A stretch of DNA of 64,000 nucleotides from Lycium barbarum. Lineage: Eukaryota; Streptophyta; Magnoliopsida; Solanales; Solanaceae. The first letter of the stretch is position 1. Each line of letters starts with the position of its first letter. This document shows positions 1-64,000 of this stretch, piece after piece. The notes under the pieces are model-generated. The model saw only the letters and a list, made by a program, of their open reading frames with translations, ran no database searches and was not told the DNA's origin. The stretch spans positions 62,156,884 to 62,220,883 of the forward strand of contig NC_083338.1 in NCBI RefSeq assembly GCF_019175385.1. The letters run 5' to 3'. The translations under genes and the position numbers were made by a program.

Positions 1-1132
1 ACTCCCAAACGTCAACAATACATTCATAATATCATAACAATGGTCATTAGTCATTCACATTATCCATATTCCTCAATTCACCTTCATTAGTCCATATCCA
101 TGGCTAGAACCTACGACTATATCCATTCACGTGCATCGCTCATCTAATGTTCTCAACATCATTTGTTACACATTTTCATCACATTACATCAAGGTTCATA
201 ACTCAATTCAAACTATTTTCCAAAATGTCACTATTCATCATTCATGACCCATTTTACCATATTTTCTACAATCCATGCATTTCAACTCTCCAATATCTTA
301 AACAACATATAAATATTATGAATCTTACCTTAGATGTTGTAGGAACAAGCCTTAGTTGATAACACTCCACTTTGAGCAAAACCCTAGTTTATCTCCATTT
401 GAATTTCTTGACCTTGGATGACCTTTGATGATTCCCTTACTCTTGATTCACTTGTTTAATGTTGTTGATGACTTATAATCCTTGAAAACTTGTATAATAA
501 ATGTAGAGAGAGGTTTTAGAGAGAAAGTGTGTAATGTAGAAATGAAATAAAATAAGTCTTGGTCCCCTTATTTAATGACTTGAAAAATCTGTGTTGAAGT
601 GTACAGTGGTCGTGAACTGGGTTTACGGTCCGTCCTCCAGTTTACGGACCATCCATCATGGGTGTATTTAACCATATCAGAACCAGATACTTTAGACTGC
701 AACCATGGTGATTTACAACCATGGTTTACGGGCCGTAAATCACTTTACGGTCCGTAAACCAGGTCGTATTTTACCATTTCCTCGACTGGCAGAAAGTTGA
801 AGTTTTGCATGCCAGTTTACGACCTGCCAGTTTACGGACCGTATACCATTTTACGGTCCGTATTTGCACTTTACGACCACTGGGCAGATTGCAAATCTGC
901 AACTTTTCATATATCTTAGGCTTTTCATTCCAATCACCCACATCCATTTACATACATTGCTCACCTCATACCTTGCCTTATCTTAGCCAACTTTCTCGTC
1001 TTACATCGGATACCTTTGTAATCTCACCTAAGGTCATCAAACGCCATTTGTTACTCATGGAACATCATGCACTCGTACTCATTACTAGTTCATTCACTTG
1101 CGTACCAACGGAAAATTTTCTGAAGTGTAACA
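1..1132 (-). repeat. LTR fragment, element-1 family (U3 side)
   Basis: This is the inner-left-cut remainder of a minus-oriented Ty3/gypsy LTR. It aligns along its length with the right ends of the LTRs at 5433-7464 and 12672-14983. It ends in the same reversed TGTTACA terminus at 1132. From the U3 end it shows a cluster of ACGG/CCGT palindromes (about 605-870), a TATA-like stretch on the minus strand (568-577) and a splice-donor-like AAGGTAAGA whose GT is at 327-328. The rest lies outside the window, so it may be a solo LTR or half of an element. No coding potential; short ORFs here are LTR sequence. Confidence 0.85.
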
Positions 1133-2690
1133 GGCTAGAAGACATTTTCAGAAAAAGAAAGCTTTATTAAAAGTATCTTTATTAAAGCAGCCACAGTAAA
1201 TGGACAGATCAGCAAATGGACAAGAAAAATAAAGTTTCTTTTAGAAAAGCTCACGTGACGATGGGGCCCAAAGAGCACCCGGATGAACTCAAAGATTCTT
1301 TAGTGTTTTGAAATCCGAAGTTGAAGTCCGCCAGACACCTATAAATAGCAACATTTGTGGAGAAACAAAGACATCACCAAGAAGGGCACCAACCACCTCT
1401 CTCTAGAAAACTTCCATACTCCCCTTCTCTTTCATCAAATGCTCCAATCTCTTTTCCCATCCAAACCCCTTGTAATATAAACTCATATTATTAAGTTTTT
1501 AATACCTACCCCCTAGTGTGAAGTAGTTTTGGGGTTCCCCAAAAGGGAAACCTCTCTCCTTCTTCAAACCATGTAAGTTTATTTACTATGTATTCTGTGC
1601 TACTCTCCCTATTATGTAAATTATTTCGTGATTGTATGAATATTATGTTTAAGCGATTATTTCCTTGTCATCATGAACCTGTTATTCTTAGTATATGGTT
1701 ATTCTCTTAACTTCTTAATAACCTCGATGGATTAACCTGTAAATTACTAGGTTTTAAAGAGGCCGTTTTAATATCCAAATAATGAAGGACGATGTTGGCC
1801 GTGGTCACCGGGGTATGGTTAAAGATGACTGTTATTAAGAACAAAGGTTAAAAGAAAGAGATGAACAGTATAACAAGATTCATGACTGGACAGAGTCCAG
1901 ATTATTAAAAAAAAAAAAAACTAAAATTTTGGGAGATAGACAGAAAATTAGAAATATAACTACATGATAAGAAGAAATATAGGAGTGAGGAAGTACCGAG
2001 TAGGATTGTTAAAAATTTATTTGAAAAACAACATTAATTTCCCTGCTTTGTCTTTTGAACTTTTCTTATTGAAAGAACTTATTGAAAAATTACTACCCCT
2101 CTCATATATATATCTATATACACACACTAATGGGGTACTAATAACAATAAGCTCTTTTTCCTCCTCTTAAAGATAATTTGAGGATTTCAGTTTAACTTTT
2201 ACTTTTTGCTACTGGTACTCATTTGTTGATTATGATCTATAAACTAAGATAGCTACGATCATAAATTGGAAGTATTATCTGTTGATGAGGTTTCATTAAA
2301 TATGATTATGTGTAACAATTAACCAATATTGCATTTTGTCATATCCAAAACCTAAAGCGTGTAAACCAGACCAATATGACGCAATTTGACAATGATGTTG
2401 AGAGAAAAGGTAGGTTATAATTTTGATTATCAGTACAACTGGGATGCTTATGAAAAAGGAAGCTAAAAGTTACCACCTTTAAAATTATCCGATGATATAG
2501 GTAACTTAATATAGTGACAAGGCACAAAATTTAAAATCTATAGTAGCCAGGTACTAATGACAATGTGCTCTGTTTTCTCCAAATATAGATAGTTTATGAA
2601 TTTTTCAATTCGATGTTTACTCTTTACTACTATTAACATGTAGATTTTGTAGTGAGATATTTGCTACTCCATCTATTTTAATTTGTTTTT
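1133..2690 (+). other. Unassigned promoter-like and AT-rich sequence
   Basis: No gene is visible. There is a G-box-like CACGTGAC near 1252-1259, a TATA box at 1340-1347 (CTATAAATAG context) followed by a pyrimidine-rich leader, and a GTAAGT donor-like site near 1572. An A-run lies at about 1906-1919. This could be the regulatory end of a retroelement or an endogenous pararetrovirus, but no reverse transcriptase or coat gene is next to it. From about 1930 on the sequence is AT-rich with an imperfect internal repeat (about 2130-2230 against 2550-2650). Near 2664-2690 a degenerate Stowaway-like end precedes the next LTR. Confidence 0.35.
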
Positions 2691-2699
2691 CTTACATAT

Positions 2700-3368
2700 G
2701 TATATCGTAAAAACTGGATCAACTTGTGTCCAATAGGAACCGAGGTAAAGGTTACAGCCGTCCAAAATGAGGTCAAAGGAGAGTAAGGTCATAACCACCG
2801 GCAGGAACGAAAACCAAGGGGTCGGGAGTGCGTTCAACTTTGCTTCAACACCGAGGGTATTCTGCTGAGCACAGAAAACCCGAGCCTAAAGGGCACACTC
2901 AATATAGGTTTGGATAATCAGTTATGGGGCAGGCCACGCGTCATCTGATCATTCCGCCACTTGCGCTGACAATGGTACAGGTGTCAGACCGTACGGAAGC
3001 AGCCTTATCCATTTTAGGTTTTTCTAGAAGGGATTTTCTTACATTGTACTAGGGCCCATTTACTGTTAGCTATAAATAGAGGGATGCCCTTTCCTTTTTG
3101 AGGTAAGCTTTTCACTATTCTACATATTGTAATCAGCAAAGTGGCAAAGGAATTTTCTTAAGCATTTTGGCTCGGTTAAAGGAAGCATCCTCCAGACCGG
3201 ACCAATTCATAGCATTTATCAACTTGTCTTCTTTGGTTCCCGTTATTGTTATTTACTAATACATATCTCTACTTACTCATTATTGTCTTAAATTATAAAT
3301 TAAATCTAACCACATATCCTATCAACCACTTACAAATTCAATTGTTACCCAATATTTGGGGGTAGACA
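2700..3368 (+). repeat. 5' LTR of a Tat-like gypsy element (start approximate)
   Basis: The right end is firm: the sequence ends GTAGACA at 3368, two bases before a primer-binding site. A TATA box (TATAAATAG, 3071-3079) is followed 20-30 bases later by a GAGGTAAGC donor-like site. I could not fix the left end; it lies close to 2700, where a Stowaway-like AT-rich sequence stops. Length about 0.67 kb. No 3' LTR is visible because the element is cut at 3969. Confidence 0.65.
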
Positions 3369-3369
3369 G

Positions 3370-3389
3370 TTTGGCGCCCACCGTGGGGC
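3370..3389 (+). other. Primer-binding site (Tat-like element)
   Basis: The sequence TTGGCGCCCACCGTGGGG directly follows the LTR end. This type of site is typical of plant Tat/Retand-group gypsy elements, unlike the initiator-Met sites of the other elements in this window. Confidence 0.75.
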
Positions 3390-3436
3390 ATAGGATAATA
3401 GTGGTGGTTTAATTTGCTACTTCCTTTTTCACTTGT

Positions 3437-3969
3437 TTGAAAGTTTGCAGATTTGCTGAAAATACGTTCGAAATGGAAAACAGCGGTCACTCCGGGCATG
3501 TAAACAACAACGACATAATTGTTGAAAATGAAAACAACAGTGGGTTACGGAACCTACCTACAGATCCAGTCGACCCAAATGCCGTCAACTCAAGAGAAGG
3601 CCTTAACCGGCAGAATACCGTCAAATGGGAGAATGCTGCCCTTCCGGCCACAGACCCTTTGAATAGCCATAACTGAACTACTTTACCTCGGGAGCAAGCC
3701 TAGAAAGCACCGGATATACCGGATGAGATTAACTTATGTTTGATATTTGAAATGTTGCAGGACCAAGCAATTGCCATAGCTTAGCTCAAGAGCAAAGACC
3801 GCAAGGCAGCATCGGCAAAGCCAAAAGAGGCTACTGAACCAAGGCGAAAGGAGGCACGAATAGTCGAAAGCAATGGATCCGGGGCCGGTTCATCTACCGA
3901 GGTTTTAAAAATGCTCGAAACTTTGGCAAAATGGGTCGATTCAACGGAGAAAAGGGTGGAAACATACAG
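3437..3969 (+). pseudogene. Gag N-terminus, truncated, Tat-like gypsy
   Basis: One reading frame runs from 3437 (a likelier start is the ATG at 3473) through to 3969, interrupted by stops at 3674-3676 and two TAG codons further on. The peptide is Asn-rich at the start (ENSGHSGHVNNN), then has a MLQDQAIAIA stretch and a Ser/Lys/Glu-rich segment ending KMLETLAKWVDSTEKRVE. This resembles the poorly conserved, coiled N-terminal part of Tat-type Gag; no retrotransposon-gag core or zinc knuckle is left. It follows the primer site as gag should. An LTR insertion at 3970 cuts it off. The clade call rests on the primer site and general layout, so it is moderate. Confidence 0.6.
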
Positions 3970-4485
3970 TGTCACGACCCAACCCCGTAGGCCGTGACTA
4001 AGTACCCGAACTGGGCACTCGTATACATATTCGTATAGCTACATGTTCAGTCCACAATAAACACCATATGGAATTCATAACGACAAAACCATGGTCTCAG
4101 ATTTGTCGCATAATTATTCATATAAGAGCAAGCCGACAAGGCTGCCATCATATATCATATGCAAGCCGACAAGGCTGCCATCACATATCAATATCATATG
4201 CAAGCCGACAAGGCTGCCACTATAGACGAACATCATACCACAGCACATCGTATAAACACAGCTGAACGGAACCCATACACAACCCACACATATGTCCACA
4301 GACCTCTAAGCGTTTCAACAGTGAAATATGACGGGACAGGGCCCCGTCGTACCCTTAAACATCAAATGCATATTTTTAGATCGAAAAGGATCTATACCAA
4401 AGTCTGGGATCCGGAACAACGGAACTCTCCAAGATAGCAGAAGGGAAGTCTTAAGCTGGCGGTTCACCAAAACGTGTATCCGTAC

Positions 4486-4542
4486 CTGCGGGCATAAAAC
4501 GCAGCCCCCCGAAGAAAGGGGGTCAGTACGGAATATGTACTG
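4486..4542 (-). other. R-U5 triple-hairpin module, copy 1
   Basis: On the sense (minus) strand: CAGTAC/GTACTG, then a GC stem of the CCCCC/GGGGG type, then CTGCG/CGCAG closing a loop with ATGCC. 57 nt. Confidence 0.7.
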
Positions 4543-5105
4543 AGGATGTAAAGAGGGAAATACAGTAAAAGGATCATAACTTAAATATGGAGTACAGTAA
4601 ATATGTACAATATCCAGAATACCAAAACACTTGCCTTTGTAACATAATCATACTTGTCAATATCATATATCGTATGCATATTTATATATCGTACCCGGCC
4701 CTTTAATGAGGGACTCGATGAATAAGATCATCATATGCCCTCCTGGCCGCCATGACATGTCATCATATCATTATATCACCATATCGTCATATCGTCATAT
4801 CGTCATATTATCATATCATCATATACATATATACCGTACCCGGCCCTCTAGTGAGGGACTCGGTGAACAATGCAGTGAAACTGTGCACGAAAACATACCT
4901 GGCCCGGGACTCGGTGAAAGACATATTGAGGTATGCACGAGCAGAATAATGAGAAACTATATGCAATTCAAAACTTTTTTATGGACTCAATAGAATAGTC
5001 AACACGAACCATCGTTCGCAAATTCAAATAATAGTCATATCATTTACCTTTCGGATGTCCCTGTGGATTATATCAAAATGGAACTTTGAAATCATTCGTA
5101 CATAT

Positions 5106-5107
<2 letters not shown>

Positions 5108-5150
<43 letters not shown>
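5108..5150. repeat. (TA)n microsatellite
   Basis: About 21 uninterrupted AT dinucleotides inside the LTR fragment. LTR D has no such run at the matching place, so it expanded after the copies diverged. Confidence 0.95.
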
Positions 5151-5432
5151 GTAAGTTATAAGAATCAAGATCATTAGCCATCCTAGTGGCTCTAGGAATA
5201 GTAATTCCTTTGGAATCATATATATATCGTATATTCATTTCACAACGATCATGCCAAAACGAAAGAAGGGTTAGCTTCACATACCTTTAGCGCTTATTCG
5301 TCACATGACAATAAAATACATCATTAAATCTTAGATGATTTCAAGATAAGCACAAAATGAGTTTGAAGCAGGGCGAAATTAAGTGTCAGCTAGCTACATG
5401 TTTGGACGGATTCAGTAGCGTTTTGGTTCAAA

Positions 5433-7464
5433 CTCTAAGAGAGTATGACATATCACATGAGCGGGACAGGACCCCGCTATGCCCGTAATTATATACACAA
5501 AAGAATGAATACCCAAAAGCTATGGCTCCGGAAGAAATGGAGCTCTACTATGTAATCTCTGAATAAGCAGCTATGGATCAAGTCTGTCTCCCTGTGCACC
5601 TGCGGGCATGACGCAGCGTCCACAAACAAAAGGACGTCAGTACGAAAAATGTACTGAGTATGTAAAGCATGATCAACATCGATATACAAGCATGATGAAC
5701 AACAGATGAAATAGCATAGGAGGGGAGACAATAATATCATCGTTATAGCACTTACTTGCCTCTCATAGGGACCTTCCATTTCTCATACGTATTAGTACAC
5801 ATACGTCATCATCCGTATTCCCTAATAGTACTCGTACCATACTTGTGCTCGTATTCATATACATGTCCTTATTCGTATTCATATACATAGTCTTATCACA
5901 TTCACATTCATTTTATATACATAGTCATTTCATATACATAGCATTTACATAGCATACCCAACCTCATAGGATCGGTGTTTCATACATACTTGGCCAACCA
6001 AGGCTCAAGGTTACTCATACCTGGCCCTACCAAGGCTTCAGGGTTATTCGTACCATCTGCAGAGGTGTGCGCGCGTTTTGTAATCGTATGCATACTTTAT
6101 ACACATTCATATACATATATTCTACCCGGCGTATAAGCTCGGGGTTTCATTATAGCCCTTCATAGGCACATATAAGTATAATAGCCCGTAGGCACCTTTA
6201 GCATCATTATTATTATTATCATTACTAACATCATCATTATCGTTACTTCTATATCATAGGCTTGCTCGTCGTATGAGGTGCGTAGTACAATCGTAGTACA
6301 TATCAAGGATCGTGAGCTTATGAGCTCGGAATATCAATCATTTGGAGACAACATATTCATATAGAAGATTTAAGAGTTTGGCCAAGGGACCATGCCTTAT
6401 GAAAGAAGGGTTAGCCTTACATACCTTTTCGTCGAATTATTCTACACTTGCACGTTCCCTTCCAATGCTAGCGTTTATACCTTCATTAATATCATAACAA
6501 TGGCCATTAGTCATTCACCTTATCCACATTCCTTAACTTGCTTCTAATTCACCCATACTCATGGTCATAACACCCAACTTCGTCCATTCATCTAAAGTGT
6601 CTAGTTCATGATCTTGATACCATTTACAACACATTCATATCACAACACAACAACATTCATGATTCAATTCAAACTATTCCTCAAAATGTCACTATTCATC
6701 ATTCATAACCCATTTTACCATATTTTCTACAATCCATGTATTTTAATTCTCCAATACCTTAAACATCATGTAAATATCATGAATCTTACCTTAGAAGTTG
6801 TAGGAGCAAGCTTTAGTTGATAATACTCCTCCTTGAGCAAAACCCTAGTTTATCTCCATTTGGATTTCTTGACTTTGAATGATCTTTGATGATTTCCTTA
6901 CTCTTGATTCTCTTGTTTAATGTTGTTGATGACTTATGATCCTTGAAAACTTGGATAATAAATGTAGAGAGAGCTTTTAGAGAGAAAGTGTGTAATGTAG
7001 AAATGAAATAAAACAAATGTTTGTCCCTTTATTTAATGAATTGCAAATCTGTGCTGAGGTGAACAGTGATCTTAAACTGAGTTTATGACCCGTATTCCAT
7101 TTTACAGTTCGTCCATCGCGGTCGTCTTTAACCTTTTCAAAAACCAAAAACTTTGGCTGTTTGCATGGTGATTTACGACCATGGTTTACGGACCGTAAAT
7201 CACTTTACGGTCCGTATTCCAGGTCATATTATACCATTCCTCGACTGGCAGAATGTTGAAGTCTTGCATGCCAATTTACGACTGCCAGTTTACGGACCGT
7301 ATACCAATTTACGGTCCGTCCTAGCACTTTACGACCACTGGGCAGTTGCAAATCTGCAACTTCTCATATTTCTTAGACTTCTCATTTTAATCATCCACAT
7401 CCATTTGCATGCATCACTAGTTCATTTACTTGCGTTCCAACGGGAAATTTTCCGAGGTGTAACA
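5433..7464 (-). repeat. Element 1 3' LTR (3'-truncated)
   Basis: Co-linear with 12952-14983 at identical length. It keeps U3 with the ACGG/CCGT palindromes (about 7070-7335), a donor-like AAGGTAAGA (GT at 6788-6789), the hairpin module (5600-5656) and a minisatellite-like stretch (about 5965-6070). It lacks the U5 end with the terminal hairpin. Paired ORFs seen in both LTRs are repeated noncoding sequence. Confidence 0.92.
5600..5656 (-). other. R-U5 triple-hairpin module, copy 2
   Basis: Sense strand: CAGTAC/GTACTG, CGTCC/GGACG, CTGCG/CGCAG. All three stems intact; 57 nt. Confidence 0.75.
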
Positions 7465-7500
7465 TTCTTTCCCCCTTAAGAACATTCGTCCTCGAATGTT
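7465..7500 (-). other. Polypurine tract and adjacent palindrome of element 1
   Basis: Reading on the minus strand, the inverted repeat AACATTCG/CGAATGTT (7481-7500, 4-nt loop) is followed by the purine run AAGGGGGAAAGAA (7465-7478), which abuts the 3' LTR. The purine run is the expected plus-strand primer. The palindrome recurs at the same place in elements 3 and 4. Confidence 0.85.
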
Positions 7501-7666
7501 AAAGTCTTCGGGGATTCTATAAAAATTTCGCCAGATTTTCCCCTACGATATGGCACTACCATCCTGCCACAACAACCCATAATATCGATGCCCCACAGGG
7601 CCAAAAATCAATAGCATAAAAATTTGGCCACACACGACCTAAAAGCATAAAGGAAACATGCATACC

Positions 7667-8494
7667 TTATGATCTTGATGTCTCATCTCGGACTTCTTCC
7701 GAGGGCTGAAATAAATGTGGGTGTTTGGATCGCATACTCTCTTCTGCTTCCTATGTCATTTCCTCTCGTTTACTGCTTCTCCATAGAACCTTAACTGAGG
7801 CCACTTCTTTGCTTCTAAGCCTCCGTACTTTCCTGTCTAATATAGCAATGGGTATCTCCTCATAAGTCAATTTCTCTGTCACTTGCACATCATTTACTGG
7901 GACGATCCTAGTAGGATCTCCAATACATTTCCGGAGCATCGAGACGTGGAATACTGGATGAACTGACTCCAATTCCGGAGGTAGATCTAACTCATAGGCC
8001 ACCTTGCCTATTTTGCGCACAATCTTATATGGCCCAATATACCGGGGACTAAGTTTCCCCTTTTTGCCAAATCTCATAACGCCCTTCATTGGCGACACTT
8101 TCAAGAACACCCAATCTTTCACTTCGACCTCTAAGTCTCTTCGACGATTATCCGCATAGGACTTTTGACGACCTTGGGCTGTTAACAACCGATCTTGTAT
8201 GAGCTTAACTTTCTCTATAGCTTGCTGGACCAAGTCTGGCCCTATCAACTTAGTTTCTCCGGCTTCAAACCACCCAATTGGGGATCTACACTTTCGCCCA
8301 TATAAAGCTTCATACGGTGCCATTTGAATACTAGAGTGATAACTATTATTGTAAGCGAATTCTATGAGTGGCAAATGATCATCCCAATTTCCTCCAAAGT
8401 CTATCATACATGCTCGTAACATATCCTCAAGAGTATGTATAGTGCGTTCAGCTTGCCCATCGGTCTGCGGATGAAATGTCGTGCTGAGGCGCAC
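7667..8494 (-). pseudogene. Integrase C-terminal half and chromodomain-like tail (element 1)
   Basis: It begins [20 protein letters not shown], holding the catalytic Glu of the integrase core (QAERT), and continues with the [14 protein letters not shown] block and the [11 protein letters not shown] motif common to plant gypsy integrases. The C-terminus ([13 protein letters not shown], then after a stop EAEESMRSK) matches the divergent chromodomain of Tekay/Del-type chromoviruses. Two nonsense changes are visible: a TAA just before 8494 where relatives have Gln, and a TAG at 7751-7753 where relatives have Trp. Reading past that, the natural end is the TAA at 7667-7669. Confidence 0.9.
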
Positions 8495-9330
8495 TTAGGT
8501 TCCTAAACCCTCTTGGAAAGACTTCCAAAACTTAGCTGTAAACTGAGTCCCTCTATCGGAGATAATAGACACTGGAACACCATGAAGTCTCACTATCTCT
8601 TTAAGGTAAAGCCTTGCATAATCTTCTGACACATAGGTCGTTCTGACCGGTAAGAAATGAGCTGACTTGGTGAGTGTATCTACAATCACCCATATAGAAT
8701 CACACTTACGTCGAGAACGGGGTAACCCTGTAATGAAGTCCATATTAATCACTTCCCACTTCCACGTTGGGATTTCTATAGCTTGCGACAATCCACCCGG
8801 CTTTTGGTGCTCGATCTTCACTTGTTGACAATTAGGACATTGAGCTACAAACTCCGCTGTATCTTTCTTCATCCCATTCCACCAATATATAGACTTAAGG
8901 TCGTGATACATTTTCGTCGCTCCGGGGTGAACAGAATAACGAGAACAGTGAGCTTCTCTCAAAATATGGTGGCGTAAACTTGCCACATCAGGGACACATA
9001 ATCTGCCTCGGCATCGGAGAACTCCGTCTCCTGAAATATCAAATGATGACTCATTTTTCTGAGGGAGTGTATCTCTGTACTGCATTAGCATGGGATCCTC
9101 ATATTGTCGCTCCTTCACTTCTGCTACTAGCGACGAGACTGTAGAATTCTGAATAGTAGTTCCCTTGCAACCTGAGTCCATTACTCGGACTCCTAGGCTA
9201 GCTAGCTGCCGGAGCTCACGACCCATTTCTCTCTTCTCTGGTTGTACATCACTTAGACTTCCCATCGATCTACGGCTAAGAGCATCAGCCACAACATTTG
9301 CCTTTCCGGGGTGATACAAAATCTCAACAT
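8495..9330 (-). pseudogene. RNase H end, zinc-finger and integrase core (element 1)
   Basis: Opens with the end of RNase H ([15 protein letters not shown]), then a spacer, then the HHCC zinc-binding region of integrase ([12 protein letters not shown] followed by CPNCQQVK), then the rve core with NMDFITGLP and [11 protein letters not shown], the first two catalytic Asp residues. It continues into the next segment in the same frame after a premature TAA. An upstream stop (LLKD-stop-DVEIL) separates it from the rest of RNase H. Function in an intact relative: insertion of the cDNA into chromatin. Confidence 0.9.
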
Positions 9331-9445
9331 CCTAGTCCTTTAGCAATTCTAACCATCGTCGTTGCCGCAGATTCAACTCTTTCTGCTTGAAGTTGTATTG
9401 AAGACTCTTATGATCTGTATAAATATCCACGTGGACACCATATAA

Positions 9446-9685
9446 TTAATGTCTCCATATCTTTAATGCATGAACCACCGCGGCCAATTCTAGATCATGG
9501 GTAGGATAATTCTGCTCATGTTTTCGTAATTGCCTTGAGGCATACGCAATCACTTTGCCATGTTGCATCAACACACAACCTAGCCCAACACCTGAAGCAT
9601 CGCAATAAATGACATATCCCTCCAATCCCTCTGGAAGTGTCAAAACTGGGGCAGAAGTCAATCTACCCTTTAACTTTTGGAAACT
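9446..9685 (-). pseudogene. RNase H domain start (element 1)
   Basis: Contains [15 protein letters not shown] with the first catalytic Asp and [18 protein letters not shown] with the Glu. A TAT to TAA type change after WRH stops it. It is out of frame with the upstream RT because 13 nt are missing near 9686-9690, where the intact relative at 53875-53900 encodes WTDACERSFQ. The missing piece is flanked by an ACG repeat, consistent with slippage or microhomology repair. Confidence 0.88.
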
Positions 9686-10736
9686 ACGTCCATTGAAACT
9701 TTGCCGATTTCTGGGTCAACTTTGTGAGTGGTGCAGAAATAGAAGAAAAACCTTCAACGAACCTCCTATAATAACCTACTAAGCCCAGAAAACTACGAAC
9801 CTCCGTAGAAGTTGTGGGCCTTGGCCAGGTTTTCACGGCCTCAATCTTTTGGCTATCCACTCGAATACCATCGGCTGCAACAATATGCCCTAAAAATGCC
9901 ACCGAGTTCAACCAAAACTCGCACTTGGAAAACTTTGCAAATAACTCTCGGGTTCGAAGAACTCCGAGGACAATACGCAAATGATCCGCACGTTCTGCCT
10001 CGGATCTAGAATACACCAGGATATCGTCGATAAATACTATCACAAACAAATCCAGGAAGGGCCTGAAGACATTATTCATCAAATCCATAAACACCGTTGG
10101 CGCATTAGTTAGCCCAAATGACATTACCCGGAATTCAAAATGACCATATCTCGTTCTAAAAGTTGTCTTAGGGATATCTTTCTCCCTAACTCTCACTTGA
10201 TGATACCCGGACCTCAAATCAATCTTTGAAAACCATTTGGCACCTTGCAATTGATCAAATAAATCATCAATCCTCGGGAGAGGATATCTATACTTGATCG
10301 TCACTTTATTCAACTGCCGATAGTCAATACACATCCTTAAAGAGCCATCTTTCTTTCGGACAAACAATACGGGCGCTCCCCACGGGGATGAACTAGGCCT
10401 AATGAAGCCTTTGTAAAGCAAATCTTTCAATTGCTCCTTCAACTCTTTCAATTCTGCGGGTGTCATTCTATACGGAGGAATAGATATAGGTTTTGTGCCT
10501 TGCAATACATCAATGGCAAAATCAATCTCCCGTTCGGGAGGAAGGCCTGGAAGCTCTTCCGGGAACACATCCGGAAATTCATTCACTACTGGAACTGACT
10601 GAAGAGTTTGCGATTCAGCTTCTACATCTTGAACTCGCACTAGATGATAAATACATCCTTTCGTGATCATCTTCCTTGCCTTTAGATAGGAAATAAACCT
10701 ACCTTTTGGTGACGCTGTATTCCCTTTCCATTCCAA
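9684..10736 (-). pseudogene. Reverse transcriptase (element 1)
   Basis: 350 codons without a stop. Starts in the protease-RT linker ([20 protein letters not shown]), then [21 protein letters not shown] and the RT proper: [38 protein letters not shown] (motif A Asp), [10 protein letters not shown] (motif B) and [12 protein letters not shown] (motif C, both Asp present). All polymerase residues I can check are intact. It ends KFQWT at the 13-nt deletion, and an upstream stop separates it from the protease. It would copy element RNA into cDNA in the particle. Confidence 0.92.
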
Positions 10737-10754
10737 GACTGGTTCTCCCGGAAA

Positions 10755-11276
10755 TTAGAAACGAACCATTTTCATTCTACAATCAACATTGGCATAACAA
10801 GAAGCCAACCAATGCATGCCCATAATAACATCAAAGTCTACCATTTCTAGCTCATGCAAATCAATCATGGTACGACGGTCACAAATCATAACTACACAAT
10901 TTCTATATACTCGGCTAGCTATTACCGATTCACCCACGGGTGTAGACATCTCAAAAGGTTTGATCGACTCCGGCTCAACTATAAATTGACCCGCAATATA
11001 AGGAGTAACATATGATAATATGGAGCCCGGATCAATCAAAGCATACACATCATGAGAGAATACCGATAATATACCTGTGACCACGTCAGGAGAAGACTCA
11101 AGATCTTGGCGTCCAGCCAAAGCATAAATACGGTGTTGAGGACCGCTAGTACTGGGAGCTCTGCCTCTACCTCTACCATGGCCGACTGGCACATGTGAAA
11201 CTGGCCCCGTAGGGCGTACAGATGTCGAAGATCCGGCTACCGACCCTGATGGCTGGGTCCTACCTCTACCATGTAC
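10755..11276 (-). pseudogene. Retroviral-type aspartic protease region (element 1)
   Basis: The segment from 11192 reads GPQHRIYALAGRQ, then HDVYALIDPGSILSYVTPYI, where DPGS stands in the place of the catalytic D-[ST]-G of the RVP_2-type protease; DPG is usual in this plant group, as element 2 shows the same. The FDVIMGMHWL block follows. It ends at an early stop after MVRF. The part between 11193 and 11276 is the Gly/Arg-rich linker after the zinc knuckle and is open only if the TAA at about 11274 is ignored. Confidence 0.85.
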
Positions 11277-11618
11277 TTAGGGGCAATCACGCATAATATG
11301 GCCTGGCCGACCACATGAATAGCAAACGTCTGAACCCAATCGGCACTGACCCCAATGAACCTTCCCACACTGGGAACAACGTGGCACGGGTGGCCTTGAC
11401 TGGCCTGAATCATCTCTAAACTGAGGTCCTGAATAACTCGGGCTCGGCCCTGAACGAGCAGACCTATCAAATCTCTGGCCTGAAGACCGTGGAGGTGCAC
11501 TAGTCATAGAATAGCCTGAATGTCTAGGGAACTGCTGCCTGTGTCCACCTCTGGACTCACTCATTGGGCCGGAAGATCTGGCCCTCTTGTTATGTCCCCG
11601 ATCTTGATCACGTTCACC
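11277..11618 (-). pseudogene. Gag C-terminus with two cysteine knuckles (element 1)
   Basis: Ser/Arg/Gly-rich stretch followed by CSQCGKVHWGQC and CYSCGRPGHIMRDC. The second is a canonical CX2CX4HX4C nucleic-acid-binding knuckle. Separated from the Gag core by a TGA at 11619-11621, where the sibling at about 51980 has CGA-type Arg coding, a CpG-transition type change. Confidence 0.88.
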
Positions 11619-11621
11619 TCT

Positions 11622-12494
11622 TCACTGTTGTAGGCTTTCTTCTAGGTTCTGAGCATGTTCCTGAATGCGTGCAATATACATACCGTCTTGAAGGGACGCA
11701 GTTAAGCATTTATCCATCAAGTGTGGCCCTAGGCCCTTTACAAATCGGTGTACCCTGTCACCCATATCCGCTACCATGACTGAAGCATACCTAGCCAAGG
11801 AATTGAAACGGAGGCTATACTCTAGGGCACTCATACTACCTTGCCTCAAGTTCAAGAATTTATCGGCCCTAGCTCGCCGAACTTCCGGAGGCATGTAATG
11901 ACGGAGAAAAGCATCGACAAACTCTTGCCATACCGGGGGAGGTGCATTGGCCCCCCGTGAAGCCATCCATACCGTATACCACTGAATCGAGACATCTCTC
12001 AATCGATATGATGCTAGCTCTACCGATTTGGTGTCCGAAGCATGTATCAACCGAAGCGTCCTTAGCATACCATCAATGAAATCCTGAGGATCCTCCTCCG
12101 GCTTTGACCCAAAGAATTCCGGAGGGTTTAAAGTAATGAAATCACGGGCCCTTGCTAGTACAGCCCTATCACCATGCCCTGAACTGTGCCTCTGAGCCTG
12201 GGCCGCAACCAATTGAGTCAACAAAGTAATGGCCTCTTTTACATCTTGGCCCGAAGCATTTGGTGGAGAGGCTCGAGGTGCTAGAGCTGGGGCTGAGGCT
12301 CCCTCACGCTCCTCAGAAATGGGCACTGTCTGGGAGGACTGAGATTGAGCCGCACTCTGAGACTCACTTTCCTCTACTACCGGTGGCGGTGCTTTCTTAG
12401 CCCGCTTTTCTGCCACCGTCTTGCCCTTTTGGGCTGCTATAGCCTTTTTCTTTTTAGGAATATCTGAAATACACAACACACGATTAAGGAACAA
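11622..12494 (-). pseudogene. Gag core (element 1)
   Basis: 290 codons. Basic start KKKKAIAAQKGKTVAEKRAKKA, a Ser/Ala/Pro-rich spacer, then the retrotransposon-gag core FITLNPPEFFGSKPEEDPQDFIDGM through EFVDAFLRHYMPPEVRRARADKFLNLRQGSMSALEYS. In elements 2 and 3 gag starts at an ATG directly before the basic block; here that ATG is changed (reads DIP), leaving only an ATG ten codons upstream. A splice-acceptor-like TTTCAG ends at 12464 just before the basic block. Role in a live element: capsid of the virus-like particle. Confidence 0.88.
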
Positions 12495-12655
12495 GAATTT
12501 CTTACATCATAGCTCTATCGCACGATTCTTATGAAGAAAGAAGGTCATTTATTCCTAATATGTCTGCAGCTTCTTGTTTATAAGTGTGGCGCGCAACACA
12601 CCTATAACCAAGACTCTACTAGACACGGCTCGTAGACACCCCCTAGGACTGAACT

Positions 12656-12667
12656 GCTCTGATACCA
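12656..12667 (-). other. Primer-binding site (element 1)
   Basis: Minus strand reads TGGTATCAGAGC, an exact match to the plant initiator tRNA-Met primer site, 4 nt inside the 5' LTR end. Confidence 0.95.
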
Positions 12668-13118
12668 CTTTTGTCACGACCCGACTAGGGGGCCGCGACG
12701 AGCACCCGGTGCTAGCCCACCCGGGCACCCTCTTAGCTTACTCTTATGCTTACATCTAGGTGAGCCACATAATTATACATGCATTTCCATTCATTCGTCA
12801 ACTAGTCCCATTGGACGACATTACTATTATATCATAATTTGCATCTATGCCACATCAATGTACATGGGCCAACGTGGCCGACAAAATGACATACAACATA
12901 TAGGCCGACAAGGCCAGATATATCTATACATATATGCATGCGACTACGAGCCTCTAAGAGAGTATGACATATCACATGGGCGGGGCAGGACCCCACTATG
13001 CCCGTAATTATATACACAAAAGAATGAATACCCAAAAGCTATGGCTCCGGAAGAAATGGAGCTCTACTATGTAATCTCTGAATAAGCAGCTATGGATCAA
13101 GTATGTCTCTCTGTGCAC

Positions 13119-13175
13119 CTGCGGGCATGACGCAGCGTCAACAAACAAAAGGACGTCAGTACGAAGAATGTACTG
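13119..13175 (-). other. R-U5 triple-hairpin module, copy 3
   Basis: As the 3' LTR copy except one substitution in the H2 loop and one in the H1 loop (CTTC instead of TTTC); stems unchanged. Confidence 0.75.
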
Positions 13176-14546
13176 AGTATGTAAAGCATGATCAACATCG
13201 ATATACAAGCATAATGAACAACAGATGAAATAGCATAGGAGGGGAGACAATAATATCATCGTTATAGCACTTACTTGCCTCTCATAGGGACCTTCCATTT
13301 CTCATACGTATTAGTACACATACGTCATCATCTGTATTCCCTAATAGTACTCATACCATACTTGTGCTCGTATTCGTATACATGTCCTTATTCGTATTCA
13401 TATACATAGTCTTATCACATTCACATTCATTTTATATACATAGTCATTTCATATACATAGCATTTACATAGCATACCCGACCTCATAGGATCGGTGTTTC
13501 ATACATACTTGGCCAACCAAGGCTCAAGGTTACTCATACCTGGCCCTACCAAGGCTTCAGGGTTATCCGTACCATCTGCAGAGGTGTGCGCGCGTTTCGT
13601 AATCGTATGCATACTTTATACACATTCATATACATATATTCTACCCGGCGTATAAGCTCGGGGTTTCATTATAGCCCTTCATAGGCACATATAAGTATAA
13701 TAGCCCGTAGGCACCTTTAGCATCATTATTATTATTATCATTACTAACATCATCATTATCGTTACTTCTATATCATTGGCTTACTCGTCGTATGAGGTGC
13801 GTAGTACAATCGTAGTACATATCAAGGATCGTGAGCTTATGAGCTCGGAATATCAATCATTTGGAGACAACATATTCATATAGAAGATTTAAGAGTTTGG
13901 CCAAGAGATCATGCCTTATGAAAGAAGGGTTAGCCTTACATACCATTTCGTCGAATTATTCTACACTTGCACGTTCCCTTCCAATGCTAGCGTTTATACC
14001 TTCATTAATATCATAACAATGGCCATTAGTCATTCACCTTATCCACATTCCTTAACTTGCTTCTAATTCACCCATACTCATGGTCATAACACCCAACTTC
14101 GTCCATTCGTCTAAAGTGTCTAGTTCATGATCTTAATACCATTTACAACACATTCATATCACAACACAACAACATTCATGATTCAATTCAAACTATTCCT
14201 CAAAATGTCACTATTCATCATTCATAACCCATTTTACCATATTTTCTACAATCCATGTATTTTAATTCTCCAATACCTTAAACATCATGTAAATATCATG
14301 AATCTTACCTTAGAAGTTGTAGGAGCAAGCTTTAGTTGATAATACTCCTCCTTGAGCAAAACCCTAGTTTATCTCCATTTGGATTTCTTGACTTTGAATG
14401 ATCTTTGATGATTTCCTTACTCTTGATTCTCTTGTTTAATGTTGTTGATGACTTATGATCCTTGAAAACTTGGATAATAAATGTAGAGAGAGCTTTTAGA
14501 GAGAAAGTGTGTAATGTAGAAATGAAATAAAACAAATGTTTGTCCC

Positions 14547-14557
14547 TTTATTTAATG
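14547..14557 (-). promoter_or_regulatory. TATA-like box of element 1 5' LTR
   Basis: Sense strand ATTAAATAAAGGGAC, immediately downstream of the palindrome cluster. The same AT-box followed by GGGAC(C) recurs at this place in LTRs A, B and of elements 2 and 3. Confidence 0.5.
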
Positions 14558-14983
14558 AATTGCAAATCTGTGCTGAGGTGAACAGTGATCGTAAACTGAG
14601 TTTACGACCCGTATTCCATTTTACAGTTCGTCCATCGCGGTCGTCTTTAACCTTTTCAAAAACCAAAAACTTTGGCTGTTTGCATGGTGATTTACGACCA
14701 TGGTTTACGGGTCGTAAATCACTTTACGGTCCGTATTCCAGGTCGTATTATACCATTCCTCGACTGGCAGAATGTTGAAGTCTTGCATGCCAATTTACGA
14801 CTGCCAGTTTACGGACCGTATACCAATTTACGGTCCGTCCTAGCACTTTACGACCACTGGGCAGTTGCAAATCTGCAACTTCTCATATTTCTTAGACTTC
14901 TCATTTTAATCATCCACATCCATTTGCATGCATCACTAGTTCATTTACTTGCGTTCCAATGAGAAATTTTCCGAGGTGTAACA

Positions 14984-15502
14984 GAGGGAGTATATGCCAA
15001 ATGAAGGAAATGAAAGGATAATTGAGACACTGCGGACACGTGGGGACCTAAAAAGTAAACACACAAGAAGTAGAATTAATGTTCTGAAATGTACACATGT
15101 TAGTCCCTCCTTAGAGTATAATTTCATGTGCTTTCTATAATAGAGTAATAAAATGAAGTGTAGAAGTAAAGAAATATGATAACGTAAAAGTATGATACAC
15201 GTGTACAGGTAGCAAACCAAGTCTACTAGTACATGTATCCCAACATGATTAATTTTGGTTACTCACTTTAGTTAGTCTTTATGGTTTCTATATTTTGGAA
15301 AGGATGCCGCGATTCTCCTTAGTGAATCTCCATATTTTATTTCTGTTCCTCTTGTTTTTCCCCTTAATTTCTTAATTATTGTTAAAATTTATCTTATTTT
15401 GATTATGTCCGCCTCTTTTTATATTTACTAAGTTGACAATTCAAATATCTTACATGTCAAGTTTATAATCACAAAATTCAAAGAATATTTTATTATATTA
15501 TA
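14984..15502. repeat. Tandem repeat unit 1, left part
   Basis: Begins GAGGGAGTATATGCC and is about 90 percent identical by eye to 29316-29830. No ORF of note. Its right part lies at 29224-29315, beyond LINE 1; joined length is about 611 bp. The last 19 bases (15484-15502) are the LINE 1 target duplication. Confidence 0.85.
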
Positions 15503-15595
15503 TTTTTAAATGTAAAAGCGGACTAGCAAAAAAAACCCTCAACTTTCCTCTAAACCTAGTCGTCAACATCAATTTCCTATCAAATCGCCAGCTTT

Positions 15596-16559
15596 ATGGC
15601 CAATCTCGCCGGTGGACAGCCACCTCCTGGGGCTGTTCTGCCCATCATTACTTCTACTTTGTCACAAAACCAATTTCCACCACTCCCCTCTACAAAAACC
15701 ATGCCTAGTACTACATTGGTGGACCCTAAATGTATGCCTACAGATATTAAGTTTAACCATAATGGTAGCATAGATATACCATCCATATCAACTGGTAATC
15801 AACAACTTAAATTTGCAAGTTTATTAAAACCTAATGAAACAGCCCCTGGAAAACCTGTGGTTGCCCCAAAACCAGTAGCCTGTGTAGATGGAGAACCATA
15901 CATGACTTGGAAATCGTCTGAAGTGAAAAAATTGATATTAAAGGAGAATCTTCAATATGCTGTGTTGGGTAAGTTTTCACATGATATAATTGATGTTAAA
16001 GCACTGAGAGATGCAATCCCTGATCAATGCTCTATTAAGGGTCGCTGTACAATTGGATTAATAGAGGAAAGACACATTTTAATAAGACTGGATTTATTGG
16101 AGGACTATGTTAAAATGATCTCAACCCCTGCTTGTTACATCAAAATTCAATCAACATACTGTCAAATGAGGTCGCTAATCTGGAATCCTTGGTTCAAGCC
16201 AAATGAGGAGACTTCAATTGCCGTAGCATGGATAAGCTTCCCCGAATTACCTCCCAACTTCTTTGCAAGGGAGGCAGTTTTCTCACTAGCTTCAGCAGTT
16301 GGGAAACCTTTAGTCGTTGATCTGGCCACTGCAAACAAAACAAGACCAAGCTGTGCTAAAGTGAAAGTAGAAATGGACTTATTAGCAAACCACCCAAAGA
16401 GAATTCATATTGCAGAAGAAGATGATGAAACAGGCAAAGTACAATCTAAATAATTCCATCAACTACGACTTTGTTCCAAAATATTGTAAGCATTGCAAGT
16501 TACAGGGACATGAAGAGAAGGAATGCAGATCATTACACCCAGAGTTGGAAGCAATATAG
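15596..16559 (+). pseudogene. LINE 1 ORF1, N-terminal part and zinc knuckle
   Basis: From the ATG at 15596 the frame runs 285 codons: a Pro-rich start, then a DUF4283-like RNA-binding region (GRCTIGLIEERHILIRLDLL, WNPWFKPNEETSIAVAWISFPELPP, AVGKPLVVDLATANKTRPSCAKVKVEMDL). It stops at 16453, but a shifted frame from 16452 carries on with KYCKHCKLQGHEEKEC, a CX2CX4HX4C knuckle, to a stop at 16557-16559. In relatives these are one protein that coats the LINE RNA. A one-base shift just before the knuckle breaks it. Confidence 0.85.
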
Positions 16560-16683
16560 AGAGGAGCTAAGAAAGGAAAATACAGAGACAACACAAAATA
16601 TGGAAGCTTCCAAGGAGGTACATCGGAAAAAGGGGTGGTCATAATGGGGATATGGAAGAAGTAATAATGCCAAACAAGAATGG

Positions 16684-17664
16684 ATGCAAAGAAGGAAGAA
16701 TAGATATATCAGAGATAAAAGTGGCATAATTTTGGAGGAAGTAAAGGAACAAAATGGGAATGATAAAACTGAAGAAGTAAAGACTCACAATGCTTTTCAA
16801 ATCCTAGGGGAGGATACTGAAAAAGAAGCCCAGACTGAAGTGAAGGTGCCTGCAAATGAAAGGAAGGGGGAAATGGATAAGGATACACATAATCAAGGGA
16901 AAGGTAGCAATAAGAACAATAATGAGGAGCAAGTCAATAAAATGGATGATGGATCACTAGGCCAATCAGGAAACAAGTCTAGTGTTTCAAGAAAAGGGGC
17001 AGTTCAACAAAGTAATACTACAAGTGGTTCTAGCAACAGCAGCAATCACAACAATCCAGATGCAGTAAATAAAGCTGCAAAGTCAAGCAGCATACATGGT
17101 GGTACATCTCAACAGAGTGTAACAAAGGAAAGTGCAAATAGCAAATTCAAACATAACAGTTCAATTAAATTCAATGAGGGGAAAGAATTGAATCCAAATA
17201 GAAGTATGTTGCAATCACAAGGAAGTCAGGAAGACAGTACAAAAGATATTGAGAATGGAGTGGGTACTCAAGATCAAGAACACGAAGAGGGAGCATCTGA
17301 TAGTGAAAATGAAAAGCATATTGATCCACAACAACAGGAGAAGGACAAAGATGAGGAAAGGCAGAAGCAAGAGTCAATGCAAGAAAAGAACTAATTATTA
17401 GACACAAAGAAACAGAAAGGAACAGATAGTGTAAATAATGGGCATTTCCAGAAGCAAAGGTCAATGGAAAAAGGTGAAAAAGATCTAGATATTCATGGTT
17501 TGGAGCAGAATATGAAGGCTATGATCAGGGCTGGGGATTTATCACCCAAGCTTTTAGAAAAAAACTTAGGGAGAGGAAAGAAAAAGGCAACTAGAGAGCA
17601 TAGTTTACCACTAGCAAGTGGAGTTCAAACTAGAAGATACCATAGTAAGAATAGTAATCAATGA
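16684..17664 (+). pseudogene. LINE 1 ORF1, C-terminal low-complexity part
   Basis: A hydrophilic Asn/Ser/Gln/Glu/Lys-rich stretch runs 16684-17394, ending in a stop. The frame 17464-17664 then gives RAGDLSPKLLEKNLGRGKKK and ends HSKNSNQ, resembling the basic C-terminus of plant L1 ORF1 proteins. The final TGA (17662-17664) overlaps the ORF2 ATG (17661-17663). Reading the whole as one ORF1 tail broken by indels is inference. Confidence 0.65.
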
Positions 17665-18787
17665 TGAATTCCATTATATGGAATATCAGATCTGTGAACT
17701 CTATGGAAGCTTTTACAAGACTGATACAAATGCAAAACAAATACCACTTTGGTTTTGTGGAACTGATGGAGCCTTTTAAAGGAGTGGCTAAGCTGGAGGA
17801 ATATAGAAGAAGAATTGGATTACAACATGCATGGGCAAACTGTTCAGGCAAGATATGGGCATTTGTAGATGATTTGTTTGAAGTTCAAGTACTAGTAGAT
17901 CATGTACAACAATTGAGTTTGAGCCTAAAGATTGTGGGTACTAATGAAAAGATGGTGATTTCCCTAATATATGCTAAATGCGCTCAAATAAAGAGATTGG
18001 AACTGTGGGAATCACTAGAAGACATGGTATCTAATATACAGGTTCCTTGGCTAATTGGAGGGGATTTTAACACTATTACTTCAGACTCTGAAAAATATGG
18101 AGGCCTGCCTGTTACAATCTCTGAAATTCAAGACTTCAGAGCTTGTATTCAGAAATGTGGAGTATCAGATCTGGGGTATAAAGGAAGCATTTACACATGG
18201 TAGAATGGTCAAAGTGGTGATGACTGCATTTTCAAAAGACTGGATAGGTGCTTGGGGAACTAGGAATTGTAAAATAAGTATCCTGGCATTAAAATCAATC
18301 ATTTGATAAGATCAGGTTCTGATCATGCACCTATGTTGCTGTCTTACTCAGGAAATACTGAACCTATTCAAAAATCTTTCAAATTTCTGAATTTCTGGGT
18401 GAAACATGAGAAGTTCCTAGAAACTGTGCAAAGATTGTGGAAGGCAGATTTTATGGCTAATCCATTCACTCTTTTTCACCACAAACTGAAAAAGGTGAAA
18501 TGTGGACTGAGCCAGTGGAGTAAAGACTCTTTTGGTAACATTTTTAAGGAGATTACAGCTTTGGAGGATGTGATAAAAGCTCATGAAGAACAATTTGAAC
18601 AACAACCTACTCCAAGTAATAGAGAAAATCTCCATAGAGTTCAGGCTAAGTTGAATAGATCTTACACTTGGAGGAAGAATTTTGGAAACAGAAAGCTGGG
18701 AGGCAATGGTTTACAGATGGGGATAAAAACTCAAAATTCTTTCATGAATATGTGCAAGGAAGAAGAAGAAGAAACAGAATACAACTC
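17661..18787 (+). pseudogene. LINE 1 ORF2, endonuclease and linker
   Basis: Starts MMNSIIWNIRSVNS, an apurinic-type endonuclease start (Asn in WN). It continues with FVELMEP (Glu), VISLIYAKC (Tyr), WLIGGDFNTI (Asp/Asn) and, in a shifted segment from about 18303, GSDHAPML (Asp/His). A TAG at 18201-18203 follows YTW, and further frameshifts separate 18303 on. A second frame at 18668 supplies FWKQKAGRQWFTDGDKNSKFFHEYVQGRRRRN, the conserved linker before RT. It is cut at 18787/18805 by LINE 2. Confidence 0.85.
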
Positions 18788-18804
18788 AAAAGAATTCGGA
18801 ATCA
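18788..18804 (+). repeat. LINE 2 target-site duplication, left copy
   Basis: AAAAGAATTCGGAATCA, identical to 23604-23620. The leading As on the right copy may belong to the poly(A) tail. Confidence 0.92.
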
Positions 18805-19865
18805 TAGGTGCAGATGCAGACACGAAGGCAAGATCTCATCTTTTCTGGGCGCGCATCTGTGTTAAAATCACTATGGAAGAAATCCCAAAGGAAATAGACT
18901 TGTATGTTGGAGGTTTGAGATATCTGGTGGTGATTGTGGAAGACCAAATTACTCGAATCATCCCTGAAAGACGGAGAGAGGTGGAGAAGATGGAGGCTGC
19001 TACTCCAAACCCTAGAAAGAAGCTCAGTTATCCAAGCAACTTTAATTCAAAATCCCTGGGTTTGTCAGAGAAAAATAGAGGTCACGTGCCACAGTATAAA
19101 GGGGAGGAAAAAGTATGGGCTAATGGGGCCAGCAACATTCTGGGCCACAATTACACTAATTATTTCCACTGTGAAGCCAATATTTCTAATTCCTTTAACA
19201 GGGACCACCCCTATTATTTTTATAACAACAATAGTAGCAAGCCCAAAAGGAAAAGGCCCAAATCAAGAGCAAAGCCTAGACAGATAAAGTGTTGGAAAGC
19301 AAAAGGGCCAGCCCAAATTCAACATTATCCCAGAAGTTTCATTAATGACCCCACCATTGAGAAGGCTGTGGTAGCACTTTCTGGTCAAAATACAGAGAAC
19401 TTCGGAGCAGAGGACGCAGATGATGAATCTGATCCCCCTCTTTACTCTATTCCGACATCGCTAAACGACTATCTTATTGACAACTCCATGGATTTTGAAA
19501 TCTCTTCCTTCTCTGGTAGCGAGACACACTCGTTAGTTCTGCATGATGGGTTAAATAATGGGAATTGTTTAATCAACACACCTATGGTAATCGAGACTTC
19601 TCACTGGACCAAGCTGTTTATGGCTAAGGCTTGCAAAGCCTTTGGAGTTAATTTGGCTGGATTCGAGCACGAGATGTTCGATATAATTCTCAGGATGGAA
19701 CAGAGAAGACAAGCTCAACTAATGCTACAAAAAGAAAAGAAGAATGGGGGAAGGTGCTCTGCAAAGAAAGGGGTAAGAGAGGCCAGGAATATGGAATGCA
19801 CTGTTACTTATGAAAAAGGGGAAGGATCAGCTAGGGGCAGGTTTCAAAAAGCTTTCTCTGAATGA
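18805..19865 (+). pseudogene. LINE 2 ORF1, C-terminal remnant
   Basis: Reads ADTKARSHLFWARICVKI then EEIPKEIDLYVGGLRYLVVIVED, the end of a DUF4283/zinc-knuckle-associated region, followed by a long low-complexity tail ending GRFQKAFSE. No ORF1 start is left: the open frame upstream (18303-18804) belongs to LINE 1, so the 520-codon ORF is a chimaera created by the insertion. The first ATG inside LINE 2 in this frame is at 18873. The stop TGA (19863-19865) overlaps the ORF2 ATG at 19862. Confidence 0.85.
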
Positions 19866-22800
19866 AATTAAAACTTATTAGCTGGAACGTGAGGGGGCTC
19901 AACGATATGAGCAAAAGGAGTACTATCAGGGCTCTTATGCAAAAATGGAAACCAGACATTTTGTGCTTGCAAGAGACCAAAATAGATGGCTGTCCAGTGG
20001 CTACTATCACACAAATTTGGGGTTCTAGATGGGTTGGTTGGGCTGAGTTGAGGGCTCGTGGTACTAGAGGAGGCGTAATTATTATATGGGACAAGAGACA
20101 ATGGAACTGTCTTGACTCCCATCAAGGTCAGTTTACTATCACAACTATGTTGGAAGGGGTGCATTCTAATTTTAGGTTTTGCTTTACTGGAGTTTATGGA
20201 CCCCACACTAATTGGGAGAGGGCTGAATTATGGGAGGAACTGGCTGATGTTAGAGGATTATGGGATGAAGGCTGGGTGGTTGGTGGGGACTTCAATGTCT
20301 GTAGATTCGAGAATGAAAGATACAATTGCATCAGGAGATCCAGGGCAATGAGTGCTTTCTCTGATTTCATTCAAGATATGGGACTGATTGACCTCCCTCT
20401 TCAAGGGGCATTCTACACTTGGACCAGGAATGCTGATTTTCTTCAAGCCTCCAGAATTGATAGGTTTCTTGTCTCTTCTGAATGGAGTGATTACTTTGGG
20501 GTTATTTCTCAAAAAGCTCTGCCCAAAGTTGTCTCTGATCATTGCCCTATAGCGCTAGAATGTGGGGATTGGACATCTGAACCTTCCTACTTTAAGTTTG
20601 AGAACATGTGGTTGCAACATGAAGGATTTGGTGATCTGGTGAAACAGTGGTGGCAGGGGTATGAAGTGAATGGATCCTCAGATTTTGTACTTTCTCAGAA
20701 GCTCAAAATGCTCAAAAAGGACCTGGTCACTTGGAACAAGGAAGTATTTGGTAGCGTCAACACTAAGATCAACAAGGTTTTGGAGGAGCTGCAAATGTTG
20801 GATCAGGTTGCTGAAAATAGAGTGTTGACTCAAGACGAGACTAACAAATCCTTGACACTAAAATTGGAACTTCAACAACTAGCCAAGGCTGAGGAAATCT
20901 CATGGAGGCAGAAATCTAGATGCTTGTGGTTGAAGGAAGGGGATAGAAATACTAAGTACTTTCAGAGAATTGCCAATTCTCATAGGAGGTATAACTGTAT
21001 CGATAGGCTGCAAGTGGCTGATGACATTATTGAGGATAAAGAACATATTAAGCAAGTGATCTTGGACTTCTACCAAGAACTATACTCTGAGAATGAAGAA
21101 TGGAGGCCTACCGCTGATTTTGAAGGTTTGAATTGTCTTGACAATGAAGACAAAGAAACCTTAGAATGTCCTTTTGAAGAAGAAGAAGTCCTCAATGCTA
21201 TCAACTCTTGTGCTCCAGATAAGAGTCCTGGACCAGATGGATTTACTATGGCTTTTTTTCAGAAATGCTGGTCCACTATCAAGCAGGATGTCATGAACAC
21301 CTTCAACCATTTCCACACCAACTGTCATATGGTGAAATCCTTTAATGCCTCATTCATAGCCCTTATCCCTAAAAGGAAAGGGGCAATTGAACTAAAGGAC
21401 TTCAGACCCATCAGCTTGATTGGCAGTGTGTACAAGATAGTGGCTAAAGTGCTCTCTGAAAGACTCAAAAGGGTAATATGGAAGTTCGTCTCAGGCTATC
21501 AAAATGCATTCATAAAAGGTAGACAGATAACTGATGCTTCCCTTATTGCCAATGAAGTATTAGATTGGAGACTAAAAAGTGGTGTTCCTGGTCTGCTTTT
21601 TAAACTGGACATAGAAAAGGCTTTTGACAAACTTAACTGGAAATATCTAATCTCTATTTTGAGGCAAATGGGATTTGGAGACAGGTGGATCAGATGGATC
21701 AGGTTCTCCTTTTCTACTGTTAAATACTCTATTCTTATTAACAGGAGTCCAGTTGGATTTTTTTCTCCCAAGAGAGGAATAAGGCAAGGGGATCCTCTGT
21801 CCCCTTTCCTTTTTATCATAGCAATGGAGGGACTTAGCAGGATGCTTGACAAGGCAAAAGAACTTCACTGGTTGGAGGGATTTGATGTGGGCAACAGGAT
21901 TGGTCAATCAATCTCTATCTCTCACCTACTATTTGCCGATGATACCCTTATATTTTGTGGTGCTGAGAGGTCCCAGGTTCAACATCTTAATATTACCTTA
22001 ATGATCTTTGAGGCTATATCTGGACTTCACATCAATATGTCTAAGAGTGTAATCTATCCGGTGAATATGGTTAATGGTTTGGAAGATCTGGCCGAGATAA
22101 TGTGTTGCAGTACAGGGACCTTTCCAACTACCTATCTGGGACTTCCTTTGGGTGCTAGCTACAAATCTGTTGAAGCTTGGAATGGGGTGGTTGAAAAATT
22201 TGAAAAAAGATTGGCCTCTTGGCAACAACAATATCTCTCTCTCGGAGGCAGAATTACACTGATCAACAGTGTATTGGACAGCATCCCAACTTATTTCATG
22301 TCCTTATTTCCCGTACCTGGTGAAGTCTTGAAGCAGCTTGACAGACTTAGGTGCTTATTCTTATGGGATGACAAGAATGAGAACCACAAACTTCATTTGG
22401 TGAATTGGGACAAGGTCACCATCCCAAAATCTCTTGGTGGGCTAGGAGTGAAGGATTTGGCACTCCATAGCAAAAGCATGCTTATGAAATGGCATTGGAG
22501 GTACAACCAAGAGAATATGGGATTGTGGAAGGAAGTGGTCCAGGCTAAATATGGAAATGATAGCCATTGGGTTTCTAATCTCAGCAGATCACCTCATGGC
22601 TGCGGACTGTGGAAAGAAATTAGGAAGTTGTGGACTGATTTTTCTTCTAACTCATCTTTACATGTAGGCAATGGGAACCGCATCCGCTTCTGGGAAGACA
22701 ACTGGCTAGGGCAGAATACCTTGAAGGAGCTCTATCCTATGATTTTTTCCATTGCCTCTAATCCTAACTCTACTGTCTCTCAAAACTGGGAGGGGCATGC

Positions 22801-23500
22801 TTGGTGCCCCAACTTGAGAAGGAACCTGAATGATTGGGAATTTGATGAACTTGCAGCGCTTCTGGGAAGATTGCATCCCAACGTTGTTAACCCACTGAGA
22901 AATGACACGCTCAAATGGGGCACTAGCATGGATGGATCATACTCAGTTAAGGCTAATTATCAGCTCTTGAATTCCAACAAAATTCTGATTGACCAGTGGC
23001 CATGGAAGCTGATATGGAAGGTCAAATTGCCCCCCAAGATCAGCGCTTTCTGCTGGATAGCTTTGAACAACTCTTGTTCCACTATAGATAATCTTAACAG
23101 GAAAGGCTTCAATACAGTTAACAGATGCTACATGTGTTTGAACAGGCTTGAAACTGTTAACCACCTTTTTTTGCACTGCTCGATTGCTAGAGACATTTGG
23201 TCAATGTTTTTCTCCCTTTTTGGTCTCCAGTGGGTTCTGCCAAATAGTCTCAGGGAAGTTTTTGTAAGTTGGGGCAATTGGAAAGTTGAAAAGTCCATCA
23301 GAAGAATCTGGTCTATGGTTCCCGCTGTTGTTGTGTGGGGTTTATGGACAGAAAGGAACCAAAGATGTTTTGATGGCATCGCAACTAACAGCTCCAATTT
23401 TAAAGGCAGATGCCTAGTCTTACTTTTTAGTTGGGTTAACCATACTCCCTTGTATGATCCTGATCAATTCTTGGATTTTGTCAGCTCTCTAGTTTTATGA
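19862..23500 (+). CDS. LINE 2 ORF2: endonuclease-reverse transcriptase (intact, 1212 aa)
   Basis: An uninterrupted 1212-residue protein that would nick genomic DNA and copy LINE RNA onto the free end. Endonuclease residues are present: Asn9 (SWNVRG), Glu38 (LQETK), Tyr112 (GVYGPH), Asp143/Asn145 (GGDFN) and Asp226/His227 (SDHCP). The RT region starts near residue 450 (SPGPDGF), with motif A near 582 (KLDIEKAFD), motif B RGIRQGDPLSPFLF and motif C near 690 (LLFADDTLIF). A C-terminal zf-RVT region near 1050-1110 has CYMCLNRLETVNHLFLHC. No RNase H domain is present, unlike LINE 1. The length suits a full plant L1 ORF2. The start is set by the ATGA overlap with ORF1. Element 5' truncation probably makes it immobile alone, though the protein could act in trans if transcribed. 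Confidence 0.93.
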   Translation: MKLKLISWNVRGLNDMSKRSTIRALMQKWKPDILCLQETKIDGCPVATITQIWGSRWVGWAELRARGTRGGVIIIWDKRQWNCLDSHQGQFTITTMLEGVHSNFRFCFTGVYGPHTNWERAELWEELADVRGLWDEGWVVGGDFNVCRFENERYNCIRRSRAMSAFSDFIQDMGLIDLPLQGAFYTWTRNADFLQASRIDRFLVSSEWSDYFGVISQKALPKVVSDHCPIALECGDWTSEPSYFKFENMWLQHEGFGDLVKQWWQGYEVNGSSDFVLSQKLKMLKKDLVTWNKEVFGSVNTKINKVLEELQMLDQVAENRVLTQDETNKSLTLKLELQQLAKAEEISWRQKSRCLWLKEGDRNTKYFQRIANSHRRYNCIDRLQVADDIIEDKEHIKQVILDFYQELYSENEEWRPTADFEGLNCLDNEDKETLECPFEEEEVLNAINSCAPDKSPGPDGFTMAFFQKCWSTIKQDVMNTFNHFHTNCHMVKSFNASFIALIPKRKGAIELKDFRPISLIGSVYKIVAKVLSERLKRVIWKFVSGYQNAFIKGRQITDASLIANEVLDWRLKSGVPGLLFKLDIEKAFDKLNWKYLISILRQMGFGDRWIRWIRFSFSTVKYSILINRSPVGFFSPKRGIRQGDPLSPFLFIIAMEGLSRMLDKAKELHWLEGFDVGNRIGQSISISHLLFADDTLIFCGAERSQVQHLNITLMIFEAISGLHINMSKSVIYPVNMVNGLEDLAEIMCCSTGTFPTTYLGLPLGASYKSVEAWNGVVEKFEKRLASWQQQYLSLGGRITLINSVLDSIPTYFMSLFPVPGEVLKQLDRLRCLFLWDDKNENHKLHLVNWDKVTIPKSLGGLGVKDLALHSKSMLMKWHWRYNQENMGLWKEVVQAKYGNDSHWVSNLSRSPHGCGLWKEIRKLWTDFSSNSSLHVGNGNRIRFWEDNWLGQNTLKELYPMIFSIASNPNSTVSQNWEGHAWCPNLRRNLNDWEFDELAALLGRLHPNVVNPLRNDTLKWGTSMDGSYSVKANYQLLNSNKILIDQWPWKLIWKVKLPPKISAFCWIALNNSCSTIDNLNRKGFNTVNRCYMCLNRLETVNHLFLHCSIARDIWSMFFSLFGLQWVLPNSLREVFVSWGNWKVEKSIRRIWSMVPAVVVWGLWTERNQRCFDGIATNSSNFKGRCLVLLFSWVNHTPLYDPDQFLDFVSSLVL

Positions 23501-23607
23501 TAGATTTTTATTTTTGCCTTTTATAGAGCTGACTTTCCTACTTTTGTAATCTCGCATCCCCTGGATGCCTTGTTATTAATATACCACTTATTTCATCAAA
23601 AAAAAAA
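23501..23607 (+). other. LINE 2 3' UTR and poly(A) tail
   Basis: About 100 nt of T-rich sequence after the ORF2 stop, then an A-run (23598-23607, partly shared with the target duplication). Confidence 0.85.
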
Positions 23608-23620
23608 GAATTCGGAATCA
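23604..23620 (+). repeat. LINE 2 target-site duplication, right copy
   Basis: Identical to 18788-18804; after it the LINE 1 frame resumes (QAGVWLEEKDEI). Confidence 0.92.
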
Positions 23621-25142
23621 GGCAGGGGTTTGGCTGGAAGAGAAGGATGAGATAATAGGGGAGGCCCTTAGATTTTACACTGCTCAATTCACTAAGGAAG
23701 AAGATCCTACTGACTTTGAAATGCTGGATCAAGTACCAGAGATGATCAACGACACCATGAATGCAGAAATAGTACATATCCTAATTGAAGAAGAAATTAA
23801 ACAGGTTGTATTCAGTCTGAATGGTGAGAGTACAGCAAGGCCTGATGGTTTCACTGGGGCTTTCTATCAATCATGTTGGGAGGTGATTAAGGAAGATATT
23901 ATTAATATGGTCAAAGCCTTTTTCTGTGGAGCAGAATTGCCAAGATTTATAACTCATACTAATTTGGTATTATTGCCAAAAAAGGATGTCATTAACACCT
24001 TTGCTAACATGAGACCAATTAGTTTGAGTAATTTTGTGAATAAAATTTTTTCAAGGCTGTTGCATGAAAGAGTGGTGGATAGATTGTCAGAGATAGTGTC
24101 TTTGAATCAAGCAGGGTTTGTGAAGGGCAGGAGTATTATAGAGAACATCTTGCTGACTCAAGAAATAGTGGCTGATATAAGATTGAGGGCAAGAGATGCT
24201 AATGTGGTTATGAAGTTAGATATGGCAAAGGCATATGATAGAGTATCTTGGCTGTTTTTGACAAAAGTACTGAGGAAATTGGGCTTCAAAGAAAAAACGA
24301 TTGATAGGGTGTATAGAATAGTCAACAATAATTGGTATTCAGTGTTGATAAATGGACAACAAAATGGGTTCTTTCAGTCATCTAGAGGAGTGAAGCAAGA
24401 GAACCCATTATCCCCAACTTTGTTTATCTTAACTTCAGAGGTCCTCACAAGAAATCTCAATGCTTTACACAATAAATCTCAGTTTAAAGGGTTTGGAATG
24501 CCTAAATGGAGTCCTAGAATCAATCTAGCCTATGCGGATGATATGATTATCTTCTCATTTGCTGATGTATTGTCTTTGCAATTGATCATGGAGATTTTAA
24601 AGAAATATGAGAAGGTGTCAGGGCAGTTAATTAACAAGGCGAAGAGTGCAGTATACATGCATCAAAATGTCCCAATGGATGTTAGCATTACTGTGGAGAT
24701 TGCTACAGGGATAGAAAGAAAAGAGTTTCCTTTTATCCACTTAGGATGCCCAATTTTCCACAGTAAAAGAAGAAAGGAATTCTTTAATGGGATTCTACTG
24801 AAGATTAAGAATATATTGCAAAGTTGGAAAGGAAAAATGCTTTCCTTTGGAGGAAGGGTTGTGTTGATTAAACATGTTCTTCAGTCAATGCCAATTCATT
24901 TATTATCAGCTATCAACCCTCCAGATGGTGTGACTAATAAAATGCATAGACTTTTTGAACATTTTTTTTGGAATAACACAGCAGAGGGAAAGAGCAGACA
25001 CTGGGCAGCTTGGAAAATCTCTGTCTACCTACTAAAGAAGGTGGATTGGGGTTTAGATCCCTTCATGATGTATCTATGGCTATATACTGTAAGTTGTCTT
25101 GGAATTTCAGGACCAAGCCATCTCTGTGGAGGGTTTTTCTGA
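23621..25142 (+). pseudogene. LINE 1 ORF2, reverse transcriptase
   Basis: From 23621 the frame reads QAGVWLEEKDEIIGEALRF and the long open stretch from 23721 gives the RT: SLNGESTARPDGFTGAFYQ (the usual PGPDG degraded), MRPISLSNFVNKIFSRLL, GFVKGRSIIENILLTQE, MKLDMAKAYDRVSW (motif A), SSRGVKQENPLSPTLF (motif B, usual GDP changed to ENP) and AYADDMIIF (motif C). The two polymerase Asp pairs are kept. A frameshift near 25010-25040 ends the frame. Confidence 0.88.
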
Positions 25143-25572
25143 ATAACAAATATTGTAGGAAAGAGAATGCAGTCATAGTATCATGGAAATATGGCACTCA
25201 ACTCTGGAAGAAAATGATACAAGCAAGAGAAATAATGAAGCATCAGATCTGGTGGCAAACTAAAATGCGAAATGCTAATTTTTGGTTTGATAACTGGATA
25301 GGAATGGGGGCTTTGTACTATATTAATCAAGGGGATACTTATGACTCTAGCATACAGGTTGTTAATGAGATGGTGAATGGTGGATAATGGGATGTTGGGA
25401 AACTGACAGAGGTGGTATCACAGGATATAGTCCAACATATTCTGAATACCATTTCACCACCCAGAGACAATACAGAGATGGACAAGCCTTGGTGCTTATT
25501 GAATAACAAAGGGGATTTTACAGTGAAAACTGCTCGGGATTTTGTAAGATTAAGAAGTCAAGAATCTGATGT
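25010..25572 (+). pseudogene. LINE 1 ORF2, post-RT region
   Basis: Shifted frame ENLCLPTKEGGLGFRSLHDVSMAIYCKLSWNFR, the well-conserved block after RT in plant L1 proteins, then WKKMIQAREIMKHQIWW and NFWFDNWIGMGAL. A TAA ends it at 25385-25387; the next stretch, DNTEMDKPWCLLNNKGDFTVKTARDF, is the start of the zf-RVT region. It is cut by the RTE insertion near 25573. Confidence 0.82.
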
Positions 25573-26911
25573 TTGGAGTGGCTGACTAGGTTGTTTAATG
25601 TCATCTTTAAGACGGCATTGATGCCCGAAGAATGGAGGGCGAGTGTAATGATCCCTCTATACAAGAATAAGGGAGATATCCAGAGTTGCAACAACTATAG
25701 AGGTATCAAGCTGCTAAGCCATACTATGAAAGTGTGGGAAAGGGTGGTGAAGATGAGGGTGAGGAGAGGTGTGTCTATTTCAGAGAACCAGTTCGGATTC
25801 ATGCCGGGACGCTCAACTACAGAAGCCATCCATCTTGTGAGAAGGTTGGTGGAGCAGTACAGGGAGAGGAAGAAGGACTTACACATGGTATTCATCGACC
25901 TAGAAAAGGCTTATGACAAAGTTCCAAGACAGATCCTATGGAAATGCTTGGAGGCTAAAAGTGTACCTGTGGCGTACATTAGGGTGATCAAGGACATGTA
26001 TGAGGGAGCCAAAACCAGGGTAAGGACAGTAGGAGAAGACTCAGAGCACTTTCCAGTTGTGATGGGGTTGCATCAAGGATCAGCTCTTAGTCCGTTTTTA
26101 TTTGCCTTGGTGATGGATGAATTGACACGGCAAATTCAAGGTGAGGTGCCATGGTGTATGTTGTTCGCGGACGATATAGTCCTGATCGACGAGACTCGTA
26201 GCGGAGTTAACGCTAAGCTGGAGAGTTGGAGACATACTCTGGAGTCTAAAGGGTTTAAGCTGAGTAGGACCAAGACAGAGTACTTGGAGTGTAAGTTCAG
26301 TGAAGCACCTCAGGAGGCTGGCTTGGAAGTGAGACTTGGTACCCGTAGTTTCAAGTACCTTGGGTCTATTCTGCAAAGCTGCGGGGAGATTGACGATGAT
26401 GTCACACATCGTATTGGGGCAGGATGGATGAAATGGAGGCTTGCTTCCGGAGTGCTATGTGACAAGAAGGTGCCACCAAAACTTAAGGGCAAGTTCTACA
26501 AAGTGATGGTTAGACCGACTATGTTGTATGGGGCAGAGTGTTGGCCGGTTAAGATCTCTCACGTTCAAAATATGAAAGTTGCCGAGATGAGAATGTTAAG
26601 ATGGATGTGTGGCCACACCAGGAGTGAGGATTAGGAATGAGCATATTCGGGATAAGGTGGGGGTGGCCTCGGTGGAAGATAAGATGCGAGAAGCGAGATT
26701 GAGATGGTTTGGGCATGTGAAGAGGAGAGACACAGATGCCCCAATGCGGAGGTGTGAGAGGTTGGCCATGGATGGTTTCAGACGAGGTAGGGGTAGACCG
26801 AAGAAATATTGGGGAGAGGTAATTAGACACGACATGACGCAACTACAGCTTACCGAGGACATGACCTTAGATAGGAGGGTTTGGAGGACCCAAATTAGGG
26901 TAGAAGGCTAG
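25573..26911 (+). pseudogene. RTE reverse transcriptase, C-terminal part
   Basis: The frame to 26634 gives [69 protein letters not shown] (motif A), [19 protein letters not shown] (motif B) and [13 protein letters not shown] (motif C), then the RTE-specific tail [34 protein letters not shown] and [13 protein letters not shown] 2-nt loss near 26630 shifts the frame; it resumes as [30 protein letters not shown] to the natural stop at 26909-26911. The endonuclease half is missing. All visible catalytic residues are kept. Confidence 0.9.
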
Positions 26912-27208
26912 TAGATAGTCTCGTTTTCCGTTCTTATTAGTAGTCGCATTATCGCAATATAATTTCTTCTGCTCAGATTTCTGCTATTATCTGTTATTTC
27001 CTGTGCTTTGATTATCCTGTGTTATCTGTGTCGCTTGCATTATTTCATTTCATATCGCTTTGATTCTCTTAACCTTATCTGACTTCTTTTTATGCTTTTA
27101 TTGAGCCGAGGGTCTTTCGGAAACAGCCGTCCTACCTTGGTAGGAGTAAGGTCTGCGTACACTCTTCTACCCTCCCCAGACCCCACGATGTGGGATTTCA
27201 CTGGGTGG

Positions 27209-27227
27209 TTGTTGTTGTTGTTGTTGT
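27209..27227 (+). repeat. (TTG)n tail of the RTE LINE
   Basis: Six TTG repeats at the 3' terminus, the usual end of RTE LINEs in this plant group. Confidence 0.9.
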
Positions 27228-27289
27228 GTAGACCTGGTATAAATATTGAAGGTCTTCAGCTTCAACAAGTGATTATTAAGTGGTGACAA

Positions 27290-28065
27290 GTACCAGCTAT
27301 GGGGAGAATTAAGCAGATTTTTAAAGCAGTACCTGCCATAATTCTTTGGGAATTGTAGAAAAGAAGGAATAGTATTAGGCATGGAGAAAGAAGATCTTTG
27401 GGTAGAGTAATATTTCTGGTATTCAGTACAATCCAAAGACTGGTTCAAATTAGAAACCCATCACTCGAAGGGCTGCTTAATAACTGGGAAGATCTGATCA
27501 GATTTTTAGAAGGAGGTGTAGTAAGGATTAAGGTGACTAAAATGGTATGGAATTACCCTCCAACAGGTTGGATCATGTGTAATACAGATGGAGCTTCAAG
27601 AGGGAACCCTGGGAGAAGCTCATATGGGGTTTTTTTTTTTTTTTGAGAAATTCTAAAGGTAATTTGTTATATGCACAGGCAACAGAAATTGGGATCATAA
27701 CAAATACTGATGCTGAAGTTCTTGCAATTGTGGAAGCAATGAGATATTGCAAAAGGGAGAATCTGAATAATATCATAGTTCAGACAGATTCAGAAATAAT
27801 AGTCAAGGTACTGGAGGAAGGTTGGAAATAACCTTGGGGTATAGCAATCTGGATAGACGAGATTTTGGAGTTTAGAAGGAATATGAATGTACAAATTTGT
27901 CACATAATGAGAGGGCAAAAAATTGGCAGATGAGTTAGCTAATCAAGCTTTAGATGAGAGAGCAGTTCTATGCCAAAGCTTCCGAGGCTTGAATACAATG
28001 TGCAGGAAAATAATCAATAGTGATAAGTCTCAGATCCCATATCTGAGAATTAGAACTAAAAGGTG
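27290..28065 (+). pseudogene. LINE 1 ORF2, C-terminal RNase H domain
   Basis: After the RTE insertion the frame resumes with IFKAVPAIILWEL and, from 27398, GRVIFLVFSTIQRLVQ, then WIMCNTDGASRGNPGRSSYG, the first Asp motif of the RNase H found in one lineage of plant L1 elements. A T15 run (27630-27644) breaks the frame. The next frame has LRNSKGNLLYAQATEIGIITNTDAEVLAIVEAM (catalytic Glu) and IIVQTDSEIIVKVL (Asp). The last motif, around ADELANQAL, lies after another shift at about 27915. The domain is not a separate host gene: it continues the L1 order and lies before a LINE 3' UTR. Confidence 0.87.
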
Positions 28066-29204
28066 AAATTCACATGGAGAATACAAATGTCTTGAAAGGC
28101 AGAAAAAACAGAAAGGCATTAAGGGATATAGTGTTGCTATTAGATTAGGAGAAAGGAAAAGGAGGACATATCTATATCTCCATGTTCAAGGCCTTAGGAA
28201 GGAGAACATGGTTGTATTTTATACTAATGAAATTTTCCTTTTTGCAGGTCTATATAGTAACATATACACACAGGACACAAAAACTGTCACACATATACAA
28301 CAATACAATCAATAGGAGCAGTTACAGCAACTTTCTGATCTGTATACCATGGAAAATATGGTATACAGGTCAGAGATGGCACAGTTCTAATCGTCAACAT
28401 ACATCATCACAAATATGCAAGGATAATAGCTGCCAGAGAAGCATAGGAAATAACAGAGTACAGCAACAATGGGAGTTATACAGCCAAGGGATCGATACAA
28501 AACAAGGAATGTAGCAATGGCTAAAGCCTAAGGTGAAAGCATGGAAATACATGGTGACAAGGCCATGGACGAACAGTATAAATCCATAGACGAGACCAAT
28601 CTTCTTCTTGAAATCGGAGGAACTCAGCAAAGACAACACAAGAACAAATGAGTTTGACAGAATGGGGACTTTAAAAAGCGGAAATTTATTCATAGAACAT
28701 TACCGGGCACAAAGGGGGATCGGACTAATCAATCTGAGCTTTAACGGCCTGAAAATGGTGGAAATGAGACACAGCCACATCAAGACATCCAGATTCAGCT
28801 ACAACATCAAAAGAAGTTACAAATTCAGCTACAATTTTAAACAAGGATACGGAGCAGAAAGACGACACAAAAAGGATGCTCAAAGAGCTGAAAAATGGTA
28901 CCTAAGCTTGAAGAACGACCTTTGCATCGACCACAGAGGACCCAAATCAGATAGTTATCATCTCCTTGATGCAAATCGGAGCTCCGATCATCATCTTCAT
29001 GTTGACAGCGGTCGAAAGATTGAGAGAGAAAGGTGAATGAAGAGAGAGAAGAAGCATCGAGAATATAGGGCAACGGATAACATTTGGACAAAATGTAATT
29101 ACTTTCCATTTTTTTCTTTTTATTTTTGCACTGTAATAAGGGACCACTTTGGGACCATTTTCATTAAATAAAATGCGCGATGGGCAAAATTAATTTAATA
29201 AAAA
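28066..29204 (+). other. LINE 1 3' untranslated region
   Basis: About 1.1 kb without a recognisable protein. It contains a strong hairpin at 28334-28374 and ends in an A-run before the target duplication. An extra small insertion cannot be excluded. Confidence 0.6.
28334..28374 (+). other. 17-bp stem-loop in the LINE 1 3' UTR
   Basis: Arms 28334-28350 and 28358-28374 are inverted copies (one G-U pair in RNA) around a 7-nt loop GGAAAAT; core CTGTATACCAT. Confidence 0.8.
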
Positions 29205-29223
29205 AATATTTTATTATATTATA
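29205..29223 (+). repeat. LINE 1 target-site duplication, right copy
   Basis: AATATTTTATTATATTATA, identical to 15484-15502. Confidence 0.85.
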
Positions 29224-29315
29224 CACACTTTTAATTTAGAACCACAAGATTGAAAAGTCTATTTTTATTTCTTAAACTCCGTGTCTAGTCAAACTTAGAC
29301 ACTTAAATTGAGACA
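29224..29315. repeat. Tandem repeat unit 1, right part, with Stowaway-like end
   Basis: Holds the end ACTCCGTGTCTAGTCAAACT...GAGACAGAGGGAGTA, the reversed terminal sequence of a Stowaway/Tc1-Mariner type MITE next to TA. Confidence 0.75.
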
Positions 29316-29904
29316 GAGGGAGTATATGCCAAATGAAGGAAATGAAAGGACAATTGAGACACTGCAGACAGGTGAGGACCTAAAAAGTAAACACACAAGA
29401 GGTAGAATTAATGTTCTGAAATGTACACATGTTGGTCCCTGCTTAGAGTATAATTTCATGTGTTTTCTATAATAGAGTAATAAAATGAAGTGTAGAAGTA
29501 AAGAAATATGATAACGTAAAAGTGGAATACACGTGTACAGGTGGCAAACCATGTACAGTAGTACATGTAGCCCAACATGATTAATTTTGGTTATTTACTT
29601 TAGTTAGTCTTTATGGTTTCTATATTTTGCCAAGGATGTCGCGATTCTCCTTAGTGAGTCTCCATATTTTATTTCTTTTCCGCTTGTTTTTTCCCTTAAT
29701 TTCTTAATTATTGTTAAAATTTGTCTTATTTTGGTTATGTCTGCCTCTTTTTATATTTAGTAAGTTGACAATTCAAAATATCCTACATGTCAAGTTTATA
29801 ATCACAAGATTCAAATGATATTTTAATTTAGACCACAAGATTCAAAAGTCTTTTTATTTCTCAAACTCCGTGTCTAGTCAAACTTAGACACTTAAATTGA
29901 GACA
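29316..29904. repeat. Tandem repeat unit 2 (complete, 589 bp)
   Basis: Starts GAGGGAGTATATGCC, ends with the same Stowaway-like terminus; unit 3 starts directly after. Only intact unit in the window. No coding potential. Confidence 0.85.
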
Positions 29905-29964
29905 GAGGGAGTACATGCTAAATGAAGGAAATGAAAGGACAATTGAGACACCGCGGAAACGTGG
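29905..29964. repeat. Tandem repeat unit 3, first part
   Basis: Starts GAGGGAGTACATGCT; interrupted by solo LTR A. Its last five bases CGTGG (29960-29964) are the LTR A target duplication. It resumes at 42551. Confidence 0.85.
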
Positions 29965-30381
29965 TGTCACGACCCAACTAGGGGCCATGACGGGTACCCG
30001 GGCTAACCACCGAGGACCACTCATTCTATTGCTCATCATACACATCAAGCGTTCATTCATTAATCTTTTACTTGAATCATAGGAAAACCATTTTTCATTC
30101 GGAAACATAATTACCTTATATACATAAGCCCTCCGGCCATCAAAATAATATATATATATATACACACATACGAGGAGAAACCGTGAGACCATACTACCCA
30201 CACATACGTATCTACGATCCTCTACTAGAGTACTAGACATGAGGACGGGACAGGAAACCGTCGTGCCCAAAATACATATACATATATACACAAAAGAATA
30301 AGTCAATGGCACCTCCGGAATAATTGAGTGCCCTCAAGTCAGCTAATAGCTCCTACGAGTCTAGATCACCTCCCTATCTAC

Positions 30382-30438
30382 CTGTGGGCATGAACACAGC
30401 GTCCAAAGAAAACGGACGTCAGTACGAACATTGTACTG
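30382..30438 (-). other. R-U5 triple-hairpin module, copy 4 (LTR A)
   Basis: H3 is CTGTG/CACAG instead of CTGCG/CGCAG, a compensatory change; H2 is CGTCC/GGACG with an added closing CG. Confidence 0.75.
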
Positions 30439-30636
30439 AGTATGTAAGGCATGAATGAAATGAACATAATAGAGAAATCATAAGACATAAGATGAAAATG
30501 TAACTTGCGTAACTTTAAGGATGGATGCATTTCATGCATATATAATATATAATCGTAGTACATGTATCATCATAGCGCGTACATCATCGTATCATATATA
30601 TCATCATCGTTAACCCGCGTCCGGGTAACCATCATA

Positions 30637-30904
30637 TGCCGCCCACTAGTGGTGATCATGTCCGGCCTTCTAGGCACGGTGGAATCATAAGCAGCCCGCC
30701 TTAGCGATGACATGTCTGGCCATTTGGGCACGGTGGAATAACAAGCAGCCCGCCTTAGCGGTGACATGTCCGGCCATTTAGGCACGGTGGAATAACAAGC
30801 AGCCCGCCTTAGCGGTGACATGTCCGGCCATTTAGGCACGGTGGAATAACAATCAGCCCATCTTAGCGATGACATGTCCGGCCATTTAGGCACGGTGGAA
30901 TTGC
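30637..30904 (-). repeat. 54-bp tandem array in LTR A
   Basis: Five head-to-tail copies, each with CATGTCCGGCC and GGCACGGTGGAAT; outer copies more diverged. It lies beside the hairpin module. Confidence 0.9.
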
Positions 30905-31780
30905 ATCGTCGTGAACACATCATAGACACATCTTGACCTTATCATAGGCTTATCGCAACCTTATCATAAACTTAGCATTATCAAAACTTTTCATAGAGCA
31001 TGCATTTGAATTTAAAGACAATCTATGAAAATCATATCATATTTGTAGCATGAACTTCATAAAAGTTTCGTATGATAGGCTTTATCATCTCTAAACTTAG
31101 GCTCATCAATCCCATTATCGCATCTATGGCATATCTCTTACCTTTGTCTCATATGAAACCCCCTTTGAACATAGACTCGTAATTTTTCGGACATTGGTCA
31201 TAGGACATGCATTAGAGCTTATAGACAATCTATCACAATATCGGGGTGACATAAGGTCGAGAACCCCTGATTACGTTATGGAGTGATCATATTCATCGTA
31301 TCTCACCTTGAAAGAACTAACATTTTAAGGTGAGTGTAACACAACGAGCAACCTCAAGGGATCGTAAATAGGGTCATTAGATTGTAAAAACATCATATCG
31401 TATTCATAGCAAGAACTTTATGGAATTAGCATATCATGAACTTTAGAACTCTTAGGCTCAACTCATAGTCATCATTATCATACTCACATCGTATCTCTTT
31501 TCTTTATCTTATGAAAAGCCTTTTTTAACCATAGACTCATAATTTCCGATGTGTAGGAAAGTCAGGGAATTATAGGAGAATTCATGCCATGGAGTCATGC
31601 CTTAGAAAGAAAGGACTAGCCTCACATACCTTTTTGCTTTCTACTCTATCGCTTGATCATTCTCCTTCAACGCTCACGTCTCTACCTTCAAAGGAATTCG
31701 CATCAACATTAGCTACTCGATTATATGAACGTGCTTACTAATGCTAGAGAAAATTTGGCAGCATTTCCTTTGTTTCTACT

Positions 31781-34700
31781 TGTCACGACCCAAACCCCGT
31801 GGGCCGCGACTGGTACCCTAACTGGGTACCCATACGTACCTACCCGGTCGAATTCGAATCATACAGATTTTTTTTTTTTAAAACAGAAGTTACAAAAGTA
31901 GGCCGATACAACTACGGCACGCGCGCAAACATATATATATCTGGACATACAGAAACATGTCGATAAGGCTAACATACAGACGAAACCCGTAACCCACACA
32001 TCTATCTACAGGCCTCTACAGACATACAGAGTCATATGACGGGACAGGGCCTCGCCGTACCCAGAATATCCATACATACAGAGTATACAGAAGACAGGAG
32101 ATATATACCAAAAATATACGCTCCGGATCAAAGGAGCTCTTCAAAACAGCTGAATCAGAAACCTACGCTGGCGGCGTATCACCTGGTGCGTCGGTACCTG
32201 CGGGCATGTAGCGCAGCCCCCGAAGAACGGGGGTCAGTACGAAAAATGTACCGAGTATGTAAAGCAGAACATAACAGATATAAACATAGTCCGAACCGGA
32301 GTCACAGAAATATACCGAACAGAACCATAAATCAGACTGACGGACAGTGTCATGATCCAGACAGACATACAGAACCGTGTGCCATACAAATAAACAGAAT
32401 TATGGTTCGGACAGACAAACGGAATCATAATACGGACAGACGAGCAGAATCAGAATCCATACGGACATACAGAATCAGAATCCATACGGACATACAGACG
32501 TAGTCGTCTTTCAGACGGACAGACAGAAGTATGTCGGACAGAATTATGCATTCAGAGTAGTACAGAGTCATACAGAATCATACAGAGGCATGTGCTTATA
32601 TAAATATAGATAGCACACGCATACATTCATACAGATCCCGGCCCTGTCTGGGGGCGCGGTAACAGAACCCGGCCCTCTTAGTACGGGACGCGGTGGACAG
32701 ACAGAATCAGATCAGATCATATGCTATCCTGGCCGCCATCCCCATACACAGTTCATAATATCATACAGACATACAGATCCCGGCCCGCACGCCGAGGGAA
32801 GCGGTGAACAATGCAGAGGAATATGCACGATAACAGAACCTGGCCCGGGACGCAGTGAAGGAATGCATTGAGACAGACACGAACCGATAAATGAGAAACT
32901 ACTTACATACAGACTCAACATACAGACTCAATCAAACTGAAGGGTGCCAAACGGCGAGTCAAAATCAGAGTATCCAGATAGTATGCATAGTACGCGCCTA
33001 TATCCTATTTGGGAAGGCACGACAGATTATTAGCAGAATCAGATTCTCAGATGTTCAGAAATCATTTTGTAAGAATTGCATAAAAATAGTTGTATCATAA
33101 TCAAAATAATAGTTCAATTGTTTTCTGAGAAAATCGGACAAAAGGGAAGTATTTAAAGTATTACAGAAGATATCGGGCCTTGTGGGCCCGCCTCGGACCA
33201 ACTCGAGGCAACATATGTAAATTATCGCTAATAGACCTTATGAGGTCATCCATAATCGTTTGGAAGTGTTCCGACTCCGTTTAGGGAGGTTTTGTACAAA
33301 AACTCACTTTAAAGGCAATTTGCAAGAAAATAGCTTCAAATGAATTGAAGGAATTGGAGCGGTTTTCCGTCTCGAATTCCGGGGAACGAAGTCGTACTTA
33401 AGGCTCGCGGCCGAGCCTATCACATCCAGAACATGCCTAAGAACAAAGGGAAAGGCTTCACATACCTCGATAGCGCCTCACGCTCGCTTGGCGTCGATCC
33501 CAAGTTCGTCCAAAATCTAGAAATGGTCAAGTTTACCATTTGTTAGTTTCAACTTTTCCATAGTGCAAACTTAACACATACTTGCCTACCGAAATTTCGG
33601 CAGCATTTCCTCTGTATATATGACATCCCCAAAAGTTAAACACAGCCAAACAATCAACACAACCCAACAACAATATTCATAATAACGACAAGTAGCTCAA
33701 AATACATAATAAGGCACAATTTGCCAACTTTCCGTCATAACTTAATATTTTCCGTTCCGACCTTACACTTCCAAACCAAACTTATTATTTTGATGTTCAT
33801 TACCCATCAAATTCATTACAACACGATTTGGAGGCGTATCATACCATTCTCACAAGATATACATAAGATATGCAAACTTACAAACTTTCCGTCAAAGCCA
33901 CAATTTATCCAATTCTCCTAACCTTCAACATACAAGTTCATTATACAATTCCATCTTCCAAATTCATCAACAATAATCATAATTTGCCTCTTGATACATT
34001 CATTTCCATTTTTACATAAATCATAACAAAGTTGCATACTTTCCTACAACAACTTGATAACCATTTTTCCATAGCAACAAGAATCATTATCCTTTCATTC
34101 ACTTCACAATAACACAATTGGCATACTAACGGAATTTGATTAACATTCCATTGTTAGCATGACACCACACGGCCATACACTAATTTTTCCAACTTTCACT
34201 AATTCATTCAACTTTCACTTCTAATACAATTTCTTCCATAACTACAACAAGATTTCAACAAAAATTCAACTCATCACAAGTATACAACACACACACACAC
34301 ACGGTCAAAACCTCCCACACGGCCAACACATATTCACACACATAACACACAAGTTTCATACTTCTTACTCAATTCCACACTCTACAACATGCATACACCT
34401 TCCATAACATAACAAAGGCATGAAATTCTTACCTTTTTCTTCAAATTCTTCACTTGGAGGATAAAATTGTTTTCTTGCCACAATACTTATATTAACTTGT
34501 AGAGAACCTTGAGCTTAGTACTAATATCACAAGACTTGGATTTTTAAATCAAAGATTTGGCTCCCAAAATTTTTCTTTCTTTTCTCTCTTCTTTTCTCCT
34601 CAAACCCGAAACCCTCTTATCTTTTTTTTTCTTGCTTGCTCTTTATTTTTTTCTTGAATGTTCCAAAGATGAACATTGGTCCAAGTATATACCCTTCATG

Positions 34701-35006
34701 TTAATTAGTCATGTGACTAATCACATGACCAATATACATGGTCTTGGGCCAACCATGGCCGGTTGGGCCTCCCAATTGGGCCTTAGTTCTCTTATTTTTT
34801 TTTGAGTCCAAATTGGTGGCTACATATTGTAATTCATGGGGAAAGTTTCCAAAATTCCAATTTTTCCCTTGGCCTCCTTCCGTAATTCCACACCAACGTA
34901 TTCATAACTTACACATTCATACCAAGAAATGTCCAATAGCGGCCTTATTCATCACAAGTCCATTTATCTTGAATCTTTCGAATAAACAAAAATGTCGGAT
35001 GTAACA
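31781..35006 (-). repeat. Solo LTR C (3226 bp), nested in LTR A
   Basis: TGTCACGACCC at 31781 to GGATGTAACA at 35006, with CTACT at 31776-31780 and 35007-35011 as target duplication. No gag-pol inside. Family differs from A/B: its U3 starts TGTTACATCC. It still has the hairpin module (32198-32253), donor-like AAGGTAAGA (GT at 34431-34432), a TATA-like GTATATAC on the minus strand (about 34686-34693) and two overlapping palindromes just upstream of it (34704-34729). Internal 24-bp repeats with AGAATCAGAATCC at about 32445-32492. A (CA)n run near 34290. Confidence 0.88.
32198..32253 (-). other. R-U5 triple-hairpin module, copy 5 (LTR C)
   Basis: H1 CGGTAC/GTACTG (one G-U), H2 CCCCC/GGGGG, H3 CTGCG/CGCAG; 56 nt. 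Confidence 0.75.
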
Positions 35007-35011
35007 CTACT

Positions 35012-35566
35012 ACTTTCTCCATATCATATATCAACTCCCAAACATCCATAACAACATTCACAATATAACAAGCAACAATCATCATTCATCTACATTATCC
35101 ACATTTCACAATTTCACTTCGATTCCTCCATAATTGTGGTTATAGTTCACTATTGCGTTTTCTTACATATAATACTTACCCCATGTTCTAAAGGTCATTT
35201 ATAGTGTACTTATAATCACCACATATCAATATTCATGATTCACTCCAAACTACTACTCAAAATGGCATTATTCTCTTATTCATGACCCATTTTCTATATC
35301 CTTTTACAATCCAAGTGTTTCAACTTTTCACTACCTTAAACAACATGAAACTACCATGAAACTTACCTTAGATTGTGTAGTAATAAGCCTTGAGTTGAAA
35401 TACTTCTCTTGCACCAAAACCCTAGTTCACTTCCATTGATATTCCTTGGCTTGGATGAACTTTAATGTGTTTCTTACACTTGATTCACTTAGTTGATGTA
35501 GTTTATCACTAATATTTCTTGAATTCTTGTGGGAGAAGTGTTCTAGAGAGTTCTAGAGAGAAGGGG
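35012..35566 (-). repeat. Solo LTR A, segment 2
   Basis: Continues A after LTR C; contains the donor-like AAGGTAAG (GT at 35365-35366). Ends with AGGGG (35562-35566), the target duplication of LTR B. Confidence 0.88.
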
Positions 35567-35739
35567 TGTCACGACCCGACTAGGGGCCGCGACGGGTACT
35601 CGGGGCTGACCACCGAGCACCGCTCGTTCTATTATCAATCTTACTCATTTAATGCTCTATTTTATATTCAAATCATAGGAAAATCATCTTTCATGTGAAA
35701 CATACACACTTTCGTATACATTGGCCTTTCGGCTATCAA

Positions 35740-35743
<4 letters not shown>

Positions 35744-35815
<72 letters not shown>
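35744..35815. repeat. (AT)36 microsatellite
   Basis: Uninterrupted AT dinucleotide run inside LTR B; the matching place in LTR A (about 30149-30163) has a much shorter run. Confidence 0.97.
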
Positions 35816-35817
<2 letters not shown>

Positions 35818-36037
35818 ATAATAGCAACTTCGTGAGGCCATATAACCCACACTGCGTATCTACGAGCCTCTACTGGAGTGCTAGACATATGGACGGGATA
35901 AGGCCCCGTCGTGCCCAAAATACATATACATATATGTATACACAAAAGGATAAACCTCGTTAGCACCTCCGGAATAATGGAGTGCTCCTGAAAATCTGCT
36001 GGTAGCTCCTATAGGTCTGCGCCGTCCCCCTGTCTAC

Positions 36038-36094
36038 CTGTGGGCATGAACACAGCGTCCAAAGAAAACGGACGCCAGTACGAATATTGTACTG
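36038..36094 (-). other. R-U5 triple-hairpin module, copy 6 (LTR B)
   Basis: H2 is lengthened to GCGTCC/GGACGC; H3 CTGTG/CACAG. All stems perfect. Confidence 0.75.
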
Positions 36095-36920
36095 AGTATG
36101 TAAGGTATGAAAGCAATAAACATAATAGAGAAATCATAAGTCATAAGGTGAAGGTAAAACCTGCGCGACCTTTAAGGGCGAACACATTTCATACATATCT
36201 CATATATACATAATCGTCATATATGAATCATCATAGCGTATACATCATTATGTCATATAATTCATCGTCGTAGTACCGTATCTGCTCATACACATAAAAC
36301 ATTATCCATATTCGGCCACGTAGGGCTCGACAATATCCGTATTCGGCCACGTAGTGGCTCGACAGTATCACATACACAATATCCGTATTCAGCTACGTAG
36401 TGGCTCGACAATATCACATACATATCTTCCATATTCGGCCACGTAGTGGCTCAACCATATTACATACATCATAACATGGATCGGTATATCTCATCATCAT
36501 CATTGTCATCACATACATCTCATAAGCGTATCATGACCTTTCATTAATGCATACATCTAGATTTAAAGACAATCTATGAAAACCACATCATATTCATAGC
36601 ATTGACTTCGTATGAATATTGTAGGATAGACTTCATAATCTCTAGGTTTAAGCTCAACATTACCACTATCGTTTATGTAGCATATCTCTTACCTTTATCT
36701 CATATGAAATCCTCTATGAACATAGACTCGTAACTTTGCGGAACATTGGTCATAGGACATGCATTAAGGCTCATGGACAATCTATAACAATGTCGGGGTG
36801 ACATAAGGTCGAGAACCCCCGAGTTCATTATGGAGCATTCATAAGCATTATGCCTCACCTTGAAGGAATTAGCATATAAGGTGAGTGTAGTCAATGAACA
36901 ATATCAATGGATCGTAAAAT

Positions 36921-39900
36921 TGTCACGACCCAACCCCGTAGGCCGTGACTGGTGCCCGACTTGGACACCCGTATACATATTCTTAGCTATATGTTCATTT
37001 CACAACAAACTCATTATGGATCTTATAACGACCAAACCATGGTCTCAAAACTGTCACGTAATCAATACATATAAAGGCAAGCCGACAAGGCTGCTACCAC
37101 AATAGAATAAGCATACTGATAACACACACACAACTGATCACGTCTGAATATGACCCACACACATGTCCACAGACCTCTAAGAGTTCCAACAGTAAAATAT
37201 GACGGGACAGGGCCCCGTCGTACCCATAGTCAACATATGCATATATTTAGATCAGAAAGGATCTATACCAAATCTGGGCTCCGGAACAACGGAACTCTCC
37301 AAAATAGCAGAAGGGAAATCCTAAGCTGACGGATCACCAAAGCGAGTATCTGCACCTGCGGGCATGAAACGCAGCCCCCCGAAGAAAGGGGGTCAGTACG
37401 GAATATGTACTGAGCATGTAAAGTATGAAATACAGTAAACAGGATCATAACTGAAATAAGAGTACAGAAAATGAGTATCATAATCAGAATACCAAATACT
37501 CGCTTTCGAAACATAAATCATGCACATTAATATCATATATCATATCCGGCCCCATTATGGGACTCGGTGAACATGGTCGCCACCCCGTCTCTGGCGCCAT
37601 AACACAGCATACTCCAGAATATAATATAACTCCGTAACACAGCATAACTCCGTAACACAGCATAACACCATAACACAGCATAACACCATAACACAGCATA
37701 ACACCATAATATATATACCGTACCGTCCCCTTTTACTGAGGGACGCGGTGAACAATGCAGTGAGACTGTGCACGATAACATACCCGGCCCGGGACTCGGT
37801 GAAAGATATATTGAGATATGCACGAGCATAGTAGTGAGGAACTATATGCAATTTAAAACATTTTAAGGACTCAATAGGATAGTCAACACGAACCATCGTT
37901 CGCAATTTCAAATAATAATCATATCATATACCTTTCGGATGTCCCTGTGGATTATATCAAAATGGAACTTTGAAATCATATGTACATATCAGTATATACG
38001 AAGCAAAACATAAATTATGTGAATCAAGATCAATAGCCATCCTAGTGGCTCTAGGAGTAGGAGTTTCCTTTGGAATCGTATATATATCGTGTATTCATTT
38101 CACAACGATCATGCCAAAAAGAAAGAAGAGTTAGCTTCACATACCTTTAGCGCTTATTCGCCACACAATATGTATACGCTACCCAATAATACTTCAACCT
38201 ATATTAAGACGCCAACAACTACGATTAAGCTACGGGGAGATTCAAAACGTATTCTAGCGTTAGTAACTCATTTCTAGATGTTTAGTCGATGTTTTCTCTT
38301 ATATCCAAACCAACTACATACAACCAATCCAACATCAATAATTATATGTTCAATACCAATCCGGGCAGCCCACACAATATTCCAAACAGCCCACATTCAC
38401 AACATGCAATAACGATTCACATACGGCTACTACGTTCTCAAGTTACTCCTAATTGTTCGTAGCCTTAACGTTTTCATGTAACAACTTTACAACAGCCCAA
38501 ACACTATGAAAACATGATGTATACTCTTAACTATAATTAGTTTTTCCAACTTAATGAAAACACAAGTCCAAAACAGTCCCTAACCAACAACACATCCAAA
38601 ACAGTCCCTAACCGACAACATAACAATGTTCGGAATTCTTGCAAACGTTTACGAACATATTAAGCAAACCACATACGATTCTTACACATTATTTCATGTC
38701 TTCTTTTCATATAATTTCAGTAGGTTATGACCAGCAATCCACACGACAAGTACAACATCAATTCATACGCAACTAAGCTACATCGTCATCTCTATAATCC
38801 TTACAACAACTCACAAACGACTTTAGTTTCAACTCCAACCATTAAACACCTTCATTTCCATCATAAAATTCATGACAATAACAATCAAAATATCAAGTAA
38901 AATCAGTTCACTAACTTCTTACAAAAACAGTCCACTACACGACTACACCATGCTTCAACATCACTCACATAAAATCATAGATTCAATTATTTTCATACTA
39001 ACACAACTTCACCTTTAACCTTCCAATTCTTTTCATTCTTTTTACCATGCAATCTATGATAGTAACAACCATAATTACTAAAGAAAATCAGTCCAACCAT
39101 TTCACCCAAAACAGTCCCCACGGCCACAACATCATTCCAACACCAACATTCATGATTTTATGCATGTAATTCATGTTCACCAAGTTACTACCATACTTCA
39201 ACATCAACATATATAACTCCATGGTTACTATCATGTTCCAACATCAACACACATCATTTCATGCATACAACTTATATTTACACATCTACATCACCCTTAA
39301 TACATGAAAAGAATGTTAGATCTTACCTTGACAACTTGACTTCTCAACTTGGCTAGAGTTTGTGAATTGAAATGAAAATGGTCCTTGTTTCTCCAATGAC
39401 TATCTTCACGTTTCTAGGGACCTTCTAAAGGGTTGAAACACCTTGGAAAATAATTTTTGTATCAAGACTCAAGGAGCTAATTTTCAGCCCTCTTGGCCGA
39501 ATGCTTTCTCTCTCCCTCTCTAGGGTTTTCTAGTTTTCTTTCTTTGTGTTGTGAAGTTGAAATGAATGTAATGGATGATTTCTTAGTCATTATTTGGTTA
39601 ACTATGATGCCTACAAGTTGGGCACATGCTCCACTCATGACCTTGAGTCACTCTATTAACTTTACACTTAAATTTCTATTTCTTTTCTTCACACTTTTGG
39701 CTAGTGTGTTGGTCGAGCACCTCCCTTTGTTTCCTTTCTTCTTTCTTTTCAATTTTTTACAAGACAATTGCATGTGTGGTGGATGATTCACACACTAACC
39801 TTTGTCCATTGTAATCATACAAGATGAATGGTCAATATTTAAATATGAAATGATTCCTCCAACATGTTATGTCTTCATAAAATAATGCATGCCTTCATTA

Positions 39901-40299
39901 TTCAATTGCATGCTTCAACTTTTTCTCCTCCAATTTTCAGCCATCTTGGCCGAATATTACATGTATATTTCTTCCAATTTAATTGTCCACAATATAATGA
40001 AAGTGTAGTGGATGAATCAACATTAAATGTATATGTGTATGTCTTCCATAATAGTCTTGTTTTAGATGACTTTGAGTCATCTTTTGTGTATTGCACGTTG
40101 GTGTTCCTTCTTGGTTCATGGTTGTCACAAAATTTTAACTAACACCACAATTAAGTAGTTCCTAATCTCCAATAACATTTTTATACTAAGTGAAATATTT
40201 TAACCGGTTAGTTCTAGTTTAGAAATTAAAAATCCGAGGTTTCTATCTCACGTCGATTCCTTCGTGAATAACTCGACGTATAAAATACGGGGTCTAACA
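36921..40299 (-). repeat. Solo LTR D (3379 bp), nested in LTR B
   Basis: TGTCACGACCC at 36921 to GGTCTAACA at 40299; flanks AAAAT and AATAT match at four of five positions, a decayed or shifted target duplication. No internal coding region. Same family as 3970-5432. Contains the hairpin module (37356-37412), a short array of about 19-bp units with TAACACAGCATAAC (about 37597-37710) and a donor-like AAGGTAAGA (GT at 39325-39326). 38300-39300 is AC-rich, low-complexity LTR sequence. I see no ACGG/CCGT palindrome cluster in its U3. Confidence 0.85.
37356..37412 (-). other. R-U5 triple-hairpin module, copy 7 (LTR D)
   Basis: H1 CAGTAC/GTACTG, H2 CCCCC/GGGGG, H3 CTGCG/CGCAG; 57 nt. Confidence 0.75.
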
Positions 40300-41980
40300 A
40301 ATATGGATCATTAGCCTTGTAGAACCATGATATTATAGGCCTTAGTATCTTTAGGCTTAGACTCATCATCGGTATTGTCATGTACGTGACGTATCTCTTT
40401 TCTTTTTCTCGTATGAAGTTCTTTATACTCGTAGATTCATAGTTCGCAATATGTAGGAAAATCATGGAGAGATAGGAGGATTCATACCATACGATTCATG
40501 CCTTGGAAAGAAAGGACTAGCCTGACATACCTTTGTCGTTTACTAATATGTCACTTGCTTGTTCTCCTTTAATGCCCACGTTTCTACCTTCAAGAGAAGT
40601 CGCATTAACATTAGTTAATCGGCTATAAGAACATGTCGCATTTCCTTTGTTTCTACAACCTTTCTCATATTCTACATCAACTCCCAAACACTCACAACAA
40701 CATTCACAATATTGCAATCAACAATCATCATTTATATACATTGACCACAATCCACCATTTCTCTTCAATTTCTCCACAATTATGATTATAGCTCACTATC
40801 GCGTTTTCTCATATATAATACCTATCCCATGTTCTAAATGTCATTTATAACGTTTCTACAATCACAATTCATCAATTATCATGACTCAATCCAAACCTTT
40901 ACTCAACAATGTTACTATTCACACTTTCATGACCCATTTCCTATATCTTTCTACACTCCAAGTGTTTCAACTTTTTCATACCTCAAATAACATGTAAATA
41001 CCATAAAACTTACCTTAGATGGTGTAGGAATAAGCCTTGAGTAGCAATACTCTTCTTGCACCAAAAACCCTAACTCACTTCCTTTGAAATTTCTTGGCTT
41101 GGATGAACTTTAATGTGCTTCTTACACTTAATTTTGTGGGTTTGATGAAGTGGATCTTTAATTTCACTTGGATTCTTGCATATGAAGTGTTTGGAAGGTT
41201 CTAGAGAACTCTTGAGTCGTGGAGGAGGAATGGGAATGAAAAAAAATGAACTTGGGTCTCTTATTTAAAAGCTTGAAATCTGATCCGTCGGGCAATTCTA
41301 CGCCAATTTTGACGGGCCGTCAAAATGGTCCGTAAAACTGCCCAGTTAAATATGGGTTTCTGTGACCGTTTTACGCTGGTCTGTGTCAATTTGACGGACC
41401 GTATAATTATTTTACGGTTCGTCAAAATTTCTACGGGCCGTCAAATGGTCCGTAGAACTTTTCTGCTCAGACAGTCTGTCGTAGAATGGCCATACCTTTT
41501 GATCTCGATATGCTGTGAGGGCCCATGACCTATGGTTGGAAATATCTTTCAATTATCTACATCTTTCATTCTTGGTGTTTTTCCAAATTCCAAACTTGTA
41601 ATAGCGTTTTGGCCCCTCCAAATCAGATCATCCGAAAATGTTCCCTTAAATCACCCTTTTGGATGGCTTATGCCCATATTTGGCTTATGGGTCCTTCTTA
41701 GGCCTTGCTCAATGCTCCATGTACTACTCATATATCTCTTCATATGTCCTTTAACAAACTCCGATGTGTGGGCCCCACTTAGCTTACAGCAACGAGGGCT
41801 TTTCGGTAAGTGACATATGAACCAATTCAACTCATATGGTCTCTAAATGTCATATGTATGCCATTATTACACTCTTATAATATAACCTTTCTCCTTAATC
41901 ATCACATAAATTTGCTCTTCCTCAGGCCCATACTAAGCTGGCTACGACCTAGGTAGCACGAAATTTTCCAAGGTGTAACA
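40300..41980 (-). repeat. Solo LTR B, segment 2 (U3 side)
   Basis: Completes B. Holds the donor-like AAGGTAAG (GT at 41012-41013), a TATA-like box on the minus strand (41261-41270) and a palindrome cluster (about 41285-41480) whose arms read GACGG/CCGTC rather than TACGG/CCGTA. Ends GGTGTAACA at 41980. Confidence 0.88.
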
Positions 41981-41985
41981 AGGGG

Positions 41986-42545
41986 TGTGAAAGGGAAATG
42001 AAATGAACTGAAGCTTGGTCCCTTATTAATAACATAAATCTGTCCCGACCAGTTTCTATGGACCAACATACGGTCCGTATAAATTATACTAACCGTATGT
42101 ATGGTCGTAGATTTGGTCCAGAGAGGGGTGCTAATATGGGCTGATTATACGGTTGAACATACGGCCCGTATGTTTTATACGGCCAGTATGTTTGGCCGTA
42201 TAATGCCCAGTGTTCCGAAGTTCGTTCTCGTCCACTCGTTTGATCTCCAATCCTTATGAAACCTTCTTAACACTTGTTTAACACCTCATTAACAATCTAA
42301 GGGACGTTATACCTCTTCTCCAAAACATCATTAAGTCATCATTAATTTGTTACTCATAAATCCTTTCCGATGTATAACGTATACCTTGCCTTTCTTGGCA
42401 AACATTCTTCTATTACCTCGAATGCCTTCGAAATCTCAATTAGGATCATCCAATGCTATTTATTACTTATTGAAACATCGTATACTTCGTGCCCCTCGTT
42501 AGTCTATCCACTGTGCAACAACGAAAAATTTCCCGAGGTGTAACA
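41986..42545 (-). repeat. Solo LTR A, segment 3 (U3 side)
   Basis: Completes A after the AGGGG duplication (41981-41985). TATA-like box at 42023-42032 (minus strand), palindrome cluster about 42055-42205, reversed TGTTACACCTCGGG terminus at 42545, then CGTGG. Confidence 0.9.
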
Positions 42546-42550
42546 CGTGG

Positions 42551-42570
42551 GGACTTAAAAAGTAAACACA
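42551..42570. repeat. Tandem repeat unit 3, continuation
   Basis: GGACTTAAAAAGTAAACACA resumes unit 3 exactly where LTR A cut it, then is cut again by LTR E. Confidence 0.8.
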
Positions 42571-43510
42571 TGTAACGACCCGTTTGGTCGTTATAGTCTT
42601 TTCGGCATTTTCGCCCATTCCCGAGCATTGATTAGCTCACTTTTGACCTGGGGGGGGGGCCGTTGATATGCTTCCCGAGGTGTCTAGATCGGATTCGGGC
42701 AACTTTTTGGCGAAATTGGGCTTAAGTGCAAAATAGTTGACCCAAAGTTAACTTTTGGGTAAACGGATGTTTTTAGGAAATCCATCAATTTCGAGAGATC
42801 CGGATGGTCATTTAGAACTTTTGTGTGTATCTGGTTCTTTTCCCAATGCACTCAGATGCATTTTGGGACTTGAGTTGGGAAATTGGAATTAAGGTATCGA
42901 GGGTTGATTAGGTCAACGAGACCTCCGTTGGGAATTCTGAGGCCACAAGTGTGTTCGTAGCGTGTTTTTATGTGTTTCTATGTGTACGGTATATGAGCAG
43001 ATGACCTCGGGAATTAGTCAAAAATCGGATCAAATTGTGAAACTTGGGTGAACTTTCTAGTGTCTGGTGCCCACTTTGGCGGCACCAGCACCGTGGCAGC
43101 GGTACCGCTGGAGCGGTCCAAGCCATTTGGGCTTGACTGCTGAGCGGCCCCAGTGTATAATTAATGAAGTGTTAAAAACCTTTAGTCCCTCATTTATTTC
43201 CATTTCAAAATTAGAGCTTTGGGGACTGCTCTTGGAGATATTTGGAGAAAACTCTTGGAGGTAAATCTTGCTAATCCCATTACTATTCAATTAATCCTAA
43301 ACATTATAGATCCCCCTTCTCTTAATAATCTCTTAGTAATGAGAGATGGAAGTAGGTTTGATGAACTTCTCTCTAGGCTTATTAATAGTGAAATTGATGG
43401 GGTTTATGCTAGAATTTGATGAATCTAAGGTTATTAATCACTTATCTTCCATTATTAGAGTTGAATTCTTGAATCAAAGAGCTAGGGTTTATACCCAAAT
43501 TTAGAGGCTT
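42571..43510 (+). repeat. LTR fragment E (U3 side, plus-oriented)
   Basis: Begins TGTAACGACCCG, a plant gypsy LTR start, inside the tandem repeat. It carries GC-rich palindromes at about 43076-43160 (for example CAGCGGTACCGCTG, 43097-43110) followed by a TTAAAAACC TATA-like box near 43171. The rest is uncharacterised, with no coding sequence I recognise. It is cut at 43510 by element 4, so its remainder should lie beyond the window. Confidence 0.6.
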
Positions 43511-44361
43511 TGTCACGATCTAACGGGAGGGCCATGATGGGCACCTGGAGCTAACCCACCGGGCACTTCTCATAATACTTTCACGATCATATTTAGGTGA
43601 GTCATATGGCCTGGTAACAATCTCCACGCATCAATAATTCCATTTCCATCGGCTAAAACACTTTTATATTAACGTCAGCGACTATGCCCATATATATATA
43701 CACAAGTTGACGAGGCTAACAAAATGATATACAACAATATGAGCCGGCAAGGCTAAAAGACATCTAACTATACACAATTATCCACGAGCCTCTAAGAAGA
43801 GTATGAAACATCATCATATAGATGGGACAGGGCCCCGCCATGCCCATGTGTATATACACAAAAGAATAGTACCATCAGCTGCAACTCCGGATCAAATGGA
43901 GCTCCTCTAAGCAATCTCTCGATAAGCAGCCTAAGGATCAAGTCTATCCCTCTGTCCACCTGCGGGCATGACGCAGTGTCCACAAACAAAAGGACATCAG
44001 TATGAATAATGTACTGAATATGTAAGGCATAATCAATAACATAATAGAAGCATGAACGATAACATAAGAAAGAAAAGTTCTGGGATAATAGAGCCATTTA
44101 TACCTCTAGCGACGTTCATCATATTCACTTACCCTTTTGCTAATGGGAACCTTCCATTACATACACTTATACATATAGTAGTATCATACCTAACCATAGA
44201 GGTTCAGTGTCTTACATACCCGACCATGACAAGGTTCGGTGTTATACATACCTGGCCGTACCATGGCTCAGTGTTATCCGTACCCAACTGCAGTGGTGCG
44301 CGCGCAATAGATATCGTACCAGGCCATATAAGCTCGGTGTTCTTAATAGTTATGCTTTGAT

Positions 44362-44394
<33 letters not shown>

Positions 44395-45924
44395 GACACA
44401 CACACACAGGAGTACATACGTATCCTCAACATCATCATCATCATCATCATCACTTTCATTATATCCTACCTTAGAGGATCAACCTTCATAGTATGATACC
44501 AATGGTATCGTGAGAATATCAAGAATCATGAGTTTTAGTGATTCTAGGACATCGTAGAAGACATTATGGAATTCACGTGAGGGTATATAACATGGGATCA
44601 TGCCTTAAGGAAAAAAGGGTTAGCCTTACATACCTCTTTGTCTTCTTAACTACTTAACATTCACTGCCAAGCCTCGAGAAATCTACATTTAAAAGGATTC
44701 ATACCATAGTTAAGTCTTAAAGACACTCTTGAATTCAAACTAGAACAACTCATGAGCTAACAAAAATTGGGTAGCATTTCCCCTATTTCATTGACTTCAA
44801 CCATATCGCAAAACAACTCCCAAACAACTATAACAATATTCACAATATCATAATCAAGTAGTCATATTTCATTAAGTCTCAAAATTCATTATCATATTCA
44901 ACTTATGCCAACAACTTCACACCAACCCTTTGCACAATTTCATAAAACACTTCCTTGTCATCATTAATACCCTTCACAACAAGATTATATCCATAACATA
45001 CTAAGAATCATGACTCAAGTTAGTTTACTACTAAAAAACATCATGAAATCTACATTTAGAACTCATCTTCTACTTTCTCCTTTCACCCAAGTTATTTAAC
45101 AACTAAACATTCTTAATAACATGAAATAAGCATGAAAACTAACCTTTTATCGCATAAGAATGAGCTTTGGAGCAAGCCATCAACTTGTATGAAAACCCTA
45201 GCTTCAATACAAAGAAATTCTTGAAATCTATTAACCCTAGTGAGCCTCTTAACACATGAATACCTTGATTCTGGCTATTTAATCTTTGATTTCTCTTGGG
45301 TTTGTGTGGAATATGCTTGGAGAAGGGTTTTAGAGCTTTGAAGAGATTCGAGAAAGTGGGAAATGAAAAAGAGAGCAAGGGTTGTCCATGTATATAAAAA
45401 GAAAAATCTGGCCCGACCCGATTATACGACCAATTATTCGGGCCGTATAATTTATACGGTTCGTATAATTGGACCGTATAATCTCACCAAGGATTCACCC
45501 TTCTCTGGAAGTATTCTACGGACCATTATACGGGTCGTATAAATTATACGATCCGTATAAATAGCCGTACAATCCAAAGTTTTCTGAAACTTATGCTCGT
45601 CGATTCGTTCAATCTCCAATCCTTATGGAACCTTATTATCACTTACATAAAACTTCATTAACCATACAAGAGGCCCTATAGCTCTTCCTCAAGACACTAC
45701 TAAATAAATATTAACTCAGTTATTGCGAAAACCTTTTAAAACATGACTTACATTTCATTTCCTTTAACGAACTTAGTCTTACATATTCATATGACTTCAA
45801 AATCTTATGATATGCACTTTAAGCTATCTAATACTCTCCTTAATCTCTTAAGGACTTCATATTCACCTTAAGATCGCACTATTCTACGTGCAATGCAATA
45901 ATCCGAAATCTCTGAGATGTAACA
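43511..45924 (-). repeat. Element 4 3' LTR (2414 bp)
   Basis: TGTCACGATC to GAGATGTAACA. Contains the hairpin module (43960-44016), (AC)n/(AT)n (44363-44407) and (ATC)n (44428-44451) microsatellites, donor-like AAAGGTTAGT (GT at 45142-45143), TATA box TTTTTATATA on the minus strand (45391-45400) and a palindrome cluster with TATACGG/CCGTATA arms (about 45415-45575). Confidence 0.92.
43960..44016 (-). other. R-U5 triple-hairpin module, copy 8 (element 4)
   Basis: H2 is TGTCC/GGACA: both sides of the closing pair differ from CGTCC/GGACG, so pairing is kept. H1 shortened to CAGTA/TACTG. Confidence 0.78.
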
Positions 45925-45968
45925 TACTCCCCCTCCCCCCCTCCAAGAAACATTTGTCCTCGAATGTT
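45925..45968 (-). other. Polypurine tract and palindrome of element 4
   Basis: Minus strand: inverted repeat AACATTCG/CAAATGTT (one G-U) at 45949-45968, then a G/A-rich run to 45925 abutting the 3' LTR. Confidence 0.8.
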
Positions 45969-46128
45969 AGACTGTTTGGGGGATCCTACAAAAATTTCGC
46001 CAGGAGTTTCCCTGTAATATGGCACTACCATCCTGCCACAGCAACCCAAAATATATCACCTCACAGGGCTACACCAACAATATCAAGAACCATGGCCACA
46101 CACGACCACGAAAGCATCAAGGAAAGCA

Positions 46129-46614
46129 TTACATACCTGAAAACAATGACGTCTCTGCCTGGGCCTCCTCTGGAGGTAGAAATAAATGCGGGTACCTGAA
46201 ATTCATGTCTTCTTCCGCTTCAAAAGTCATTTCCTCTATATTATTATTTCTCCATAAGACTTTAACTGAAGCTACATCTTTGGTTCTGAGTCTCCGTACT
46301 TGCATACCTAGAATGGCATTGGGAAATTCTTCGTAGGATAACTGCTCAGTGACTTGAATATCATCTACCAGTACAATTTTTGAAGGATCTCCAATGCACG
46401 TACGAAGCATCGATACATGGAAAATTGGATGGACTAACTCCAAATCCGAAGGTAGATCTAATTCAGAAGCCACTTGGCCTACCCTGCGTATAATCTCATA
46501 AGGTCTAATGTATCGGGGACTAAACGTGCCCTTTTTGACAAAACTCTGATGACGCCTTTCATTGGCAACACCTTCAAGAATACCCAATCTTTCACTTGGA
46601 ACTCTAAATCTCAT
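46129..46614 (-). pseudogene. Integrase C-terminus and chromodomain-like tail (element 4)
   Basis: Open frame with TFSPRYIRPYEIIRRVGQVASELDLPSDLE, HPIFHVSMLRTCIGDPSKIV and KVLWRNNNIEEMTFEAEEDMNFRYPHLF. The last block is the divergent chromodomain of this chromovirus group. The first 30 residues are frameshifted (normally the [17 protein letters not shown] block). Confidence 0.85.
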
Positions 46615-46717
46615 CGACGATTATCTGCATAGGATTTTTGACGACACTGAGCTGTTAATAATCAATCCTGTATAAGCTTGACCTTTTCTATAACTTGCTC
46701 AACCAAGTCTGGTCCTA

Positions 46718-48140
46718 TCAATTAGTCAATCCTACTTCGAACCACCCAATTGGCGATCTACACTTGTGCCCATATAAGGCCTCATACGACCATTTGGATG
46801 CTGGAATGATAATTGTTGTTATAACAAATTCGATAAGCGGTAAGTGATCATCCCAAATACCTCCAGAATCCAATACACAAGCTCGTAGCATATCCTCAAG
46901 AGTCTGTATGGCACGCTCAGCTTGCCCATCAGTCAGTGGATGAAATGTTGTGCTAAGACTCACCTGAATCCCCAAACCTTCTTGAAAAGATTTCCAGAAA
47001 TTGGCTGTAAACTATGTCCCTCTATAAAAAATAATAGATACTGGGATACCATGGAGTCATACTATTTCTTTGACATAAAGCTTTGCATAAGTTTCTGCTA
47101 CATATGTAGTTCTGACTGGTAAGAATGAGCTGACTTCGTAAGTCTATCCACAATTACCCATACAGAATCATACTTACGTCGAGAACAGGGTAAGCCTGCA
47201 ATGAAGTCCATATTAATCACTTTCCATTTCCAAGTTTGAATTTTCATAGCTTGCAAACAATCCACCGGGCGTTTGGTGCTCAATTTTCACTTGCTGACAA
47301 TTAGGACATTGGGCCACGAATTCCGCTATATCTTTCTTCATTCCATTCCACCAATATATGGATTTAAGATCATGATACATTTTCGTTGCTCCGGGGTGAA
47401 CAGAATAATGGGAACAGTGGGCTTCTTTCAATATTTGGTGGCATAATCCTACAATATCAGGAACATAAATCTGCCTCGACATCGGAGAACTCTATCTCCA
47501 TAAATTTCAAAGGATGACTTCTTCTTCTGAGGAAGTGTATTTCTGTAATGAACTAGTATGAGGTCCTCATACTGGCGCTCTTTCACCTCTACTACTAGTG
47601 ACGAGATAGCTGAATTCTGAATGGTAGGTCCCATATTGTCCGAGTCTATCACCCGAACTCCTAGGCTAGCTAACTGCTGGAGCTCATGAGCTAACTCCCT
47701 TTTCTCTGGCTGAACATCACATAAACTTCCCATAGATCTATGGTTAAGAGCATCAGACATAACGTTTGCCTTCCCAGGATGATATAGGATGTTAACATCA
47801 TAATCTTTTAACAATTCCAACCATCGCCGTTGTAGTAAATTCAATTATTTCTGCTTGAAAATATATTGAAGGCTCTTGTGTTCCGTACAGATATCCACAT
47901 GAACACCATACAAATAATGTCTCCATATCTTCAGTGCATGAATCACTGCAGCTAACTCAAGATCATGGGTTGGATAATTTTTCTCATGTTTCGCAACTGC
48001 CTTGAAGCATACGCAATCACTCTACCATGCTGCATCAACACACAGCCTAACCCAACGCCTGAAGCATCACAATAGACAACATAGCCTTCCGATCCCTCTG
48101 AAAGTGTCAGGATTGGGGAAAAAGTTAATCTGTTCTTCAA
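46718..48140 (-). pseudogene. RNase H and integrase core fragments (element 4)
   Basis: In sense order: [15 protein letters not shown] (RNase H, 48140-47952), [18 protein letters not shown] and the finger region CPNCQQVK (47844-47213), MDFIAGLPCSRRKYDSVW (core Asp, 47283-47098), and [25 protein letters not shown] (core Glu, 46975-46718). Each is separated by stops or frameshifts. Order and spacing are as in element 1. Confidence 0.85.
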
Positions 48141-48428
48141 CTCCCAAAAATCATGCTCATAAGCATCCGTCTATTAAAATTTAGCTAATTTCTGGGTTAA
48201 CTTTGTCATTGGTGCAGAAATAGAAGAAAAACCCTCTATAAATCTTATGTAATAACCTGCTAAGCCCAGAAAACTTTGAACCTCCGTAGGTGTTGTAGGC
48301 CTTGGCCAAGTCTTCACGGCCTTAATCTTCTAGGTATCTACCCGAATACCATCGATTGAAATAATATGTCCAAGAAAGGTCACTGAGTTCAACCAAAACT
48401 CACACTTTGAAAATTTTGCAAATAGCTC

Positions 48429-48683
48429 TCACGTTTGGAGAATTCTAAGGACAGTACGTAAATGATCCACATGTTCTACCTCGGATGGAGAATATACAAA
48501 GATGTTATCAATGAACACAATCACGAATAAATCTAGAAAAGGTTTGAACACATTGTTCATCAAATCCATGAATACTGCTGGTGCATTAGTTAGCCCAAAT
48601 GACATTACCCGGAACTTGAAATGACCATATCTTGTTATGAAGGTTATCTTAGGAATATGTTTCTCCCTAACTCTCACCTAATG
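48429..48683 (-). pseudogene. Reverse transcriptase C-terminal fragment (element 4)
   Basis: [43 protein letters not shown] with FIDNIFVY in place of the catalytic FIDDILVY, so one polymerase Asp is lost. It is interrupted at 48683, directly after the position encoding GYHQ in relatives, by element 2. Confidence 0.88.
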
Positions 48684-49183
48684 TGTTACACCTCGAAAAA
48701 TTCCATGTAGTTGTGCGGTAAATAAACTAACGCAGGGTAAGAGGCATATGATGTCCCTATAAGTAAGAAGGGGTACTTAACAATTCTAATTAAGATTCCA
48801 AAGACATTTGAGGCAAGAGAAGAAAGTTCGTTGAGGAAGGCAAAGTATAAGTCGTGTTTTGGAAAGGTTTTGTGAAGTACCGAGCTAATGTTGATTTAAT
48901 AATGTATTGATGAATAGCTATAATGCTCCTTAAATTGCTAATAAAGTGTTAGACAAGTGTTAAGAAGGTCCCATAAGAATTAGAAGTCAAACGAAACATC
49001 GGGATCAACTTCGAAAAAATGTGAGTTATACGGCCACTTATACGGTTCCTATAACTTATACGGTCCGTATAAGAGACCGTATAACCTGTCCAGAGAGGGA
49101 TCTTTCACTATAGGTATTATACGGTAACTTATACGGACCGTATAAGTGTCCGTATAATCCTCACCGGGCAGCTTTTAAATTTT

Positions 49184-49192
49184 ATATAAGGA
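49184..49192 (+). promoter_or_regulatory. TATA box of element 2 5' LTR
   Basis: TATATAAGG, 38 nt after the second palindrome and followed by the GGACCCCAAG text shared with other LTRs here; transcription should start about 30 nt on. Confidence 0.7.
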
Positions 49193-50475
49193 GGACCCCA
49201 AGTTCTTATTTTTCATTTTATTCATTCTCCACACTTCAAGAGGGCTCTAGAACATTATCCATACCATCTTAACATATATCCAAGAGAAATCAAGGGTTAA
49301 ACATCAAGAGTTGGTAGAATCAAGTGTTTGGATGTTCATTAGGGTAGCTAGAAGCCAAGCATCCCTTTGGAATTGAAGTTGGGTTTCTCTCCAAGTAAAG
49401 TATTGCCATCCAAAGTTCATTTCTAAATCATCAAAAGTGAGTTTTATATTCATTCCATGTTATTAAGAATATTGAGGGGTTGAAAGACTTGGATTATGGG
49501 AGAAAGTAGAGTATGAAGCTCAAATGTAGAAATAAGGGTATTCTTGCATAGTAGCTTGACATGAATTAAGTTTGGTGAGTATGATATTATGGATATTTTT
49601 ATTGATGCTTGGGAGTTGTTATATCATATGGAGAAAGTTGTAGAAACAAAGGAAGTGCTGCCCAATTTTCGTTAGCCCTTAGTTTAGCTTCAAGTATGTT
49701 TTCGGTTATCTAATCTTAGTACAAATTCTCTTGAATGTAGAATTGTGAGTATTGGAGAGAAGCAATTAGTCGATAAAGCTAGAGCGACGTAAAGATATGT
49801 AAGGCTAGTCCCCGTCTTTCAAAGACATGACTTCTATATTATAACTTCTTTTCTATATTTCCATGACCTTCTTATCTTCCAAAGATGAAAGTTAATGATT
49901 CTTAAGAGACTTTGTGAGATAGAGATAAGATATATTCCACGACAGTGATAATGATAATGATGCTATGATGAGCTTGACATTCTTATCTTTATGATTTCAT
50001 TGATGTCATTTCTTATTGTTACCTCATCTCATGATATAGTTCCTTTGAGGTGAGATATAGTGATGAGGATTATTCCATAATGTAATCGGAGGTTACTGAC
50101 TTACGTCACTCCGATAGAGTACAATTTTTATTCGAGCTCTTACGCATGCTTCGTGATAAGTATATAATGATGATTACACCATTCCTAGATGGTCGGGCAG
50201 CACCCCTAAGACAGGCGACTTACTACATCATGTCTATATGGCATGGGCAGACACCACTAGTGGGCGGTGTGAGATGATTACCCTGGACGCAGAAGGCCCG
50301 GACGTGGGCTAATGATATTATTGATTCAGACAGTCTATGTATATATGTGTGACATGTTTTAAAGGTAAAAATGAGCATGTATGATTCTGCCTCGAGAGGC
50401 AAGCAGTTACAGTTATCCTTTCTTCTTATGCTTTCTATATTTCCTTATTATGTTATCATATATGCCTTGCATACT

Positions 50476-50533
50476 CAGTACATTGCTCGTACTGACGTCC
50501 TTTCTTTTATGGACGCTGTGCTCATGCCCACAG
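50476..50533 (+). other. R-U5 triple-hairpin module, copy 9 (element 2)
   Basis: H1 CAGTAC/GTACTG, H2 CGTCC/GGACG, H3 CTGTG/CACAG; 58 nt. Confidence 0.75.
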
Positions 50534-50946
50534 GGAGACAGAGCAGACGCTTAGCAGCTTATTCAGCATAAGGATAGGAGCACTCCACTACTCTGGAGCT
50601 GCCACCTCTTGGTATATTCTTTTGTGTACATATTTAGGGCATGACGAGGTCCTATCTCATTCTTATGTCTCGGTACTCCAGTTAGAGGCTCGTAGATACT
50701 TATGTGTGGGTTGTTGATGTCATGAGACTTCCTCAGTGTATATTTTGTACATCATTTTTGGTAGCCTTGTGAGCCGATGTGTATATATATTTATATGTTT
50801 TGTAAATGTTGACGACCATCTTATGGGGAGTTTTGTCTTAAAAATGGCATATGTCCAGGTTGGGTATGATAGATAGCATTATGCGTGGTGCTAGGTAGCT
50901 AGCTCCTGGTACCCGTCATGGCCTACTAGTCGGGTCGTGACAAAAG

Positions 50947-50958
50947 CGGTATTAGAGC
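50947..50958 (+). other. Primer-binding site (element 2), mutated
   Basis: CGGTATTAGAGC, two changes from the initiator-Met site TGGTATCAGAGC, 4 nt after the LTR. Confidence 0.85.
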
Positions 50959-51149
50959 AGTTCCGTCCTAGGGTGTATCTACGAGCTGTGTCCAGCAGAG
51001 TCTCGTTTATGGGTGTGAAGCGAGCCACACTTATAAACAAGAGGCTGCGGGGCATTTAGGAAAAATGACCGTCTTTCTTCTTATTAAATCGTGCGATAGG
51101 GCTATGTTATAAGATTTCCTTTTCTCTAATTATGTATATGATTTCAGCG

Positions 51150-52118
51150 ATGCCGGTAAAGAGGAAAGCCACAGCCGCCCAGAAGGGCAAGGCTATAATA
51201 AAAAGGCGGATGGAAAGGGAGCCACAAACGAATATAGAAAAGGTGATTCATGAGGCTCGATCCATACCTCCCACACTCAGCCTATTCTAGAAGAACAAGA
51301 AGGGGTCTCTACTCCAGCTCCTATGCCTCCAGTTCCTCCACCGAGTGCTTCAGGTCAACAGATGACCGAGGATATTTAGCTATTAACTCAGTTGGTTGCC
51401 GCTCAAGATCAACGACAGAGTACGGGCCCAGGTGATCGGGCGGTTAGTGCAAAGGCTCGTAATTTTATAAGTCTAAATCCTGCAGAATTTTTTGGGTCAA
51501 AGCCGGATGAAGACCTGCAAGGCTTTATAAATGAGATATTGAGGATGTTGAGGATCATCCATGCTTCGGATACCGAGTCAGTGGAGCTGGCATCTTATAG
51601 GTTGCGGATGTGGCGGTTCTATGGTATAACAATTGGATTTCTTCAAGAGGGGAAAATGTGCCTCCCCCGGTTTGGCAAGAGTTCGTGAATGCTTTTATCA
51701 GTCATTATTTGCCACCCGAGGTTCGTCGAGCTCGAGCTGATAAGTTTCTGAATCTAAAGTAAGGGAATATGAGTGCTCGGGAATATAGCCTTCGTTTTAA
51801 TTCGTTGACTCGGTATGCTCTGACCATGGTGGCCGATATGGGAGACCGAGTACATCGATATGTGATTGGCTTAGGGCCACACTTGTTCAAAGATTGCTTG
51901 ACAGCTTAACTACAAGAGGGGATGGACATTTCACGTATTCAGGCCCACGCCCAGAATTTAGAAGAGCAGCAAAAGCCGCAAAGGGGTGAGCGCGATATTG
52001 ATAGAGGACAGAGCAAGAGGGCTAGATCTACCGGTGCTAGTCCTGAGTATAGAGGGGTCAGTAGCAACAGTATTCTAAATATTAGGGCTAGTTTGCGACT
52101 TGTGCACCTCCTCGATTC
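51150..52118 (+). pseudogene. Gag (element 2)
   Basis: The ATG at 51150 opens MPVKRKATAAQKGKA, matching the basic Gag start of element 3; it follows a TTTCAG acceptor-like site (AG at 51146-51147). The frame breaks, then LLTQLVAAQDQRQSTGPGDRAVSAKARNFISLNPAEFFGSK (51392 on) and EFVNAFISHYLPPEVRRARADKFLNLK give the Gag core with several stops and shifts. Confidence 0.85.
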
Positions 52119-52865
52119 GTGAGCAGGAGACTTGATCGATCCATTTATTCTGGTACGGGCCAGAGTTCGAGAGTCTCAGGTCCCCAGTTTAGAGGTGATC
52201 CTAGTCAGAGGAGACCACCGGTTCCACGATGTAGCCAATGCAGAAGGTTACATTCGGGTCCGTGTCGCCAAGGCTCAGATGTTTGCTATGCTTGTGGACA
52301 GACTCGGCACATGATGTGTGATTATCCCTCGATGCACGGTAGAGGTGGGGTTCAGCCCACATGATCAGTAACTGGTTCTTCTTCGTCCGTGCGCTTCGTA
52401 GGACAGACTCCCCAGGCGCCAATAGGTCGTGGTAGGGGCAGAGGGGTAGCATCCAGTTCAGGTGGCCCCCAACCCCATATTTATGCTTTAGCCGGACGAC
52501 AAGAGCTTGAGTCCTCCCCTGATATGGTTACAGGTATACTATCCATATTCTCTCATGATGTTTATGCATTGATTGATCCGGGTTCTACGTTGTCTTATAT
52601 CACTCCTTATATTGCTGGCCATATTGGGGTGAAACTCGAGCCAATAAAGCCTTTTGAGGTATCTACTCCTGGTCGTGACCCGGTAATAACTAGACAAGTG
52701 TATAAAAATTGTGTGATTGTGGTATGTGATCGTCAGATTAAAGTTGATTTGGTTGAGCTGGAAATGTTAGATTTTGATGTGATTATGGGCATGGATTGGT
52801 TGACCTCTTGTTATGCTAATGTGGATTGTAGAACGAAAATAGTTCGGTTCAAATTTCCGGGCTAA
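52119..52865 (+). pseudogene. Gag cysteine knuckles and protease (element 2)
   Basis: CSQCRRLHSGPCRQG and CYACGQTRHMMCD (second knuckle with altered spacing) up to a stop at 52362-52364; then GPQPHIYALAGRQ and HDVYALIDPGSTLSYITPYI, the protease active region, and FDVIMGMDWLTSCYANVDC, ending at 52865. Confidence 0.85.
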
Positions 52866-52868
52866 CCA

Positions 52869-53640
52869 ATGCTTGAATGGAAGGGTAACACAACGTCTCC
52901 TAGAGGTAGGTTTATTTCCTACCTGAAGGCAAGGAAGATGATCGCTAAAGGCTATATTTATCATCTACTCCGAGTTCATGACATCGAAGCACAGCCACTG
53001 ACTTTTCAATCCGTCCCGGTAGTAAATGAGTTTCCAGATGAACTTCCAGGTCTTCACCGGAACGGGAAATTGATTTTACCATTGATGTGCTACCGAACAC
53101 CGAGCCCATATCTATTCCTCCTTACAGAGTGGCTCTTGTAGAACTAAAAGAGCTAAAGGCACAACTGAAATATTTGCTCGAGAAGGGATTCATTAGACCC
53201 AGTTCATCGCCATGGGGAGCACTTGTCTTGTTCGTAAGAAAGAAAGATGGATCTTTGCGAATGTGCATCGACTATAGGCAGTTGAACAAGGTGACGATAA
53301 AGAACAAATATCCTCTTTTGAGAATCGATGACTTGTTTGACTAATTACAGGGTGCCAAGTGATTTTTCAAAATTGATCTGAGATCGGGGTATTATCAAAT
53401 GAGAGTTAGAGAAGAAGATATCCCCAAAACGGCTTTCAGAACCAGATATGGCCATTATGAATTTTGGGTGATGTCATTTGGGTTGACTAATGCTCCAGCA
53501 GTGTTTATGAATTTGATGAATAATGAATTCTGGCTTTTCTAGATTTATTTGTGATCGTGTTCATCGATGACATCTTGGTATATTCCCGGTCAGAGGCAGA
53601 GCATGCAGATCATCTACGTATTGTCCTTAGAATTCTTCAC
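52869..53640 (+). pseudogene. Reverse transcriptase (element 2)
   Basis: [23 protein letters not shown] linker, then after a shift [28 protein letters not shown] (to a stop at 53342-53344). The next frame gives [18 protein letters not shown] and [20 protein letters not shown] with the catalytic Asp pair. At least four stops or shifts. Confidence 0.87.
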
Positions 53641-53642
53641 AC

Positions 53643-54500
53643 TTGAGAGTTATATGCAAAAAATTTTCAAAATATGAGTTTTGGCTGAATTCTATGACTT
53701 TTATAGGCCATATTATCTCAGCTGATGGTATTCACGTAGACACTCAAAAGATTGAAGTGGTGAAGACTTGGCCAAGGCCTACAACACCCATAGAGGTCCG
53801 TAGCTTTTTGGAAGCGTCCTCTTCTATTTCAGCACCATTAACGAAGCTAATTCAGAAATCAGCAAAATTTCAGTGGACCGATGCTTGTGAACGCAGTTTC
53901 CAGGAATTGAAGGACAAATTAACGTCAGCCCCAGTCCTAACACCTCCAGAAGGGTCAGAAGGCTATGTTGTTTATTGTAATGCCTCTGGTGTTGGGATAG
54001 GCTGTGTATTAATGCAGCACGAGAAGGTTATAGCCTATGCTTCCAGGTAATTACGAAAACATGAGAACAATTACCCGACTCATGATCTTGAATTAGCAGC
54101 AGCTATTCATGCACTGAAGATATGGAGACATTATTTGTATAGTGTACATGTTGATATTTTTAAAGATTATAAGAGTCTCCAGTATATCTTCAAACAGAAG
54201 GAGTTGAATCTTCGGCAGAGGTGATGGCTAGAGTTGTTGAAAGATTACGATGTGAGCATACTATACCATCCTGGTAAGGCGAATGTGGTGGCCGATGCGC
54301 TTAGCCGTAAATCCATCAGCAGCTTATGTGATGTTCAACCAGAGAAGGAGGAATTAATTCATGAGCTTCGCCAGCTAGCTAGCCTGGGAGTTCGTTTAAT
54401 TGATTCAGGCAATACAAGGTTTGTTGTTCATAACCCAACTATTTCATCCTTAGATATGGAGGTACGAGAGCGCCAATATGTAGATCCCTAGTTAATTCAC
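53643..54500 (+). pseudogene. RNase H (element 2)
   Basis: KFSKYEFWLNSMTFIGHIISADGI (end of RT), then GYVVYCNASGVGIGCVLMQ, where the first catalytic Asp is changed to Asn, a stop after YASR, then [19 protein letters not shown] and [15 protein letters not shown] in the segment from 54234. Confidence 0.85.
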
Positions 54501-55910
54501 TATAGAGATACATTACTGAGAAAGAGAAGTCACCATTAGAGGCTTCTGCAGATGGAGTTCTCAGGTATCGAGGCAGGTTGTGTGTGCCAAATATAGCAGG
54601 ACTATGTCGTCAGATTCTGGAAGAAGCTCATTACTCCTGTTGTTCTATTCATCCAGGAGCAACAAAGATGTATCACGATCTCAAGTTAATGTATTGGTGG
54701 GATGGAATGAAGAAAGATATAACAGAATTTGTAGCCCAATGTCCCAATTGTCAACAAGTGAAGATTGAACATCAGAAGCAAGGAGCATTATTGCAAGCTA
54801 TGGAAATCCCAACTTGAAAATGGGAAGTAATTAACATGGATTTCATTGTAGGCTACTCGTTCTCGACGCAAATATGGCTACATATGGGTAATTGTTGATA
54901 GACTCACGAAGTCGGCTCATTTTCTACCAGTCAGAACTATCTATGCGACAGAAGATTATGCAAAACTGTACCTTAAAGAAGTAGTGTGGGTTCATGGTGT
55001 CTTTGTGTCTATTATTACTGATAGAGGAGCACAATTTACAGCTAAATTTTAAAAGTCCTTCCAAGAAGGTTTGGGTACTCAAGTGAGGCTTAGTACAGTA
55101 GTTCACCCTCATATAGATGGACAAGCCGAACACACCAATCAGACCTTGGAAGATATGTTACGGGCATGTGTGCTAGATTTTGGAGGTAGTTAGGATGATC
55201 ATTTACCTTTTATTGAGTTTTCATACAACAACAGCTATCATTCCAGTATTCAGATGGCCCCGTATGAAACTCTATATGGAAGGAAGTGTAGATCTCCAAT
55301 TGAGTGGTTTGAAGTTGGGGAGACACAACTGATAGGTCCAGAATTGATTCAGCAAGCGGTAGAAAAGATCAAGATTATTAGAGACCGATTGTTGGCAGCC
55401 CAAAGTCGCTAAAAATCTTATGCAGATAATCGCCGACGAAACCTGGAATTTCAAATCAATGATTGGGTATTCCTAAAAGTATCGCCAATGAAAGGTGTAA
55501 TGAGATTCGGAAAAAAGGGCAAGCTTAGTCCCCGGTATATTGGACCTTATAAGATTGTACGCAAGGTGGGCCAAGTGGATTATGAGCTAGATTTACCTCC
55601 GGAATTTGAATCAGTCCACCCAGTTTTTGTCGTGTTAATGCTCTGCAAATGTGTTGGGGATCCAGCTAGAATCGTGCCAGGGAATGATGTTCAAGTTATG
55701 GAGAACTTGGCCTTTGAAGAGGTACCCATTGCCATACTAGATAGGCAAGTACGGAAACTTAGAAATAAAGAGGTATCCTCGGTTAAGGTCTTATGGAGAA
55801 ACAATAACCGAGAGGAAATGACTTGGGAAGCGTAAGAAGACATGAAGTCCAAATATCCGCTATTGTTTCCACCCCCGGAAAAGATTCAAGATGAGATGTC
55901 ATTATCATAA
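54501..55910 (+). pseudogene. Integrase with chromodomain-like tail (element 2)
   Basis: [17 protein letters not shown] and [12 protein letters not shown] form the zinc-binding region, followed by broken pieces of the core (DRGAQFTAKF, HIDGQAEHTNQTLEDML, where the usual Arg after the catalytic Glu is His). From 55488 [29 protein letters not shown] runs to KVLWRNNNREEMTWEA, then a TAA; the natural end is at 55908-55910. Confidence 0.87.
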
Positions 55911-56102
55911 GGTATATAATGCTTTCTTTTTAATGCTTTTGGTCAAGTGTGGCCATATTTTCTTGCCATTGTATTAAGCTCTGTGAGGCGATGTTATTGT
56001 GGGTTGTTGTGACAGGATGGTAGTGCCATATAGCAGGGGAAACTCTAACGAAATTTATGTAGAATTCCCCGAAAACTTAACATTCAAAGAGGAATATTTT
56101 TA

Positions 56103-56119
56103 GGGAGGGAGGGAGGGAG
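56103..56119 (+). other. Polypurine tract (element 2)
   Basis: Four GGGA repeats directly before the 3' LTR; the upstream palindrome seen in other elements is degraded here. Confidence 0.85.
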
Positions 56120-56217
56120 TGTTACACCTCAAAAAATTTCATGTAGTTGTGCGGTAAATAGACTAACGTAGGGTAAGAGGTATATGATGTCCCTACAAGT
56201 AAGAAGGGGAACTTAAC
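56120..56217 (+). repeat. Element 2 3' LTR, first 98 bp
   Basis: TGTTACACCTC onward, co-linear with 48684-48781 until ACTTAAC, where element 3 inserts. Confidence 0.92.
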
Positions 56218-56218
56218 G

Positions 56219-58683
56219 TGTTACACCTCGGAAATTTCTCCGTGAGCGTACAATGAATAGACCAACGAAGAGTATGAGTGTACGGTGTTTTACTAAGAAG
56301 GGGATGACTACTTATGAGTTTTGAAAATGCGAAAGTTGCAGATTTGCACTTCGACCCAGTTGGTCGTAAAATAGAATACGGCCCGTAAAGTGGTTTACGG
56401 ACCGTAAACTGCTATCGTCTTTCAACATTCCAAAACTTCAACTTTCTGCCAAATGTCTAAATGGTTAAATACGACTCAGAATACGAACCGTAAATCGAAA
56501 TACGACCCGTAAACTGTGACCGTAAACCACCATGACCTCCAGAAAACCTTTCTGGTTCTGTTATGCTTAAATACGGTCGTGAGAGACGAACCGAAAACCA
56601 GAATACGGCCCGTAAAATGGGTTTACAGCCACTGTGCACTTTCGACGACTGTTCACTTCAGATCAGATTTTGGGTTATTAAAAAGGGGACCAAGTTTATT
56701 ATTTCATTTCACTTCACTTCTACATGACACCCCTTCTCTCTAAAACATCTCTCTACATAAATTTCACAAGAATTCAAGGATATTTGGTGATCAACAACAT
56801 AAACTAAGTGAATCAAGTATAAGAAAACCCATTAAGGATCATACAAGTCAAGAGATCTCATTGGAGATAAACTAGGGTTTTTCTCAAGTGGAGTATTATC
56901 AACTAAGGCTTGTTCCTACGACATCTAAGGTAAGATTTATGATGTTTCGATGTTGTTTAAGGTATTTAAGAGTTGAAATACTTGGATTGTAGAGAGGTTT
57001 GGCAAAATGGGTCATGAATGTGGAATAGTGTCATTTTAAGAAATAGTTTGAATTGAGTTATGAGTCTTGATGTATTGTGATGTAAATGTGTTATAAATGA
57101 TGTTGAGAACATGAGATGAGAAATTTACGTGAATGGACATAGTTGTGTGTTATAGCCATGGATACGAGTAATTGAAAGTAAGTCTAGAAATGTGGATAAT
57201 GTGAATGAATAATGATTATTATTATGGTATTGTGAATGCATTATTGACGTTTGGGAGTTGATATACGCTATGGAGGAATGTTGTAGAAATAAAGGAAAGG
57301 TTGTCCGATTTTCTCTAGTTTTGGTCAGATATGCTAGCTAACGATTCTAATGATAGTATGACTTTAATGAAGGTAGAAACGCTAGCATTGGAGGTGAACG
57401 CGCAAGTCTAAAATAGTGAACGGAAAAGGTATGTAAGGCTAACCCTTCTTTCATAAGGCATGGTTCTTTGGCCAAATATCTAACTCTTTTATGAGACAGT
57501 GATGTCCTTCAAATGACGATCTCCCGAGCTAGTAAGCTCATGATTCTTGGTACGCCACGATTGTACTAAATCCCTCGTATGACGAGTAAGCCTATAAAGA
57601 TAAATGTGATAAATCACGATAATAGTAATAACGATGTTGATGACGATTATGATAATGATGTAAATAGTAAAGATGCTTATGAGATATTATGTATATGTGT
57701 CTATGTATGACTATTATGGAACCCCGAGCTTATGAGGCCGGGTAAGATATGTAAATTAGTATGTATATGATTACGTAATGCGCGCACACCTCTGCAGATG
57801 GTACGGATAACCCTGACGCCTTGGTAGGGCCAGGTAGATGTAACCCTGAAGCCTTGGTAGGGCCAGTTATGAGTAACCTTGAGCCTTGGTTGGCCAAGTA
57901 TGTATGAAACACCGATCCTGCATGGTCGGGTATGCTATATAAATGCTATGTATATGATATGATTATGTATATGATATGGTTACGAGTATGAATACGAATA
58001 TGATACGATATAAATGTGAATAAAGGTATGTATACGAATACGAGTACAAATACGGAACAGAGAGATCCTATGCACGGCAAGTAAGTGCCTATGACGATGA
58101 TATTACTATCTCCCATCTTGTGTTATTTCTCATGTTGCGTATTATGCTTCTATATTGATATTGATCATGCTTTACATACTCAGTACATTCTTCGTACTGA
58201 CGTCCTTTTGTTTATGGACGCTGCGTCATGCCCGCAGGTGCACAGGGAGACAGGCTCGATCCATAGCGGTATTCTCAGAGACTCCCTAGCAGAGCTCCAT
58301 TTCATTCGGAGCCATAACTTTTGGGTACTTATTCTTTTGTGTATATAATTATGGGCCTAGCGGGGTCTTGTCCCGCTTATGTGACATGTTATACTCTTCT
58401 TAGAGGCTCGTAGACATGTGTATATGGTTAGATATGTCTGGCCTTGTCGGGCTATATTTTGTATATCATTTTGATAGCCTTGTCGGCTCATGTACATTGT
58501 CGTGGTATAGATGCCAACCATGATATGAAAGCATTGTCGTCCAATGGGACTAGCATGAATGATGAACAGAAATGTACGTTTAATTATGTGGCTCACCTAG
58601 ATGTAAGTATAAGTGTAAGCCAAGGGGTGCCCGAGTGGGCTAGCACCGGGCGCTCGTCGCGGCCCCCTAGACGGGTCGTGACA
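56219..58683 (+). repeat. Element 3 5' LTR (2465 bp)
   Basis: TGTTACACCTCGG to GTCGTGACA. Palindrome cluster about 56350-56620 (perfect TTTACGG-A-CCGTAAA at 56394-56408), TATA-like TTATTAAAAAGGGGACC (56675-56690), donor AAGGTAAGA (GT at 56930-56931), short repeats with CCTTGGTAGGGCCAG (about 57818-57900), hairpin module, terminal hairpin (58656-58665 with 58673-58682). Confidence 0.95.
58181..58237 (+). other. R-U5 triple-hairpin module, copy 10 (element 3, 5' LTR)
   Basis: H1 58181-58186 with 58194-58199, H2 58201-58205 with 58216-58220, H3 58221-58225 with 58233-58237. A fourth stem GCTCC/GGAGC follows at 58294-58312 and a fifth AGCGGG/CCCGCT at 58359-58377. Confidence 0.78.
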
Positions 58684-58687
58684 AAGG

Positions 58688-58699
58688 TGATATCAGAGT
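58688..58699 (+). other. Primer-binding site (element 3), mutated
   Basis: TGATATCAGAGT, two changes from the initiator-Met site, 4 nt after the LTR. Confidence 0.88.
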
Positions 58700-58893
58700 A
58701 TTTCAGTCCTAGGGTGTGTCTACGAGCCGTGTCTAGTAGAGTCTTGGTTATGCGTGTGTTGCGCGGCACACTTATAAACAAGAAGCTGCGGACATTTTAG
58801 AAATAAATGACCTTCTTTCTTCATAAGAATTGTGCGATAGAGCTATGGTATAAGAAATTCTTGTCCCTTAATCGTGTGTTGTGTATTTCAAAA

Positions 58894-59454
58894 ATGTCTG
58901 TAAAGAGAAAGGCTACAGCAGCCCAAAAAGGCAAGACGGTGGCAGAAAAGCGGGCTGAAAGAGCATCGCCACCGGTAGTTGAGGAAAGTGAGTCCAAGAG
59001 TGCGGCTCAATCTCAGTCCTCCCGTTCAGTACCTATATTAGAGCAGCGTGAGGGAGCATCAACCCCAGCCCCAGCACCTCCAGCTCCCCCACCAGATGCT
59101 TCAGGCCAAGATGTGAAAGAGGCCACACATTTGCTTACCCAGTTAGTTGCTGCTCAGACTCAGCGGCAAAGTACAGGGCAAGGTGACAGGGCTGTTAGTG
59201 CAAGGGCCCGTGACTTCATCACTTTGGACCCTCCGGAATTCTTTGGGTCAAAGCCAGAGGAGGACCCTCAGGACTTCATTGATGGTATGTTGAGGACGCT
59301 TCGATTGATACATGCTTCTGACACCGAGTCGGTGGAGTTAGCGTCGTATAGATTGAGAGATGTCTCGATCCAATGGTATACGGTTTGGATGGCTTCATGG
59401 GGAGCCAATGCACCTCCCCCGGTATGGCAAGAGTTTGTTGATGCAACATGGTAA
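58894..59454 (+). pseudogene. Gag, truncated by internal deletion (element 3)
   Basis: MSVKRKATAAQKGKTVAEKRAE, Ser/Pro-rich spacer, then DFITLDPPEFFGSKPEEDPQDFIDGMLRTLRLIHASD to VWQEFVDA, where the sequence jumps into RNase H and stops at 59452-59454. The acceptor-like site before gag is changed (TTTCAA). Open ATG context is good, so a short Gag fragment could be made. Confidence 0.9.
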
Positions 59455-61342
59455 GGTGATCGCGTATGCTTCAAGGCAATTACGGAAACATGAGCGGAAT
59501 TATCCAACCCATGATTTAGAATTGGCCGCAGTGGTTCATGCGTTAAAGATATGGAGACATTATTTATAAGGTGTCCATGTGGATATTTATATAGATCATA
59601 AGAGTCTACAGTATATCTTCAAGCAGAAAGAGCTGAATTTACGGCAACGACGATGGTTGGAATTGCTAAAAGATTATGATGTTTATATCTTGTATCACTC
59701 CGGAAAGACAAATGTTGCAGTTGATGCTCTTAGCCGCAGATCTATGGGAAGTTTGTGTGATGTACGACCCGAGAGGAGAGAAATGACTCGTGAGCTCCAG
59801 CAGTTAGCTAGCCTAGGAGTTCGAGTAGTGGACTCAGGTAGCAGGGGGACTACTATCTAGAATTCAGCAGCCTCATCGCTAGTGGCAGAAGTGAAAGAGC
59901 GACAATATGAAGATCCCATGCTAATGCATTACAGAGATACACACCCTCAGAAAGAGGAGTCATCATTTGATATCACAGGAGACGGAGTTCTCCGATGCCG
60001 AGGCAGAGTATGCGTTCCTGATGTGGCAGGATTACGCCACCAGATATTGAGGGAAGCTCATTGTTCCCGTTATTCTCTTCACCCCAGAGCGACGAAAATG
60101 TATCATGACCTCAAGTCGATATATTGGTGGAATGGAATGAAGAAAGATATAACGGAATTCGTAGCTCAATGTCCCAATTGTCAACAAGTGAAAATCGAGC
60201 ACCAAAAGCCGGGTGGATTGTTGCAAGCTATAGAAATCTCAATTTGGAAGTGGGAAGTGATTAACATGGACTTCATTACAGGCTTACCCCGTTCTCGCCG
60301 TAAGTATGACTCCATATGGGTGATTGTGGATAGACTCACCAAGTCAGCTCATTTATTACGAGTCAGGACGACGCATATGGCAGAAGATTATGCAAAGTTT
60401 TATCTTAAAGAGATAGTAAGACTCCATGGTGTTCTAGTATCTATTATCTCAGACAGAGGAACTCAGTTTACAGCCAATTTTTGGAAGTCTTTCCAAGAGG
60501 GTTTAGGGACCCAAGTGAGCCTTAGCATGACATTTCACCCGCAGACCGATGGACAAGCTGGGCGCACCATTTTGACTCTTGAAGATATGTTACGGTCATG
60601 TATGATAGATTTCGGAGGTAATTGGGATGATCATTTGCAACTCAATGAATTTTCTTACAATAACAGTTATCATTCTAACATTCAGATGGCACCGTACGAA
60701 GCTTTGAATGGGCGAAAGTGTAGATCCCCGATTGGGTGGTTCGAAACAGGGAAGGCTAGATTGATAAGGCCAGACTTGGTCCAACAAGCCATAGAGAAAT
60801 TCAAGCTCATACAGGATCGGTTGTTAGCAGCCCAAAGTCGTCAAAAGTCCTATGCGGATAATCGTCGAAGAGACTTAGAGTTCCAAGTGAAAGATTGGGT
60901 ATTCTTGAAAGTGTTACCGATGAAGGGTGTAATGAGATTTGGCAAAAGGGGGAAGCTTAGTCCCCGATACATTGGACCTTATGAGATTGTGAGAAAGATA
61001 GGAAAAGTGGCCTATGAGCTTGACCTACCTCCGGATTTGGAATCAGTCCATCCAGTTTTCCATGTCTCGATGCTTCGAAAATGTGTTGGAGATTCTACTA
61101 CGATCGTGCCAATAAGTGATGTGCAAGTGACAGAAAAGTTGAATTATGAAGAAGTGCCCATTGCCATACTAGATAGGCAAGTACGGAGGCTTAGAAACAA
61201 AGAGGTGACCTCAGATAAGGTTCTATGGAGGAGCAGTAAACGAGAAGAAATGACATGGGAAGCGGAAGAGAGTATGCGATCCAAATACCCGCATTTATTC
61301 CAACCCCCAAAAGAGATTCAAGATGAAACGCTAACGACATAA
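59438..61342 (+). pseudogene. RNase H and integrase with chromodomain-like tail (element 3)
   Basis: Resumes at [36 protein letters not shown]. Stops at 59567-59569 (after WRHYL) and 59858-59860 interrupt one continuous frame. From 59882, 486 codons are open: finger region ([12 protein letters not shown], one residue changed from [12 protein letters not shown]), core [22 protein letters not shown] and TDGQAGRTILTLED, where the catalytic Glu is replaced by Gly, then [14 protein letters not shown] and [20 protein letters not shown] to the natural stop. Protease and RT are absent, so the element can move only with help in trans. Confidence 0.92.
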
Positions 61343-61510
61343 GGTATGTATACTTACTTTTCATGCTTTTGGTCGTGTGTGGCCCTAGATATGTTGATAT
61401 TGTAATGTAGCCCTGTGAGGCGATGATATTATGGGTTGATGTGACAGGATGGTAGTGCCATATTATAGGGGAGACTCTGGCGAAATTTTTATAAAATCCC
61501 CGAAGACCTT

Positions 61511-61546
61511 AACATTCGAGGACGAATGTTCTTAAGGGGGTGAGAA
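61511..61546 (+). other. Palindrome and polypurine tract (element 3)
   Basis: AACATTCG/CGAATGTT (61511-61530) then TTAAGGGGGTGAGAA abutting the 3' LTR. Confidence 0.87.
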
Positions 61547-64000
61547 TGTTACACCTCGGAAATTTCTCCGTGAGTGTACAATGAATAGACCAACGAAGAG
61601 TATGAGTGTACGGTGTTTTACTAAGAAGGGGATGACTACTTATGAGTTTTGAAAATGCGAAAGTTGCATATTTGCACTTCGACCCAGTTGGTCGTAAAAT
61701 AGATTACGGCCCGTAAAGTGGTTTACGGACTGTAAACTGCTATCATCTTTCAACATTCCAAAACTTCAACTTTCTGCCAAATGTCTAAATGGTTAAATAC
61801 GACTCAGAATATGGACCGTAAATCGAAATACGACCCGTAAACTGTGACCGTAAACCACCATGACCTCCAGCAAACCTTTCTGGTACTGTTATGCTTAAAT
61901 ATGGTCGTGAGAGACGGACCGTAAACCAGAATACGGCCCGTAAACTGGGTTTACAGCCACTGTTCACTTTCGACGATTGTTCACTTCAGATCAGATTTTG
62001 GGTTATTAAAAAGGGGACCAAGTTTATTATTTCATTTCATTTCATTTCACCTCTACATGACACCCCTTCTCTCTAAAACATCTCTCTACATAAATTTCAC
62101 AAGAATTCAAGGATATTTGGTGATCAACAACATAAACTAAGTGAATCAAGTATAAGAAAACCCATTAAGGATCATACAAGTCAAGAGATCTCATTGGAGA
62201 TAAACTAGGGTTTTGCTCAAGTGGAGTATTATCAACTAACGCTTGTTCCTACGACATATAAGGTAAGATTTATGATGTTTCTATGTTGTTTAAGGTATTT
62301 AAGAGTTGAAATACTTGGATTGTAGAGAGGTATGGCAAAATGGGTCATGAATGTGGAATAGTGCCATTTTGAGAAATAGTTTGAATTGAGTTATGAGTCT
62401 TGATGTATTGTGATGTAAATGTGTTATAAATGATGTTGAGAGCATGAGATGAGCAATGTACGTGAATGGGCATAGTTGTGTGTTATAGCTATGGATATGA
62501 GTAATTGAAAGTAAGTCTAGAAATGTGGATAATGTGAATGAATAATGATTATTATTATGGTATTGTGAATGCATTATTGACGTTTGGGAGTTGATATACG
62601 CTATGGAGGAATGTCGTATAAATAAAGGAGAGGCTGTCCGATTTTCTCTAGTTTTGGTCAGATATGCTAGCTATCGATTCTAATGATAGTATGACTTTAA
62701 TGAAGGTAGAAACGCTAGCATTGGAGGTGAACGCGCAAGTGTAAAATAGTGAACGGAAAAGTTATGTAAGGCTAACCCTTCTTTCATAAGGCATGGTTCT
62801 TTGGCCAAATCTCTAACTCTTCTATGAGACTGTGATGTCCTTCAAATGACTTGATCTCCCGAGCTAGTAAGCTCATGATTCTTGATACGCCACGATTGTA
62901 TTAAATCCCTCGTATGACGAGTAAGCCTATAAAGATAAATGTGATGAATCACGATAATAGTAATAACGATGTTGATAACGATTATGATAATGAAGTAAAT
63001 AGTAAACATGCTTATGAGCTATTATGTATATGTGTCTATGTATGACTATTATGGAACCCCGAGCTTATGAGGCCGGGTAAGATATGTAAATAAGTATGTA
63101 TATGATTACGTAATGTGCGCGCACCTCTGCAGATGGTACGGATAACCTTGACGCCTTGGTAGGGCCAGGTAGATGTAACCTTGAAGCCTTGGTAGGGCTA
63201 GGTATGAGTAACCTTGAGCCTTGGTTGGCCAAGTATGTATGAAACACCGATCCTGCATGGTCGGGTATGCTATATAAATGCTATGTATATGATATGATTA
63301 TGTATATGATATGGTTACGAGTATGAATACGAATATGATACGATATGAATGTGAATAAAGGTATGTATACGAATACGAGTACAAATACGGAACGGAAAGA
63401 TCCTATGCACGGCAAGTAAGTGCCTATGACGGTGATATTACTATCTCGCATCTTGTGTTATTTCTCATGTTGCGTATTATGCTTCTATATTGATATTGAT
63501 CATGCTTTACATACTCAGTACATTCTTCGTACTGACGTCCTTTTGTTTGTGAACACTGAGTCATGCCCGCAGGTGCACAGGGAGACAGGCTCGATCCATA
63601 GCGGTATTCTCAGAGACTCCCTAGCAGAGCTCCATTTCATTCGGAGCCATAGCTTTTGGGTACTTATTCTTTTGTGTATATAAATATGGGCATAGCGGGG
63701 TCCTGTTCCGCTTATGTGATATGTTATACTCTTCTTAGAGGCTCGTAGACATGTGTATATGGTTAGATATGTCTGGCCTTGTCGGCCTATATTTTTTATA
63801 TCATTTTGATAGCCTTGTTGGCTCATGTACATTGACGTGGTATAGATGCCAACCATGGTATGAAGGCATTGTCGTCCAATGGGACTAGCATGAATGATGA
63901 ACAGAAATGTACGTTTAATTATGTGGCTCACCTAGATGTAAGTATAAGTGTAAGCCAAGGGGTGCCTGGGTGGGCTAGCACCGGGCGCTCGTCGCGGCCC
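61547..64000 (+). repeat. Element 3 3' LTR (cut by window end)
   Basis: Co-linear with the 5' LTR; donor-like AAGGTAAGA GT at 62263-62264; palindromes about 61680-61960. The window ends inside the terminal hairpin. Confidence 0.95.
63516..63572 (+). other. R-U5 triple-hairpin module, copy 11 (element 3, 3' LTR)
   Basis: H1 intact; H2 and H3 each carry mismatches (GAACACTGAG for GGACGCTGCG), so this copy has decayed. Confidence 0.7.

Follow-up and report, generated by a model that had tools for sequence, protein, structure and literature searches.

A hairpin block with stems kept paired across LTR retrotransposon families of Lycium barbarum

A short block that recurs in the long terminal repeats (LTRs) of Lycium barbarum retrotransposons consists of adjacent hairpins, and the data presented here support the conclusion that selection keeps its stems paired across element families. 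The window analysed is a stretch of 64,000 nt (contig NC_083338.1, positions 62,156,884 to 62,220,883), in which the original prediction had located eleven copies of a triple hairpin in at least six families. All eleven blocks are present, with a length of 56-58 nt, and a tree of the copies agrees with about six lineages. They represent nine elements rather than eleven, because the copies at 5600 and 13119, and those at 58181 and 63516, are LTR pairs (98.6% and 96.6% identity, respectively).

On the plus strand, one element carries the block in its 5' LTR at 58181..58237 (hairpins H1 58181-58199, H2 58201-58220, and H3 58221-58237) and again in its second LTR at 63516..63572, where H2 and H3 have decayed; the remaining plus-strand copy, at 50476..50533, belongs to a B-like family. 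On the minus strand, family A is represented by 5600..5656, in a 3' LTR, and by its partner 13119..13175, in the 5' LTR (12672..14983, 2312 nt), and a family near A by 43960..44016, with H2 as TGTCC/GGACA. Family B has copies at 30382..30438, with H3 as CTGTG/CACAG, and at 36038..36094. Clade I, which comprises families C and D, has copies at 4486..4542, with H2 as CCCCC/GGGGG, at 37356..37412, and, assigned to clade I/D, at 32198..32253, with a G-U pair in H1. Beside the letters, these assignments were backed by matches to a covariance model (4486, 5600, 30382, 36038, 37356, 43960, 50476), pair counts (4486, 13119, 63516), a pair table (32198), BLAST (5600), or the LTR ends (13119). Complete pairing of the three stems (6 + 5 + 5 bp, standard pairs), which had been claimed of every copy, holds for eight of the eleven but not for those at 13119 (H2 4/5), 43960 (H1 5/6), and 63516 (H2 3/5, H3 4/5). 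Across the 43 copies overall, all three stems are complete in 20, the remainder exhibiting scattered decay. The H3 loop, ATGCCC, does not vary across the eleven window copies.

The host LTRs most likely belong to chromodomain-type Ty3/gypsy retrotransposons of the Tekay/Del lineage. Window elements have long LTRs with TG...CA ends, a 5-bp target site duplication, a tRNA-iMet primer binding site, and a polypurine tract. In the plus-strand element, LTR alignment places the 5' LTR at 56219..58683 (2465 nt), preceded by the target site duplication TAACG (56214..56218; its second copy lies just past the window end) and followed by a degenerate tRNA-iMet primer binding site (58688..58699). The polypurine tract (61534..61546) precedes the 3' LTR (61547..64000), which ends at 64018, 18 nt past the window. 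Among 19 listed sites resembling the primer binding site, selected by a filter that demanded a GTGACA-like end ahead of the site, one (25413) is away from any LTR end. The integrase reading frame at 59882..61342 matches the Pfam families H2C2, rve, SH3_Tf2-1, and, weakly, Chromo; over the window, Retrotrans_gag, RVP_2, RVT_1, Integrase_H2C2, and SH3_Tf2-1 matches are spread over several elements. The chromodomain match 3' of the integrase (PF00385; 17.3 bits, E 0.0047) lies below the cut-off of 25.1, and PF00385 is found in several relatives, including Solanum, Nicotiana, and Tanacetum, among the 120 listed of 7971. The name Tekay/Del was chosen because of the long LTRs and the tRNA-iMet site, which we take to be marks of that lineage, and thus rests on these features rather than on a tree.

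The block is abundant in its own genome (1.67 Gb, 164 contigs), in which an exact 25-mer of it occurs 3862 + 3866 times, with a count of 0 for the reversed control. A covariance model (R1) of the kind that the original prediction had called for was built on eight copies, leaving out the three with CCCCC/GGGGG; its scope here is the own genome. It recovered all eleven window copies, with matches to the block reaching E 1e-20 and with 53-56 bits on the left-out CCCCC/GGGGG copies, so that the structure derived from one set holds in another. R1 also located 24 further copies in twenty 10-kb stretches of the same genome taken at round coordinates; another twenty stretches, of 2.4 kb each, yielded three clear copies and one weak match, L095. 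The resulting density, 27 per 248 kb or approximately one per 9 kb of sampled stretches, extrapolates to some 180,000 copies, a very rough figure since the sampled stretches were not random.

Searches elsewhere gave chance matches or none. In IMG/VR viral contigs, a first set of 19 pattern matches was dismissed as chance on its letters, and a second pattern, with at least 120 stretches, was dismissed likewise after R1 was run on the 80 listed (three with E ≤ 0.05, best 21 bits, E 0.013). One block pattern had no match in prokaryote contigs. An integrase query had none in viral contigs, where an integrase alignment query led to a single locus that was rejected (best R1 score 11.5 bits, E 0.21). 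A protein look-up with one sense frame through the block returned no match. Rfam, applied at gathering score to the whole window, returned none, hammerhead included, and its best candidate within 58150-58690 was SNORD82, at E 4.3.

The block stands out from its surroundings in conservation. Among eight family A copies (28 pairs, none chosen through the 25-mer), divergence is 0.063 in the block, 0.15-0.20 in the flanks, and 0.000 in the 12 nt that precede H1 (58169..58180 in the plus-strand element), a stretch that we propose as the U3/R boundary region. Copies were gathered with a block model, which biases the sample towards conserved ones; family A copies, however, score 72-90 bits, far over the threshold, and the model does not extend to the 12 nt that precede H1. 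Between family A and clade I, divergence rises to 0.060 in these 12 nt and 0.215 in the block. The flanks had been described as unalignable between families, and for these two groups this is correct of the upstream (U3) flank, where divergence (0.357) is at the shuffled baseline (0.365), but not of the first 200 nt downstream, which do align (0.31-0.33, compared to 0.41 when shuffled); farther on, the values are 0.371 and 0.382. On these distances, likeness in the putative U3 is lost, the start of the putative R-U5 is partly kept, and the core runs from -12 to +57 relative to the block start. BLAST links several families across approximately 200-380 nt at 69-80% identity (for example, 43696-44074 with 58123-58497), and at E 1e-10 it does not link family A to clade I.

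The original prediction described a triple-hairpin module, and three hairpins are indeed typical; nevertheless, weaker conservation and two weaker stems continue downstream. In the plus-strand element, these are H4 (GCTCC/GGAGC, 58294..58312) and H5 (AGCGGG/CCCGCT, 58359..58377), both identified from the alignment and assessed by the tree null described below. H4 is re-paired as GCTCT/AGAGC in copies L030_4536 and L045_7549 and, separately, in L007. H5 is AGCGGG/CCCGCT in family A, GACGGG/CCCGTC in 36038, L037_4205, 37356, 4486, and L030_4536, and GACGTG/CACGTC in L039; of the 43 copies in which it was looked for, it is absent from eight. A further LTR group (L095, L035, L040, and L046), joined through BLAST of L095, has no H2, and three hairpins are thus typical rather than obligatory. 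H3 is longer in three of its members (CTGCATTT/AAATGCAG or CTGCATTC/GAATGCAG) and decayed in L046, while H1 is intact in L095, carries G-U pairs in L040 and L046, and is broken in L035. R1 scores 7-15 bits on this group, little or not at all above chance matches in the same loci. Upstream of the block, TATA-like candidates are concentrated between -32 and -28, chiefly in family A.

Predicted folding is concentrated at the block. In sliding 57-nt windows over 25 lineage representatives, the mean folding z-score is -2.5 at -20 and -2.6 at 0, compared to -0.2 to +0.5 at -200 to -40 and -0.9 to +1.0 downstream, where the minimum of -0.9 falls at +100, near H4; for the block alone, z is below -2 in 15 of the 25. 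In the alignment of 43 copies, of which 40 rows are distinct, pairing holds in 95.1% of cells, against 89.8% in shuffled alignments (0/500) and 20-51% when the stems are slid. The covariation score is 0.221, against 0.120 shuffled (0/500) and at most 0.080 slid, and 35 cells carry two-sided changes, against 9.4 (0/500). Two further measures are weak, namely pairs with a two-sided change (6 versus 3.9, 29/500) and further pair types (16 versus 14.8, 112/500). For an extended alignment, the listed part of the RNAalifold output contains H1 alone among the stems, at -3.8 kcal/mol. A long-range stem of CUUACAUAC with GUAUGUGUGG is also predicted in some folds.

A tree-based null re-evolved the 3' column of each pair on a masked-flank tree, keeping the number and kind of changes and the column rates. 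The tree had 42 leaves (L041_71 was too short and was left out), and recombination was assumed absent. With the measures in the order cells paired, two-sided cells, and G, H2 gives p 0.0005 on each of the three, while H1, which hardly varies, gives 0.058, 0.074, and 0.09, and H3 gives 0.058, 0.0675, and 0.0065. The corresponding values are 0.18, 0.15, and 0.0025 for H4 and 0.008, 0.010, and 0.0145 for H5, the L047 row of which is out of register.

A comparison in the McDonald-Kreitman style, based on majority pairs of family A versus B (six copies) or clade I (eight copies), found that five of the six distinct stem differences between families are two-sided Watson-Crick changes, as opposed to 7 of 86 within family A (p 9e-5). 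The family sets were hand-chosen from the copy tree. The within-A set numbered 54 copies, 16 together with 38 used for H3-H5 only, with L049 and L050 excluded because they duplicate L007 and L008, and with H1 and H2 uncounted in the eight copies chosen through the 25-mer. The only between-family difference that is not two-sided is H4.1; for H5.2, the clade I 'majority' is just three of eight, the same pair being present in five of six B copies. The claim of a selected RNA structure therefore stands in part: pairing is under selection, clearly in H2 and on some measures in H3, and there is a structure peak, but the RNA level lacks a strand signal.

What the block does may be read from its place in the LTR. 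We consider it about an even chance that it acts in cis as an RNA structure, close to where R begins, and serves the genomic RNA, in packaging or first strand transfer. The block would form the 5' part of R-U5 in a large chromodomain-type Ty3/gypsy clade. It is probably transcribed; we infer a start near -10, and the leading ~70 nt of the transcript would then form three short hairpins side by side, with their pairing maintained by selection from family to family. With R packed into local hairpins, the structure could be recognised by Gag, and the hairpins could help minus strong-stop DNA to anneal to the 3' R during first strand transfer. Retroviral R hairpins act similarly, in Gag recognition and strong-stop annealing. 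A role in the genomic RNA itself is proposed because R stands at both of its ends.

The placement in R-U5, already part of the original prediction, fits the distance to the LTR end, the variable putative U3 upstream, and one mosaic LTR. In the two elements measured, the distance from the block end to the LTR end is 446 nt (plus-strand element, where the first base of the block is LTR position 1963 of 2465) and 447 nt (family A element on the minus strand). In the mosaic, L043, the U3 resembles that of clade I, with L032 as its best match (575 bits), and the R-U5 has its best match in L034 (201 bits), none of the five R-U5 matches being in clade I; the switch point falls between about -15 and +57. 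This is mildly suggestive of first-strand-transfer recombination, of which such a pattern would be expected. In Onsen, according to the accessible text of PMC5668417, most recombinant LTRs are consistent with a first template switch in R. Segment distances in family A are decoupled elsewhere too (0.03 for R2-U5, 0.23 for U3a-R1), and the switch at the block is therefore not special and backs the R placement mildly. Mosaic triples derived from a global alignment were noise and were not used.

After this genomic-RNA role, the next in likelihood is translation control, which we regard as rather unlikely: the AUG in the H3 loop would open a short upstream reading frame that the hairpins gate, setting the flow of ribosomes to gag. 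In the plus-strand element, this frame, as read from the sequence, has 12 codons (58228..58266). ATGCC is found in the H3 loop of 38 of 43 copies, many of them close kin of family A, and the frame that it opens has 11-15 codons in 31 of these 38 and exactly 12 or 14 in 29, the two lengths being 6 nt apart and in frame. The peptides are MPAGAQGDRLDP in family A, MPAGGQRDRLDP at 43960, MPTGRQGDGADL in B, MPAGTDTRFGEPPA in C, MPAGTDAPGDTPPA in D, and MPAGTDRQIDRTPQ in L029. The leader from 58171 to the first long reading frame, at 58807, holds 20 ATGs, and that reading frame has no Pfam match. Across the two main groups, third codon positions account for 29 of 59 changes (one-sided p 0.0085; members hand-chosen), and for 34 of 71 once a third group is added (p 0.0077), whereas pairwise codon differences are mostly non-synonymous (synonymous/non-synonymous 139/207, 25/57, and 1/6). 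Against the proposal, furthermore, an extra base shifts L030_4536, L045_7549, L034, L036, and L048_5215 to another frame (MPRR...), and the H3-loop ATG is the first from -10 onward in just 29 of 43 copies. A stable stem after the stop of the short frame is missing as well, the z-score over the 300 nt downstream being -1.96 to 0.78 in 11 of 12 copies and -5.56 in 36038. A ribosome-shunt configuration, with a stem of z < -2 beyond the short frame, was rejected, being found in this one copy of the twelve. A combination of both roles is a speculative idea to which we give little credence, namely that the block is a cap-proximal RNA switch common to the main Tekay-type LTR families, in which R-packing hairpins and the H3-loop start codon, opening a 12-14-codon frame that is largely conserved, would sort RNA between translation and reverse transcription.

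Should the block act as DNA, its inverted repeats would bind a dimeric factor or shape chromatin, and RNA folding would be incidental; we consider this improbable. Selection on the sense RNA should make transitions that break a pair to AC less frequent than those that result in GU, and no such preference is seen, either by parsimony (30 Watson-Crick to GU, 31 to AC) or over all cells (22 GU, 19 AC). Sense and antisense strands fold alike (mean z -2.74 and -2.50). CpG decay, which affects both strands and is frequent among private changes, may mask a weak strand signal. Also in keeping with a DNA element, H1 is a near-invariant palindrome with two GTAC cores, which we take to be the core of SBP-type sites, and the H3 loop is invariant as described above. 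On the other hand, H2 changes from CGTCC to CCCCC in clade I with pairing kept, and a factor that reads letters is unlikely because the letters change while the pairing stays. Three adjoining hairpins in fixed order also speak against it, as do L029 and L036, two divergent copies with GU pairs, which fold in sense (z -2.53 and -1.85) and not in antisense (0.02 and 0.28), albeit these are two cases.

It is decidedly improbable that there is no structural selection at all and that the young spread of families, gene conversion, and LTR recombination, together with CpG decay, make the pattern. Of the three two-sided changes quoted in the original prediction, TGTCC/GGACA and CTGTG/CACAG are weaker evidence, since CpG deamination on opposite strands yields each of them, but CCCCC/GGGGG is unreachable by that route. 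Similarly, CpG pairs account for four of the eight two-sided Watson-Crick changes at tips, a fifth (L047) stems from misalignment, and private decay is plain when 63516 is compared with 58181. Recombination between LTRs, raised at the outset as a competing cause, applies to the CCCCC/GGGGG form of L034 and L043, which carry clade I's block; this form was probably swapped in rather than evolved twice, because it is very close to that of clade I, and it suggests that whole blocks move between LTRs. It does not apply to the whole pattern. The excess of two-sided changes persists when seven CpG pairs are removed (three of four between families, 4 of 60 within A, p 0.003), albeit on small numbers, and the tree null keeps column rates. 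The low divergence of the block relative to its flanks in family A and a structure peak confined to the block likewise oppose this explanation.

Finally, we consider it very improbable that the block ends in a splice acceptor, with a CTGAC branch point, a U-rich stretch, GCAG|GT, and a donor approximately 100 nt upstream. GT follows the block in 38 of 43 copies, sequences resembling a donor lie between -119 and -95 in several families (CAAGTAAGT in family A, AGGGTAAGT in the 43960 copy), and L095 ends in a long U-rich stretch with ATGCAG, but the mean best donor score, on the donor matrix used, is 6.7 against 5.5 shuffled, at least 35% of shuffles match the best donor in 11 of 25 representatives, including most of clade I, and a splice site has no need of three paired stems.

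Stem-loops in R regions are already known, those of retroviruses being the TAR and poly(A) hairpins. The block resembles these in being made of short conserved hairpins with both arms kept, here in a part of the LTR that is probably transcribed; it differs in having three short adjacent hairpins with no Rfam match, and ends of R that we place by inference. The accessible text of PMC3601003 ties the conservation of long R regions to stem-loops and states that LTRs of plant Metaviridae could not be modelled owing to length variation. The shunt of plant pararetroviruses, as the accessible text of PMC5902531 presents it, is alike in its long leader, short 5'-proximal reading frame, and downstream tRNA-Met primer site, and differs in that the block has its AUG within the loop of a hairpin and no stable stem follows the frame in 11 of 12 copies. 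Retrozymes, described in the accessible part of PMC4918200 as having LTRs with hammerhead ribozymes, share with the block a structured RNA encoded in plant LTRs, although the window has no hammerhead match in Rfam. Tekay/Del chromoviruses are likewise chromodomain-type Ty3/gypsy elements, and make up most active elements of sunflower in a work whose accessible text covers proteins and insertions (PMC11728184). The main text of a 2025 review of plant LTR elements (PMC12786077), in its accessible part, does not contain 'hairpin', 'secondary structure', or 'dimer'. The open-access literature searched yielded neither an earlier description of this block in plant Ty3/gypsy LTRs nor a match to its sequence strings.

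Taken together, the evidence suggests that the hairpin shape of the block matters, perhaps in the element RNA. The cis-acting RNA signals of plant Ty3/gypsy elements, for packaging, strand transfer, and translation of the leader, seem hardly mapped, and structure probing and leader assays would have in the block a well-delimited target of 70 nt. Its covariance model would make LTRs accessible in families between which the U3 can no longer be aligned. If it is a true RNA element, it would be a very numerous one in its own genome, at approximately one copy per 9 kb sampled.

Within the LTRs of family A, one of the families that carry the conserved 56-58 nt triple-hairpin block, the motif GGCAAGTAAGTG is conserved approximately 100 nt upstream of the block in an otherwise variable U3 (58076-58087, + strand, in the right-end element), and may represent either a donor-like site or a promoter element. 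In the same element, a short ORF encoding MPxG... (58228-58266, + strand) starts inside the H3 loop. ORFs of this type, of 12 or 14 codons, occur at the equivalent site in other copies of the block, with an excess of changes at the third codon position.

An additional LTR group, in which H3 is longer, H1 is mostly present and H2 is absent, was observed in four sampled stretches of the same genome outside the window: L095 (1890-1943, - strand), L035 (about 1245-1300, + strand), L046 (3077-3130, + strand) and L040 (1739-1792, - strand). In L095, a pol fragment seems to adjoin the LTR directly.

The window also contains 513-bp direct repeats of 93% identity (14981-15492 and 29313-29825), spaced by about 14.3 kb, and between them lie an ORF of 1212 aa, of LINE type, with endonuclease, RT and zf-RVT domains, and further ORFs. 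Among the 120 listed of 7971 relatives, P0014 is a protein that shares 74% identity with the plant integrase. Its entry names Corynebacterium sp. MC-10 as the source, which is probably due to plant DNA contaminating a bacterial assembly.

Finally, six segments (positions -510 to +460 relative to the block) were compared by pairwise distances across 17 family A LTR copies. The distances of neighbouring segments are weakly correlated (0.03-0.46), which points to frequent recombination among these LTRs.
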